In this document: positions 1 through 52,293 of the stretch, piece by piece
Position numbering within the stretch: position 1 is the stretch's first letter
How the letters are laid out: each line of letters opens with the position of its first letter
Origin: Acholeplasmatales bacterium
GTDB lineage: Bacteria; Bacillota_I; Bacilli_A; Acholeplasmatales; Anaeroplasmataceae
Reading direction: 5' to 3'
DNA length: 52,293 nt
Assembly: GCA_024697825.1 (NCBI GenBank)
Contig: JAILEP010000098.1
Location: forward strand, 1-52,293
The notes under the pieces: generated by a model
The model's database searches: none
What the model was told of the DNA's origin: nothing
What the model saw: the letters and a program-made list of their open reading frames with translations, nothing else
Position numbers and translations under genes: made by a program

Positions 1-27
1 AAAGCGATTAGTTCTTTTACGTCTCAT
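1..27 (-). CDS. N-terminus of an unidentified protein (partial, runs off left edge)
   Basis: Nine codons of a minus-strand gene are visible, reading MRRKRTNRF. An AGAGGTGA Shine-Dalgarno sequence lies a few bases upstream of the ATG at 25-27, which supports a real start. The very basic N-terminus is all that can be seen, so no function is assigned. It lies downstream of the xylBA terminator, so it probably has its own promoter in 28-110. Confidence 0.5.
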
Positions 28-110
28 AAAAAAAGTCACCTCTTATATCTATTTTATCACTATTCTATTTCATTAAAAATAAGAAAATTATGTGAATTTA
101 GTATAGAAAA

Positions 111-129
111 AGAGGGCAAATGCCCTCTT
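111..129 (-). terminator. Intrinsic terminator after xylA
   Basis: On the minus strand a GAGGGCA/TGCCCTC stem is followed at once by TTTTTC. It sits directly after the xylA stop codon and closes the xylBA transcript. Confidence 0.85.
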
Positions 130-130
130 A

Positions 131-1444
131 TTACTTAGTATTATAGATGTACTGATTTAAGATAGTCTCAAGTAATTCCTGATGTCCACTCACATTCTTA
201 ATTTCCTTAAGCTTAAGTGCATAATCATTTAATTCCTCAAATGTAGTGTTACATGTATCGATCTTCTTACCAATACCAGAATCATATGAGCTATATCTTT
301 CCTTAATATTATTTTCAAATACCTTATCCTCTAAAAGCTTAGCAGCGACCTTTAAGCCCTTAGCGAATGTATCCATACCTGAAATATAAGCATAAGCTAA
401 ATCATCATTTTCAAATGATGCACGTCTTACCTTCGCATCAAAATTTAAGCCACCTGAATGAAGACCACCATTCTTTAATACCTCATACATACAAAGTGTC
501 GCATCATAAATATTAGTAGGGAACTGGTCAGTATCCCAGCCTAAAAGTGGATCACCCTGGTTAGCATCAATTGAGCCTAAGGCACCATTGATTCTTGCGA
601 TATTAAGCTCATGATTAAATGTATGACCTGCAAGTGTTGCATGATTAGCTTCAATATTTACCTTAAAATCCTTCTCTAAGCCATATTTTCTTAAGAAAGA
701 TAATACTGTTTGTGTATCAAAATCATATTGATGCTTTGTTGGCTCCTTTGGTTTAGGCTCAATTAAGAACTGTCCCTTAAAGCCAATCTTATTAGCATAA
801 TCCTTGGCAAGCTTTAAGAATAAAGCGAAATGATTAAGCTCACGCTCTGTATCTGTGTTAAGTAGGGTTTCATAGCCTTCTCTTCCACCCCAGAATACGT
901 AGTTTTCTCCACCTAGCTTACAAGTGATTTCAATTGCCTTTTTAACCTGTGCACATGAATATGCAAAAACATCTGCGTTAGGTGATGTAGATGCACCATG
1001 GACAAATCTCTTATTATTAAATAAATTAGCTGTACCCCAAAGACACTTAATACCAGTCTTCTTCATTTTTTCTAGGACATAGTCACTAACGATATCTAAT
1101 CTTCTATTAGATTCCTCAAGTGTATCGCCCTCTTCAACTAAATCTCTATCATGGAAACAGAAATATTTAATGCCTAGCTTTTCCATAAATTCAAAGCCTG
1201 CATCAACCTTTCTCTTTGCAGTTTCAATTGGATCATTTGTAATCCACTCTCTTGTCATTGAATTACTACCAAATGGATCACTACCTAAGGCAGTTAAGGT
1301 ATGCCACCAAGATACGGCAAATCTTAAATGATCCTCCATCTTCTTTCCCATTATTACTAAATCCTTATCATACTCCTTAAAGCTAAATGGATTTGTGCTT
1401 AATGGTCCTTCGTATTTAATACTATCAAAACTAAAATATCCCAT
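131..1444 (-). CDS. xylA: Xylose isomerase
   Basis: Converts D-xylose to D-xylulose in the cytoplasm, the first step of xylose use. The 437-residue length and sequence fit the class II xylose isomerase family. Visible family motifs include FCFHDRD (catalytic His98 and Asp101), [10 protein letters not shown], the metal-binding [27 protein letters not shown] and [17 protein letters not shown]. The start is supported by GAAGGAG about 8 bases upstream, inside the last codons of xylB. Only one base separates the xylB stop codon from this start, so the two genes are translated from one message. No key residue appears to be missing. Confidence 0.97.
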
Positions 1445-1445
1445 T

Positions 1446-2915
1446 TTAAATCTCCTTCATTTCTTTAAATATAGTTTTTGTATTATTGTATATTTTCTTA
1501 TATATTTTGTAGCCATTATTATAATAATCTACCCACGCCTTAATAGGCCTTGTCTCATCCTTTATTTTAATAATAGCTTTACAAGCATTTGTTATAGAAT
1601 CATATTCATTATTTCCAACCATCGCAAGTATTGCAGCCCCAAGGGATGGTGATTCATCACAATCAATTCTTGTGACTGCTCTATTAATCATTGAGGCAAT
1701 GATTTCTCTATAAAGCTTAGAATTAGCCCCTCCACCAGATATAAATATTCTATCCTTATCCTTAGGTATTAGCTCAAATACATCCTTTATAGAATAGCCA
1801 ACGCCTTCCATAACAGCTCTAATCATTTCAGCCTTATCTGTTGTATTTTTAATTCCAAAGAATACACCTCTTGCGTCATTATCTAAAATAGGTGTTCTTT
1901 CTCCCATTAAATATGGTAAATAATATAAATTATTGGCACCTACATTAACATTCTCTGCCATCTTAGACATTGTATTATAATCAAGCCCAAATACATTATC
2001 TCTTACCCATTTAAGTGATGTACCACAGCCATTAGTAACACCCATTACATGGTATTTATTATATTCACATGTAACAAAGGTTTGAACCTCTCCATTTAAG
2101 ATTAATAAATCCTTAAGTGGTGAAAAGATTACACCACTAGACCCAAGGACAATTGAGGCATCACGCTCAGATGTTACACCAGAGCCAATTGCACCAACAG
2201 CCTGATCTCCACCTCCACCAACGATATTACAGTTATTAAGCTTTAATAAATTCATATATTTATCACATAGCTTTCCTCTAATATCTGTTGATTTAATTAA
2301 TTTAGGGAAGATATTAATATCAATATCAAATTTATCTAATAATTCTTTAGAATAATCTAATTTCTTAATATCCATAATTTGCATACCTGAGGTATCACTA
2401 TATTCACCTAAAAATTTATTAGTAAGCATATAGCATATATAATCCTTTGGTAGCATTGCCTTATTTATCTTCTTATAAATATCCGGCTCATTATTCCTTA
2501 CCCATAAAAGCTTAGCTAATGTAAAGGCTGGCATTGGAATATTACCAGTAATTTTCTTTAATTCCTCAAGACCAATAGTTTCTTCTATTTCCTTAGCCTC
2601 TTTACCTGTTCTATTATCACACCATATAATCGAATTTCTTAAAACATTATCATCCTTATCAAGTAATACTAAGCCATGCATCTGTCCTGAAAAACCTAAG
2701 CCCTTAATTGAATCCTTATAATCTACATCTGTTAATTCCTTTAAGGCATCAATAGTCTTTTCTAGCCATATATTAGGATCTTCTTCTGCATAACCATCAC
2801 ATGGTGAAATAATATCATATTCCTTTAATACACTATTTATAATATTACCATTCTTATCAAATAAGACACCCTTTACACCTGATGTACCTAAATCCATTCC
2901 TATGTAATAATTCAT
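1446..2915 (-). CDS. xylB: Xylulokinase
   Basis: Phosphorylates D-xylulose with ATP to xylulose 5-phosphate, feeding the pentose phosphate pathway. The 489-residue FGGY-family kinase shows the N-terminal phosphate-binding DLGTSGVKG, the substrate-site SGQMHGLV followed by IIWCDNRTG, and the [14 protein letters not shown] and [12 protein letters not shown] segments of the second actin-like lobe. TTGGAGA lies upstream of the ATG. It is the first gene of the xylBA operon. No transporter or XylR-type regulator is seen beside it. Confidence 0.96.
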
Positions 2916-2944
2916 AATTAAATCTCCAATCGAACATTTAATTA

Positions 2945-2950
2945 ATTATA
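2945..2950 (-). promoter_or_regulatory. Putative -10 element of the xylBA promoter
   Basis: A perfect TATAAT on the minus strand lies about 30 bases upstream of the xylB start and downstream of the dusB terminator. No convincing -35 hexamer is visible at 16-18 bases. I see no cre-like or XylR-like palindrome in the short upstream region. Confidence 0.4.
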
Positions 2951-2983
2951 ACAAATTAGTCATTATATTTCTATCAGTCCAAA

Positions 2984-3012
2984 ACAAAAAAGCCGGAAAT
3001 CACTCCAGCTTT
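2984..3012 (-). terminator. Intrinsic terminator after dusB
   Basis: A minus-strand nine-base stem, AAAGCTGGA with TCCGGCTTT (one G-U pair), is followed by TTTTG. It lies about 20 bases after the dusB stop codon. Confidence 0.85.
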
Positions 3013-3029
3013 ATCGTTTTTGTCTCATA

Positions 3030-4007
3030 TTATTCAGAAATATTTAAATATTCTCTAAGCATTTTTAATACTTCATTGAAATCTGTTTGCTTATTAGCTA
3101 GATCCTTAATCTTTGCAGAATTAGGTCTACCCTTAATATACCAAGCAACATGACCTCTCATTTCAAGCATAGCTAAATGATGTCCCTTTAAATCTAATAA
3201 TAAATTGTAATGCTTAACAATTGTATTATAGATTTCCTCATCACTTGGCTTTTCTAAAATAGTACCATCCTCTAGATATGCATTAATCTCTCTAAAGATA
3301 AATGGATTTCCAAGAGTTGCACGAGCTATTGCAATAGCTGTACAGCCAGTTTCATCTAGCATTTTCTTAGCTGAATAGGCATCTACTATATCACCATTAC
3401 CAATAACAGGAATATTAACTGCATCAACTACAGCCTTAATATATTTCCAATCAGCCTTACCTGAATAGAACTGACTTCTAGTTCTACCATGAACAGTAAT
3501 GGCTGAGGCACCTGCCTTTTCAATTAGCTTAGCATTTTCAACGCAGTTGATATGCTCACTATCCCAGCCTATTCTCATTTTAACTGTAACAGGCTTTTTA
3601 ACAGCCTCTACTACAGCCTTAACAATTTCATATACCTTCTCAGGATCCTGTAAAAGTGAAGCTCCAGCTCCAGCCTTTTTTGCTACCTTATTAACAGGGC
3701 ATCCCATATTGATATCAATAATGTCACAATCACTATTTTCATCTAGGAATTTAGCGGCATTTACCATTGATTCAACATCAGCTCCAAATACCTGCATAGA
3801 TATTGGATGCTCTACCTCTGCGACCTTAGTCATCTTAAGTGTCTTTTGATTCTTAAAGCCAATAGCCTTATCACTTACCATTTCGGCAACTACTAAGCCA
3901 GCCCCCATTTCTTTACAGATTTTACGGAATGCCTCATTAGTATTACCTGCCATTGGGGCAAGGACAGTCTGATTAGGTATTTCAATTTCCCTAATTTTCC
4001 ATTTCAT
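3030..4007 (-). CDS. dusB: tRNA-dihydrouridine synthase (DusB-type)
   Basis: FMN enzyme that reduces uridine to dihydrouridine in tRNA. At 325 residues it has the usual length. It shows the N-terminal LAPMAGNTN of the TIM barrel, DINMGCPVNKV with the catalytic Cys, VKMRIGWD, ITVHGRTRSQFYSGKADW and PVIGNGDI flavin-site motifs, and a C-terminal helical RNA-binding domain. Its start overlaps the end of maf by 17 bases, so the two are translationally linked. It is the last gene of the thioesterase-DUF5662-maf-dusB operon. Confidence 0.95.
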   Translation of the reverse strand: MKWKIREIEIPNQTVLAPMAGNTNEAFRKICKEMGAGLVVAEMVSDKAIGFKNQKTLKMTKVAEVEHPISMQVFGADVESMVNAAKFLDENSDCDIIDINMGCPVNKVAKKAGAGASLLQDPEKVYEIVKAVVEAVKKPVTVKMRIGWDSEHINCVENAKLIEKAGASAITVHGRTRSQFYSGKADWKYIKAVVDAVNIPVIGNGDIVDAYSAKKMLDETGCTAIAIARATLGNPFIFREINAYLEDGTILEKPSDEEIYNTIVKHYNLLLDLKGHHLAMLEMRGHVAWYIKGRPNSAKIKDLANKQTDFNEVLKMLREYLNISE

Positions 4008-4557
4008 TTAATTCACCTAAAATCTTACCTAAAGCCTCTGTAGGTAATCCTATAATATTATCTAATGAGCCTTCATAATGATCTACTAAGCCTCTACCAA
4101 TTCCTTGAATTGCATAGCTTCCAGCCTTACCAAATGGCTCTTTAGTATCAATATATGCTTTAATTTCATCATCTGTTAATTCTCTAAAATAAACCTTAGA
4201 TTCAACAACCTCATTATAAACCTTATCCTTATAAATTACTGCAAGGCCACTCATAACCAAATGGCATCTACCAGATAGCTTCTTTAGCATATTAACGGCA
4301 TCCTCCTCACTATGAGGCTTACCATAGATTTGATCATCTAAAACAACTATAGTATCACAGCCAATTAAGACCTTACCATAGTCATCCTCCTTACAAACTG
4401 CAGCCTTCTTTAAGCCTAAAAGACCAACATTTTGGCTTGGTGTTAAATCTGGGTCCATAGTTTCATCTACATCATAGGTATGAATTTCAAATGTATAACC
4501 CATATTTGTTAATAATTCTTTTCTTCTTGGTGATGATGATTTTAAAACAATTTCCAT
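3991..4557 (-). CDS. maf: Maf-type nucleoside triphosphate pyrophosphatase
   Basis: House-cleaning nucleotide pyrophosphatase that hydrolyses dTTP/UTP or modified NTPs to monophosphates. The 188-residue protein carries the N-terminal SSSPRRKELL signature, GCDTIVVLDDQIYGKP, SGRCHLVMSG and the C-terminal EPFGKAGSYAIQG segment expected of the family. It ends in TAG and overlaps dusB by 17 bases. The upstream DUF5662 gene ends 3 bases before its start codon. Whether it is the YhdE-type or YceF-type subfamily was not resolved. Confidence 0.93.
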   Translation of the reverse strand: MEIVLKSSSPRRKELLTNMGYTFEIHTYDVDETMDPDLTPSQNVGLLGLKKAAVCKEDDYGKVLIGCDTIVVLDDQIYGKPHSEEDAVNMLKKLSGRCHLVMSGLAVIYKDKVYNEVVESKVYFRELTDDEIKAYIDTKEPFGKAGSYAIQGIGRGLVDHYEGSLDNIIGLPTEALGKILGELNEMEN

Positions 4558-4560
4558 ATT

Positions 4561-5160
4561 TTACTCCTTTATGGCAGTAGGGCTAAAGAATTCCTTATCT
4601 AGCGGTATTCTTACGCTATATGAATACTTTGCCATGATTTCATTATATTTATTTTTCATGTACTTCTTTTTCATAGATTTGAAGCCATGATCTCTAATTT
4701 CTATAACTGCCCATAAAACAAATTCCTTATTACCTGGATGCATTAAATAGCGTTCCTTCTGTCTTTCAAAATAAGGAACTATTTCAGTCCAATCTAGCTT
4801 TTTATTATAAACACGACTGGCAGATATAATATCCGCTACATATTCAACTGAATGCCTATAATTGATTGGGGCAATAACCATGCCCTCTTTATTATAATCG
4901 ATATAAGCCTGCCAGTGATGCTTATTTCTTAAGGAATGATGAAGGCATATCCAGGATACTCCATCATTATCCTCACGTTCTGTAATTGTAGGTGATTTAA
5001 CACCTGTATAATATTTAGCAGATCTTATAAATTCTGTTGGTGAAAACTTTGATGTATCATGGACTAAAGCCGTCCAAAATATATGTAGCCTTCTACCATA
5101 AACTAAGACAAACCACTTATGCTTTATTACTGTATTAAAGTGTTTGATTAGATGTAACAT
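4561..5160 (-). CDS. DUF5662 family protein
   Basis: A 199-residue protein matching my recollection of the DUF5662 family, which has no assigned function. Recognisable segments are VHDTSKFSPTEF, the His-rich LHHSLRNKHHW about 40 residues later, and VEYVADIISASRVY. The spaced HD and HH pairs suggest a metal-binding helical domain like HD hydrolases; this is inference. I chose the ATG at 5158-5160, which overlaps the thioesterase gene by 26 bases; a GTG at 5191-5193 would add 11 residues. It sits mid-operon between a thioesterase gene and maf. Confidence 0.75.
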   Translation of the reverse strand: MLHLIKHFNTVIKHKWFVLVYGRRLHIFWTALVHDTSKFSPTEFIRSAKYYTGVKSPTITEREDNDGVSWICLHHSLRNKHHWQAYIDYNKEGMVIAPINYRHSVEYVADIISASRVYNKKLDWTEIVPYFERQKERYLMHPGNKEFVLWAVIEIRDHGFKSMKKKYMKNKYNEIMAKYSYSVRIPLDKEFFSPTAIKE

Positions 5161-5557
5161 AATCTTCAAAAGCCTTATGGAAATCTGGTGCACTTCTCTT
5201 TAAGGAAATAATTGTTCCATCCTTGATGAAGCAATGCATTGAATGAGCCTTAACTCTAACTACTCCTGTTTCCTTATCTTTGATAACATAAGAAAATTCA
5301 CATTTAGATCCTGTATATCTTTCTAAAGTTGTTTCAATGATTACAACATCATCAAATTTTGCAGGACTCTTATATTCAATATTGATTGATACAACTGGTG
5401 AAATAATACCAGCCTCTTCCATAGATCTATAGGTAATTCCTTGCTGATCCATAAATCTAACTCTAGCTTCCTCTAACCATTTTAGGTAGTTAGCGTGATG
5501 GATTACACCCATCTGATCTGTTTCATGATAAAATGCTCTTCTTTCATAAACTTCCAT
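5135..5557 (-). CDS. Acyl-CoA thioesterase, YbgC/FcbC hot-dog family
   Basis: A 140-residue single hot-dog domain. The N-terminal YHETDQMGVIHHANYLKW carries the catalytic Asp and the HH-x-NY pattern of the 4-hydroxybenzoyl-CoA/YbgC thioesterases, followed by EARVRFM on the long helix. It likely hydrolyses short acyl-CoA or acyl-carrier thioesters in the cytoplasm; the substrate cannot be read from sequence. It is the first gene of its operon, preceded by GAGGT and a near-consensus promoter. Confidence 0.88.
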   Translation of the reverse strand: MEVYERRAFYHETDQMGVIHHANYLKWLEEARVRFMDQQGITYRSMEEAGIISPVVSINIEYKSPAKFDDVVIIETTLERYTGSKCEFSYVIKDKETGVVRVKAHSMHCFIKDGTIISLKRSAPDFHKAFEDYVTSNQTL

Positions 5558-5577
5558 AATTTTTTACCTCACGATTT

Positions 5578-5606
5578 ATTATAAAGCCCAAGAACATCTT
5601 ATTCAA
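5578..5606 (-). promoter_or_regulatory. Promoter of the ybgC-DUF5662-maf-dusB operon
   Basis: Minus-strand TTGAAT (5601-5606), a 17-base spacer and TATAAT (5578-5583), about 20 bases upstream of the thioesterase start. It is divergent from the lysS promoter. Confidence 0.8.
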
Positions 5607-5652
5607 GGGAAAATACTTTTCGTGAAAGCATTTTATATTATATAAATATAAT

Positions 5653-5682
5653 TTGCCTTTCATCAGTCAATTGTGATATAAT
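5653..5682 (+). promoter_or_regulatory. Promoter of lysS
   Basis: TTGCCT (5653-5658), an 18-base spacer and TATAAT (5677-5682) with an extended TG-A just upstream. AAAGGAG follows before the lysS ATG. The leader is about 30 bases, too short for a T-box riboswitch. Confidence 0.8.
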
Positions 5683-5702
5683 TCTTTTGTAATTTTTAAT
5701 AA

Positions 5703-7241
<1,539 letters not shown>

Positions 7242-7242
7242 T

Positions 7243-7857
7243 ATGGAAGATATTAACATTTATAATGACTATGAAGCCTTTGTTAAGGAAAACAAGGAAT
7301 TAATCACAACATTAATTTCTACAAATTCTAAAACAATTGCTAGATTTGTCCCTGTAATTAAGGTTGTAGATTTCTTATATCATCAAAAAAGAGTAAGAAA
7401 GCTAAATGATGATGAGGAGCTATTCTTCTCTACAGGCTTTGATTATATCTTTGACCAATTCCATTATATAAATACATTACTTGAATCTAAATTCAATAAT
7501 GATATAAAGGAAATGGAAAAGTTTGGTACAACAATCAATCTTCTTCTTTACATCAACGAATTCCAAAGTGAAGCCTTATCTTCTACTAATGAAAAGGTAA
7601 AGCATGGTGTAAAGCTATTAGATGATTTAGATACTAAGGTTAATAATGCATTAGAAGCTGGAAAGAATGCCCCAGAGGAATATTTCCAAATTCTAAATGA
7701 TATCGTTGATAAGGTATTTGAGGCTAATGGTGTTGAGCTTCATACAGTTGATGAAATATTCTATGAAATTGCCTTAGAATATGACATTGAAACTGAAGCT
7801 ACTAATGACACATTCCTAGAAGCATTTAACGAACAGATTGAAAAAAACAGAAAATAA
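7243..7857 (+). CDS. Hypothetical acidic helical protein co-transcribed with lysS
   Basis: Not recognised. The 204-residue protein is soluble, acidic and predicted largely helical, with no signal peptide, membrane segment or cysteine motif. Residues 20-45 hold a hydrophobic/basic stretch around RFVPVIKVVDFLYHQKRVRK; the C-terminal half is rich in Glu and Asp. It starts one base after the lysS stop, with no separate promoter seen, and is followed directly by a terminator. Placement suggests co-expression with LysRS, but no function is inferred. Confidence 0.8.
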   Translation: MEDINIYNDYEAFVKENKELITTLISTNSKTIARFVPVIKVVDFLYHQKRVRKLNDDEELFFSTGFDYIFDQFHYINTLLESKFNNDIKEMEKFGTTINLLLYINEFQSEALSSTNEKVKHGVKLLDDLDTKVNNALEAGKNAPEEYFQILNDIVDKVFEANGVELHTVDEIFYEIALEYDIETEATNDTFLEAFNEQIEKNRK

Positions 7858-7860
7858 ACA

Positions 7861-7890
7861 AAGAAGCGCTGGAAATTTCCAACGCTTCTT
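7861..7890. terminator. Bidirectional terminator between the lysS operon and the esterase gene
   Basis: AAGAAGCG and CGCTTCTT arms enclose an inner TGGAAATTTCCA palindrome. A T-run follows on the plus strand; the opposite strand has a looser T-rich tail. The convergent genes end on either side, so both transcripts can use it. Confidence 0.85.
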
Positions 7891-7892
7891 TT

Positions 7893-9026
7893 TTACTTTA
7901 CATAGATGCTTGCAAGATCACCCATCATCTTATAGGCAAGCTTTGATGGATGTAGGTGATCTCCTGAGTCACAACCATCCTTAAAATGCCATGAACCCCC
8001 TGAAATTTCCCCTATTTCGTGATTAAAGTCAATTGTAGTGTAATTATCCATTAATAAGGAATTAAACTCATTTTTAAGGGTTTCTCTAAATTCCTGATAC
8101 GTTCTCCAGTTATAAATTGGAAGTAAGGTACCAACAAAGAATTTTAAGCCTAGCTTATCAGATTCATTCTTATAATATTTAATTCCCTCAAGCATTTCTA
8201 ATGCTGTAGGTAGATCTGACATAGGCCTAAAAATATTAACATCTTCTCCAACTGGATGAATAATATCATTGATACCCTGCTGAACAATAATCATATCAGC
8301 TCCCTCTACTGAGCTAACCTCATGAACAAATCTATTAGTACCCTTAAGTCCATATGATTGATAAGTAATACAATCATATTCTCTTAATATTCTAGTACCT
8401 GATACAGCCTTTCTAATTACAGCTATATTCTTCTTTCCCTTTTCTCTTAGGGCAAGCTGTAAATAGCCTGGCCAGTCCTGGCTTGTAATAGAGTCACCAT
8501 AGCATATGACTGCCTTATTAGAATCATCTGTATAAATATCAACATTAGATAGGAAATATACCCATGATGTTGATTTAGATGTCTTAATATCAAGCTTTTC
8601 ATTTTCTACCTGATTACCATAGGCAAAATAGCCTTTAGAAAGTGGTCCTATAATATCAACACCACCTGTTAAATTAACATAATCCTTTACATAAATATTA
8701 ACTATTAGATATTCATCTGATTTTAAATCAAAATCAATTACATCAGATTTAATATCCTTATGAGCTTTAATAGTAACATTTCTTTTACCATTAAATGTTA
8801 AATATGTTACCTCTTTTTGCTTATCAGATAGGGTATCACCCTTTGATATGGCAACAGATTCAATATTTATATCCTCATCTACACAGAAATTATCTAATGT
8901 AATTCTTATTTTATTACCATCAAATGGAACAAGCATTGGATATCTTAGTGTTAAATCCTTTGCGTAGGTTGCAGGAGCTGGTAGCACCTTTGATTGGGCA
9001 TTTCCCCACATAGTTACCCATTTCAT
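7893..9026 (-). CDS. SGNH/GDSL-family hydrolase (probable carbohydrate esterase)
   Basis: A 377-residue two-domain protein. The N-terminal ~165 residues look like a beta-sandwich; the C-terminal SGNH domain carries all four blocks: GDSIT with nucleophile Ser179, Gly210 in AVSGTR, Asn253 in QQGINDI, and Asp356/His359 in DHLHPS. There is no signal peptide, so it is probably cytoplasmic. Such enzymes often remove acetyl groups from sugars. The xylose operon is nearby, but the substrate is unknown. I chose the ATG at 9024-9026 because GGAGG precedes it; an upstream in-frame ATG lacks a ribosome site. Confidence 0.82.
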   Translation of the reverse strand: MKWVTMWGNAQSKVLPAPATYAKDLTLRYPMLVPFDGNKIRITLDNFCVDEDINIESVAISKGDTLSDKQKEVTYLTFNGKRNVTIKAHKDIKSDVIDFDLKSDEYLIVNIYVKDYVNLTGGVDIIGPLSKGYFAYGNQVENEKLDIKTSKSTSWVYFLSNVDIYTDDSNKAVICYGDSITSQDWPGYLQLALREKGKKNIAVIRKAVSGTRILREYDCITYQSYGLKGTNRFVHEVSSVEGADMIIVQQGINDIIHPVGEDVNIFRPMSDLPTALEMLEGIKYYKNESDKLGLKFFVGTLLPIYNWRTYQEFRETLKNEFNSLLMDNYTTIDFNHEIGEISGGSWHFKDGCDSGDHLHPSKLAYKMMGDLASIYVK

Positions 9027-9089
9027 ATCTATTTTCCTCCAATAATACTTCAATTAATAGACAAACTCTTATACTTATTCTACTCTAGA

Positions 9090-9135
9090 AAGAAAAAAAT
9101 TAAAAGAGCTAACACATTAATATGCATTAGCTCTT
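9090..9135 (-). terminator. Intrinsic terminator after rnfB
   Basis: Minus-strand stem AAGAGCTAA/TTAGCTCTT (9104-9112 with 9127-9135) is followed by a T-rich run. It begins 6 bases after the rnfB stop codon, showing that the short rnfB is the true operon end. Confidence 0.85.
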
Positions 9136-9141
9136 CTACAA

Positions 9142-9480
9142 TTATTTTACCTTAATTGGATTGATTGAGCCATCTGGATTAGGATGCTCATCAAGATACT
9201 TTCTAATAGCCTCAGGCTTACCACTCTTAGAGCCTGGCTTGCACTGAGATAGATTATCAGCCTTACCATTTACGATAGCCTCAGCAAAACCATTACAGCC
9301 TGGGAATCCACAGGCACCACAGTTTGCTTGAGGTAGGATAGCAGCGATATCTTCAATTCTTGTATCAACCTCAACATGGAATACCTTAGCAGCGATAGCA
9401 AGACCTAAACCAAATATCAAGCCTAAGCCAGCTAAGATAACAACTGACCATACAATAGTCATTGCACTAACTAAAATCAT
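9142..9480 (-). CDS. rnfB: Short RnfB: membrane anchor plus Fes iron-sulfur domain only
   Basis: The 112-residue protein has one N-terminal membrane helix (about 8-32) and a [4Fe-4S] Fes domain with CGACGFPGC (Cys54, 57, 62) and Cys80 in NLSQCKPG. Family knowledge: RnfB normally continues with ferredoxin-type [4Fe-4S] modules that take electrons from ferredoxin. Here it stops about 30 residues after the Fes domain, and a terminator follows 6 bases later, so this is not a frameshift remnant. Its ATG overlaps the TGA stop of the upstream gene. It is the last gene of the rnf cluster. Electron entry must differ or be supplied by another protein; this is inference. Confidence 0.88.
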   Translation of the reverse strand: MILVSAMTIVWSVVILAGLGLIFGLGLAIAAKVFHVEVDTRIEDIAAILPQANCGACGFPGCNGFAEAIVNGKADNLSQCKPGSKSGKPEAIRKYLDEHPNPDGSINPIKVK

Positions 9481-9719
9481 TTAACATCCTCCTCACTTTC
9501 AAGCTTTTCTACTTCTTCCTTTAGCTTATTATATTCAAACTTTTCCTTAATAGAGCAGTCAGTAACCTGACAAGCTCCACAAGCTTCTTCTGATATTTTA
9601 ATATTCTCGCATCCCTTAGGAACAGGAGTTTTTCTATTGATAAGGAATGTAACAAAGAATAAAATTACGAAAGCTATAATAATTACAATTGCAATTATTA
9701 AAGCTGTTGTCTTATCCAT
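9477..9719 (-). CDS. Small Cys-rich single-TM protein in the rnf operon (NqrM-like)
   Basis: Eighty residues: an N-terminal membrane helix (6-27), then RKTPVPKGC and a four-cysteine region (Cys37, 47, 50, 55; C-x9-C-x2-C-x4-C), then a charged helix. The layout of one TM, an RK-x-KG-C turn and clustered Cys recalls NqrM, the factor needed to build the [2Fe-2S] cluster of NqrD/NqrE, which are homologous to RnfA/RnfE. CGAC-x4-C also resembles half of an RnfB Fes motif. It lies between rnfA and rnfB and ends with TGA overlapping the rnfB start. Assignment to either family is a hypothesis. Confidence 0.75.
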   Translation of the reverse strand: MDKTTALIIAIVIIIAFVILFFVTFLINRKTPVPKGCENIKISEEACGACQVTDCSIKEKFEYNKLKEEVEKLESEEDVK

Positions 9720-9728
9720 ATATTAATC

Positions 9729-10304
9729 CTAAATCATTCCAGAGAATCCTAAGAATGCCATAGCCATTAAAGCTGCTGTAATTAAAGCAATAGGGATTCC
9801 CTTAAATGCCTTAGGTGCATTAGATGCATCTAGGCGATATCTAATTGTTGAGAATATTACAATAACTAAACAGAAACCAACACCAGTACCGATAGCATTT
9901 GCCATTGAATCTGCAAATGAAGCTCCGTTATTACCGGTAGCAACACCAAGTACTGCACAGTTTGTAGTAATAAGTGGAAGATATACACCAAGTGCCTTAT
10001 ATAACGAAGGCGAATATTTCTTAATAATCATTTCAATTAGCTGAACTAGTGAAGCAATTACTAAAATATAAGTAATTGTATCCATAAATTCAATTTCAGC
10101 TACAACTAATAACTGATAAATTGGCCAGCAGACTGCGGCAGCAAGTACAATTACAACTGTAACTGCAATACCCATACCTAAAGCTGATGATGTCTTCTTA
10201 GAAACACCAAGGAATGGACAGATACCATAGAATCTTGATAATGTAACGTTATTAATTAGCATTGCATTAACAATACCAAGTAGGAATACGAATATATAAC
10301 TCAT
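9729..10304 (-). CDS. rnfA: Rnf complex subunit RnfA
   Basis: Integral membrane subunit of the ion-translocating ferredoxin:NAD oxidoreductase. At 191 residues with six hydrophobic helices it has the expected size. It keeps both cysteines thought to hold an intramembrane [2Fe-2S] cluster shared with RnfE: Cys29 in FYGICPFLG and Cys116 in TTNCAVLG. AAGGAGG precedes the ATG, and the rnfE stop codon lies one base upstream. Confidence 0.95.
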   Translation of the reverse strand: MSYIFVFLLGIVNAMLINNVTLSRFYGICPFLGVSKKTSSALGMGIAVTVVIVLAAAVCWPIYQLLVVAEIEFMDTITYILVIASLVQLIEMIIKKYSPSLYKALGVYLPLITTNCAVLGVATGNNGASFADSMANAIGTGVGFCLVIVIFSTIRYRLDASNAPKAFKGIPIALITAALMAMAFLGFSGMI

Positions 10305-10305
10305 A

Positions 10306-11154
10306 CTATTCTGCCTCCTTTACTTCAGGTTTAGCAATAGGCTTTTCTTCTGCCTTTGGCTCATTAGGCTTAGCCTCTTCAATAGGCTTTACCTCTGGCT
10401 TTGGAGCTTCTGCAGCATTTGCAGCCTCTAGAGCCTTTTTCTTTGCAAGCTCTTCTGCCTTCTTTTTCTTTAATTCTTCAATGCGTGCTTTTTCAGCAGC
10501 TGCCTTCTTAGCATCCTTCTTAGCCTTTCTCCATGCAAGGAATGCAAGAACAAACGCTAAAGTTAAGAAACCACCAGCAGACTGAACAAAGATTGGAATT
10601 GCATAAGCTTCTGGAATTATATGTAATATGTACTGAGCACCAATTGGGAAATATGCACCAAATGATAAAGCACCAGTACCTAGGATTTCTCTTATGAATG
10701 CAACTACACAAATTGCAAGAGTAAATCCAATACCAGATCCTAAGCCATCAAAGAATGATGCCACAGGACCATTCTTACTAGCAAATGCCTCTGCACGTCC
10801 TAGGATAATACAGTTAACTACGATTAGTGATATGAATACACCTAGGTTAGAATATAAAGCTGGAATAAACGCTTCAGTGAGCATTTTAATAATTGTAACG
10901 AATGTAGCTATAATTACGATATAGCATGGAATCTTTACCTGGCTTGGAATAACCTTACGAAGTAAAGAAATAATTGTGTTAGAACCAATAAGTGTAAGAA
11001 TTACTAATAAGCCCATACCAATAGCAGCTTCTACTGATTTAGTAGTTGCAAGGGTAGGACACATACCAAGTAATGATACAAATGTAGGATTCTCTGTAAT
11101 GATACCAGCAAGTAACACGGCCTTGTTGGAAACCTTCTTAGAAGTCTTTTCCAT
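10306..11154 (-). CDS. rnfE: Rnf complex subunit RnfE with long charged C-terminal tail
   Basis: Membrane subunit paired with RnfA. Residues 1-208 form the usual six-helix core with the cluster cysteines Cys32 (GMCPTLA) and Cys115 (VVNCIILG). Residues 209-282 are an added hydrophilic tail: first Lys/Ala/Glu-rich and probably helical, then Pro/Glu/Lys-rich. RnfE and RsxE proteins usually end soon after the last helix, so the tail is unusual. It is one base from rnfA and one base from rnfG. Confidence 0.94.
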   Translation of the reverse strand: MEKTSKKVSNKAVLLAGIITENPTFVSLLGMCPTLATTKSVEAAIGMGLLVILTLIGSNTIISLLRKVIPSQVKIPCYIVIIATFVTIIKMLTEAFIPALYSNLGVFISLIVVNCIILGRAEAFASKNGPVASFFDGLGSGIGFTLAICVVAFIREILGTGALSFGAYFPIGAQYILHIIPEAYAIPIFVQSAGGFLTLAFVLAFLAWRKAKKDAKKAAAEKARIEELKKKKAEELAKKKALEAANAAEAPKPEVKPIEEAKPNEPKAEEKPIAKPEVKEAE

Positions 11155-11155
11155 A

Positions 11156-11773
11156 TTACATAGCCTCCTTTACTGATTCATGTGTATTAATAGCAGCTGT
11201 AACTAAGTCTCTAACTAATGTAGCACCAAATGTAGCACCACAAGAAACATCAACTGTCTTAGCATCCTCTTTAGATACTGTACCAACATCTTCACCATCA
11301 GCTGATACAAAGCCTACCTCATAAACAGTTGCACCAACTGTATTATATGTAACCTTTAGCCATGATGCGACTGTAGATGCATATGACTGGCTGTTTTCTA
11401 AGAATTCAACCTGAACAACACCTAGCTCATCATTAACTGCTGCCATAATTTCAATATTACCATAAGCATTTGACCCCTTAGCTGTATAAATATAGCCTAG
11501 GGTACTTGTTTTAGCATCATCACTATAAGCGATGATTAATGATTCAATCTTTGAATCGATTGTAGCATTTGGATACTTTTCCTTTAATTCATCTGATGTA
11601 TATTCATCAAATGCTACACAATCAGAATAAATAGTTGTGATAGTATCCTTCTTAGTTGCTTCTGAATTTTTAGCAATAATTGGAGATGTCACTAAATTTA
11701 ATGCTGCAAGAATTGCTGCACAAATTAAAGCGATTGTTCCAAGGATAATAGAAATCGTTAAATATTTCTTCAT
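11156..11773 (-). CDS. rnfG: Rnf complex subunit RnfG (FMN-binding)
   Basis: Single-TM subunit (helix about 5-27) with an extracytoplasmic flavin domain. Covalent FMN is expected on Thr181 in CGATFGAT; the usual motif is S/T-G-A-T, so the first position is a variant. I placed the start at 11773: GGGAGG precedes that ATG, which shares one base with the rnfD stop, giving 205 residues. An in-frame upstream extension runs through rnfD and is not credible. No apbE flavin transferase gene is present in the window. Confidence 0.9.
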   Translation of the reverse strand: MKKYLTISIILGTIALICAAILAALNLVTSPIIAKNSEATKKDTITTIYSDCVAFDEYTSDELKEKYPNATIDSKIESLIIAYSDDAKTSTLGYIYTAKGSNAYGNIEIMAAVNDELGVVQVEFLENSQSYASTVASWLKVTYNTVGATVYEVGFVSADGEDVGTVSKEDAKTVDVSCGATFGATLVRDLVTAAINTHESVKEAM

Positions 11774-12876
11774 TAGAACCAACCTCCCATCACTGAAGCT
11801 GATACAATGCAGCATACAACTACTAGGGCAATACCTAATCCTAAGCACTGCTTCCAAGTATATGTATTAGGCTTACCTCTCATGAAGTAATCTAATGCTG
11901 GAGCCATCATATTAGCTATTAAAATTGAGAATGCTGCACCCTCTGGATAAGCACCAATAACTCTAATCATTGCAGTCATACATCCGGCAATTGCACCAAA
12001 TGCGACACGACCAAATTTTGTTGTTGGTGATGTAACAGGGTCTGTTATCATAAATACTGCTGCAAAGATTGCACCACCAGATAATAGCTGGTATGCCCAC
12101 ATCTTTGCGATATTACCTGTTTCATATCTTCCATAGAATGAAACTACGGCAATTAGCATAACAACTGCAAAGCTTAAGAAATAGCTTAATGCTGATCTTA
12201 AATCTGCACTTCTTCTAGCAAATAGATAGATTGCACCTACTAGGATTAAAAGCTTACAGCCTTCACCTAAGGCACCACCAATACCATTGCCTAAGAATAG
12301 ATCTCCTAAATCGAAGATCATTGAATTCATACCATTCTTTACAACCTCACCAAGTGGTGTTGCTCCTAAAGTAGCATCTACATTAGATACATTAGCCTCA
12401 CCAATCTTGCTACCAAAGCAGATTAAAACAAAGATTCTACCTGCTGCAGCTGGGTTAAAGATATTTTGGCCTAAGCCACCAAATAGCATTTTACCTACAA
12501 TAATACCAAATGCTGCACCACATATTACTACATATGGTGAAGAATTAGCTGGCATAATAAGTGCAAATATTAATGCTGAAATAATTGGTGCAAGGAAATT
12601 ATTAATTGTATAGGTAGCCTTTACCTTACTAAAGCCTTCCTTAGTAAATAATTCCTTAATTTTCATATCCTTTGGCCATTTAATAAACATGTTAATTAAA
12701 AGCTCAAAGAATAGCATTACACCAAGTGATAATAAAATAACATAAATACCGCCCCATCCGTTATAAATCATAGCGAATAATGTAATTGGAATTAAGGCTA
12801 CAATTACATCTCCCATCATTCTAGCAACGGATACATTCTTACGAATATAAGGCGATGTCTGTGGAACTAATTTCAT
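11773..12876 (-). CDS. rnfD: Rnf complex subunit RnfD
   Basis: Multi-helix membrane subunit, 367 residues, homologous to NqrB. The conserved GGLGQNIFNPAA lies at 133-145. The covalent FMN site is predicted at Thr173 in LGATPL, where most family members have S-G-A-T or T-G-A-T. About ten hydrophobic helices are visible, matching the family. It lies 14 bases after rnfC and overlaps rnfG by one base, consistent with strict co-translation. Confidence 0.94.
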   Translation of the reverse strand: MKLVPQTSPYIRKNVSVARMMGDVIVALIPITLFAMIYNGWGGIYVILLSLGVMLFFELLINMFIKWPKDMKIKELFTKEGFSKVKATYTINNFLAPIISALIFALIMPANSSPYVVICGAAFGIIVGKMLFGGLGQNIFNPAAAGRIFVLICFGSKIGEANVSNVDATLGATPLGEVVKNGMNSMIFDLGDLFLGNGIGGALGEGCKLLILVGAIYLFARRSADLRSALSYFLSFAVVMLIAVVSFYGRYETGNIAKMWAYQLLSGGAIFAAVFMITDPVTSPTTKFGRVAFGAIAGCMTAMIRVIGAYPEGAAFSILIANMMAPALDYFMRGKPNTYTWKQCLGLGIALVVVCCIVSASVMGGWF

Positions 12877-12890
12877 TTCCTTCTACCTCC

Positions 12891-14189
12891 TTATAACGCA
12901 AGCTTTTTGCCCTTGCGGCAATATTCTGTTAAATGAATCTTAGAAGTACATGTATATGAGCACATACCACATAGAATACATGATTTAATATTGAGCTTAT
13001 TCTTTAAAGCATCCTTATCATTATTCTTTACAGCCTGCATAATTTGAACTGGCTGAAGTCCTGCTGGACATGAATATACACATGAGCCACATCTTACACA
13101 AGGCTCCTCTGTATACTTCTTTTCATTCATAATAATACATGATGTACATGTTTTAGTAACAACTGCATCATCTCTAACTAGGTTAGCTCCCATCATAGGT
13201 CCACCTAGGATCATAACCTTGTTATCATCTGAATTATATCCACCTGCAAGTGTAATAATTTCTTGTAATGATGTACCAACCTTTACTCTAAAGTTTGTTG
13301 GAGTTGTAATACCATCACCTGTGATAGTAAAGTTTCTTTCTACTACTGGTCTATTCTGCTTAATTGCACGATATAAACCTACTGTAGTTGAAACATTTAA
13401 TACCTGAATACCAAGCTTTGCTGGTAAAACGCCAGCTGGTACCTTTACACCAAGTGCTGTTTTAATCATTTCGATTTCCCAGCCCTGTGGATAATAATTA
13501 CCAACTCTACATACCTCAATTGGTAAATTAGGGAATCTAGTTAATTCTGCAGTTAGGGTATCATATAAATCCTGATACTTCTTCTTTATACAGATTACTG
13601 TTCTCTTAGCACCAAGTGCCTGCATAGCATACTTACAGCCCTGCATTAATAAATCAGGGAATTCTAGTATTAATCTATGGTCAGCTGATAAATAAGGCTC
13701 ACACTCAACTGCGTTAATGGCAAGTGTTTCAATAGGATCATTTCCCTGGAACTTAATATAAGTTGGGAATGATGAACCACCAAGTCCTACTAGTGCCTTA
13801 TCCTTTAATATTTCGACAAAATCTTCCTTAGTTAGCTTTGCGATTTCTTCATCTGTACGAGGCTTATATTCCTCATCCCATTCTTCCTTTTTATCATTTT
13901 TGATTTGAACAAATTCTGTAAGCTTACCACTTCTGTGGAATTTTTTAACAGTTCCAACCACCTCACCACTTACTGTTGCGTGGATTGGCTGTTCAAAAAA
14001 CGGTCCGTGCCTTAAACCGATTTTCTGTCCCATCTTAACATGGTCACCTGGTTTAACATAAAGCTCACCAGTTGCACATCTTTGATTAGTGACAGCCAGA
14101 TAAACATATTCTGGGTCTAAAAAGCGGACCGTAGGAAGACTGTTAGTAAGTCTCTTATCACGATAAATTTCTCTTGTTTTCGCAATCAT
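12891..14189 (-). CDS. rnfC: Rnf complex subunit RnfC
   Basis: Peripheral cytoplasmic subunit that carries NADH/FMN chemistry and two [4Fe-4S] clusters. The 432 residues contain GLGGSSFPTYIK and AVECEPYL of the flavin/NAD domain, VLPAKLGIQVLN, a SLBB-like region, and two C-x2-C-x2-C-x3-C motifs at Cys364-374 and Cys404-414. The second has Thr where a Pro usually follows. A G-rich ribosome site precedes the ATG, 6 bases after the ANTAR gene. Confidence 0.95.
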   Translation of the reverse strand: MIAKTREIYRDKRLTNSLPTVRFLDPEYVYLAVTNQRCATGELYVKPGDHVKMGQKIGLRHGPFFEQPIHATVSGEVVGTVKKFHRSGKLTEFVQIKNDKKEEWDEEYKPRTDEEIAKLTKEDFVEILKDKALVGLGGSSFPTYIKFQGNDPIETLAINAVECEPYLSADHRLILEFPDLLMQGCKYAMQALGAKRTVICIKKKYQDLYDTLTAELTRFPNLPIEVCRVGNYYPQGWEIEMIKTALGVKVPAGVLPAKLGIQVLNVSTTVGLYRAIKQNRPVVERNFTITGDGITTPTNFRVKVGTSLQEIITLAGGYNSDDNKVMILGGPMMGANLVRDDAVVTKTCTSCIIMNEKKYTEEPCVRCGSCVYSCPAGLQPVQIMQAVKNNDKDALKNKLNIKSCILCGMCSYTCTSKIHLTEYCRKGKKLAL

Positions 14190-14195
14190 CCTACA

Positions 14196-14756
14196 TTACC
14201 CCCTTTGTAAAATGCTTTTTGCGGCTAAAAGCTTAGATGATCTTTCATCCATTGCTTTCTTTAATATGTATTTATAAGCGGTCTCTTCATCCCACTTATT
14301 TTCCTTCATAAGGTAAAGCTTTGCTCTCTTTACCATACGTTCTTCATCAATTTTCTCCTTAACCTTATCAAGGCTTTCCTCTAAATTCTCGATAAGCTTA
14401 ATATCCCTATCCATAATATTAATAACCTCAGGGAGAGATGTTATTCTTTCAGGGTCAATCATATAAAAGCGTGGAGATGATAATACATTATATACTGCAC
14501 CCTCCTCCATATTAGGAGTTGCATATATAACATTACATCTCTTTGAGCTTATTAATAGATCTATTAGCCTATAATATCCTCCTAGGTATGAATGATGGAT
14601 AATAACATAGTCAGCTGGATGGACACAAACATACTTATAAAGCTCAGTAGGCTGAGTACTAGTTAGGGCTTCAACCCTATATAGTACTCTGTCTAATAAA
14701 GCGTCTATAGTATTTATGAATCTCATATCCTTTGACAAAATATAAATAGTCTTCAT
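14196..14756 (-). CDS. ANTAR-domain putative antiterminator
   Basis: The 186 residues comprise a receiver-like N-terminal domain (about 1-115) lacking an obvious phospho-acceptor pattern, a coiled linker, and a C-terminal ANTAR domain (about 125-183) with RAKLYLMKENKWDEETAYKYI and AMDERSSKLLAAKSI. ANTAR domains bind paired small RNA hairpins and prevent termination. The gene stands directly before rnfC and probably controls the rnf genes. I could not find the expected twin hexaloop hairpins in the 41-base gap upstream or in the glyA leader, so the target is unknown. Confidence 0.82.
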   Translation of the reverse strand: MKTIYILSKDMRFINTIDALLDRVLYRVEALTSTQPTELYKYVCVHPADYVIIHHSYLGGYYRLIDLLISSKRCNVIYATPNMEEGAVYNVLSSPRFYMIDPERITSLPEVINIMDRDIKLIENLEESLDKVKEKIDEERMVKRAKLYLMKENKWDEETAYKYILKKAMDERSSKLLAAKSILQRG

Positions 14757-14797
14757 GTCAAAATCGCACCCCTTTGTGTAATTTTAACTACTTCCAA

Positions 14798-16060
14798 TTA
14801 ATCAGCTAAATAAGGATGGTTAGCCATTAAAGCAACTACTTCATTTCTAACCTCTGCTAAAACTTCCTCGTTATCCTTATTTCTTAATGCTCTATCAATC
14901 CAATTTGCAACCTTAACCATATCATCTTCCTTAAAGCCACGAGTAGTTACAGCAGCTGTACCTAAACGTAAGCCTGAAGTGATTGTTGGCTTTTGTGTAT
15001 CATTTGGAATAGCGTTCTTATTAGTTGTAATATTTACTGAATGTAATACATTCTCAGCCTTCTTACCAGTTACACCAACTGAACCATAAATATCAACTAG
15101 GATTAAATGGTTATCAGTACCACCAGATACAAGCTTATAGCCTAGCTTTGTTAATTCAGCAGCTAAAGCCTTACAGTTCTTAATAATCTGAGCTGCATAA
15201 TCCTTAAATGATGGATCAAGTGCTTCCTTAAATGCAACAGCCTTACCAGCAATTACATGCATTAATGGGCCACCCTGGCAGCCTGGGAATACTGAAGAAT
15301 TGATCTTCTTAGCTAATGCCTCATCATTAGTTAAAATCATACCACCTCTTGGACCTCTTAAAGTCTTATGAGTTGTAGTTGTAACGATATCAGCATATTC
15401 AATTGGATTTGGATGTAATCCTGCAGCAACTAATCCTGCAATGTGAGCCATATCTACCATGAAGTAGCACTTTCTTTCAGCCTTTGCAGTAACCTTGTCT
15501 GCGATTTCTCTAAATCTCTTAAAATCAATGATTCTTGGATAAGCAGATGCACCTGCAACGATGATATTAGGTAATTCTGCTAATGCAATTTCTTCTACCT
15601 TATCATAATCAATATATCCTTCATCATTTAAACCATAATTAACAGCCTGATAAATCTTACCAGAGAAGTTAACCTTATATCCATGAGTTAAATGTCCACC
15701 TGCATCAAGTGACATACCTAAAATCTTATCACCTGGCATTAATACTGCATTATAAGCAGCTAAATTAGCAGATGCACCAGAATGAGACTGCACATTTGCA
15801 AAGCCTGCATTAAATAGCTTACAAGCTCTTTCTACAGCAAGTGTTTCAGCTACGTCTACATATTCGCAGCCACCATAATATCTTTTTCCACTGTAACCTT
15901 CTGCGTACTTATTAGTTAATACTGATCCCTGAGCCTCTAAAACAGCCTTAGAAACGAAATTTTCAGAAGCGATTAGCTCAATGTGAGTTCTCTGTCTTTC
16001 TAGCTCCTGATCAATTGCAGCCTGAAGCTCTGGGTCAAATTCTCTTAAATCCTTAGTGTT
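14798..16060 (-). CDS. glyA: Serine hydroxymethyltransferase
   Basis: PLP enzyme that interconverts serine and glycine and charges tetrahydrofolate with a one-carbon unit. The 420 residues show the N-terminal [30 protein letters not shown] and the Schiff-base lysine in [19 protein letters not shown] precedes the ATG at 16058-16060; a longer in-frame form starting at 16105 has no support. No terminator is visible in the 41 bases to the ANTAR gene, so glyA may lead the rnf transcript. Confidence 0.96.
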
Positions 16061-16303
16061 CATAATTAATTCTCCTATATTAAATTGTATTATTGCATAA
16101 TACACTATAACAATTATAACACAATAATTAATTTTTTTGTATAAACAATAATAATCGTAAGACTTTATATAATTATATGCCTTTTAAGTATTTTAATGAA
16201 GAACAAAACATTTAAAAAAGTATAAACTTATCAATAATATGTAACATTTGTTACATCAAAGCTTATACTTCTTTACTTTACTGTTTAAAAGCAATTATTG
16301 AAG
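16061..16303 (-). promoter_or_regulatory. Intergenic region upstream of glyA with candidate promoter elements
   Basis: This 243-base AT-rich region holds several candidate -10 sequences on the minus strand. One is TTGTGT, 16 bases, TATTAT just upstream of glyA; a TATAAT lacks a good -35 partner. It also contains the nested inverted repeat listed separately. I recognise no folate, purine or glycine riboswitch in it. Confidence 0.4.
16218..16270 (-). repeat. Nested inverted repeat between rplQ and glyA
   Basis: Outer arms at 16218-16229 and 16259-16270 pair over 12 bases on the minus strand with one G-U. Inside is TGTAACA-TT-TGTTACA (16240-16255). On the minus strand the outer stem is followed by six T, so it can act as a second terminator behind the ribosomal operon. 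The inner palindrome could instead be a protein-binding site. Confidence 0.6.
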
Positions 16304-16340
16304 ATAAAAAAAGGGCCTATATCAAAAGATATAAGCCTTA
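16304..16340 (-). terminator. Terminator of the S10-spc-alpha operon
   Basis: A minus-strand stem AAGGCTTATATC with GATATAGGCCCTT (one bulge) and a TTTT loop is followed by TTTTTTT. It lies 14 bases after the rplQ stop codon. Confidence 0.85.
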
Positions 16341-16353
16341 ATTTTATTTGTTA

Positions 16354-16716
16354 TTACTCCTCAACAAACTGAACGATTGCCATAGGAGCTGAATCTCCTC
16401 TACGGAAACCAGTCTTAATTACTCTAGTGTAACCACCGTTACGGTTAGCGAACTTTGGAGCAATTTCGCTGAATAACTTCTGTACTGCAAAATTACCTTC
16501 CTCATCCTTTTCGAAACGGATGAATGATGCTGCCTGACGACGAGCATGTAAAGTATTAGTCTTACCTAAAGTAACCATCTTGTCAGCAAGTCTCTTTAAT
16601 TCCTTTGCCTTTGCTAATGTAGTCTCAATAGAACCATTTAAGATTAAATCAGTAACTAAGTCACGAAGTAATGCCTTTCTCTGGTCTGAGCTACGGCGTA
16701 ATCTACTATATGCCAT
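16354..16716 (-). CDS. rplQ: Ribosomal protein L17
   Basis: Large-subunit protein near the exit tunnel. The 120 residues show the N-terminal [35 protein letters not shown] and the C-terminal [17 protein letters not shown] signature. It is the last gene of the alpha operon, 22 bases after rpoA and before a strong terminator. Confidence 0.97.
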
Positions 16717-16738
16717 GATATATTCTCCTTATCAGATT

Positions 16739-17698
16739 TTAGTTTTTCTTGAAGCTTAAACCTAATGCTTCTAGCTTTTCCTTGATTTCCTTTAGAGACT
16801 TTCTACCAAGGTTACGAACCTTGATCATATCCTCTTCTGACTTCTCAGAAAGCTGAAGAACAGTATTTATGCCTGCTCTCTTTAAACAGTTATATGAACG
16901 AACTGTTAAATCTAAATCATCAATAGACATTTCAAGCTTGCGGTTCTGATTATCATCATCTGCCTCAATCATGTAGTCTGTCTCTGATGCCTTTTCACTT
17001 AATTCAACAACTACCTTTAAGTGTTCAATCATCATCTTAGATGCGATTGCTAAAGCTTCTTTAGCTGTAATTGAGCCATTTGTTGTAACTTCCATAATTA
17101 ACTTATCGAAATTTGCAACATTTACGTTCTCAACACGTGTCTTTTCTACATTGAAAGCTACGTTAACAATTGGAGTATAAATTGAGTCGATTGCGATAAC
17201 GCCAACTGACTTAGAGAACTCCTTGTTTTGAACTGAGCTTACAAAACCAACTCCACGGCGTACAGTTAAGATCATGTTTAATGACTTACCTGCTTCAACT
17301 GTTGCGATATGCTGATCTGGGTTTACGATCTTGATATCGTTGCTGTGGATAATATCACCAGCAGTAACAACACCAGCACCTGCATGAATTTCAACGTTAG
17401 CCTCGTAGTTAGGGTCTTCAGAATCAACTGAAAGAACAACCTTCTTTAAATTAAGAATAATTGTAATTACGTCTTCTACGACACCATCTACGTTCTGGAA
17501 TTCATGTTCTGCACCGTCGATCTTTACGTTTACGAATGCTGCACCAGGTAAAGAAGAGATTAAAGTTCTTCTTAATGCATTACCTAAAGTAATACCGAAA
17601 CCTCTCTCAAGTGGAGAAATAACGAACTTACCATAAGCACCATTGTCTGCAGTCTCTTCAACGCTAGTTCTTGGTTTTTCAAATTTTAATTCTTTCAT
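16739..17698 (-). CDS. rpoA: RNA polymerase alpha subunit
   Basis: Scaffold for RNA polymerase assembly. The 319 residues hold the N-terminal dimerisation domain with PLERGFGITLGNALRRTLISSLPG and the C-terminal UP-element and activator-binding domain (about 245-319) with LTVRSYNCLKRAGI and RNLGRKSLKEIKEKL. The gap to rpsK is 85 bases and contains no rpsD, unlike the clostridial and enterobacterial order. Confidence 0.98.
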   Translation of the reverse strand: MKELKFEKPRTSVEETADNGAYGKFVISPLERGFGITLGNALRRTLISSLPGAAFVNVKIDGAEHEFQNVDGVVEDVITIILNLKKVVLSVDSEDPNYEANVEIHAGAGVVTAGDIIHSNDIKIVNPDQHIATVEAGKSLNMILTVRRGVGFVSSVQNKEFSKSVGVIAIDSIYTPIVNVAFNVEKTRVENVNVANFDKLIMEVTTNGSITAKEALAIASKMMIEHLKVVVELSEKASETDYMIEADDDNQNRKLEMSIDDLDLTVRSYNCLKRAGINTVLQLSEKSEEDMIKVRNLGRKSLKEIKEKLEALGLSFKKN

Positions 17699-17783
17699 TA
17701 ATGGCCTCCTGTTTATATATAAATGAATTGTTAAAAATTAATTACTATATTAAATTTTAGCCTGCCAATTCGACAGCTAGATA

Positions 17784-18167
17784 TTAACCTCTAGGTCTCT
17801 TTGGTGGACGACAACCATTATGTGGAACAGGTGTAACATCAGTGATAGCTGTGATTTCTAAACCTGCTACAGTTAATGAACGGATAGCAGCTTCACGGCC
17901 CTGACCTGGACCCTTAACTGTTACTTCAACCTTAGCAACACCCTGGTCTACTGCAGCCTTAGCAGCAGCTTCTGCAGCCTGCTGAGCTGCGAAAGGAGTT
18001 GACTTACGACTACCCTTAAAGCCCTGTGCACCAGCACTACTCCAAGAAATTACATTTCCCTGTAAGTCAGTGATAGTAACGATTGTATTATTGAAAGTCG
18101 AATGAATATGAGCTACACCAAGTGGTGAGTTTCTCTTCACACGACGCTTTGTAACCTTACGTGCCAT
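17784..18167 (-). CDS. rpsK: Ribosomal protein S11
   Basis: Small-subunit platform protein, 127 residues. [34 protein letters not shown] and the C-terminal [15 protein letters not shown] are diagnostic. It lies 18 bases after rpsM. Confidence 0.98.
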
Positions 18168-18185
18168 AATCTCATTATCCTCCTA

Positions 18186-18551
18186 TTACTTCTTGTGGTT
18201 AGCAATTGTATGCTTAGGACCCTTACGAGTACGAGCATTATTACGTGTATTCTGGCCTCTAACTGGTAATCCCTTTCTATGACGGATACCTCTGTAGCAA
18301 CCAATTTCCATTAATCTCTTAATGTTTAAAGCAACTTCTCTACGTAAGTCACCTTCAACCTTAATCTTTGCAACCTCTGTACGGATTGCACCTAACTGTG
18401 CTTCAGTTAAGTCCTTTGTACGAATGTCTTCAGAAACATTCGCAGCCTTTAAAATATTCTTAGATGTTGTTTCACCAATACCATAGATGTACTGTAATGA
18501 AATAACAATTCTCTTGTCATTAGGAATATCTACTCCTGAAATACGTGCCAT
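18186..18551 (-). CDS. rpsM: Ribosomal protein S13
   Basis: Small-subunit head protein contacting tRNA and L5. The 121 residues include [35 protein letters not shown] and the basic tail [17 protein letters not shown]. It is placed between rpmJ and rpsK as in other Firmicutes. Confidence 0.98.
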
Positions 18552-18584
18552 ATTAATTAGCTCCTTCTTTAATAATAATTTTTT

Positions 18585-18698
18585 TTAGCCCTGTCTCTGC
18601 TTATGCTTTGGGTTTTCGCAAATGACCATTACACGGCCCTTACGCTTAATAACCTTACACTTGTCACAGATAGGCTTTACTGATGGACGAACCTTCAT
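18585..18698 (-). CDS. rpmJ: Ribosomal protein L36
   Basis: A 37-residue gene read directly from sequence: it begins [19 protein letters not shown] and ends NPKHKQRQG. The zinc ligands Cys11, Cys14 and Cys27 plus His33 are all present, so this is the zinc-binding form. It sits in its canonical place between infA and rpsM. TAGGAGGC precedes the start. Confidence 0.95.
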
Positions 18699-18715
18699 AT
18701 AATTTGCCTCCTATA

Positions 18716-18937
18716 TTATTTGTGTCTGTAAGTAATTCTGCCACGTGTTAAATCATAGGTTGATAACTCGATAGTTACCTTATCACCTGGTAAAATGCGT
18801 ATGTTATTCATGCGGATTTTACCAGAAACGTGGGCTTTTACCTGGTGACCATTATCTAGTGTTACTATAAACTGTGTATTTGGTAGTACATCCTGTACTA
18901 CGCCTTCCATTTCAATGACATCATCTTTTTTTGCCAT
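18716..18937 (-). CDS. infA: Translation initiation factor IF-1
   Basis: A 73-residue single OB-fold (S1-like) factor that occupies the ribosomal A site during initiation. [19 protein letters not shown] and [20 protein letters not shown] are diagnostic. It is encoded between map and rpmJ, with no KOW-domain gene in between, a Bacilli-like arrangement. Confidence 0.97.
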
Positions 18938-18953
18938 TTAAATTTGCCTCCTA

Positions 18954-19709
18954 TTATAAAGTGTTGTAAGTAAGGATTTCATATCCTTCTTTTCGAACTA
19001 CAATTGTATGCTCAAAATGAGCTGCTGGTGAACCATCCTTCATAACAGCTGTCCAGCCGTCCTTCATGATACGTATATCCTTCTTACCCATACTTACCAT
19101 TGGTTCAATCGCAAGTACCATTCCTTCTTTAAGGATAGGACCAGTTCCTGGTGTACCAAAATTCATGATCGCAGGGTCTTCATGCATCTCACGGCCAATT
19201 CCATGACCGGTATACGTGTCAATTATACCATAACCAAATTGATTTATGTAGTCCCCAATTGCAGCAGATACATCTCCAAGATGTGCACCCTCTTTTACTT
19301 TAGAAAGTCCAACGTATAAAGCATCGTGAGTAACCTCTAAAAGCTTCTCTACCTTTGGTGATACTTTACCAACCTTGAAGGTGTAAGCTGAATCTCCATG
19401 ATAGCCCTTATAGCCAGCTACTAAGTCGACTGTGACAATGTCACCTTCTCTTAGCTTTTGCTTTTTTGAAGGGATACCATGAACAACAACTTCATTTACC
19501 GAAGCACAGATTGTACATGGGTAACCTTCGTAACCCTTGCAAGCTGGAACTCCTCCGTTATCAAGAATAATCTTTTCACAGATTTTATCTAGCTCTTCAG
19601 TGGTTACGCCTGGTTTCACATGCTCTTTCATTGCTTCTAAGCAAAGTGCTACAATATGACCGGCTTCTTTAAGTAAGGCAATTTCTCGCTCACTCTTGAT
19701 CGTAATCAT
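18954..19709 (-). CDS. map: Methionine aminopeptidase, type I
   Basis: Removes the initiator methionine from nascent proteins. The 251 residues carry the dimetal ligands of the pita-bread fold: Asp in DIVTVDLVAGYKG and GDSAYTF, His in TGHGIGREMHEDP, and two Glu in AIEPMVS and FEHTIVV. It starts 5 bases after adk. There is no N-terminal zinc-finger extension. Confidence 0.97.
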   Translation of the reverse strand: MITIKSEREIALLKEAGHIVALCLEAMKEHVKPGVTTEELDKICEKIILDNGGVPACKGYEGYPCTICASVNEVVVHGIPSKKQKLREGDIVTVDLVAGYKGYHGDSAYTFKVGKVSPKVEKLLEVTHDALYVGLSKVKEGAHLGDVSAAIGDYINQFGYGIIDTYTGHGIGREMHEDPAIMNFGTPGTGPILKEGMVLAIEPMVSMGKKDIRIMKDGWTAVMKDGSPAAHFEHTIVVRKEGYEILTYNTL

Positions 19710-19714
19710 ATTGA

Positions 19715-21680
<1,966 letters not shown>

Positions 21681-21682
21681 AA

Positions 21683-22120
21683 CTAGATCTCCTCTACTGA
21701 GCCGCCCTTAGCTTCGATAGCCTTCTTTGCAGACTCAGAGAACTTGTTTGCCTTAACAACTAACTTCTTAGTTAATTCACCATTACCTAAAATCTTAACG
21801 CCATCCTTAACTTCCTTGATAAGCTTTGCATTAACGATTGCTTCTACATCAACTGTAGCGCCATCCTCAAATACATTTAACTTCTCAACGTTAACTACTG
21901 CGTATTCTACTCTAGAGTGGTTCTTGAAACCTCTCTTAGGTAAACGCTGGAATAATGGTAACTGACCACCTTCAAAACCAGGACGTACGCCGCCGCCAGC
22001 TCTTGCGTTCTGACCCTTTGTACCTCTACCAGCAGTCTTACCAGTACCAGAACCAATACCACGTCCTAAACGCTTCTTGCTATGTCTTGCGCCCTTATTA
22101 GGCTTTAATTCATTTAACAT
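21683..22120 (-). CDS. rplO: Ribosomal protein L15
   Basis: Large-subunit assembly protein, 145 residues. The Gly/Arg-rich N-terminus ([28 protein letters not shown]) and [18 protein letters not shown] are diagnostic. The last codons contain the ribosome site for secY. Confidence 0.97.
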
Positions 22121-22135
22121 TCTCGGTACCTCCTA

Positions 22136-22309
22136 TTATTCCTGAACAACCTTTACCATATGTGCAATGGTAACGATCATTCCCTTAATTGCTTCATTTT
22201 CTTCCTTTACTACTGTCTGGCCGATCTTAGTAAGACCTAAAGCCTTAGCAGTAGCAACCTGATTAGGTCTACGACCACTTAAACTCTTAACTAAAGTAAT
22301 CTTATACAT
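22136..22309 (-). CDS. rpmD: Ribosomal protein L30
   Basis: A 57-residue protein starting MYKITLVKSLSGRRPNQ with the TAKALGLTKIGQTVV segment of the family. I chose the ATG at 22307-22309; a longer in-frame version would run back into rpsE. It keeps its usual position between rpsE and rplO. Confidence 0.95.
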   Translation of the reverse strand: MYKITLVKSLSGRRPNQVATAKALGLTKIGQTVVKEENEAIKGMIVTIAHMVKVVQE

Positions 22310-22313
22310 AATC

Positions 22314-22829
22314 TTAACCTCTGATTTCCTCAACTGTCTTACCACGTCTAGCAGCAACCTGTTCAACAGTCTCTAATCTCTTTAAGCCTTCTACTGTAGC
22401 TCTGATTACGTTAATTGGTGTTGTTGATCCTAGTGACTTAGAAAGAATATCACTGATACCAGCTAATTCTACTACGGCACGTACTGGACCACCGGCGATA
22501 ACTCCGGTACCCTGTGCAGCAGGAGCTAAGAATACTCTACCAGCACCGTAAACACCTGTTACCTCATGAGGAATAGTTGTATTTACGATTGCAACAGTAA
22601 CTAAGTTCTTCTTTGCAGCTTCAACTGCCTTCTTAATTGCGTCAGGTACTTCGTTTGACTTACCTGTACCAAAACCTACTCTACCCTTGTGGTCACCAAT
22701 AACTACAAGTGCAGCGAATCTATAACGTCTACCACCCTTAACAACCTTAGTTACACGGTTGATAGTAACTACACGTTCTTCGAATTCAGGCTCTTCAACT
22801 TCTTTAAGCTGTCTTTCTTCTTTAACCAT
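22314..22829 (-). CDS. rpsE: Ribosomal protein S5
   Basis: Small-subunit fidelity protein, 171 residues. It has a double-stranded RNA-binding-like N-domain with [18 protein letters not shown] and [14 protein letters not shown], then [19 protein letters not shown] and [13 protein letters not shown]. It ends 4 bases before rpmD. Confidence 0.97.
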
Positions 22830-22845
22830 AAAGCGTTTATCCTCC

Positions 22846-23208
22846 TTAGAACTTTAATCCAGCAGCTCTTGCTGCTTCAGCTAAAGCCTTAACACGTCCG
22901 TGGAATACATAACCACCACGATCAAAGACAACAGCTTCAATATTTAATGCTAATGCTCTCTGAGCAACTAAAGTACCAACCTTAGCAGCTGCATCTGCAT
23001 TACCACCATTTGTAACATTTAATTCCTTATCTAGTGAAGAAGCACTACATAAAGTCTTACCTGTTGTATCATCAATAATCTGAGCATAAATCTGCTTGTT
23101 TGAACGGAATACGTTTAGTCTTGGCTTTGCAGCTGTACCAACGATATTCTGTCTAATACGTAAATGTCTCTTCTGACGAGTAACATTCTTTGAAACCTTA
23201 TTAATCAT
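22846..23208 (-). CDS. rplR: Ribosomal protein L18
   Basis: 5S rRNA-binding protein, 120 residues. [28 protein letters not shown] and the C-terminal [20 protein letters not shown] are diagnostic. It sits between rplF and rpsE. Confidence 0.97.
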
Positions 23209-23226
23209 ATTAGTACTCCTTTCCTA

Positions 23227-23769
23227 TTACTTCTTAGCAGTCTTACCCTCTTTACGACGGATAGTTTCATAATCATACTTAATACCCTTACCCTTGTATG
23301 GTTCTGGCTTTCTGATGTCACGAATATCTGCCGCAAACTGGCCAACTAACTGCTTATCAGCACCGCTAATTTCGATGATTGTATTCTTAGGTAACTTTAC
23401 CTCTAATCCAGCTGGGATTTCCTTCTCTACTGTATGAGAATAACCAGCTGAAACAACTAATGTCTTACCCTGTAAAGCTGCACGGTAACCAACACCGTTG
23501 ATTTCTAGTTTCTTAGTGAAGCCTTCTGATACACCCTTAACCATGTTATTGATTAATGCACGAGTAGTACCATGTAGTGTCTTCATCTCTTTAGTATCAT
23601 TTGGACGTTTAACTGCAACCTCTGTTGCACTAACGCTTACTTCTATGTCGTTATTGAACTGAAAGCTAAGCTCTCCCTTAGGGCCCTTTACTGTAACTAA
23701 GTTGTTATCTGCAACAGTTACTGTAACACCTGCAGGGATGTTAACTACCTTATTACCAATACGAGACAT
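23227..23769 (-). CDS. rplF: Ribosomal protein L6
   Basis: Large-subunit protein near the factor-binding site, 180 residues with the duplicated L6 fold. [14 protein letters not shown] opens the protein, and the C-terminal signature [22 protein letters not shown] is intact. It follows rpsH after 61 bases. Confidence 0.97.
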
Positions 23770-23830
23770 TTAAAACACCTCTTTCTTTTTCTATAATATT
23801 TAATAAATTTTGCGAAGGATGTAGTAGATC

Positions 23831-24220
23831 TTACCAAACGTAAGCTACTACTTCTCCACCAAGCTTGTTCTTACGAGCATCTCTATCAGCCATAATGCCC
23901 TTAGATGTAGAAATGATTGCTACACCTAAACCATTTAAAACCTGAGGTAATTCCTCTGCCTTTGCGTAAACGTGAAGGCTTGGCTTAGAGATTCTCTTTA
24001 ATCCTCTGATAACTCTTTCGTTACCATTGTACTTTAATGTTACTGTTGTTTCACTCTTTACACCATCAGTTGCAGTGAAGTCAGCAATGTAACCTTCATT
24101 CTTTAAAACAGCTAAAATAGCAGTCTTAACTGAAGATGTAGGGATTACAACTGTTTCACGACGCATTGCGTTTGCATTTCTGATACGAGTTAACATATCT
24201 GCAATTGGATCATTAACCAT
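23831..24220 (-). CDS. rpsH: Ribosomal protein S8
   Basis: Primary 16S rRNA-binding protein, 129 residues. [17 protein letters not shown] begins the protein, and the C-terminal [27 protein letters not shown] region is complete. Confidence 0.97.
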
Positions 24221-24250
24221 AATTCGATTCCTCCTTGTATTTTCCTCAGA

Positions 24251-24436
24251 TTACCAGCTAGCCTTTTTAACGCCTGGAATCTGACCCTTGTATGCTAATT
24301 CACGGAAACAAATACGGCATAACTTGAACTTACTAATTACAGCATGTGGACGACCACAACGCTCGCAACGAGTATATTCTCTAGCACTATATTTAGGTTT
24401 TCTATGATTCTTAACGATCATTGATGTTTTTGCCAT
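24251..24436 (-). CDS. rpsZ: Ribosomal protein S14, zinc-binding short form
   Basis: The 61-residue type Z S14, with [10 protein letters not shown] and CRICFRELA forming a four-Cys zinc site. The C-terminus [13 protein letters not shown] is typical. This is the zinc-containing paralog, so the region does not reflect a zinc-starvation version. Confidence 0.97.
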
Positions 24437-24454
24437 AGTTTATATTCCTCTCTA

Positions 24455-24994
24455 TTACTTTCTGAAAGGCATACCCATTAATGTTAATAATGAACGGCCT
24501 TCCTCATCTGTATTTGCTGTAGTAACGATAACAATATCCATACCACGAATCTTCTTGATCTTGTCGAAGTTAATTTCTGGGAAAATTAACTGTTCCTTTA
24601 CACCTAAAGTGTAGTTTCCACGACCATCAAACGCATTAGGGTTAACACCACGGAAATCACGTACACGTGGAAGTGAAATTGAAACTAGCTTATCAAAGAA
24701 CTCATACATTCTTTCGCCTCTTAAAGTTACCTTAACACCGATAGGCATACCTTCACGTAACTTGAAGTTTGCGATTGACTTCTTAGCCTTTGTAATAACT
24801 GGCTTCTGACCAGCGATAGCTGTTAATTCTTCAACTGCATCATCTAAAACCTTAGAGTTTGCAACTGCTTCACCAACACCCATATTAATTACAATCTTCT
24901 CTAGCTTTGGGATCTGCATAGAAGACTTATAATTGAACTGATTCATTAAATCTGCACTAACAGACTTTACATATTTTTCCTGTAAACGATTCAT
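24455..24994 (-). CDS. rplE: Ribosomal protein L5
   Basis: 5S rRNA-binding protein, 179 residues. [35 protein letters not shown] and [19 protein letters not shown] are diagnostic. AAGGAGG fixes the start at 24994; an in-frame start seven codons upstream would remove this site. Confidence 0.97.
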
Positions 24995-25017
24995 AATAAG
25001 TTTCCTCCTTCCCAATT

Positions 25018-25356
25018 CTACTTAAATTCATATCCAGACTTAGCAACTCTTACCTTAGAGCCATCTTCGTTAACCTTAGTATGTACTCTTGTAGGCTTGT
25101 TAGTCTTTGGATCTAATAACATTACGTTAGATGCATCGATAGGAGCCTCAACCTCAATAATGCCACCTTCCTGGTTAGCCTGAGTTGGCTTCTGATGCTT
25201 CTTAACCTTATTTACACCTTCAACAACTACTTTATTAGTCTGAGGGTAAACCTTTAAAACCTTACCAGTTGTAGGAACTTTGTTACCCTTCTTATCAGTT
25301 GTAAACTTGTCCTTACCAGCAATTACTACTACTGTATCTCCAGTTTTAATGTTCAT
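25018..25356 (-). CDS. rplX: Ribosomal protein L24
   Basis: Assembly-initiator protein with an N-terminal KOW motif ([14 protein letters not shown] ... [19 protein letters not shown]), 112 residues. [20 protein letters not shown] is typical. It lies between rplN and rplE. Confidence 0.97.
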
Positions 25357-25366
25357 AATGCCCTCC

Positions 25367-25735
25367 TTATAATACTTCTGGTGCTAAAGAAATGATCTTC
25401 ATGAAATCCTTCTCACGAAGTTCCTTTGCAACGGGTCCGAAAATACGAGTACCACGTGGAGTCTTATCTTCACGAATTAATACTGCTGCATTTTCATCAA
25501 ACTTAATATATGCTCCATTTGTTCTATGAACGCCAGCCTTAGTACGAACGATAACTGCCTTAACAACGTCACCCTTCTTTACGGCACCATTAGGAGCTGC
25601 ATCCTTAACTGAGCATACAACGATATCACCAACGTTAGCATATCTGTGTAATGCACCGCCAAGAACCTTAATAATTAATAATTCTCTTGCGCCACTGTTA
25701 TCAGCGACCTTTAATCTTGTTTCCTGCTGAACCAT
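25367..25735 (-). CDS. rplN: Ribosomal protein L14
   Basis: Subunit-interface protein, 122 residues. [35 protein letters not shown] and [20 protein letters not shown] are diagnostic. Confidence 0.98.
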
Positions 25736-25749
25736 TATAAGTAACCTCC

Positions 25750-26010
25750 TTATACAGTTTCCTTAACCTTAACTACTTCGACTAAAATGTACTTTACAGT
25801 CTTAGATAGTGGTCTAGTCTCCATGAACTTTACAACATCGCCTACATTAGCTGTGTTGTTTTCATCATGTACATGAAACTTTGTTGACTTCTTTACTCTC
25901 TTCTTATAAATAGGATGAATACCGAAGCTATCAACAGAAACAACAATTGTCTTATCCATCTTGTTAGATACTACTGTACCCTGGAAAAATTTACGAGTAT
26001 TACGTTCCAT
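25750..26010 (-). CDS. rpsQ: Ribosomal protein S17
   Basis: Small-subunit assembly protein, 86 residues with the OB-fold segments [17 protein letters not shown] and [35 protein letters not shown] closes the fold. It lies 11 bases after rpmC. Confidence 0.97.
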
Positions 26011-26021
26011 GTTGCTTCCTC

Positions 26022-26231
26022 CTACTCTGCCTTGCTAGCGTTCTGCTTTTCAGTTAAAACAGTCTTTAATCTAGCAATAGTTCTCTTAATTTCACTGATA
26101 CGAGCTGGCTTTTCAATATTACCTAAAGCAGCCTGAAATTTTAAATTGAATAATTCTTCCTTTAATTCAGCAATCTTGTTATTAATATCTTCAACTGATA
26201 AAGCACGAATCTTTGTCATTGTATCTTTCAT
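26022..26231 (-). CDS. rpmC: Ribosomal protein L29
   Basis: A 69-residue helical protein near the tunnel exit. [19 protein letters not shown] and [15 protein letters not shown] are diagnostic. It lies 10 bases after rplP. Confidence 0.96.
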
Positions 26232-26241
26232 TGCTCGTCAC

Positions 26242-26646
26242 CTACTTCTTAATAATCTTAGTTGTACAAGGTAGCTTGTGAGAAGCTAATCTTAATGCTT
26301 CACGTGCTACATCTTCAGCTACACCGTCAACTTCAAATAAAATAACATCCTTCTTAACAACAGCAACCCAAACTTCTGGAGAACCCTTACCTGAACCCAT
26401 ACGTACAGCTAATGGCTTCTTTGTCTTACTGATGTGAGGGAAAACCTTAATCCAAACCTGTCCCTGACGGTTCATCTGACGAGTGATTGCTACTCTGGCA
26501 GCCTCTAACTGATTAGAAGTTAACCAACAACCCTCTGTTGCAACGATACCGTAAGAACCAAATGCTAACTCAGTACCGCCCTTAGCATGACCAGAGTAAT
26601 AAACTCTGTGTGGACGACGATACTTTACTCTCTTAGGCATTAACAT
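26242..26646 (-). CDS. rplP: Ribosomal protein L16
   Basis: tRNA-contacting large-subunit protein, 134 residues beginning [34 protein letters not shown] and [19 protein letters not shown] are diagnostic. The start with MLMPK is supported by AAGGAGG. Confidence 0.97.
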
Positions 26647-26649
26647 ATA

Positions 26650-27375
26650 TTACTTAGCCTCCTTTGAGTTATTTTCTCTTGGCTTTCTTGGACCCTTTTT
26701 TACAGGCTTCTTTTCTTCGAATGCCTTTGGAGTGATACCAAATACTTCACCCTTATAAATCCAAACCTTGATACCAAGCTTACCATATGTTGTATGTGCT
26801 TCTGCTACAGCGTAATCAACGTCTGCACGTAAAGTCTGTAGAGGAACCTGACCCTCATTATAACCTTCAGCACGTGCCATTTCAGCGCCACCTAGACGAC
26901 CTGAAATTAATGTCTTAACACCCTTAGCACCAGCCTTCATAGCTCTCTGAATTGCAACCTTCTGTACACGACGGAATGATGCTCTTGCTTCAAGCTGCTC
27001 AGCAATAGACTTAGCAACTAATGTTGCGTCTAATTCTGGTCTCTTAACTTCATTAACATTAAGAATTACTTCCTTCTTTGTCATGTAAGCTAATTCCTTA
27101 ACAACATTGTTCTTAGTTTCAGCTTCACGACCGATTACTACACCTGGCTTACCAGTATATAATGTAATCTTTACACGATCCTTATTAGCAGCCTTTAATC
27201 TTTCGATTACAACACGTGATACAGCTGCCTTTGCGTATACCTCATCAAGGTAGGCACGGATTCTTAGATCTTCATGTAAAAGATCTGCTACTTTAGTTTT
27301 ATCTGCATACCATGCGGCATCCCAATCACGGTTAACACCGACACGTAAACCTACTGGACTAACTTTCTGACCCAT
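26650..27375 (-). CDS. rpsC: Ribosomal protein S3
   Basis: mRNA-entry protein, 241 residues with an N-terminal KH-type domain ([12 protein letters not shown]) and the S3 C-domain ([19 protein letters not shown]). The tail (residues 218-241) is Lys/Arg-rich. Confidence 0.97.
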
Positions 27376-27388
27376 GTTTCTCTACCTC

Positions 27389-27730
27389 CTACTTACTTTC
27401 CTTCTCAGCTACGATAACTGTAACGTTTGAATATCTCTTGATGATTACATCACCACGACCCTTAGCACGTGGTAACATTCTCTTAAGACGTAAACCGTCA
27501 GTAACGTATGCTGTCTTTACATATAGATTATTAACATCCATATTATAATTGTGTTCTGCGTTTGCTACAGCAGAATTTAAAACCTTAATAACAACCTCAG
27601 TTGCCTGCTTATTTGTTAACTTTAGAATAGCCTGAGCTTCTGCTACATCCTTATTACGAATTAGGTCAACAACTAGGCGAGCCTTACGTGGAGTTACTTT
27701 AACATTCTTTGCAATTGCTTTTGCTTCCAT
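27389..27730 (-). CDS. rplV: Ribosomal protein L22
   Basis: Tunnel-lining protein, 113 residues. VTPRKARLVVDLIRNKDVAEA and VKTAYVTDGLRLKRMLPRAKGR are diagnostic; the latter forms the tip of the tunnel loop that macrolide-resistance changes affect. No unusual change is apparent. Confidence 0.97.
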   Translation of the reverse strand: MEAKAIAKNVKVTPRKARLVVDLIRNKDVAEAQAILKLTNKQATEVVIKVLNSAVANAEHNYNMDVNNLYVKTAYVTDGLRLKRMLPRAKGRGDVIIKRYSNVTVIVAEKESK

Positions 27731-27750
27731 TATTAGTTTTCTCCTTCTTA

Positions 27751-28029
27751 CTATTTAGATGCTTTCTTATCGTCTGCGTCATGACCATGATAAGTTCTAG
27801 TTGGAGCGAATTCGCCTAACTTATGACCTACCATATCTTCTGTAATATATACTGGAACATGCTCACGGCCATTGTATACTGCAATTGTTAAACCTACAAA
27901 TGCAGGGAATACAGTTGATCTACGTGACCAAGTCTGAATTACTTTCTTATCATTAGTCTCATTTGCTGCTTCTACCTTCTTTAATAGGTGAGCATCAGCG
28001 AATGGACCCTTCTTAATTGAACGAGCCAT
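27751..28029 (-). CDS. rpsS: Ribosomal protein S19
   Basis: Small-subunit head protein, 92 residues. [18 protein letters not shown] and [18 protein letters not shown] are diagnostic. Confidence 0.98.
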
Positions 28030-28040
28030 GTTTGTTCCTC

Positions 28041-28874
28041 CTACTTACCATTTCTTCTTCTAACAATTAGCTTATTAGAAGCCTTCTTGCTCTTACGAGT
28101 CTTAACACCCATAAGCTTTCTACCCCATGGAGATAAAGGTGCCTTTCTACCGATAGGTGCCTTACCTTCACCACCACCGTGTGGGTGATCGTTAGGGTTC
28201 ATAACTGAACCACGTACTTCTGGTCTTAAGCCCATATGACGAGCTCTACCAGCCTTACCGATTCTTACTAATTCGTGAGATTCATTACCAACTACACCGA
28301 TTGTTGCACGGCAAGTGTTAAGAACCTTTCTAACTTCACCAGAACCTAAACGAATGATTACGTATTCAGATTCACGACCTAAGATCTGAGCTGAAACACC
28401 AGCAGATCTAGCCATCTGGCCACCCTTACCAGGATGTAATTCAATGTTATGTACTAATGAACCTACAGGGATGTTGATAAGTGGTAATGCGTTACCAACC
28501 TTGATATCAGCATCAGCACCAGACATAACCTGTGTGCCTACTGTTAATCCCTTAGGTGCAAGAATATATCTCTTTTCACCATCAGCGTAAACTAATAATG
28601 CGATGTTTGCGCTTCTGTTTGGATCGTACTCGATTGTCTTTACAGTTGCAGGGATACCATCCTTGTTTCTCTTAAAGTCAATAATTCTGTACTTCTGTCT
28701 AACACCACCGCCCTGATGACGAACAGTGATCTTTCCTGTATTGTTACGGCCACCCTTGCTATTCTTCTTAGCAAGTAATGACTTTTCAGGAGTTGTAGTA
28801 GTGATTTCATCAAAAACCAATACTGACATGTTACGTCTACCATTAGACGTTGGCTTATACTTTCTAACTGCCAT
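28041..28874 (-). CDS. rplB: Ribosomal protein L2
   Basis: Core large-subunit protein needed for peptidyl transfer, 277 residues. [36 protein letters not shown] and the functional [15 protein letters not shown] segment containing the critical histidine are present. Confidence 0.98.
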
Positions 28875-28894
28875 GGTTAATATTTCCTCCTAAA

Positions 28895-29182
28895 TTAAAT
28901 CTCAAAAGCGTCGATCTTGTCGCCATCAGCTAACTTAACGATAGCCTTCTTGTAAGCAGGAGTATAACCCTCATGCTGACCAACTCTCTTATGCTTAGGT
29001 AAAACATTGATTGTTGCTACTGAAACAACCTTTACCTTGAAAATTTCTTCTACTGCGTTCTTAATTTCAACCTTGTTTGCTTCCTTAGCAACCTTGAAAG
29101 TATACTTGTTGAAATTTTCCTTAAGGTTCATAGACTTTTCAGTGATGATTGGACCCTGAATAATATCGAATGCTTTAGTCAT
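28895..29182 (-). CDS. rplW: Ribosomal protein L23
   Basis: Tunnel-exit docking protein for trigger factor and SRP, 95 residues. [14 protein letters not shown] and [20 protein letters not shown] are diagnostic. It begins one base after rplD. Confidence 0.97.
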
Positions 29183-29183
29183 A

Positions 29184-29816
29184 TTACTTTAGAACCTCCT
29201 CGAAGTACTTAATAGCGCCTTCAGATAATACGATGTTCTTATAAGTTAAGATTTCGTATACTGATGCGTTGTTTGCGAATGTATAGAATACACCAGCAAT
29301 GTTTCTAGCTGATAAGTTAGCTTCTTCTGTGAACTCTTCTGGAGCTACAACAACGATTGTCTTACCTTCAGCCTTAATATCTGCTAAGAACTTAACGAAG
29401 TCCTTAGTCTTAACTGCGTCAAACTTGATTGCGTTAACTGCAATTAAAGAATTGTTGTTTACCTTATAAGATAATACATTCTTTAACGCTAACTGCTTAA
29501 CCTTCTTGTTAAGCTTGAATGCATAGCTACGAGGTGTAGGACCGCCCCAAGTTCCGCCGCCTACCCACTGGCTAGCACGGATAGAACCCTGACGAGCACG
29601 ACCTGTACCCTTCTGTCTCCAAGGCTTCTTACCACCGCCGCTAACTTCGCTACGGCCCTTAGTGTCATGAGTACCCTGTCTCATAGCAGCTCTCTGTGCG
29701 TTTACTACATCGTAAACTACCTGGTTATTTACACTTTCAATACCGAATACTTCAGCTGATAATTCGATATCCTTTAACTTCTTTCCAGTCTGATCTAATA
29801 ATGCTATAGTTGGCAT
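29184..29816 (-). CDS. rplD: Ribosomal protein L4
   Basis: Tunnel protein, 210 residues. [37 protein letters not shown] and [13 protein letters not shown] are diagnostic. In E. coli, L4 represses its own S10 operon through the leader; whether it does so here, with the leader at 30826-30961, is unknown. Confidence 0.97.
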
Positions 29817-29830
29817 GTTAAATCCTCCTT

Positions 29831-30475
29831 CTACTTAGACGCCTTAACGGCAGTCTTAATCACTACAAATCCCTTTTTAGGTCCTGGTACATTACCATGG
29901 ATTAGGATTAATTCTCTTTCAGTATCAACCTTAACGATTGTTAAGTTCTGTAATGTAACTGTTACATTACCCATATGACCTGGTAACTTCTTACCCTTAA
30001 GGTTACCCTTAATGGCACCCATTGAACCAACTTCGCGGTGACAAGCTGATACACCGTGAGTCATTCTTAAGCGCTGGTGATTATAACGCTTGATTGTACC
30101 TGCAAAGCCCTTACCCTTTGATGTACCTGTTACATCAACGATATCGCCTGCGGCAAAAATATCACACTTAATTTCCTGGCCTACATTATAAGACAATAAC
30201 TCATTACCCTGAGCTTCTGAGAAACGGAATTCTCTGATGAAGCGCTTAGGAGCAGTGTTTGCCTTAGCTACGTGGCCCTGTTCTGGCTTGTTTGCAAGTC
30301 TTTCTGGCTTGTTAGCAGCACCAACCTGAACAGCAACATATCCATCGTTCTCAACGCTCTTCTTCTGTAATACTACATTTTCAGAAACGTCAACGATAGT
30401 AACTGGTACAATATTACCAGCTGCATCGAAAATTTGAGTCATGCCCAATTTTCTACCTAAGATTCCCTTAGCCAT
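29831..30475 (-). CDS. rplC: Ribosomal protein L3
   Basis: Large-subunit assembly protein, 214 residues. [36 protein letters not shown] and [16 protein letters not shown] are diagnostic. Confidence 0.98.
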
Positions 30476-30516
30476 TTTTTTGTTCTCCTTTTAATTAAAT
30501 ATTATTTGTTTATTGA

Positions 30517-30825
30517 TTACTTCTTTAATACGATATCTACACCTGAAGGTAAATCGATATGCATTAAGGCATCAATTGTCTGTGGATTTGGATCCACAAT
30601 CTCAATTAATCTCTTATGAGTTCTTCTTTCGAACTGTTCACGAGAATCCTTATTTACGTGTACTGAACGTAAAATAGTGAATACCTCCTTTTCAGTAGGT
30701 AGTGGAATAGGACCATTTACTACTGAGCCAGTCTTCTTTGCGCTATCAACAATCTTCTTTGCAGAGATGTCTAATAACTGATGATCATAAGACTTTAATC
30801 TGATTTTAATCTTTTCCTTTGCCAT
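30517..30825 (-). CDS. rpsJ: Ribosomal protein S10
   Basis: Small-subunit head protein and NusG/NusE partner in antitermination, 102 residues. [18 protein letters not shown] and [19 protein letters not shown] are diagnostic. AAAGGAG fixes the start at 30825. The reading frame happens to stay open 39 codons upstream through the leader, but no ribosome site supports that. It is the first gene of the S10-spc-alpha operon. Confidence 0.97.
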
Positions 30826-30961
30826 TTTTTTGTTCTCCTTTCGCCTATAATCGCTGTATAGACTTGCTCCATGGGAATAACCCGCCACGCTGTTAATGAC
30901 AACGCTCTTCGGTGTGTCGGCAACCTCCCACTTCACAGCCATTTATGCTCGATATAGAGCC
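30826..30961 (-). promoter_or_regulatory. Structured leader of the S10 ribosomal operon
   Basis: About 135 bases separate the predicted transcription start from rpsJ. The leader is clearly less AT-rich than the other intergenic DNA. It contains small stems (GCTC-TATATC-GAGC, GGG-TTATT-CCC, CTATA-CAGCGAT-TATAG) and a single-stranded GGGAGGTTGCCGACACACC segment. Firmicute rpsJ genes often have conserved leaders, so a ribosomal-protein autoregulatory element is likely; the ligand is not known from sequence. Confidence 0.6.
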
Positions 30962-30967
30962 TCTAAC

Positions 30968-30996
30968 ATTATATCAAAATAAAAAGTCAATTGCAA
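30968..30996 (-). promoter_or_regulatory. Promoter of the S10-spc-alpha operon
   Basis: Minus-strand TTGCAA (30991-30996), a 17-base spacer and TATAAT (30968-30973) with an extended TG-A upstream. No other strong promoter was noticed before the terminator 14.6 kb downstream. Confidence 0.85.
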
Positions 30997-31023
30997 CAAT
31001 TATTTTTACTTTTTTTGAAAATT

Positions 31024-31048
31024 AAAAAAAGCCCATTAACTGAGCCAT
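31024..31048 (-). terminator. Terminator after the YgjV-like gene
   Basis: A short minus-strand stem GCTCA-GTTAA-TGGGC (one G-U pair) is followed by a run of seven T, just downstream of the membrane-protein gene and upstream of the S10 promoter. Confidence 0.65.
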
Positions 31049-31057
31049 TTTTTACTA

Positions 31058-31675
31058 TTAAACCACTTCGTCTAAAGAGTCTATATTTTTTGTATTATCG
31101 GACCCTTGCCTATGCTTATGGACTAGAATAAGTATTATAGAAATTAATGAAAAAATAAATGTAATTCCATTAAAAAACGTGATTGTGTATAGCTTTACGA
31201 AGATTCCATATGTTCCCCAGCAAGTTGCATTTACAATCAATGTAGACTTAATCATAAGCTCTACCGTATCCTTTTTAAAGCCCTTTAGGAATACTAATAA
31301 CACAACTATTCCATATAACACATTAGAAAATACAGGTAAATATCCATACCAAACACCATCGCTTAATAATATATTAATAAGGACGCCTATAATTAGGCAA
31401 GCTACTATTACTATAATATTTACAACAAGCCTTAATACTCTTCTACTTTCATTAACAAATAACAAAACCAAATTCTTAATTAACGACAAAGCATCCTGAG
31501 CCATTCCTGAATACGCTCCCTGTAGGAACTGGGCTATACTCGAAAGGAAATGATTGGTTGTTTGGAAAATAATTATTTGTCTCTTTCTTTTTAATAAGGC
31601 AGATGAGCAGAAAAATAAATTACCAATAAATGATAATACATTCGCAATTATTAATACTGTTGACATTAATATCAT
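31058..31675 (-). CDS. Six- to seven-helix membrane protein, YgjV-like
   Basis: About 205 residues, with hydrophobic helices covering most of the sequence and a short polar C-terminus. The pattern of a first helix, KRKRQIIIFQTTNHFLSSI, then GAYSGMAQDALSLIKNLV resembles the Imp-YgjV inner-membrane family, where a Gly-Ala-Tyr-x-Gly turn precedes an N-rich helix. Function is unknown. The start at 31675 gives a good distance from GAGG; an ATG two codons earlier is too close to it. It is a single-gene unit. Confidence 0.6.
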   Translation of the reverse strand: MILMSTVLIIANVLSFIGNLFFCSSALLKRKRQIIIFQTTNHFLSSIAQFLQGAYSGMAQDALSLIKNLVLLFVNESRRVLRLVVNIIVIVACLIIGVLINILLSDGVWYGYLPVFSNVLYGIVVLLVFLKGFKKDTVELMIKSTLIVNATCWGTYGIFVKLYTITFFNGITFIFSLISIILILVHKHRQGSDNTKNIDSLDEVV

Positions 31676-31737
31676 AATCATCTACCTCACTTTCTTCTAG
31701 GAAAATTATTATATACCTAATATTTATTAATTAAAAG

Positions 31738-31766
31738 AGAAAAATAAAACGGGACCTAAATCCCGT
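31738..31766 (-). terminator. Terminator after the DUF2188 gene
   Basis: Minus-strand ACGGGA-TTTAGG-TCCCGT followed by TTTATTTTT. Confidence 0.85.
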
Positions 31767-31793
31767 TCATTCCATTGATTTCTGTACTTAAAA

Positions 31794-32264
31794 TTAATAT
31801 TTTCTAATCTTGCCGTCTAAGCCGTGTAAAATAACATAGCTACCGTCATCCTTGTTCTTTGCAAGAGTTTTAGCGTAATCTAAAGCTTCCTTCTGTGTAT
31901 CGAATAGCTTAATTACCTTATCAGAGCCCTGGATAAATACCTTCCACTCTCTACCGTCATTATCTCTTTTTGAAACATGATATGCAGTCTTACCTGTAGT
32001 TGTCTTTTCTGCACCACTTCTGTCCTTAGTTGGAGTCTTAACACTCATCTTAGACATATCGATAGCCTTCTTAGGCTTTGGAGCTGGCTTAGCAGGAGCA
32101 GACTTAGTTGCTGGAGCTGCTTTAGCAGGTGCTGCCTTTGCAGGTGCTGCTGCTGTAGTCTTTGCAGGTGCTGCCTTCTTTGTTTCACTAGGTGACTTCT
32201 TTACTGGAGCTGCTGTATCCTTCTTAGCTGCAGTTGTAGTTTTTGTTTTAGTTACTGTTGCCAT
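31794..32264 (-). CDS. DUF2188-domain protein with histone-H1-like Lys/Ala/Pro tail
   Basis: Residues 1-92 are low-complexity and rich in Lys, Ala, Pro and Thr with PAKAAPAKAAPA-type repeats, like bacterial histone-H1-like tails. Residues 93-156 form a DUF2188 domain (AYHVSKRD, EWKVFIQGSDKVIKLFDTQ, GSYVILHGLDGKIRKY). The protein is very basic and has no signal peptide, so nucleic-acid binding is plausible but inferred. AGGAGGG precedes the ATG. It has its own promoter and terminator. Confidence 0.8.
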   Translation of the reverse strand: MATVTKTKTTTAAKKDTAAPVKKSPSETKKAAPAKTTAAAPAKAAPAKAAPATKSAPAKPAPKPKKAIDMSKMSVKTPTKDRSGAEKTTTGKTAYHVSKRDNDGREWKVFIQGSDKVIKLFDTQKEALDYAKTLAKNKDDGSYVILHGLDGKIRKY

Positions 32265-32301
32265 AAATAGACCCTCCTAATATAGTTTTTCCATCAAATA
32301 T

Positions 32302-32330
32302 ATTTTACTTTTTATTTTTTTAAAAGTAAA
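32302..32330 (-). promoter_or_regulatory. Promoter of the DUF2188 gene
   Basis: Minus-strand TTTACT (32325-32330), a 17-base A-rich spacer and TAAAAT (32302-32307), just after the mfd stop codon. Confidence 0.6.
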
Positions 32331-32332
32331 GG

Positions 32333-35300
32333 TTATTTACTGAAAGTTTTGTTATGTTCGACCAAAATGTCAAAAAAATGAATAATTTGGTCAAAAACCT
32401 GATTTTTGTTACGGCTCAAATCGAACACAAATGTAATTACACCCTTATTATATTCAAGCTTTAAAGCCTTTATTTTATTGCCCTCTGTGAAAATGAACAT
32501 TCCATCCTGTCTTCTGCTTATCTCCTCAGGTAGAGTTAACTTAATACGGTATCCATCAGCCTTTTGAATTCTATCAACACCAAGCATATCTGCATAAACA
32601 CCCATAACCTTTTCCTTCATATAGATGACTAGCTCCTCACCTGGCTCACCAAAGCGGTCTGTTAATTCCTTAATTAAATCATTCATTTGATCTAATGATT
32701 CAAGCTTATCAATTTTCTTATGGATTTTAATTCTTGTATCATCATTAGAAATATAGCTTTCTGGAATAGTTCTATTAACGACTGCGGCGTATTTAGTCTT
32801 TTCCTTAGGCTCCTCCTTATTAGGATTAGCCTCTTCCTTAGTCTTATTCATTTCCTCTTCTAGAATCTTTAGATACATATCAATACCAATAGTTTCTACA
32901 AAGCCAGACTGCTCCTCACCTAAAATATCACCAGATCCTCTAATTGATAAATCACGCATTGCAATCTTAAAGCCTGAACCCAATTCATTAAATTCCTTAA
33001 TTGTAGCAAGACGCTTTTCAGCATCAGGTGTCAGCATTTTTCTTGGTTCATACATTAAATATGCATAAGCAATCTTTGATGAACGACCAACACGTCCTCT
33101 AATCTGATACATCTGAGCTAAGCCTAGCTTATCTGCATCATGAATAATTAAGGTATTTGTATCAGGCATATCAATGCCTGTTTCAATAATAGTTGTACAC
33201 ATTAATACATCATATTTCTTATCAATATAGCCCGCAATCATATCCTCAAGCTTATCCTTAGAAAGCTTACCATGACCAACACAAATTCTAGCCTCTGGTA
33301 CTAAAGAATGAATATGAGCTGCAACCTCTTCAATATCATCTACTCTATTATATAAATAGAATACCTGGCCACCACGGGCAAGCTCACGCTCAATCGCATC
33401 AGTGATAATTCTATCATTTCTTTCAATTACATAGGTCTGAATTGGATATCTATTCTTAGGTGGAGTTTCAATCATTGATAAATCCTTAATACCCATCATA
33501 GACATCTGTAGAGTTCTTGGGATAGGCGTTGCTGATAAGGTAATGCAATCAACATTAACCTTCATTTCCTTAATTCTTTCCTTATGAGTAACACCAAAGC
33601 GTTGCTCCTCATCAACAATTAATAAGCCTAAATCCTTAAAAACAATTTCCTTAGATAATAATCTATGTGTACCAACAATAACATCAGCCTCACCAGACTT
33701 AATCTGCTCAATGATCTTATCCTGCTCCTTCTTAGGAACAAATCTTGATAGCATCACAACCTTAATGCCGTATTCCTCCATACGATTCTTAAAATTATTA
33801 TAATGCTGACGAACTAAAATAGTTGTTGGGGCAAGCACTGCTGCCTGCTTTCCACCATAAACAGCCTTAAATGCTGCACGTAGAGCTACCTCAGTCTTAC
33901 CGTAGCCTACATCTCCACAGATAAGTCTATCCATTGGCTTTTTAGATTCCATATCATGCTTAACATCATTAATAGCCTTAGCCTGATCCATTGTTAAATC
34001 ATATTCAAAATCAGCCTCAAACTGAGCCTGTTCAGCTGAATCAGCAGGATATTCGAAGCCTTCGCTTTTCATTCTTGCACCATATAAGGCAATAAGCTTT
34101 TCAGAAATATCATGAACCTTCTTACGAGCACGAGCCTTTGCACGAGCCCATGCAGCATCACCTATAGTATTAACCTTAACACCTAAGGTATCTGCACTTG
34201 CATATTTCATAATATCTGAAATTTGCTCAAGAGGAATATATAAGGCTGTCTTATTACCATATTCAATTGATAATACATCTCTTTTAATTCCCTGAAGCTC
34301 TAATGTTTCAATACCGATATATTTACCTACACCATAATCATAATGAACTACGTAATCTCCAGATTCAAGCTCATCATATCTAGATATCTTTTGAGCATTC
34401 TTATAAATAGATTTATATTTACCCTTAACCTTATGCTTATCCTGACTTTCAAATATAGCCGCATGATTTAAAATAACCATATCAACTAATTCAACAGATG
34501 GAACATCAGCCTTAACATAATTGATCTGTCCCACCGCAATCTTACTACAATCAGGTACAGGTGTTAAAAATAAGCCATCCTCATCAAGAAGCTCAGAAAG
34601 CTTAGCTCTTCTATCTTCATTTTCTAAGGCTATTACAAGCTTCTTTACAACACGATAGCCTGCAATATCGCTTAATACAACCTTACGATTACCACCATAA
34701 GGGACAATATCCTTAGCGAAAACATTGATATCAGTACCACCAATATCTCTTACTCCCTCAATAAAGACATTGCCACATTTTTCAATATCCTTATAATTCT
34801 TAAATATATCCATAGAGGCCATTGAATAGCCACTCATTCTACCACATGATTCATTTAAATCTAATATTAATCTTTGATATGTTTCCTCACTCTTTTTAGG
34901 ATCAATTAAATAAACCCTCTTATTATCACAAAAATCAAATAGTGAAGTCTTAGAATTATCAAAGAATTCTAAATATCTAGATAATGCCGAAAGATTCTTA
35001 TGAAGGCTTAAATCCTCTAAATCCCTCTTATACATATCCTCTTCAATTTGTGATAGCTCAAAATTATCAATGAATCCTAATATCTTTCTCTTAGCTAATT
35101 CAAATTCCTCTTCTCCATAAATGAATTCACTTACAGGAAGAATATTAACATAATCAAGCTTAGAAATACTTCTTTGAGTTTCAGTATCAAATTCCTTAAT
35201 TGTCTCTATTTCATCATCAAAGAAATCAATTCGAATTGGATTAATATATCCTAGTGGGAAAATATCAACAATTTCACCACGACGAGAAAATTCACCAGTC

Positions 35301-35791
35301 TTAGTTACAGTATAAACTGGCTCATAGCCACTCTTACTTAAATCATTAACTAGCTTATTAATATCATATTTACCATCTATTTCTAGCTTAAAGCATGATT
35401 TAATCCATAAATCCTTATTCATTTCATACTTAATGGCTCCATGGAAATTAGTAATAACTATTCTCTTTTTACCATCAAGCAATGTATATAATGTTTGGAT
35501 TCTTTCAAATAAGAAATCACCTGTTGCAGAAATCATTTCACTTGAAACAAGCTCATCTGCAGGGAAGAATAAAACATCCTCACTGTCTACCGCATTAGAA
35601 ATAACATCATAATATCTTTGAGCTGCATATAAGGTAGGTAAAACGACCAAAATACTTTTATTACTAGAATAAAAGTCTGAAATAATTAATAGCTGGTTAA
35701 ACCCATCAGTTGAACCGCCAACCTTAATTGTTGATGATTCAAGAATCCTCTTAGAATCATCCCTACCTGCAAAATATTCATAAATATTCAT
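32333..35791 (-). CDS. mfd: Transcription-repair coupling factor
   Basis: ATP-driven translocase that removes stalled RNA polymerase and recruits UvrA. The 1152 residues follow the standard order: UvrB-like N-terminal modules (about 1-350), the RNA-polymerase-interacting CarD-like domain (about 475-530, ESGDYVVHYDYGVGKYIG), helicase domain 1 with Walker A GDVGYGKTE and DEEQRFGV, TLSATPIPRTLQMS, RecA-like domain 2 with GRVGRS, and the C-terminal TRCF domain. I chose the ATG at 35791, preceded by GGTGG. An upstream hairpin separates it from the aminotransferase gene. Confidence 0.96.
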   Translation of the reverse strand: MNIYEYFAGRDDSKRILESSTIKVGGSTDGFNQLLIISDFYSSNKSILVVLPTLYAAQRYYDVISNAVDSEDVLFFPADELVSSEMISATGDFLFERIQTLYTLLDGKKRIVITNFHGAIKYEMNKDLWIKSCFKLEIDGKYDINKLVNDLSKSGYEPVYTVTKTGEFSRRGEIVDIFPLGYINPIRIDFFDDEIETIKEFDTETQRSISKLDYVNILPVSEFIYGEEEFELAKRKILGFIDNFELSQIEEDMYKRDLEDLSLHKNLSALSRYLEFFDNSKTSLFDFCDNKRVYLIDPKKSEETYQRLILDLNESCGRMSGYSMASMDIFKNYKDIEKCGNVFIEGVRDIGGTDINVFAKDIVPYGGNRKVVLSDIAGYRVVKKLVIALENEDRRAKLSELLDEDGLFLTPVPDCSKIAVGQINYVKADVPSVELVDMVILNHAAIFESQDKHKVKGKYKSIYKNAQKISRYDELESGDYVVHYDYGVGKYIGIETLELQGIKRDVLSIEYGNKTALYIPLEQISDIMKYASADTLGVKVNTIGDAAWARAKARARKKVHDISEKLIALYGARMKSEGFEYPADSAEQAQFEADFEYDLTMDQAKAINDVKHDMESKKPMDRLICGDVGYGKTEVALRAAFKAVYGGKQAAVLAPTTILVRQHYNNFKNRMEEYGIKVVMLSRFVPKKEQDKIIEQIKSGEADVIVGTHRLLSKEIVFKDLGLLIVDEEQRFGVTHKERIKEMKVNVDCITLSATPIPRTLQMSMMGIKDLSMIETPPKNRYPIQTYVIERNDRIITDAIERELARGGQVFYLYNRVDDIEEVAAHIHSLVPEARICVGHGKLSKDKLEDMIAGYIDKKYDVLMCTTIIETGIDMPDTNTLIIHDADKLGLAQMYQIRGRVGRSSKIAYAYLMYEPRKMLTPDAEKRLATIKEFNELGSGFKIAMRDLSIRGSGDILGEEQSGFVETIGIDMYLKILEEEMNKTKEEANPNKEEPKEKTKYAAVVNRTIPESYISNDDTRIKIHKKIDKLESLDQMNDLIKELTDRFGEPGEELVIYMKEKVMGVYADMLGVDRIQKADGYRIKLTLPEEISRRQDGMFIFTEGNKIKALKLEYNKGVITFVFDLSRNKNQVFDQIIHFFDILVEHNKTFSK

Positions 35792-35807
35792 AAAAACCAC
35801 CATATAG

Positions 35808-35835
35808 GGGAAAATAGGACCAAAACTGGTCCTAT
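35808..35835 (-). terminator. Hairpin between the aminotransferase gene and mfd
   Basis: Minus-strand ATAGGACC-AGTTTT-GGTCCTAT followed by TTTCC. The T-run is weak and mfd starts about 20 bases later with no promoter seen between, so it may attenuate rather than stop transcription. Confidence 0.6.
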
Positions 35836-35856
35836 AAATAATTCCCTTTAATTTTA

Positions 35857-37095
35857 TTACTTTGTAGCGTCAATAGCTTCCTTAATAGCCTTAGGAAGTG
35901 CAGCACATTCATCCTTAGATACAGAACAAATTGCGACTCTTAAAACCTTACCCATAGGAATGATATGAACATTCTTCTTTACTAAATATTCATATGCAGC
36001 CTCACTCTTTTCACATGGAATAGTTACGAAGAATCCACATGAGAATGGTAAAGTTACTAAATTAACCTTTTCAGCTTCCTTTAAGAAGATATTAGCACGC
36101 TCAATTAGCATATCCTGTGCATCCTTTAATTCAATCTCGAAAGACTTTCTTAAAGATTCATCAAATACAATCTTAGCTAATAAATTAGCACCTAAATTAG
36201 TAGAATTACTCCACTTAGATCTAGATGAGAACTTAGCTGCGTTATTGAAGTCTACTAAATTAGACTTTTCGTTAGATACTGCAACCTGTGCACCAATTCT
36301 AACACCATATAAAGCTAAAGTCTTAGAACATGAGAAGGCCATAATAGCCATAGCGTTCTTATTTAGCTTCTTGAATAAAGCAATATTCTTTCTAGTACCA
36401 GCAATGCCTGACTTAGCATAATCAATATATGCCATATCATGTAATAATACTACAGGAGTACCATCCTTAGAGATTTCATTGACTGCGTCAACTAAATCCT
36501 CCCACTCCTTATCAGTCATACAGTAGCCTGTAGGATTCTGACATGGATCATTAATTAATAATAGGATTCTACCCTGTTCCTTCTTTAAAAGCTCCATCTT
36601 AGCCTTAACATCAGCTAAATTAAAGCCGCCTTCCTTATTGAATAAATCATAAGTCATATAATCCTGATGATTTTCATATAATACCTGCTTATAATTACCC
36701 CACATATATGAAGGTAATAAAGCCTTATCATTTTCATCAAGATAATTGGCAAAAGTATTAGATAATGCACCTGTGCCACCTGGAGTAGCCATAACAGCTG
36801 AGATATCCTTAAATTCATCATAATATGATGCGAATACCCATCTCTTAACTGCATCATGGAATTCTTTAGAGCCTGGAGTAGATGCATATGCGTACTTTTC
36901 CTCTGCAGATAAAGCATTTAATGCCTTATCAACGCATTTATAAGAAAAAAGCTTACCATCCTCACCATATAGCATACCAATAGTTGCGTTTACAACTGCA
37001 GGATTTTTCTTCTTTTCCTCTCTGGCAATTGCGCCTAAGGTAATTATAGCGCTCTTGTCTTCCTTTGTAATACTTCTCTTAGCTAGTAGTGTCAT
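35857..37095 (-). CDS. PLP-dependent aminotransferase, aspartate/aromatic type
   Basis: A 412-residue fold-type I aminotransferase. ATPGGTGAL, NDPCQNPTG, LLHDMAYIDYAKSG and the Schiff-base lysine in FSCSKTLALYGVRIGA match the AspC/TyrB-like subgroup more than the AspB subgroup common in Bacilli. It would transfer the amino group between aspartate or an aromatic amino acid and 2-oxoglutarate; the exact donor is not certain. AGAGGC precedes the ATG. Confidence 0.85.
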   Translation of the reverse strand: MTLLAKRSITKEDKSAIITLGAIAREEKKKNPAVVNATIGMLYGEDGKLFSYKCVDKALNALSAEEKYAYASTPGSKEFHDAVKRWVFASYYDEFKDISAVMATPGGTGALSNTFANYLDENDKALLPSYMWGNYKQVLYENHQDYMTYDLFNKEGGFNLADVKAKMELLKKEQGRILLLINDPCQNPTGYCMTDKEWEDLVDAVNEISKDGTPVVLLHDMAYIDYAKSGIAGTRKNIALFKKLNKNAMAIMAFSCSKTLALYGVRIGAQVAVSNEKSNLVDFNNAAKFSSRSKWSNSTNLGANLLAKIVFDESLRKSFEIELKDAQDMLIERANIFLKEAEKVNLVTLPFSCGFFVTIPCEKSEAAYEYLVKKNVHIIPMGKVLRVAICSVSKDECAALPKAIKEAIDATK

Positions 37096-37136
37096 AATAA
37101 TGCCTCTTTTATATAATTATAAATTTTACGATAAAT

Positions 37137-37165
37137 ATTCTATCACAAATTTAATAAATATTAAA
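37137..37165 (-). promoter_or_regulatory. Possible promoter of the aminotransferase gene
   Basis: Minus-strand TTTAAT (37160-37165), 17 bases and an extended TGA-TAGAAT (-10 at 37137-37142). The -35 match is weak. Confidence 0.4.
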
Positions 37166-37189
37166 TTGTAAATGTAAAAAAATACTTTT

Positions 37190-37228
37190 ATAAAGAAATT
37201 GACCGACGCAGGAGAAAAGCGCCGGTCA
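37190..37228 (-). terminator. Terminator after the Hsp20 gene pair
   Basis: A minus-strand ten-base stem (TGACCGGCGC with GCGTCGGTCA, one G-U) is followed by ATTTCTTT, about 20 bases after the second Hsp20 gene. Confidence 0.75.
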
Positions 37229-37247
37229 TTATCAAGGGGGAAAATGA

Positions 37248-37646
37248 TTATTCAATCACGATGTATTTCTTTTCAGGCTCTACTGGTTTTACCTTAGCAG
37301 CGACAATTGCTAAGACGCCATTTTCAAGCTTAGCACGGATTGATGTCGAATCCGCATTCTTCATTTCGAAGCTACGAGTATAATCATAGCTTGAAGCAAC
37401 TTCATGTCTTAAATACTTATTAGAATCAGATTTTTCACTTTCTTCCTTCTTAACATGAACTGTTAAAATATTATCAGTGTAGTCAACATTGATATTTTCC
37501 TTTGTAACTCCTGGTACATCCATAGTTAATAGGTATGCATCATCTGTTTCCTCAAAATCTGCAGGTAATGTATTTCCACTTACTGAATTACCGAAGAAAT
37601 CATATAAATCATAAAGATCATTATAAATATTATTTAAGTTATACAT
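37248..37646 (-). CDS. Small heat-shock protein Hsp20 (second of pair)
   Basis: ATP-independent chaperone that holds unfolding proteins. The 132 residues hold an alpha-crystallin domain (about 27-122) with LTMDVPGVTKENINVDYTDNILTV and ENGVLAIV, and a C-terminal IxI-type anchor (YIVIE). It shares the CIRCE-controlled promoter with the upstream Hsp20 gene, 31 bases away. The two paralogs differ enough to form mixed oligomers; this is inference. Confidence 0.93.
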   Translation of the reverse strand: MYNLNNIYNDLYDLYDFFGNSVSGNTLPADFEETDDAYLLTMDVPGVTKENINVDYTDNILTVHVKKEESEKSDSNKYLRHEVASSYDYTRSFEMKNADSTSIRAKLENGVLAIVAAKVKPVEPEKKYIVIE

Positions 37647-37677
37647 AAAATTTACCTCTTTTCTAATATTTCATTCA

Positions 37678-38100
37678 TTACTCAATTGTAATGGTCTTCT
37701 TTACCTTTTCTTCTGGCTTCTTTAAAGCGATTGTTACATAAAGTAAGCCATTCTCATACTTAGCTGATACAGCTTCCTCTTCAATATCACCAAAGTATAA
37801 TGCACGCTCCAAATCAGCATCTGCTCTTTCCTTTAATAAATATCTCTTTTCAGGCTTAGCCTCAGTCTTTTCATCAGCCTTAGCCTCTGCCTTAGGGTGA
37901 GTTGCACTAATTGTTAATGTGCCATCCTCGAAAGTAACATTGATGTCTTCCTTGTTGAAGCCTGGCATCTGTGCTACTACCTGGTATTCATTCTCACCTT
38001 CTAATACGTTACAAGCAAAGCTTCTCTTGTAACCCTTCTTTTCGCTTGCTGCGAAAGCCTTATCCATTTCATTTGCTAAATCATATAATAAATCAAACAT
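37678..38100 (-). CDS. Small heat-shock protein Hsp20 (first of pair)
   Basis: Hsp20 chaperone of 140 residues. The alpha-crystallin domain begins near residue 30; VVAQMPGFNKEDINVTFEDGTLTIS and YENGLLYVTIALKKPEE are typical. A Lys/Glu/Ala-rich loop (about 68-85) is inserted before the dimerisation strand, and the C-terminal anchor is TITIE. It is the first gene behind two CIRCE operators, so HrcA control is expected, although hrcA is not in the window. Confidence 0.93.
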   Translation of the reverse strand: MFDLLYDLANEMDKAFAASEKKGYKRSFACNVLEGENEYQVVAQMPGFNKEDINVTFEDGTLTISATHPKAEAKADEKTEAKPEKRYLLKERADADLERALYFGDIEEEAVSAKYENGLLYVTIALKKPEEKVKKTITIE

Positions 38101-38144
38101 AATTACACCTTCCTTTTATATTTGTTGTTTGTCAATCTTTCTTG

Positions 38145-38171
38145 TTAGCACTCTTACTACCTCTCTGCTAA
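38145..38171 (-). promoter_or_regulatory. CIRCE element, degenerate copy in the leader
   Basis: TTAGCACTC, 9 bases, then CTCTGCTAA: one arm is perfect and the other matches 6 of 9 bases of GAGTGCTAA. It lies in the 5' untranslated region of the first Hsp20 gene. Confidence 0.7.
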
Positions 38172-38181
38172 CTACACCTAT

Positions 38182-38209
38182 AGTATAGCACATTTTTTAG
38201 CACTGTCAA
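38182..38209 (-). promoter_or_regulatory. Promoter of the Hsp20 operon
   Basis: Minus-strand TTGACA (38204-38209), a 16-base spacer and TATACT (38182-38187). The -35 lies inside the upstream CIRCE element. Confidence 0.85.
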
Positions 38210-38223
38210 CACCTGAGTGCTAA
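38197..38223 (-). promoter_or_regulatory. CIRCE element overlapping the Hsp20 -35
   Basis: TTAGCACTG, 9 bases, GAGTGCTAA: a near-perfect HrcA operator with one mismatch. Bound HrcA would block the -35 region. Confidence 0.9.
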
Positions 38224-38291
38224 TTTTTTTAAAATATTTTTCAAAAAGAATAAATTAGGGGTAGTTTGTTACATCCATATATTATATATAA

Positions 38292-38320
38292 AGAAAAAAG
38301 AACCACATCTCTGTGATTCT
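38292..38320 (-). terminator. Terminator after the P-type ATPase gene
   Basis: Minus-strand AGAATCACA-GAGA-TGTGGTTCT (one G-U pair) followed by TTTTTTC. Confidence 0.85.
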
Positions 38321-38332
38321 TCTCTATTTTTA

Positions 38333-41300
38333 TTATTGCCACTTATTAACGATCTTTCCAAGGTTTTGGAATCCCTTCTTAATCCATGGAACAACATATT
38401 GTAAGAACTTCATTAATGGAGCTGCGGCTAAGCATAGGCATAGACAGAAAATTCTTTCTGTTAAGCTTAATGCTCTAATTAAGCCACCAGTTGTAACATT
38501 AACTGAAACCTCATAGTCAGTCTTGATTGAGGCAAATTTATAATAATATTTGCCATCCTCACCCTTATAGAATGTAGGATTTAAATTCTTGCCCTCATAT
38601 AGATATTCAGTATACCAGCCTTCAATTATATAATGATTAGCCTCTGTTACATCAATTGATGGACCAAACTGCTTATCACTTAATGAAACCTCAGTTGTAA
38701 CTAAATTATCGTTCTTCTTAATAGAATATACTGAAGCTCTAGCCTGAACATCTAGTGATAATTCACTACCAGCCTCATTAACCTTTATAGCGTCACCATT
38801 AACATCAGTAAATGATGCATAATCGTTTGTTGCGAAATTTTCAAAAGTAAAATCTGCAACTAGGTCATTATCTAAATCGACTGTCTCTCCAGCAATAACC
38901 TTGTATACCTTATCATATTCATCATAATATACATATTCATAATCAGTAGCCTCTTCAGTGCTATAGATAGTATATGTATTAACACCAGAAGGTAAAGCTT
39001 TAGCTAGACCATATAATTCAAATACAGTAATACCAGTATTAACTGCATCGAAGTAAACAGTCATTTCCTTCTCTCCTGATGAATTAAGTCTATTACCAAT
39101 AGTTGAAACAGTTGGCATAGAAACGAAATATGTTTCACTACTTGTAGATGACTTCTTTACAGCCTCACCATTAACTAATAATTCAAGATAATGCTCACCT
39201 GGAGTAATATTGATTGTAACATCAAGCTCATTCATCGCAGCCATCTGGGCAAATGATGGAGTGATATACCACTGCTCATCATTAATGAAGATATTGTTAC
39301 CTTCAATTTCTACTGTAGGTAGGATACAATACTGAACTGTTGCAGAATCTGCATCGCTTGATGCGCCATAATTTAGATTATATCCATAATATTCATTTTC
39401 CTTAGTTAATGTAGTATATAGAGGATTAGTATAATCTGATAAATAGACCATACCATTTCTATCAATGATTAAATCATCCTCAATATTTGTATAATAAGTA
39501 ATATCATTAATCTTATAGCCACCAGCGTAAATCTTACCATACTTATCATAATTAATATCTGGGATTTCAATCTCTACATTGATTTCAGAGTTATTAATAG
39601 CATAATTATAATTTTCTGAATTAGCACGTGTAAGAACTGGAGTATCAAAGTTATTATTAGTCTTTAAATCATTAACCTTACCATCAATTACATAATAGTT
39701 AGCACTTGATACTGCAACTCTTGGATATTCATCTAGGGTTTCAATAATTGCATTACTATTAGTATATTCAAATAATGAATGAATAGGTCTAAATTCAAGT
39801 AGATTAGGTAATAATGTAATAGATAATATAAATCCTGTGTAGCTAATTGTACATAGAATCTTACGTAATGTAGTAAATGGCTTACAAGCCTTGAATAATA
39901 CCATTAAGCTTGTATGTGTTGCAACAATAGCCATAATTGTTGTAAGTGATAAATCATCTAAGTTTAAATTGCCTTCAAGTGCGAAGATAATTACAGATAA
40001 TGTAACAATTACAATCGCACCTGGTAGGGCCTTCTTAATAACATTGTTTAAGAATCTACCCTTAACCGGTCTATTATTAGGCTCATTTACTAAGAATAAT
40101 GAAGGTAAGCCAATAGCTAAAATATCAATTAATATTAATTGCTTTGGTGTAATAGGATATACACCAGTGAATATTGCGATAATACCAAGTAATAATGAGA
40201 AGAAAGTCTTAGTTAAGAATAGAGACGCAACACTTGTTACGTTATTGATAACTCTTCTACCTTCTGCAACTACACTAGGCATTGAACCGAAATTAGAATC
40301 AGTTAAAACTAGATGTGAGCAATTTCTTGTAGCCTCACTACCAGAGCCTAAAGCAATTGAACAATCAGCCTCACGTAAAGCTAAGATATCGTTAACACCA
40401 TCACCAGTCATAGCAACAGTCTTATCAGCCTTCTTAAGTGTCTGAATAATAATCTTCTTTTGATTTGGAGATACACGTCCAAAAATCTTATATTTAAGGG
40501 CAGCACGTGCAACCTCTACATCACTCATACCATCAAGAGATACAAAATTTTCAGCATCAGGTACTCCTGCTCGCATACTAATCTTAGATACAGTGATCGG
40601 GTTATCACCTGAGATAACTCTAACCTCAACACCTGATTCCTTAAAATATTTAATTGTTGCGATAGCATCAGGTCTGATGTTATCCTCAATTAAAATCATC
40701 GCAACTACTTCAACAAATGCCTTAGGTAATTCACCATTTTGGATTTCACCATCCTGGTGGGCAAGACATAATACACGATAGCCTAGCTTAGCATATTTTT
40801 CAACATCCTTAGCTACTCTCTTATAATATTCACCTAAGGCGAATTCTGGAGCACCAAGAATGAATGTACCATAATTATCAAATGTTACAGCCTGATATTT
40901 TCTTTGTGAAGAGAATGGAATAGCTGCAGAGCTCTTCATTCTTCTACCAAGACCGAACTTATTAATTAATGCCTCACTAGTCATATTACGATCTGGTAAA
41001 GCATTTAATATAGCTGACACAATATTCTTTGTTGCAAGACCCTGAACCTGGTTATAATCAATAACATTCTTTACAACCATTGTACCATCAGTAATTGTAC
41101 CAGTCTTATCTAGACAGATACAGTTAACTCTTGCAAGCATTTCAATACAGTATAATTCCTGAACAAGTACATGTCTTTGTCCTAATCTAATTACACCTAC
41201 ATATAGGGCAATAGATGACATTAGGAATAATCCTGATGGAATCATACCTATCATGGCACCTGCAGTTTTTCTTACTGTATTAAAGAATGTAACATCATCA

Positions 41301-42346
41301 TTGAAATACATTCTAATAAATAAAGTCACACCGATAAGAATTACCGGAATTGACATAAACTTAATAATTAAATTTAAGGAAATTAATAAATCACTCTTTG
41401 GCTTCTTATAGGCCTTAGCCTGATTAGAAAGCTTTTCAATATAATTATCCTTACCAACCTTATCAACTCTAGCCTTACACTTTCCTGCAACTACGAATGA
41501 ACCAGAAAGTAGCTGATCACCTGGCTTTTTAATAATGGCATCACTTTCACCTGTTAAAAGTGATTCATTTACCTCAACCTGTCCTTCAACAACAATTGAG
41601 TCAGCACAAATCTGCTTACCACTATCAAGTAGAATTAAATCATCTAATACAACCTCATCAACAGGAATTTCCTTATTGATGCCATTACGCTTAACAATAG
41701 CGTAAGGGGCATTCATTAGAGATAAGCCATCAATCATCTTTTTAGCTCTAATTTCTTGAATAATACCAATTGTAATATTAATAAGTACAATTAATAAGAA
41801 TGATAAATCTGTAATTGGCTCCCATCTTTCATAAATGACAGATAAGGCAATTAAAATACCTGCAATAATGAAAATTAAAATATTGAAGAATGTAACTACA
41901 TTAGAAAATACAATTCTTCCAATAGACTTAGTCTTCATTTCACCTGTCTTATTGACAAGCTCATCAAGGATTCTCTCCTCAACAACCTCATTTGGTAGAC
42001 CAAATTCAGGATCAGTATCATATCTTAATAGGGTAGATGGATGCTTCTTAAGCTCTCTACGATGCTTCTTGATTTTCTTCATCTTTTCCTTATTAAGTTT
42101 CTTCTTTTCCTTTTCCTCAGCCTTGCGAATTTTCTTTTGTTCGCTCTTAGGCTGCATTTCGACCTCTTCTAAAACACGAGCTCTAGATTCATGAACCTCT
42201 ATCTTATCGACAGGATTCTGATATACAGCCGCATCTCCATCATCAGAATCTGATTCATCCGCAGTTAAATCCTCATCTGCTGTCTTAGCCAAATATTCAG
42301 TTAGATCCTTCTCGTCGAATTCATCAAAATTCTGGTCCTTCTTCAT
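38333..42346 (-). CDS. Giant CtpE-like P-type cation ATPase with large extracytoplasmic insert
   Basis: 1337 residues. Residues 1-104 are cytoplasmic, first acidic then Lys-rich. The P-type core follows: M1-M2 (about 148-196), actuator TGES (265-268), M3-M4 (319-388, IPSGLF), DKTGT phosphorylation site (Asp413), KTVAMTGDGVND (642-653) and helices to about 850. Residues 855-1285 are hydrophilic, Tyr/Asn/Thr-rich and probably beta-rich; a last hydrophobic segment follows at 1294-1320. Core motifs resemble mycobacterial CtpE-type calcium pumps, which lack this insert. GGGAGG overlaps the mrnC stop, so it is translated with mrnC. Confidence 0.88.
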   Translation of the reverse strand: MKKDQNFDEFDEKDLTEYLAKTADEDLTADESDSDDGDAAVYQNPVDKIEVHESRARVLEEVEMQPKSEQKKIRKAEEKEKKKLNKEKMKKIKKHRRELKKHPSTLLRYDTDPEFGLPNEVVEERILDELVNKTGEMKTKSIGRIVFSNVVTFFNILIFIIAGILIALSVIYERWEPITDLSFLLIVLINITIGIIQEIRAKKMIDGLSLMNAPYAIVKRNGINKEIPVDEVVLDDLILLDSGKQICADSIVVEGQVEVNESLLTGESDAIIKKPGDQLLSGSFVVAGKCKARVDKVGKDNYIEKLSNQAKAYKKPKSDLLISLNLIIKFMSIPVILIGVTLFIRMYFNDDVTFFNTVRKTAGAMIGMIPSGLFLMSSIALYVGVIRLGQRHVLVQELYCIEMLARVNCICLDKTGTITDGTMVVKNVIDYNQVQGLATKNIVSAILNALPDRNMTSEALINKFGLGRRMKSSAAIPFSSQRKYQAVTFDNYGTFILGAPEFALGEYYKRVAKDVEKYAKLGYRVLCLAHQDGEIQNGELPKAFVEVVAMILIEDNIRPDAIATIKYFKESGVEVRVISGDNPITVSKISMRAGVPDAENFVSLDGMSDVEVARAALKYKIFGRVSPNQKKIIIQTLKKADKTVAMTGDGVNDILALREADCSIALGSGSEATRNCSHLVLTDSNFGSMPSVVAEGRRVINNVTSVASLFLTKTFFSLLLGIIAIFTGVYPITPKQLILIDILAIGLPSLFLVNEPNNRPVKGRFLNNVIKKALPGAIVIVTLSVIIFALEGNLNLDDLSLTTIMAIVATHTSLMVLFKACKPFTTLRKILCTISYTGFILSITLLPNLLEFRPIHSLFEYTNSNAIIETLDEYPRVAVSSANYYVIDGKVNDLKTNNNFDTPVLTRANSENYNYAINNSEINVEIEIPDINYDKYGKIYAGGYKINDITYYTNIEDDLIIDRNGMVYLSDYTNPLYTTLTKENEYYGYNLNYGASSDADSATVQYCILPTVEIEGNNIFINDEQWYITPSFAQMAAMNELDVTINITPGEHYLELLVNGEAVKKSSTSSETYFVSMPTVSTIGNRLNSSGEKEMTVYFDAVNTGITVFELYGLAKALPSGVNTYTIYSTEEATDYEYVYYDEYDKVYKVIAGETVDLDNDLVADFTFENFATNDYASFTDVNGDAIKVNEAGSELSLDVQARASVYSIKKNDNLVTTEVSLSDKQFGPSIDVTEANHYIIEGWYTEYLYEGKNLNPTFYKGEDGKYYYKFASIKTDYEVSVNVTTGGLIRALSLTERIFCLCLCLAAAPLMKFLQYVVPWIKKGFQNLGKIVNKWQ

Positions 42347-42348
42347 GA

Positions 42349-42732
42349 CTATTCCTCCCTTATAGAAATAGCTTTAACAACTAATTCCTCTAATCTTTCA
42401 ATTTTTTCCGAAAGATATAAATACCCAACTAAGGCTTCAAAGCCTGTGGCATCTAAGTAATCCTTAAGCTCCATATTTTTACGTGATGATTTAACATGAG
42501 AATTACGTCCTCTCTTAAAGGCATTTAATTCATCCTCACTTAAAATCTCTTCGGCTAAAAATCTATGGATTACTGCAGCCTGTCCTTCGCCACTTGTATA
42601 GCGAATTACATGCTTATGCAAATCATTAACCTTGCCATATCCCATATCAAGTACATGCTTTCTAATATAGATTTCATATACTGCATCTCCAATATAAGCA
42701 AGTGATAAACCATTTAATGTATTAACATCCAT
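42349..42732 (-). CDS. mrnC: Mini-ribonuclease III (23S rRNA maturation)
   Basis: A dimeric RNase III catalytic domain without the double-stranded RNA-binding domain, which trims 23S rRNA precursor. The 127 residues show LAYIGDAVYEIYIR with the catalytic acids, the RYTSGEGQAAV segment, KRGRNSH and ATGFEALVGYLYLS. The start at 42732 shares one base with the cysS stop codon. The cysS-mrnC pairing is typical of Firmicutes. Confidence 0.93.
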   Translation of the reverse strand: MDVNTLNGLSLAYIGDAVYEIYIRKHVLDMGYGKVNDLHKHVIRYTSGEGQAAVIHRFLAEEILSEDELNAFKRGRNSHVKSSRKNMELKDYLDATGFEALVGYLYLSEKIERLEELVVKAISIREE

Positions 42733-44060
42733 TATAAAATATTCCATTCTGTAAGCTTAGCACGATAAATATCTGCAGTAGCGAAATCCTTATTGATTCT
42801 AGCCTCCTGCCACTTCTTATATGCATCAAGCTGCTCATCATTCATAGGATCTACGAATAAATTAATACCTAATACATTAAAGATAGTTCTTAAAGTATTT
42901 ACCTTAACTGCTAAAGCATCATAATCCTTAGCTCTTAATGTAGTATTGATAGATTTAACAATTTCATTTACTAATGTTAAAACATTTTGAACATTGAAAT
43001 CATCATCCATATACTTCTTAAATGCTTCAATATCAGCTGAATCTACATCATTTGTAGACTTACCCTCATACTGAAGAGTATATAAAGCCTGCTTATAAGC
43101 ACGGCACCACTTATCATATTCCTTAGCATACTGGTCAAATAATTCCATTGAATATGGAATGATTGATCTATATGGGCTGAATAAAATTAAGCATCTTAAT
43201 ACCATACCATCATGAGTTGAATTGATATTCTTTACATAAATAACATTACCTAAAGACTTACTCATCTTAACGCCCTTTAAATCAAGACGTCCAACATGAA
43301 TCCAATATTTTGCTAAATGACTGCCGTAGCAAGCCTCTGCCTGAGCAATCTCATTTTCATGGTGAGGGAACTTTAGGTCCATACCTCCACCATGAATATC
43401 GATAACATCACCAAATAACTTATGGTTCATAACAACACATTCAGTATGCCATCCAGGTCTACCTGAACCAAATGGAGCGTCCCACTTAATACCAGTATCT
43501 GTGTTCTTCCATAATGCGAAATCAAGTGGATTTTCCTTCTTAGAATCAACAGAGATTCTAGCTCCACTTTCTAAGTCCTCAGTTACCTGATTAGAAAGAC
43601 AACCATAATCCTTAACATTATTTACTCTAAAGAATACATCGCCATCTGCCTGATAAGCATAGCCCTTCTTCTCTAGCTCCTGAATAAAACTAATCATTTC
43701 AGGAATATATTCAGTTGCATGAGGAATTAAATCTGGCTTTTCTGAACCAACCATCTTTACTGAATCCCAGTATGCATTTTCGAAGAATGTTGCGATTTCC
43801 TTTTCTGTCTTTCCTTCTTCAATTGCCTTATTAATAATCTTATCATCTACATCTGTAATGTTAGATGCATAAGTAACGTCATAGCCTGAGAACTTTAAAT
43901 ATCTTCTCATCATATCATAGAAGATAACTGGTCTTGCATTACCAATATGAATATAGCCATAAACTGTAGGTCCACATACATACATATTTACCTTATTTCC
44001 ATTTAATGGCTTAAATTCTTCAAGCTTATTTGTTAGTGAATTATAGATAACTAAACCCAT
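42732..44060 (-). CDS. cysS: Cysteinyl-tRNA synthetase
   Basis: Attaches cysteine to tRNA-Cys. The 442-residue class I enzyme has the HIGH-type HIGNARP in CGPTVYGYIHIGNARP, zinc ligands in CGPT, WHTECV and FPHHENE, GGGMDLKFPHHE, and KMSKSLGN. It is slightly shorter than E. coli CysRS at the C-terminus but complete in its catalytic parts. AAGGAG precedes the ATG. A terminator hairpin lies about 24 bases upstream. Confidence 0.97.
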   Translation of the reverse strand: MGLVIYNSLTNKLEEFKPLNGNKVNMYVCGPTVYGYIHIGNARPVIFYDMMRRYLKFSGYDVTYASNITDVDDKIINKAIEEGKTEKEIATFFENAYWDSVKMVGSEKPDLIPHATEYIPEMISFIQELEKKGYAYQADGDVFFRVNNVKDYGCLSNQVTEDLESGARISVDSKKENPLDFALWKNTDTGIKWDAPFGSGRPGWHTECVVMNHKLFGDVIDIHGGGMDLKFPHHENEIAQAEACYGSHLAKYWIHVGRLDLKGVKMSKSLGNVIYVKNINSTHDGMVLRCLILFSPYRSIIPYSMELFDQYAKEYDKWCRAYKQALYTLQYEGKSTNDVDSADIEAFKKYMDDDFNVQNVLTLVNEIVKSINTTLRAKDYDALAVKVNTLRTIFNVLGINLFVDPMNDEQLDAYKKWQEARINKDFATADIYRAKLTEWNIL

Positions 44061-44083
44061 TTTAAAACTCCTTATTAATGCCG

Positions 44084-44102
44084 AAAAAGAGCCTAAGGCT
44101 CT
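44084..44102 (-). terminator. Terminator hairpin between the lipoprotein gene and cysS
   Basis: Minus-strand AGAGCC-TTA-GGCTCT followed by TTTTCGG; CGAAAA and TTTTCG can extend the stem. It is only about 24 bases from the cysS start, and no good promoter is seen in between. Confidence 0.8.
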
Positions 44103-44117
44103 ATTTTCGTTTTTTTA

Positions 44118-46073
44118 TTATGCTGTTACGTTTGCTGAAACGAAATCAGAAACGAATGAATCAAATGCTGATAAATCAGAACCTGCAGTATAAACTGCTA
44201 CATTATTTACCTTTGAATCATTATATGTATAAGCAACTGTATCATCAACAACTAAATATGTAGCTGTTAAAGTATATGTATAAGATGATGCCTTAGTGTA
44301 AACACCATCAGCATATGTATAATATGCAGTTGCAGTGAAGCTTGTAGATGCATTAACTGTTGTATCCTCAGTTGCAACTAAAGTATAGTAAGTCTTGCCC
44401 TCTGTATATTCAGAAGCCTTAGAATAAACTGTACCAGATAATGTATAATAATCAGCTGCTGTAAAATCAGTCTCTGAAGTTACTGTAGCTTCAGTAGCAA
44501 CAAGTGTGTAGTATGCTGGAACCTCAGTTACATCGAACTTTACACCCTTAATTGTAGCTGTTGATCCTAAAACTGGAGAGCTTACCTGCTTTTCAAACTG
44601 AGTAATTTCAGTTGAAGTTGCTTCTCTTGTAGTTGCTGCATAAACTGCGATTGCACCAGTCTTTGCTGCATAGTAGCAATCAGTTACCTCATCGAATACC
44701 TGATTTAAACCACCAACGAAGCCACCGATAAATGCATGATGACCACCTTCAGTTAACACATTTTCATTTAATACTTCAATATCTGAAGTTGTTGTTTCAG
44801 AAGTAACCTCTGCACCAGAAGAAACTGTAATATCTGCAAGTGCGAAACACTTAGTAATCTTTAATGAACCTGAATGATTTGTGCCAACGAAGCCACCAAC
44901 AACTAAATTGAATTCATTTGTATATGAAGTAGCTGTAGATCTAGTTAAAGCGATTGTTGCATCTGCATAGCAATTAGTTAATAAGCTTGGAGATGAAACA
45001 TCACCTGAGAAGCCACCAGCATGTACGAATGCATCTGCTGTAGTTGATGTACTAATGAAATATAATACACCCTTAATTGAACCTGCTGCTGAACAGCCTG
45101 TTGCTAAGCCTGTAAAATCATCTGTACCAACTGCATTACCATCAAGTAAGCCAGCGAATAAACCAACTGATACTCTCTGACGCATTCTTGTAAAGTTAAT
45201 ATCAATTGCAGTTGCCTGAACATTTACGAATGTAGAAGCTGATGCATAACCAGCAACACCACCAACTCTTAAAATTGCTGATGTATTACCCTGAATATCA
45301 ATATCAACATTATTTACTGTAATATCCTCTACTACAGTTTCAATTGCTGTACCTACTACTGCACCAATCTGAGCTGAAGCACGTCCTGAAGAGAAATCAC
45401 CAATAACTGTATCCATTGTGAAATTCTTAATTGTTGCTTCTTCTGTATAATTGAATAATGCTGTATTTGTCTGAGCATATAATGTTACATTAGAAATTGT
45501 ATGACCCTGTCCATCAAATGTTCCCTTAAATGGATTTGATGAAGAAAGCTTTGATTCACTTAAATCAACACCTGTGAAGTCTAAGTCAGCTGTTAATACG
45601 AAATTACCTTCAACATCTTCATTAATCTTTGTAATAAATTCATCTGTAGTTGCAATTTCTGTTGCTGAATCAGCACTACCAGTTGAGCTTGTCTTAGCCT
45701 TTAATGAAGTAATTAATTCATCAGAGCTATCATAAGTGATGTATAGCTTGAATAAATAATATGTGTCAGAATCTAAACCTGTGAAAGTTGTTTCTGCTTC
45801 AGTATAGCTACCATCAAATGTAATCTTGTTTACCTGTGAATCGTAAACCTCATTACCATCCTCATCGTATGAGTACTGCTTTACTGTAGGCACTGCTGCA
45901 CCACTAGTAAGATTGTCATTAGCTGCAAAGTCGATTGTGATAGTTACTGTAGTCATTGTTGATGTATAAGACATCGCTGCTTCAACACCAGATGCGTTAC
46001 CACCGCATGATGCTAAAATAACAAGACCAAGAACTGCCGCAAGCATTGCAGTTATTCTTTTAAATATTTTCAT
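44118..46073 (-). CDS. Surface lipoprotein with GLUG-type repeats and C-terminal tandem repeats
   Basis: 651 residues. A signal peptide ends in the lipobox LASC, with lipid-modified Cys23. Residues about 30-125 look like a beta-sandwich domain. Residues about 150-490 form a probable beta-helix with GLUG-like turns (GTFDGQGHTISNVTL, GGVAGYAS, AGGFSGDVSS, GGFVGTNHSG, GGFVGGLN). Residues 521-601 hold two similar modules of about 40 residues starting YYTLVATE. There are very few basic residues, as in secreted proteins. It is likely an adhesin or substrate-binding surface protein; the ligand is unknown. It is transcribed from its own promoter. Confidence 0.82.
   Translation of the reverse strand: MKIFKRITAMLAAVLGLVILASCGGNASGVEAAMSYTSTMTTVTITIDFAANDNLTSGAAVPTVKQYSYDEDGNEVYDSQVNKITFDGSYTEAETTFTGLDSDTYYLFKLYITYDSSDELITSLKAKTSSTGSADSATEIATTDEFITKINEDVEGNFVLTADLDFTGVDLSESKLSSSNPFKGTFDGQGHTISNVTLYAQTNTALFNYTEEATIKNFTMDTVIGDFSSGRASAQIGAVVGTAIETVVEDITVNNVDIDIQGNTSAILRVGGVAGYASASTFVNVQATAIDINFTRMRQRVSVGLFAGLLDGNAVGTDDFTGLATGCSAAGSIKGVLYFISTSTTADAFVHAGGFSGDVSSPSLLTNCYADATIALTRSTATSYTNEFNLVVGGFVGTNHSGSLKITKCFALADITVSSGAEVTSETTTSDIEVLNENVLTEGGHHAFIGGFVGGLNQVFDEVTDCYYAAKTGAIAVYAATTREATSTEITQFEKQVSSPVLGSTATIKGVKFDVTEVPAYYTLVATEATVTSETDFTAADYYTLSGTVYSKASEYTEGKTYYTLVATEDTTVNASTSFTATAYYTYADGVYTKASSYTYTLTATYLVVDDTVAYTYNDSKVNNVAVYTAGSDLSAFDSFVSDFVSANVTA
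44271..44513 (-). repeat. Tandem coding repeat in the lipoprotein gene
   Basis: Two adjacent modules of about 41 and 40 codons share YYTLVATE, a Thr/Ser-rich middle, F-TA--YYT and VY-KAS-YT. This is an in-frame expansion within the 3' part of the gene. Confidence 0.8.
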
Positions 46074-46131
46074 GTTAATACCTCTTCAAAAATACTGAAT
46101 TAATTATATTAATTCGAATTTAAACATAAAT

Positions 46132-46160
46132 ATTATAACTTAAAAGACATTATATATCAA
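46132..46160 (-). promoter_or_regulatory. Promoter of the lipoprotein gene
   Basis: Minus-strand TTGATA (46155-46160), a 17-base spacer and TATAAT (46132-46137), about 55 bases upstream of the ATG. Confidence 0.8.
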
Positions 46161-46281
46161 ACAAAAAAGGAAAAAAGGTTGTTGTTCTCAAACTGGTGGT
46201 CTAAATGGCACATTTAAGGCACGATTGTATACTAGAAATTTGACAAATGTGTGTTATAATCGTTACGGTAGCGGAAAATGC

Positions 46282-46303
46282 TGTAAATAAATATTTATTT
46301 ACA
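46282..46303. promoter_or_regulatory. Perfect 22-bp palindrome, probable operator
   Basis: The half-site TGTAAATAAAT is followed directly by its exact reverse complement. The right end provides the -35 hexamer of the activase promoter. Outer AAAATGC and GCATTTT arms flank it. A repressor bound here would block transcription; the regulator is not identified. Confidence 0.65.
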
Positions 46304-46326
46304 TTTCTGCATTTTACAACTATAAT
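46298..46326 (+). promoter_or_regulatory. Promoter of the activase/dehydratase operon
   Basis: TTTACA (46298-46303), a 17-base spacer and TATAAT (46321-46326), followed by an AAGGGG ribosome site and the ATG at 46359. Confidence 0.8.
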
Positions 46327-46358
46327 AGTAGTGTTGTAAAAAAGAAGGGGTTTTTAAT

Positions 46359-49277
46359 ATGCTTAGAATGGGACTTGATGTCGGTTCTACTACAATAAAG
46401 TGCGTTGTTATGGATGAAAATGACCACATTATTTACAAGGACTATAAGAGACATTATTCACACATAAAAGATAATATCATTGATAAGCTAAAGGAACTTA
46501 GAGAGTCAGGCATAATCGGAGATAAGATTAACCTTGCTATTTCTGGTTCTGCTGGTATGGGTATGGCTGATGGTGCACATATTCCTTTCGTTCAGGAGGT
46601 ATATGCTACACGTGTTGCTGCCCAAAGACTTATTCCAGGTACTGACGTTATCATTGAGCTTGGTGGAGAGGACGCAAAAATTCTTTTCCTAACCGATGGT
46701 ATGGAAGTAAGAATGAATGGTTCTTGTGCCGGTGGTACTGGTGCCTTCATTGACCAGATGGCTACTCTATTAAATGTTGATATTACAGAAATCAATGGTC
46801 TTGCAATGAACCATCAGAAGATTTATTCTATCGCTTCTCGTTGTGGTGTATTCGCAAAATCTGATATCCAACCACTTCTTAACCAGGGCGCATCTAAGTC
46901 TGATGTTGCTGCATCTATTTTCCATGCAGTAGTTAACCAGACAGTTGGTGGCTTAGCTCAGGGTAGAGATATTAAAGGTAAGGTTGCATATCTAGGTGGA
47001 CCATTAACCTTCTTATCAGAATTAAAGCAGGCATTCGATGATGTTTTACATACAGAAGGTATTTCTCCAAAGAATTCATTATATTATGTTTCTATTGGTG
47101 CTGCATTCTGTGCAAAGGAAACAATCGATGTTGATCAGACAATCAAGAATTTAATTGAATTCTCAAATAAGGCAACATATGCTTATAACTCTCCTTTATT
47201 TAAGGATGAGAATGAATATAACGAATTCATCGAAAGACATTCAAAGGCTAGAGTTGAAACTCTTCCTCTTGAAGAATACGATGGACCACTTTATTTAGGT
47301 ATTGATTCTGGTTCTACTACCTTAAAGCTTGTATTAATCGATACAGATGGTAACATCCGTTTTGATAGATACCAGCCTAATAGAGGTAACCCAGTATCAG
47401 TTATTAAAGAGATTTTAGCTGAATTATTCAGTAAATATCCTAACCTAAACATTCAAGGCTCTGCCTCAACAGGATATGGTGAGGATTTAGCTAAGAATGC
47501 ATTTAAGCTAGATGGTGGCTTAGTTGAAACTATGGCTCACTATATGGCCGCAAAGAAATTTATGCCAAATGTTGATTTCATTATCGATATTGGTGGACAA
47601 GATATTAAGTGCTTTAAGATTGAAAATGACGCAATCGCAAATATCTTCCTAAATGAAGCATGCTCATCAGGATGTGGTTCCTTCCTACAGACATTTGCCA
47701 ATGCACTTGGCTATGATATTAAGGATTTCGCACAGATTGGTTTAATGGCACCAAAGCCAGTTGACCTAGGCTCTAGATGTACAGTATTTATGAACTCATC
47801 TGTTAAGCAGGCTCAAAAGGATGGTGCAACTATTGATAACATTTCTGCAGGTCTTTCAATTTCAGTTGTAAAGAACGCATTATATAAGGTTATCCGTGCT
47901 ACATCTAAGGAACAGCTAGGTAAGCACATTGTAGTTCAGGGTGGTACATTCCTAAATAAGGCTGTACTTAGAGCCTTTGAGCGTGAATTAGACCTAGAGG
48001 TTGTATGTCCTAATATTGCTGGTCTAATGGGTGCTTATGGTGCTGCACTATATGCTAAATCATTAAAGGTTGAACATTCTACTACTATCACAGCTCCTGA
48101 GCTTGCAAGCTTTAAGCATGAGGTTAAAAACTTCACATGTGGTGGATGTAATAACCACTGCTTATTAACATTAAATACATTTGGAGATAATCCTAATAAA
48201 TTTATTTCTGGTAATAAGTGTGATAAGCCACTTGGTATTAAGGCAGATAAAAAGGGTAAAAACCTTTATGAATATACAAGAAACAAGCTTGAATCATATA
48301 AGCCAGTTGAAAATGCTCCAAGAGGAGAAATCGCAATTCCTCTTGTACTTAATATGTATGAGCTATTCCCATTCTGGTATCGATTCTTTACAGAGCTAGG
48401 CTTCTCAGTTAAATCTAGTGGTTTCTCTAATGCAAAGATCTATTCACTTGGTCAGCATACAATCCCATCAGATACTGTTTGCTATCCTGCAAAGCTTGTT
48501 CATGGTCATATTGAAAAGCTAATCAATGATGGCAACAAGAATATCTTCTATCCATGTATGTCATATAATTATGATGAGCATATGGGAGATAATCATTATA
48601 ACTGCCCAATTGTAGCTTATTATCCACAAAATATTTTAAATAATGTTTCTAGTATTAAGGATGTAACATTCATTTCTGATTTTATCGGTATTGATGTTAG
48701 AGAATTATTCGATAAGAAGATTAAGCTTGTATTAGATAAATACTTTAAGGGTATTTCTAAAAAGGAAATAAAGAAGGCCGCTGATGCCGCATATAAGGAA
48801 TATGAGGATTATCTAGCAGATATTCGTGCAACTGGTGCTGAATATATTAAGGAAGCTAGAGAAAAGCATATGGAAATTATCGTATTAGCTGGTAGACCAT
48901 ATCATGTTGACCCACAGGTTAACCATGGTATTGATAAGCTAATTACTTCTTTAGGTGCTTATGTAGTAAGTGAGGAATCAGTTTCTCATTTAAATACTAA
49001 ATTCCCAGTGCATGTATTAAATCAGTGGACATATCATTCAAGATTATATTCTGCAGCTAAATACTGTACTCATGAGGATGATATGAATCTAGTACAGCTT
49101 GTATCATTTGGTTGTGGTGTTGATGCCGTAACCACAGATGAATGTAAATCAATTCTTGAATCTAAGGGTAAAATCTATACTCAGATTAAGATTGATGAAA
49201 TAACTAACCTTGGTGCTGTAAAGATAAGACTTAGAAGCTTATTTGCAGCTCTTAAGCAGAAAAGGGAGGAAAAATAA
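46359..49277 (+). CDS. Double 2-hydroxyacyl-CoA dehydratase activase with DUF2229 domain
   Basis: 972 residues. There are two ASKHA ATPase activase domains of the HgdC/BcrAD type. The first (about 1-255) starts GLDVGSTTIKCVVM and has cluster cysteines Cys123 and Cys162. The second (about 311-570) starts GIDSGSTTLKLVLI with Cys435, Cys439 and Cys474. A DUF2229-type region follows, opening with four Cys (594, 597, 601, 621). Such activases use ATP to push single electrons onto partner iron-sulfur proteins. The natural substrate is unknown. The downstream gene begins at the next base. Confidence 0.9.
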   Translation: MLRMGLDVGSTTIKCVVMDENDHIIYKDYKRHYSHIKDNIIDKLKELRESGIIGDKINLAISGSAGMGMADGAHIPFVQEVYATRVAAQRLIPGTDVIIELGGEDAKILFLTDGMEVRMNGSCAGGTGAFIDQMATLLNVDITEINGLAMNHQKIYSIASRCGVFAKSDIQPLLNQGASKSDVAASIFHAVVNQTVGGLAQGRDIKGKVAYLGGPLTFLSELKQAFDDVLHTEGISPKNSLYYVSIGAAFCAKETIDVDQTIKNLIEFSNKATYAYNSPLFKDENEYNEFIERHSKARVETLPLEEYDGPLYLGIDSGSTTLKLVLIDTDGNIRFDRYQPNRGNPVSVIKEILAELFSKYPNLNIQGSASTGYGEDLAKNAFKLDGGLVETMAHYMAAKKFMPNVDFIIDIGGQDIKCFKIENDAIANIFLNEACSSGCGSFLQTFANALGYDIKDFAQIGLMAPKPVDLGSRCTVFMNSSVKQAQKDGATIDNISAGLSISVVKNALYKVIRATSKEQLGKHIVVQGGTFLNKAVLRAFERELDLEVVCPNIAGLMGAYGAALYAKSLKVEHSTTITAPELASFKHEVKNFTCGGCNNHCLLTLNTFGDNPNKFISGNKCDKPLGIKADKKGKNLYEYTRNKLESYKPVENAPRGEIAIPLVLNMYELFPFWYRFFTELGFSVKSSGFSNAKIYSLGQHTIPSDTVCYPAKLVHGHIEKLINDGNKNIFYPCMSYNYDEHMGDNHYNCPIVAYYPQNILNNVSSIKDVTFISDFIGIDVRELFDKKIKLVLDKYFKGISKKEIKKAADAAYKEYEDYLADIRATGAEYIKEAREKHMEIIVLAGRPYHVDPQVNHGIDKLITSLGAYVVSEESVSHLNTKFPVHVLNQWTYHSRLYSAAKYCTHEDDMNLVQLVSFGCGVDAVTTDECKSILESKGKIYTQIKIDEITNLGAVKIRLRSLFAALKQKREEK

Positions 49278-50561
49278 ATGGTAGATACTTATGAAGAAGA
49301 CTTCAACTATCCCCGCTTTACTGAAGATATGGTAAAGGACCACACTATTCTAATCCCTCAGATGCTACCAATTCATATGTCTTTATTTGAATCAGCTTTA
49401 ATTCAGGCTGGCTATAAGGTAGAGATTATGAGAAATGAAGGTCCTGAGGTTGTTCAGGAGGGTCTAAAGTATGTACATAATGATACATGCTATCCAGCTC
49501 TTTTAGTTATCGGACAGTTCATTGATAATTTAAATCATAGAAACGATCATGATAAGCTAGTTCTTCTTATCACACAAACAGGTGGTGGATGCCGTGCATC
49601 TAACTACCTACACCTTTTAAGAAAGGCACTTAAGAAGGCTGGCTATGGATTTATTCCAGTTGTATCACTTAATGCCTCTAACCTAGAAAAGGATTCAGGC
49701 TTTAAGCTTACATTCCCATTAATTAGAAAGCTTGTCCCTGCAATCACTTATGGTGATGAGCTTATGTATTTACGTAACAAAACTCAAACATATGAGGTAA
49801 ACAAGGGTGAAACTGCAGCTTTAGTTGATAAATGGCTAAAGAAGATTTCAGATCAGTTTGCTAATAAAAAGGGTATTTCACATGGAGATGTAAAGAAAAA
49901 CCTTAACCAAATGGCTAAGGAATTTGACGCAATCCAGGTTGATTTATCACATAAAAAGCCAAGAGTTGGTATCGTAGGTGAAATTTATATTAAATATGCA
50001 TCCTTAGGTAACAACCATCTTGAGGACTTCTTAGTTTCTCAGGACGCAGAGGTAATGGTACCAGGCTTATATGGATTCCTATTATATTGTGTACAGAATA
50101 ATATATATGATTATGAAATCTATGGTAAGAATAAGAGAACAGCTAAGATTTCTAAGCTACTTCTTTGGTATTTAAGACGTCAGGAAACAATGATGATTAA
50201 TGCCATGAAGGATACTAAATTCTCACCAATGAATTATTTCGCTCATACTAAGGAGCTATCTAATGGTGTATTAGACCATGGTACTAAGATGGGCGAGGGC
50301 TGGTTACTTACAGCTGAAATGATGGAATTAATCGAGGAAGGCTATGAGAACATTATTTGTGCTCAGCCATTTGGATGTCTTCCTAACCACATTTGTGGTA
50401 AGGGCGTTATGAAGAAGATTAAATCAATTCATCAGGACGCAAACATTGTCGCAATCGATTATGACCCATCTGCCACAAAGGTAAATCAGGAAAATAGAAT
50501 CAAGCTAATGCTTGCAATCGCAAGAGAGCGTATTACAGAAGATGACAAAGCCGAGCTATAA
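49278..50561 (+). CDS. 2-hydroxyacyl-CoA dehydratase-like iron-sulfur protein
   Basis: 427 residues, matching the C-terminal part of giant activase fusion proteins and related to HgdB and double-cubane cluster proteins. Candidate cluster ligands are Cys71 (NDTCYPA), Cys105 (GGGCRASN), Cys361, Cys367 and Cys373 (CAQPFGCLPNHIC). GEGWLLTAEM is a typical family segment. It starts at the base after the activase stop codon with GGGAGG upstream. Together the two proteins total 1399 residues, about the size of the fused form known elsewhere. The reaction is not assigned. Confidence 0.85.
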   Translation: MVDTYEEDFNYPRFTEDMVKDHTILIPQMLPIHMSLFESALIQAGYKVEIMRNEGPEVVQEGLKYVHNDTCYPALLVIGQFIDNLNHRNDHDKLVLLITQTGGGCRASNYLHLLRKALKKAGYGFIPVVSLNASNLEKDSGFKLTFPLIRKLVPAITYGDELMYLRNKTQTYEVNKGETAALVDKWLKKISDQFANKKGISHGDVKKNLNQMAKEFDAIQVDLSHKKPRVGIVGEIYIKYASLGNNHLEDFLVSQDAEVMVPGLYGFLLYCVQNNIYDYEIYGKNKRTAKISKLLLWYLRRQETMMINAMKDTKFSPMNYFAHTKELSNGVLDHGTKMGEGWLLTAEMMELIEEGYENIICAQPFGCLPNHICGKGVMKKIKSIHQDANIVAIDYDPSATKVNQENRIKLMLAIARERITEDDKAEL

Positions 50562-50575
50562 AAGCCCGGCTTTTT
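50547..50575 (+). terminator. Terminator of the activase/dehydratase operon
   Basis: AAAGCCG...CGGCTTT stem with an inner AGC/GCT-type pairing, followed by TTTTC; it overlaps the stop codon region of the second gene. Confidence 0.85.
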
Positions 50576-50587
50576 CTTATATATTTA

Positions 50588-50622
50588 AAATAAAAGAAAA
50601 ATCTAAGGCTTAAACCTTAGAT
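50588..50622 (-). terminator. Terminator after nusG, overlapping its stop codon
   Basis: Minus-strand ATCTAAGG-TTTAAG-CCTTAGAT followed by TTTTCTTTTATTTT. The nusG TAA lies inside the 5' arm. Confidence 0.85.
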
Positions 50623-51159
50623 CTTTTTTACGTCTGCGATATCTAACTCAGTAGGAGTTGCTGAACCGAAGATTTCGATTAATACAGTAACGATACCCTT
50701 TTCTTCGTTAACACTAACAATTTCAGAAATCTGACCAGCGAATGCACCTGAAATAACCTCAACCTTATCGCCCTTTTCAAGCTCGCTCTTTGGCTTAGTA
50801 ATCATACCAAGCTTGTTTAAGATACGGTTCATTTCATCATTAGTTACAGGAACTGGCTTAGTACCTCCACCTGAAGAACCTAGGAAGCCTGTTACCTTTG
50901 GTGTATTTCTTACCATGAACCAAGCCTTTTCATCCATTTCTCCGTCTACTTCCATTTCAACGAATACATAACCTGGGAATAGCTTGTTAACCTTCTGCTT
51001 CTTGTTACCCTTCTTATCAATTACTTCAACAGTCTCTTCAGGAATTAGCACCTGATAGATCTGATCTTCCATATTCATTGATACTCTACGACGCTCAAGG
51101 TCTGTCTTAACTGAATTTTCATAACCAGAATAAGTTGTTACGATATACCATCTTTTCAT
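50617..51159 (-). CDS. nusG: Transcription elongation/termination factor NusG
   Basis: 180 residues with the N-terminal NGN domain (KRWYIVTTYSGYENSVK, FPGYVFVEMEVD, WFMVRNTPKVTGFLG) that binds RNA polymerase, and a C-terminal KOW domain (GDKVEVISGAFAGQISEIVSV). NGN and KOW have the usual lengths. AGGAGA precedes the start. It follows secE in the rpmG-secE-nusG order common to bacteria. Confidence 0.97.
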   Translation of the reverse strand: MKRWYIVTTYSGYENSVKTDLERRRVSMNMEDQIYQVLIPEETVEVIDKKGNKKQKVNKLFPGYVFVEMEVDGEMDEKAWFMVRNTPKVTGFLGSSGGGTKPVPVTNDEMNRILNKLGMITKPKSELEKGDKVEVISGAFAGQISEIVSVNEEKGIVTVLIEIFGSATPTELDIADVKKI

Positions 51160-51177
51160 ATTATACTACATCTCCTC

Positions 51178-51738
51178 TTAGCTAAAAATTAATACAAAGA
51201 TATTCGAAATAAATGCATCATATAAATATAATAATGCTACGAAAATTATCATAAAGATAAATACACGAGCTAAGTTAGCTAAGAACTTAGGCCATGTTAA
51301 CCATGTAATCTTCTTAAGCTCTGGGAATGATGGCTTAAAGAAAGGCCATAATGCATATAATAAACCTAGAGCAGATACACCGATCAATACCCATGCAAAT
51401 GCTGTTGAATGAGTACCAATAACTGGGAAGTTTTCCTTAACCTCAATTGAGCCTTCAATAATTAAGCATCCAAGTAATAATGTAATTAATGCTACAACTA
51501 CGAATACGTAATTTTCCCACTTGTGCTCTTCCTTTAAATATTCACCTAATGCAGCGATACCAAACTTTGAGTCCTTCTCCTGCTTCTTTTCAATTTGCTT
51601 ACGGATCTTCTTTTCAACCTGATCCTTCTTGCTTTCCTCCTGCTTATCTTCCTTAGCAGGCTTAGCTTCTACTTCAGCTTCTGTGTTTTCTACTTCAGCT
51701 TCAACATTAGCTTCATCTAATTTCTTTTCATCAGCCAT
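51178..51738 (-). CDS. secE: Enlarged SecE translocase subunit with three membrane helices
   Basis: Small partner of SecY. Residues 139-186 carry the conserved amphipathic helix and membrane helix (FPELKKITWLTWPKFLANL). Unlike the single-helix SecE of most Gram-positives, this 186-residue form has two extra helices (77-95 and 112-133) and a long charged N-terminus (1-75, Glu/Lys-rich coiled coil). The three-helix layout recalls E. coli SecE. The ATG at 51738 is preceded by AGGAGA; a TTG two codons upstream is less likely. Confidence 0.9.
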   Translation of the reverse strand: MADEKKLDEANVEAEVENTEAEVEAKPAKEDKQEESKKDQVEKKIRKQIEKKQEKDSKFGIAALGEYLKEEHKWENYVFVVVALITLLLGCLIIEGSIEVKENFPVIGTHSTAFAWVLIGVSALGLLYALWPFFKPSFPELKKITWLTWPKFLANLARVFIFMIIFVALLYLYDAFISNIFVLIFS

Positions 51739-51750
51739 AATCAAAATCTC

Positions 51751-51900
51751 CTATCTAGTTTCCTTATGGATTGTATATTTGTTACAAGTAGGACAGAACT
51801 TCTTGAATTCTAATCTCACATTGTTTTTAGCTGGATTTTTAGTTGTCTGATAATTTCTGCTTAAACATTCTTCGCAGACAAGTATTACCTTTTCTCTCAT
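51751..51900 (-). CDS. rpmG: Ribosomal protein L33
   Basis: A 49-residue protein read directly from sequence: it begins [17 protein letters not shown] and ends YTIHKETR. The zinc pairs CEEC and CPTC are both present, so this is the zinc-binding form. It stands before secE and nusG, with its promoter upstream. Confidence 0.93.
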
Positions 51901-51924
51901 ATCAAATCACCATTTTCGACCAAA

Positions 51925-51949
51925 ATAAAAAACCTTCAATAATCAGGTT
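51925..51949 (-). terminator. Possible attenuator hairpin in the rpmG leader
   Basis: Minus-strand AACCT-GATTATTGA-AGGTT followed by TTTTATTTT lies at the predicted 5' end of the rpmG transcript, upstream of the start codon. An alternative CAAT/ATTG pairing would disrupt it. Confidence 0.45.
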
Positions 51950-51956
51950 CATTGTT

Positions 51957-51985
51957 ATTTTAATACATAAGAGACTGATAGTCAA
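51957..51985 (-). promoter_or_regulatory. Promoter of the rpmG-secE-nusG operon
   Basis: Minus-strand TTGACT (51980-51985), a 17-base spacer and TAAAAT (51957-51962). Confidence 0.8.
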
Positions 51986-51990
51986 GCAAG

Positions 51991-52018
51991 AAAAAAAATT
52001 ACCTCCCTTTAGGGAGGC
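51991..52018 (-). terminator. Terminator after the right-edge sigma-like gene
   Basis: Minus-strand CCTCCC-TAAA-GGGAGG followed by TAATTTTTTTT, directly after the stop codon at 52020-52022. Confidence 0.9.
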
Positions 52019-52019
52019 A

Positions 52020-52293
52020 TTAAGCTAATGTTTTCTTAATATTATCAATAATTTGTCTATATTTGTAATAAACAACATGATACATAACATTATATTTTTT
52101 ACTAAAATCAGCTATCGTCATTCCACTTAATATACATTCATTAAATATATCTAACGCTAATTCATCATTAGAATATTCATGATTAGCTGATGTTATTATA
52201 AGCTTAGTTAATGGTTGATTATCATTTGGTGTCCCATATAGATTAAAATAATCAATTTCCTCATTAAAGAATTTTAGATTTAATGAGGAAATT
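52020..52293 (-). CDS. C-terminal part of a probable sigma-factor-like HTH protein (partial)
   Basis: At least 90 residues are visible, ending YRQIIDNIKKTLA; the 5' part lies off the right edge. The last ~50 residues (SNDELALDIFNECILSGM, TIADFSKKYNVMYHVVYYKYRQ) fit a helix-turn-helix like sigma region 4. In Bacillus the order sigH-rpmG-secE-nusG is known, so a divergent SigH-type factor is a reasonable guess. The sequence itself is too divergent for certainty. Confidence 0.55.
   Translation of the reverse strand, partial: ISSLNLKFFNEEIDYFNLYGTPNDNQPLTKLIITSANHEYSNDELALDIFNECILSGMTIADFSKKYNVMYHVVYYKYRQIIDNIKKTLA

Follow-up and report, generated by a model that had tools for sequence, protein, structure and literature searches.

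CtpE is a Ca2+ uptake pump that carries the sequence VPEGL in its fourth membrane helix, M4 (PMC5615198). In the P6 family of P-type ATPases, which includes CtpE, the PEGL sequence is present and the aspartate of M6 is absent (PMC10654040). Members of the CtpE/P6 family have also been reported in Tenericutes (PMC5615198, PMC10654040).

Separate β subunits that bear an ectodomain have been described in the P2C and P4A pumps (PMC10654040). Like the domain that we describe below, the Na,K-ATPase β subunit and CDC50, the β subunit of the P4A pumps, contribute an ectodomain to the outside of a P-type pump; they are, however, separate glycosylated subunits without sequence match to it, whereas here the ectodomain lies within the pump chain. 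The ectodomains of P-type pumps usually come as separate subunits and their outside loops are short, while in the pump studied here and its insert-bearing orthologs 300-510 residues are built into the chain. No P-type ATPase with a comparable outside domain was found in the open-access literature.

The pump gene is located in a window of 52,293 nucleotides, the whole stretch of DNA that was analysed (contig JAILEP010000098.1 of assembly GCA_024697825.1, from an Acholeplasmatales bacterium of the family Anaeroplasmataceae, to which the gut bacterium Anaeroplasma belongs). Its features and those of its upstream neighbours are listed in Table 1.

Table 1. Features of the pump gene and its upstream neighbours, in window coordinates
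Feature	Coordinates	Strand	Basis
CDS, P-type ATPase (CtpE/P6-like) with predicted M9-M10 ectodomain, 1337 aa	38333..42346	(-)	ORF, motifs, orthologs in relatives
N-terminal charged cytoplasmic extension, residues 1-139	41930..42346	(-)	composition
Pump core, residues 140-827: M1-M8, A domain (TGES), P/N domains (DKTGT, GDGVND)	39866..41929	(-)	translation, Pfam, model, hydropathy
M4 motif PSGL (residues 370-373), replacing PEGL	41228..41239	(-)	
M9, residues 828-852	39791..39865	(-)	ortholog alignment, model, hydropathy
Predicted extracytoplasmic β-repeat insert, residues 853-1294, 442 aa	38465..39790	(-)	alignment to short-loop orthologs
Membrane-proximal repeat unit, N-terminal copy (PRVAVSSANYYVIDG...)	39560..39724	(-)	profile A4 match (copy itself in profile), hhalign
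Membrane-proximal repeat unit, C-terminal copy (PSIDVTEANHYIIEGWYTEY...)	38498..38662	(-)	profile A4 match (copy itself in profile), hhalign
M10, residues 1295-1320, then Lys-rich C-terminus	38387..38464	(-)	ortholog alignment, model, hydropathy
mrnC-like (Ribonuclease_3 domain), upstream neighbour, conserved synteny	42349..42747	(-)	
cysS, conserved synteny	42732..44060	(-)	
GLUG-motif protein, lipobox-like N-terminus (LASC), conserved synteny	44118..46073	(-)	

The pump core

The translated gene contains the DKTGT phosphorylation motif, the TGES loop of the A domain and the GDGVND hinge, which place it among the P-type ATPases. It matches the Pfam families E1-E2_ATPase (5e-41) and Hydrolase (2e-22), and it matches the NCBIfam family ATPase_P-type far above the cut-off; this general family was the only one found, as none of the specific NCBIfam equivalogs scored above its cut-off. 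In Foldseek comparisons, the model of the full pump matched the P2 ATPase structures LMCA1, SPCA1 and SERCA, with E values down to 8e-34 and TM up to 0.6 of the target. The N-terminal extension is highly charged (Asp plus Glu, 26.6%; Lys plus Arg, 21.6%) and varies in length among orthologs.

Like CtpE of Mycobacterium (P6; family 23), the pump has ten membrane helices, the P-type core motifs and an isoleucine in place of the M6 aspartate. The M6 sequence reads ...DILAIGLPS..., and the position of SERCA D800, aligned by hand, is occupied by Ile or Val in the pump and its orthologs. M4, on the other hand, reads PSGL instead of PEGL in this pump and in nearly all orthologs of the order, so that Ca2+ is not established as its substrate. 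CtpE of M. smegmatis has 791 aa in all and, of the two pumps, only the one described here has PSGL and the 442-residue M9-M10 ectodomain. By its motifs, we call the pump P6-like rather than a P6 member. The original reading of a CtpE-type calcium ATPase is therefore retained as regards a CtpE-like pump and is not established as regards calcium.

Several members of the genus have a second P6-like pump (L057, L058 and L059), which is 36-40% identical to the core and has a conserved loop of about 53 residues between M9 and M10.

Predicted location of the M9-M10 insert

In every P-type ATPase, the A domain (M2-M3 loop) and the P/N domain (M4-M5 loop) are cytoplasmic. Hydropathy analysis located M1 to M9, no hydrophobic stretch in residues 853-1290 (maximum 19-residue mean of 0.98) and M10 at about residues 1295-1320. 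Counting the helices onward from the cytoplasmic domains, the M9-M10 loop would thus be outside. The translation also presents the expected charge pattern, in which the M6-M7 loop, the M8-M9 loop and the C-terminus are rich in Lys and Arg and the M7-M8 loop is acidic. An AlphaFold model of residues 140-1337 (mean pLDDT 77, pTM 0.51) has the ten membrane helices of a P2-like fold, with an all-β insert between M9 and M10. From the core motifs, the charge pattern and the model, the insert is predicted to be extracytoplasmic. These lines of evidence bear out the earlier proposal of a large outside insert between the last two helices, and the final membrane segment that it expected after the hydrophilic stretch corresponds to M10, both in hydropathy and in the ortholog alignment.

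Composition, repeats and predicted fold of the insert

The insert had initially been delimited to residues 855-1285 (38492-39784); it is the same region, which the alignment with short-loop orthologs extends to 853-1294. With 10% Tyr, 9.5% Asn, 8.8% Thr and a net charge of -40, the composition agrees, together with the hydropathy and the all-β model, with the description of a hydrophilic, Tyr/Asn/Thr-rich and β-prone stretch.

The insert contains internal repeats, as judged by a profile self-comparison (E 4e-9) and by an hhalign self-match of residues 14-79 with residues 368-433 of the insert model (E 9e-8). The repeat unit can be approximated as P-x-I-x-x-[ST]-x-x-[GN]-x-Y-x-[IV]-[DN]-G-x-x-T-x-Y, and it was not found outside the pump gene at E<0.01 in 11 genomes. 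The predicted structure of the insert alone (pLDDT 78, pTM 0.72) is all β, and a pattern of three strands recurs in it. The two ends of the insert are its best-conserved parts (mean conservation 0.59-0.60); the middle is the least conserved (0.26) and has 44% gaps. In 27 inserts, prolines, glycines and tyrosines are conserved and a Thr-Asp pair is invariant, the Asp of which is the only invariant acidic position.

The structure prediction and fold search that had been suggested for this region gave the all-β model and no confident fold match. Searches of Pfam, NCBIfam and PHROGs at E<=1 for a known domain returned scattered weak matches to only one or two members, the Na,K-ATPase β subunit (PF00287) was absent from the Pfam matches at E<=1 of 22 insert members, and the comparison with PDB sequences gave nothing below 0.017. 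With the insert alone, Foldseek found nothing at E<=0.001 among PDB structures or viral models; a propeller fold was discarded, as the weak Foldseek matches superpose badly. The best VIA structural row was OspA of Borrelia (47 residues aligned, rmsd 2.5), which spans about one tenth of the insert; its single-layer β-sheet shares β-hairpin repeats with the insert, but the Z of 3.2 is too low for kinship. Based on sequence and model, the insert is a predicted chain of small β-strand repeat units, without a confident match to a known family or fold. A phage origin was also considered and rejected: tblastn against 50,697 phage records gave no match, and viral contigs contained no relative.

Distribution and origin of the insert

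A P-type ATPase match was present in 60 of the 60 relatives searched. The gene order GLUG lipoprotein, cysS, mrnC and pump is common to genomes with and without the insert, which identifies the insert-bearing and insert-free pumps as true orthologs. The short-loop orthologs (L034 and others), from genus g7 and other families of Acholeplasmatales, share the locus and the motifs with this pump, including those compared in M4, M5 and M6, and are 50-61% identical to it in the core. They differ from it in their M9-M10 loop, which has 15 aa in genus g7 and, across four further families of the order, 15-22 aa.

In the survey of related genomes that had been proposed, the insert profile matched 49 of 55 Anaeroplasmataceae genomes, and in a sample of 395 genomes of the class its matches were confined to this family. 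The six non-matches comprise G032, of genus g7, where the insert is truly absent; G015 and G067, in which the pump gene is cut by contig ends; two incomplete genomes (G030 and G074); and G065, in which no ortholog of the pump was found. Neither of the two cut genes was accepted as insert-free, and the last residues of that in G067 already match the insert start. The number of matching family genomes, together with the purifying selection described below, places the insert far beyond chance.

In a FastTree phylogeny built on the pump core, genus g7 is the earliest branch of the family (family-node support 0.87) and all other members carry the insert, which indicates a single gain followed by growth. 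The insert was gained once, after g7 had split off, in the ancestor of most Anaeroplasmataceae. On the core tree, the loop lengthens stepwise from about 300 residues (297-310 aa in g2, g3 and g5) to 360 in g4, 386 in g6 and 419-511 in g1. The branch of the gain can therefore be identified, and the insert-free orthologs at the same locus are natural controls, with which one can test, in one gene, what an ectodomain does to a P-type pump.

That the long frame could be a fusion of two genes, created by assembly or gene prediction, had been raised with the original prediction. The same insert is present in the same continuous frame of the same syntenic gene in >25 assemblies, including that of the isolate Anaeroplasma bactoclasticum ATCC 27112 (L074), where the loop has 437 residues and the gene lies on a 238 kb scaffold. 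As the GC content of the insert (0.316) is also close to that of the core (0.334), we consider such an artefact extremely unlikely.

Among 392 genomes of the phylum surveyed for the pump core, one clearly long frame was found outside Anaeroplasmataceae (G545). Its extra sequence, of about 180 residues in the M3-M4 loop, is present in four of four genomes of that family. The P6-like pumps of this other Bacilli family (L145, L151 and L152) thus also carry a conserved hydrophilic insert on the extracytoplasmic side, but it occupies a different loop and does not resemble the M9-M10 insert in sequence to any meaningful degree. This unrelated insert implies at least two gains of outside-loop domains within this group of pumps, and that the outside loops of the pump tolerate such gains. 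As a tentative generalization, which we regard as possible rather than probable, the P6-like pumps of Mollicutes-related Bacilli may have repeatedly grown built-in 'β subunits': unrelated ectodomains in different outside loops, that of Anaeroplasmataceae with a β-repeat fold not seen before, which would bind to the pump or to partners outside the cell and thereby tune transport.

Evolutionary constraint

Among insert-bearing genes, identity to this pump is 58-78% in the core and 22-40% in the insert. In 11 close pairs, dN/dS was 0.15-0.75 for the insert and 0.01-0.13 for the core; these values, obtained by the Nei-Gojobori method, are rough, since dS was mostly 0.4-1. The insert value is <1 in all pairs, which indicates purifying selection. 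The insert is thus constrained, though several times less than the core, which fits a surface-exposed domain; its high dN/dS would also be compatible with a weakly constrained domain that has no specific function. In the latter case, repeats would have grown near-neutrally in a tolerant surface loop, in agreement with the repeats, the high divergence and the length variation of the insert and with the second, independent loop expansion in the other family. Nevertheless, none of the complete pump genes seen across genera g1-g6 lacks the insert, and the purifying selection and the conserved prolines, glycines and tyrosines also make a near-neutral expansion quite unlikely.

Possible roles of the ectodomain

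In P2 pumps, M7-M10 are support helices; by this analogy, a domain inserted between M9 and M10 would be tolerable. The orthologs with loops of 15-22 residues keep the core and its motifs, from which we infer that the ectodomain is unneeded for the basic cycle. As far as sequence comparison can tell, the insert is probably an accessory ectodomain. We propose that a CtpE/P6-like cation pump acquired this large extracytoplasmic domain in a single event; its two ends, adjoining the membrane, would form a conserved base, and its middle, probably the distal part, would have lengthened and diverged rapidly. ATP hydrolysis and ion translocation would proceed as in the short-loop orthologs, with the ectodomain as a module outside the transport cycle. 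At the cell surface, it may contact an outside partner or sterically cover the face of the pump, in a manner comparable to the separate β subunits of Na,K-ATPase and of the P4 flippases. A contact or cover role appears to be the most likely among the roles considered, and we hold it with modest confidence.

The ectodomain could instead act, in line with the ion capture first suggested, as an ion antenna, concentrating or pre-binding the cation outside and feeding the pump, or buffering the exported ion. The inserts of all 27 members examined are acidic (net charge -14 to -43) and belong to a cation pump. Acidity is, however, frequent in surface proteins, and a single invariant acidic position leaves no conserved set of ion ligands, which makes this role unlikely.

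A sensor function, likewise put forward earlier, in which binding of a ligand or ion at the ectodomain would be relayed through M9 and M10 to switch pump activity, is suggested by the covalent connection to two helices and by the conserved membrane-proximal base. The middle of the insert, a possible ligand site, is nevertheless variable in sequence and length, and in P2 pumps little movement is expected of M9 and M10; we consider this function decidedly unlikely.

Cell-wall binding had also been put forward. Anaeroplasmataceae is a reference family for peptidoglycan deficiency in which some wall genes are still found in 40-60% of the genomes (PMC10868615). In favour of wall binding, some insert-bearing relatives keep penicillin-binding protein (PBP) and MurG-like genes. 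PBP transpeptidases and MurG gave no match in the genome that carries this pump, nor are they present in many other insert-bearing genomes, and the insert matches no cell-wall-binding Pfam domain. As this genome lacks both proteins, and as the insert is found in relatives whether or not they have wall genes, binding to the wall is very unlikely. A link of the insert to wall loss was also discarded because the insert occurs both with and without PBP genes. Within the family, PBP transpeptidases and MurG-like proteins are patchy, being present in g6, g3, g7 and some g1 and absent from this genome and from g2; g4 lacks PBP.

Neighbouring genes

The GLUG-motif protein is located upstream of cysS-mrnC-pump across the order, despite a sequence likeness of only 24-40%. 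Its sequence points to a putative surface lipoprotein tied to the pump locus. Directly downstream of the pump, two adjacent and diverged Hsp20 genes were found (37248-38100, (-)), which are not beside the pump in most relatives examined. On the opposite strand, the region 46359-50561 (+) comprises a BadF/BcrA-type CoA enzyme activase with DUF2229 and, directly after it, a second ORF (49278-50561) with a weak DUF2229 match.

Follow-up and report, generated by a model that had tools for sequence, protein, structure and literature searches.

Dimeric repressors of the TetR, PadR, MarR and GntR types bind palindromic operators that can overlap the -35 hexamer of the promoter they control. Other regulators of AT-rich genomes recognize dyads of defined spacing, with a consensus of TGT-N11-ACA for GlnR/TnrA, TTGTGAA-N4-TTCACAA for Rex and a TGAATGA-type motif for B. 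subtilis FadR. In anaerobes, acyl-CoA dehydratase activases of the kind studied here initiate low-potential electron transfer driven by ATP, and our literature search found nothing on the transcriptional control of an activase gene in Anaeroplasmataceae-type bacteria. Bidirectional promoters have been described to arise from symmetry of the -10 element (Warman et al., NAR 2026, PMC12825309). In another report, an activator-related gene of S. mutans was 2.2-fold up on manganese depletion (PMC6952196), a response that we considered too distant to guide the study of activase control.

The window, that is, the whole 52,293-nucleotide stretch of DNA analysed, comes from a genome (G000) placed in an Anaeroplasma-type genus, its nearest named records being Acholeplasmatales and Anaeroplasma, including A. 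bactoclasticum. The host is a wall-less rumen bacterium. Two sister species (G008 and G009), with activases 88% identical, were available for comparison.

The activase operon and its promoter region

The locus comprises the following features, in order of position.

44118-46073, minus strand, GLUG-motif lipoprotein gene, divergent neighbour of the activase gene
46132-46160, minus strand, divergent promoter TTGATA-17-TATAAT of the lipoprotein gene, a conserved block in the three-species alignment
46252-46260, plus strand, candidate promoter P1 with extended -10 TGTTATAAT, kept in the two sister species
46282-46303, no strand, candidate operator TGTAAATAAATATTTATTTACA, unique in its own genome at up to 3 mismatches
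46298-46326, plus strand, promoter P2 (TTTACA-17-TATAAT), its -35 being the right end of the palindrome
46312-46341, no strand, second inverted repeat TTTTACAAC-N12-GTTGTAAAA, flanking the P2 -10
46359-49277, plus strand, 972-aa acyl-CoA dehydratase activase (NCBIfam name) with BcrAD_BadFG domains and DUF2229
49278-50561, plus strand, 427-aa second gene directly after the activase, with weak DUF2229 similarity

The activase gene call of the original prediction, which was made from the letters of the window, was confirmed by a CoA_E_activ match, and the 972-aa protein has among its relatives the structurally solved activators of the 2-hydroxyglutaryl- and 2-hydroxyisocaproyl-CoA dehydratases. 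The 427-aa gene, which follows the activase in G008 and G009 also, is probably co-transcribed with it. Elsewhere in the window, a 1337-aa ORF (38333-42346) appears from its translation to be P-type ATPase-like, with a long extra C-terminal part.

The candidate operator is a perfect 22-bp palindrome of two exact 11-base arms with zero spacer; A and T make up 18 of its 22 bases. It can also be parsed as two inverted TTATTTACA 9-mers with ATAT in the middle, halves that might be read as a DnaA-box. The same letters, coordinates and abutting half-sites had been described before, as had the use of the right end as a -35 hexamer, and both descriptions hold, with TTTACA at 46298-46303 standing 17 bases before TATAAT at 46321-46326. 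P2 matches the consensus at 11 of 12 positions, and its spacing and distance from the ATG agree with those of most orthologs' promoters. P1 has a weak -35 (TAGAAA), and the palindrome begins 21 nt past its extended -10. TGTAAA/TTTACA occurs four times inside 60 bases around P2. The second inverted repeat was not found in G008 or G009.

A two-fold symmetric site overlapping a promoter is the arrangement of an operator for a dimeric factor, and this is the arrangement of TGTAAATAAATATTTATTTACA. Our preferred reading, to which we give about an even chance on the sequence evidence, is that a dimeric DNA-binding protein regulates the activase operon with the palindrome as its operator. A bound dimer would cover the P2 -35 and, were P1 used, the palindrome would span roughly +15 to +37 in the transcript from P1; the same dimer could then block both promoters, which would be the simplest use of the site. 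P1 may be a real promoter, and the effect may be repression rather than activation. The centre of the palindrome (46292.5) lies about -40.5 from the inferred P2 start near 46333, and its overlap with the -35 resembles that of class II sites in CRP-type activation, as would be expected of an activator site in place of a repressor site. However, P2 is already so close to consensus that little help seems needed and the palindrome has no FNR/CRP-type half-site spacing; we consider this activator role improbable.

No terminator-like site was detected in 46050-46400, that is, no G+C-rich stem with a T run as in intrinsic terminators or attenuators, and Rfam returned no match to a known cis-acting RNA for 45900-46700 up to an E value of 1. 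No TATAAT lies within TGTAAATAAATATTTATTTACA, as it would in a symmetric -10 bidirectional promoter, and the nearest minus-strand promoter-like site (46340-46311) falls downstream of the palindrome, inside the second repeat.

Alternatively, the palindrome could form a hairpin within the 5' leader of RNA made from P1 and act on stability or translation. For the leader (46267-46340) the folding energy is -19.8 kcal/mol, whereas shuffled versions average -9.7 (z -4.41), and the leader stretches of G008 and G009 gave z values of -2.15 and -2.85. Every DNA palindrome folds as RNA, however, and when the palindrome was kept fixed and 18 nt of flank were shuffled on each side, 398, 254 and 316 of 2000 sequences folded as well in the three species (254, 94 and 503 with 12 nt per side, the lowest proportion being 4.7% in G008). 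Because the flanks add little in all three species and Rfam holds no match, a role of the DNA itself accounts for the symmetry equally well. The ortholog-like promoter, moreover, is P2, whose transcript would lack the palindrome, and we consider a leader hairpin improbable.

Rarity of the palindrome

Under a first-order Markov model, 0.00065 palindromes with arms of at least 11 bases are expected in the 285-base noncoding stretch holding TGTAAATAAATATTTATTTACA, and 0.02 across the whole window. Two noncoding palindromes of this kind, TGTAAATAAATATTTATTTACA included, occur in 278 kb of its own genome (the window plus 20 stretches). A perfect palindrome with arms of at least 10 bases was found no more than 100 bases from the start in one of 90 promoter regions of the own genome, namely that of the activase, and one such palindrome was found among 124 promoter regions in 400 kb of sequence from other species of the genus. 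With a dyad score that tolerates spacers up to 3 and one mismatch, 7 of 102 promoters of the own genome, the activase promoter included, scored at least 10. The corresponding count was 8 of 238 non-activase promoters, with 27 of 238 (~11%) scoring at least 9, in a background from which the window's activase site was removed and in which some divergent gaps enter twice, once from each side. Since comparable dyads become commoner once small spacers and a mismatch are allowed, the palindrome is unusual, though not to an extreme degree for DNA so rich in A and T, and not unique in kind. Among the background stretches, TTATTGTATAATATACAATAA from a promoter region of the own genome and TTATTGTATGCATACAATAA from a genus relative resemble one operator of another regulator; TTATTGTATAATATACAATAA, being found in both orientations, probably lies in a shared divergent gap.

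The site might instead be an AT-rich promoter whose symmetry is accidental, with no function specific to the dyad and conservation confined to the -35, the -10 and an AT-rich spacer. The base composition of the palindrome and the 27 unrelated promoters scoring at least 9 agree with chance, but the modelled expectation for the noncoding stretch does not.

Activase promoters of related species

G000, G008 and G009 form a clade (support 100/100) with identical gene order around the activase. At the homologous place, G008 and G009 carry a dyad that differs from TGTAAATAAATATTTATTTACA, namely AAATGAAA-N4-TTTCATTT (AAATGAAATTTATTTCATTT in G008 and AAATGAAATATATTTCATTT in G009), whose 16 arm bases are all identical between the two. 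The MAFFT alignment places substitution and indels within the arms between G000 and its sisters; aligning the block by eye sets TAAATAAATATTTATTTACATTT against TAAATGAA-ATTTATTT-CATTT, which implies a slightly shifted dyad centre. An extended -10 (TGnTATAAT) is common to all three, with the dyad starting 21 (G000), 21 (G008) and 22 (G009) bases later. In the three-way alignment the dyad block ranks with the better conserved noncoding segments: up to 9 of 12 of its columns are identical, whereas the stretch separating the divergent promoters has 0-6 of 12. G023 has a further AAATGAAA-N4-TTTCATTT, which falls within a long open coding frame and was set aside.

Within the genus set (27 genomes, 26 with an activase hit), TGTAAATAAATATTTATTTACA was found within 3 mismatches at no other activase promoter. 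Footprinting upstream of orthologous operons, the check attached to the original prediction, therefore gave a divided answer: the letters are not conserved, whereas G008 and G009 do show dyad symmetry in the homologous position. That TGTAAATAAATATTTATTTACA itself is not common to the sister species favours a chance origin, against which the invariant arms of the sister dyad argue.

Most genus activase promoters consist of TTGACA/T or TTTACA/T, 17 bases and TATAAT, and end about 28-43 bases before the start, a location that P2 of the window also occupies. Many activase promoters of the genus carry different dyads, over the -10. One of these, AATAATATAATTATATTATT, matched 10 genomes and stands at the activase in eight of them (exact in seven, one mismatch in the eighth), the remaining two matches lying away from the activase; G013 has AATAATATTATAATATTATT at its activase promoter, with the AATAATATAATTATATTATT arms and a symmetric change of centre. 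By comparison of positions by eye, the dyad TTATATTAT-NN-ATAATATAA precedes the activase, with at most 1 mismatch, in 15 of the 52 genomes of the family that gave an activase hit; the family contains 20 exact copies, 13 of them at the activase and the other 7 at different places. Of the 26 genus activase promoters, 12 had a dyad score of at least 10, compared with 8 of the 238 other promoters, counts that are not independent as the species are related; scores of at least 9 were reached by 17 of the 26 and missed by nine, figures likewise inflated by shared ancestry. This enrichment, too, speaks against chance.

On a tree of 34 rows with dyad labels assigned by exact pattern, the labels were clustered, changing 10 times where shuffled labels averaged 17.0 changes. 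As the window's clade is nested among rows carrying the -10 dyad, that dyad was probably lost in the clade and another arose. It is conceivable, though in our judgement unlikely, that the Anaeroplasmataceae activase operon keeps dyad-symmetric core-promoter control while swapping dyads between lineages, a regulator specific to the gene having been exchanged or retuned repeatedly at one conserved target. The proposed series would run from TTATATTAT-NN-ATAATATAA, covering the spacer and -10, through AATAATATAATTATATTATT, placed over the -10, to AAATGAAA-N4-TTTCATTT and TGTAAATAAATATTTATTTACA upstream. Dyad turnover at one promoter would offer a small test case of operator evolution.

Search for a regulon and a regulator

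No second copy of TGTAAATAAATATTTATTTACA within 3 mismatches was found in its own genome (98.45% complete), and the proposed search for the same palindrome at other promoters hence yielded a single copy. Operators usually, if not universally, stand at the regulator's own gene or at regulon members; this one has a single place in the genome. With 2 mismatches allowed, the half-site pattern occurred 79 times in the own genome and the reversed control 32 times, the corresponding figures in other genomes being 89/61, 96/61 and 72/63; because the excess is present in those genomes too, no regulon emerges. A regulon defined by sequence was given up, since the palindrome and half-sites yielded no second promoter standing out from the reversed control. 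The failure to find a regulon is a further point for chance; taken with the modelled expectation, the sister dyad and the enrichment, a chance dyad appears somewhat unlikely.

In G008 and G009, whose own activase promoters are without it, an exact TTATATTAT-NN-ATAATATAA lies at the degV-fakA promoter. Exact matches also occur in G016, close to rpmB and a fakA-like gene, and in G011, where the site is an ACP-ketoacyl synthase pair, with further copies at an apparent rplU (L21), at thiI and in a trkA/lipoprotein gap. The degV promoters of other species, that of the window's genome included, are without this dyad. A fatty-acid regulon was dropped in view of the last three copies and of the absence from other degV promoters. 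Among the relatives' dyads, the free-centre pattern AATAATAT-N4-ATATTATT occurred at control level, so that only the exact 20-mer is activase-specific.

No regulator gene was found beside the activase operon in G000, G008 or G009, and none of the 8 TetR candidates in the own genome adjoins it or stands out from the rest.

Comparison with known systems

The operator reading is favoured by a perfect dyad on a near-consensus promoter, rarer than modelled chance, by the sister dyad at the homologous place and by dyad enrichment at genus activase promoters. It is weakened by letters that are not conserved, by the single genomic site with no adjacent regulator, and by the ~11% of other promoters scoring at least 9 together with the relatedness of the species compared. 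The palindrome is real and probably regulatory, an element of ordinary kind with a putative repressor role. From the earlier proposal of a dedicated repressor we retain an operator at the activase promoter as the best reading; the single copy, the lack of an adjacent regulator gene and the divergent letters at orthologs leave the dedicated repressor conjectural, and the position of the site would suit an activator equally well. Should the dyad prove to be an operator, it would provide a handle for finding the activase regulator.

The window palindrome shares with GlnR/TnrA sites an AT-rich dyad with TGT...ACA ends, but spans 22 bp from TGT to ACA in place of 17. It is AT-rich and dyad-symmetric like Rex sites, without the Rex half-site spacing. 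Its TAAATAAAT arms bear a possible likeness to TGAATGAAT of B. subtilis FadR, with G to A changes. The activase dyads of relatives, AATAATATAATTATATTATT and TTATATTAT-NN-ATAATATAA, hold TATAAT-type hexamers on both strands like the symmetric promoters described in PMC12825309; unlike those, the window palindrome has no -10 and carries TTTACA on both strands. No -10 for the reverse-strand TTTACA was recognized on reading the sequence. While it differs from operators of the TetR, PadR, MarR and GntR types in having neither an adjacent regulator gene nor a second site for autoregulation, the window palindrome shares with them a perfect dyad of ~20 bp placed on the core promoter of one operon.
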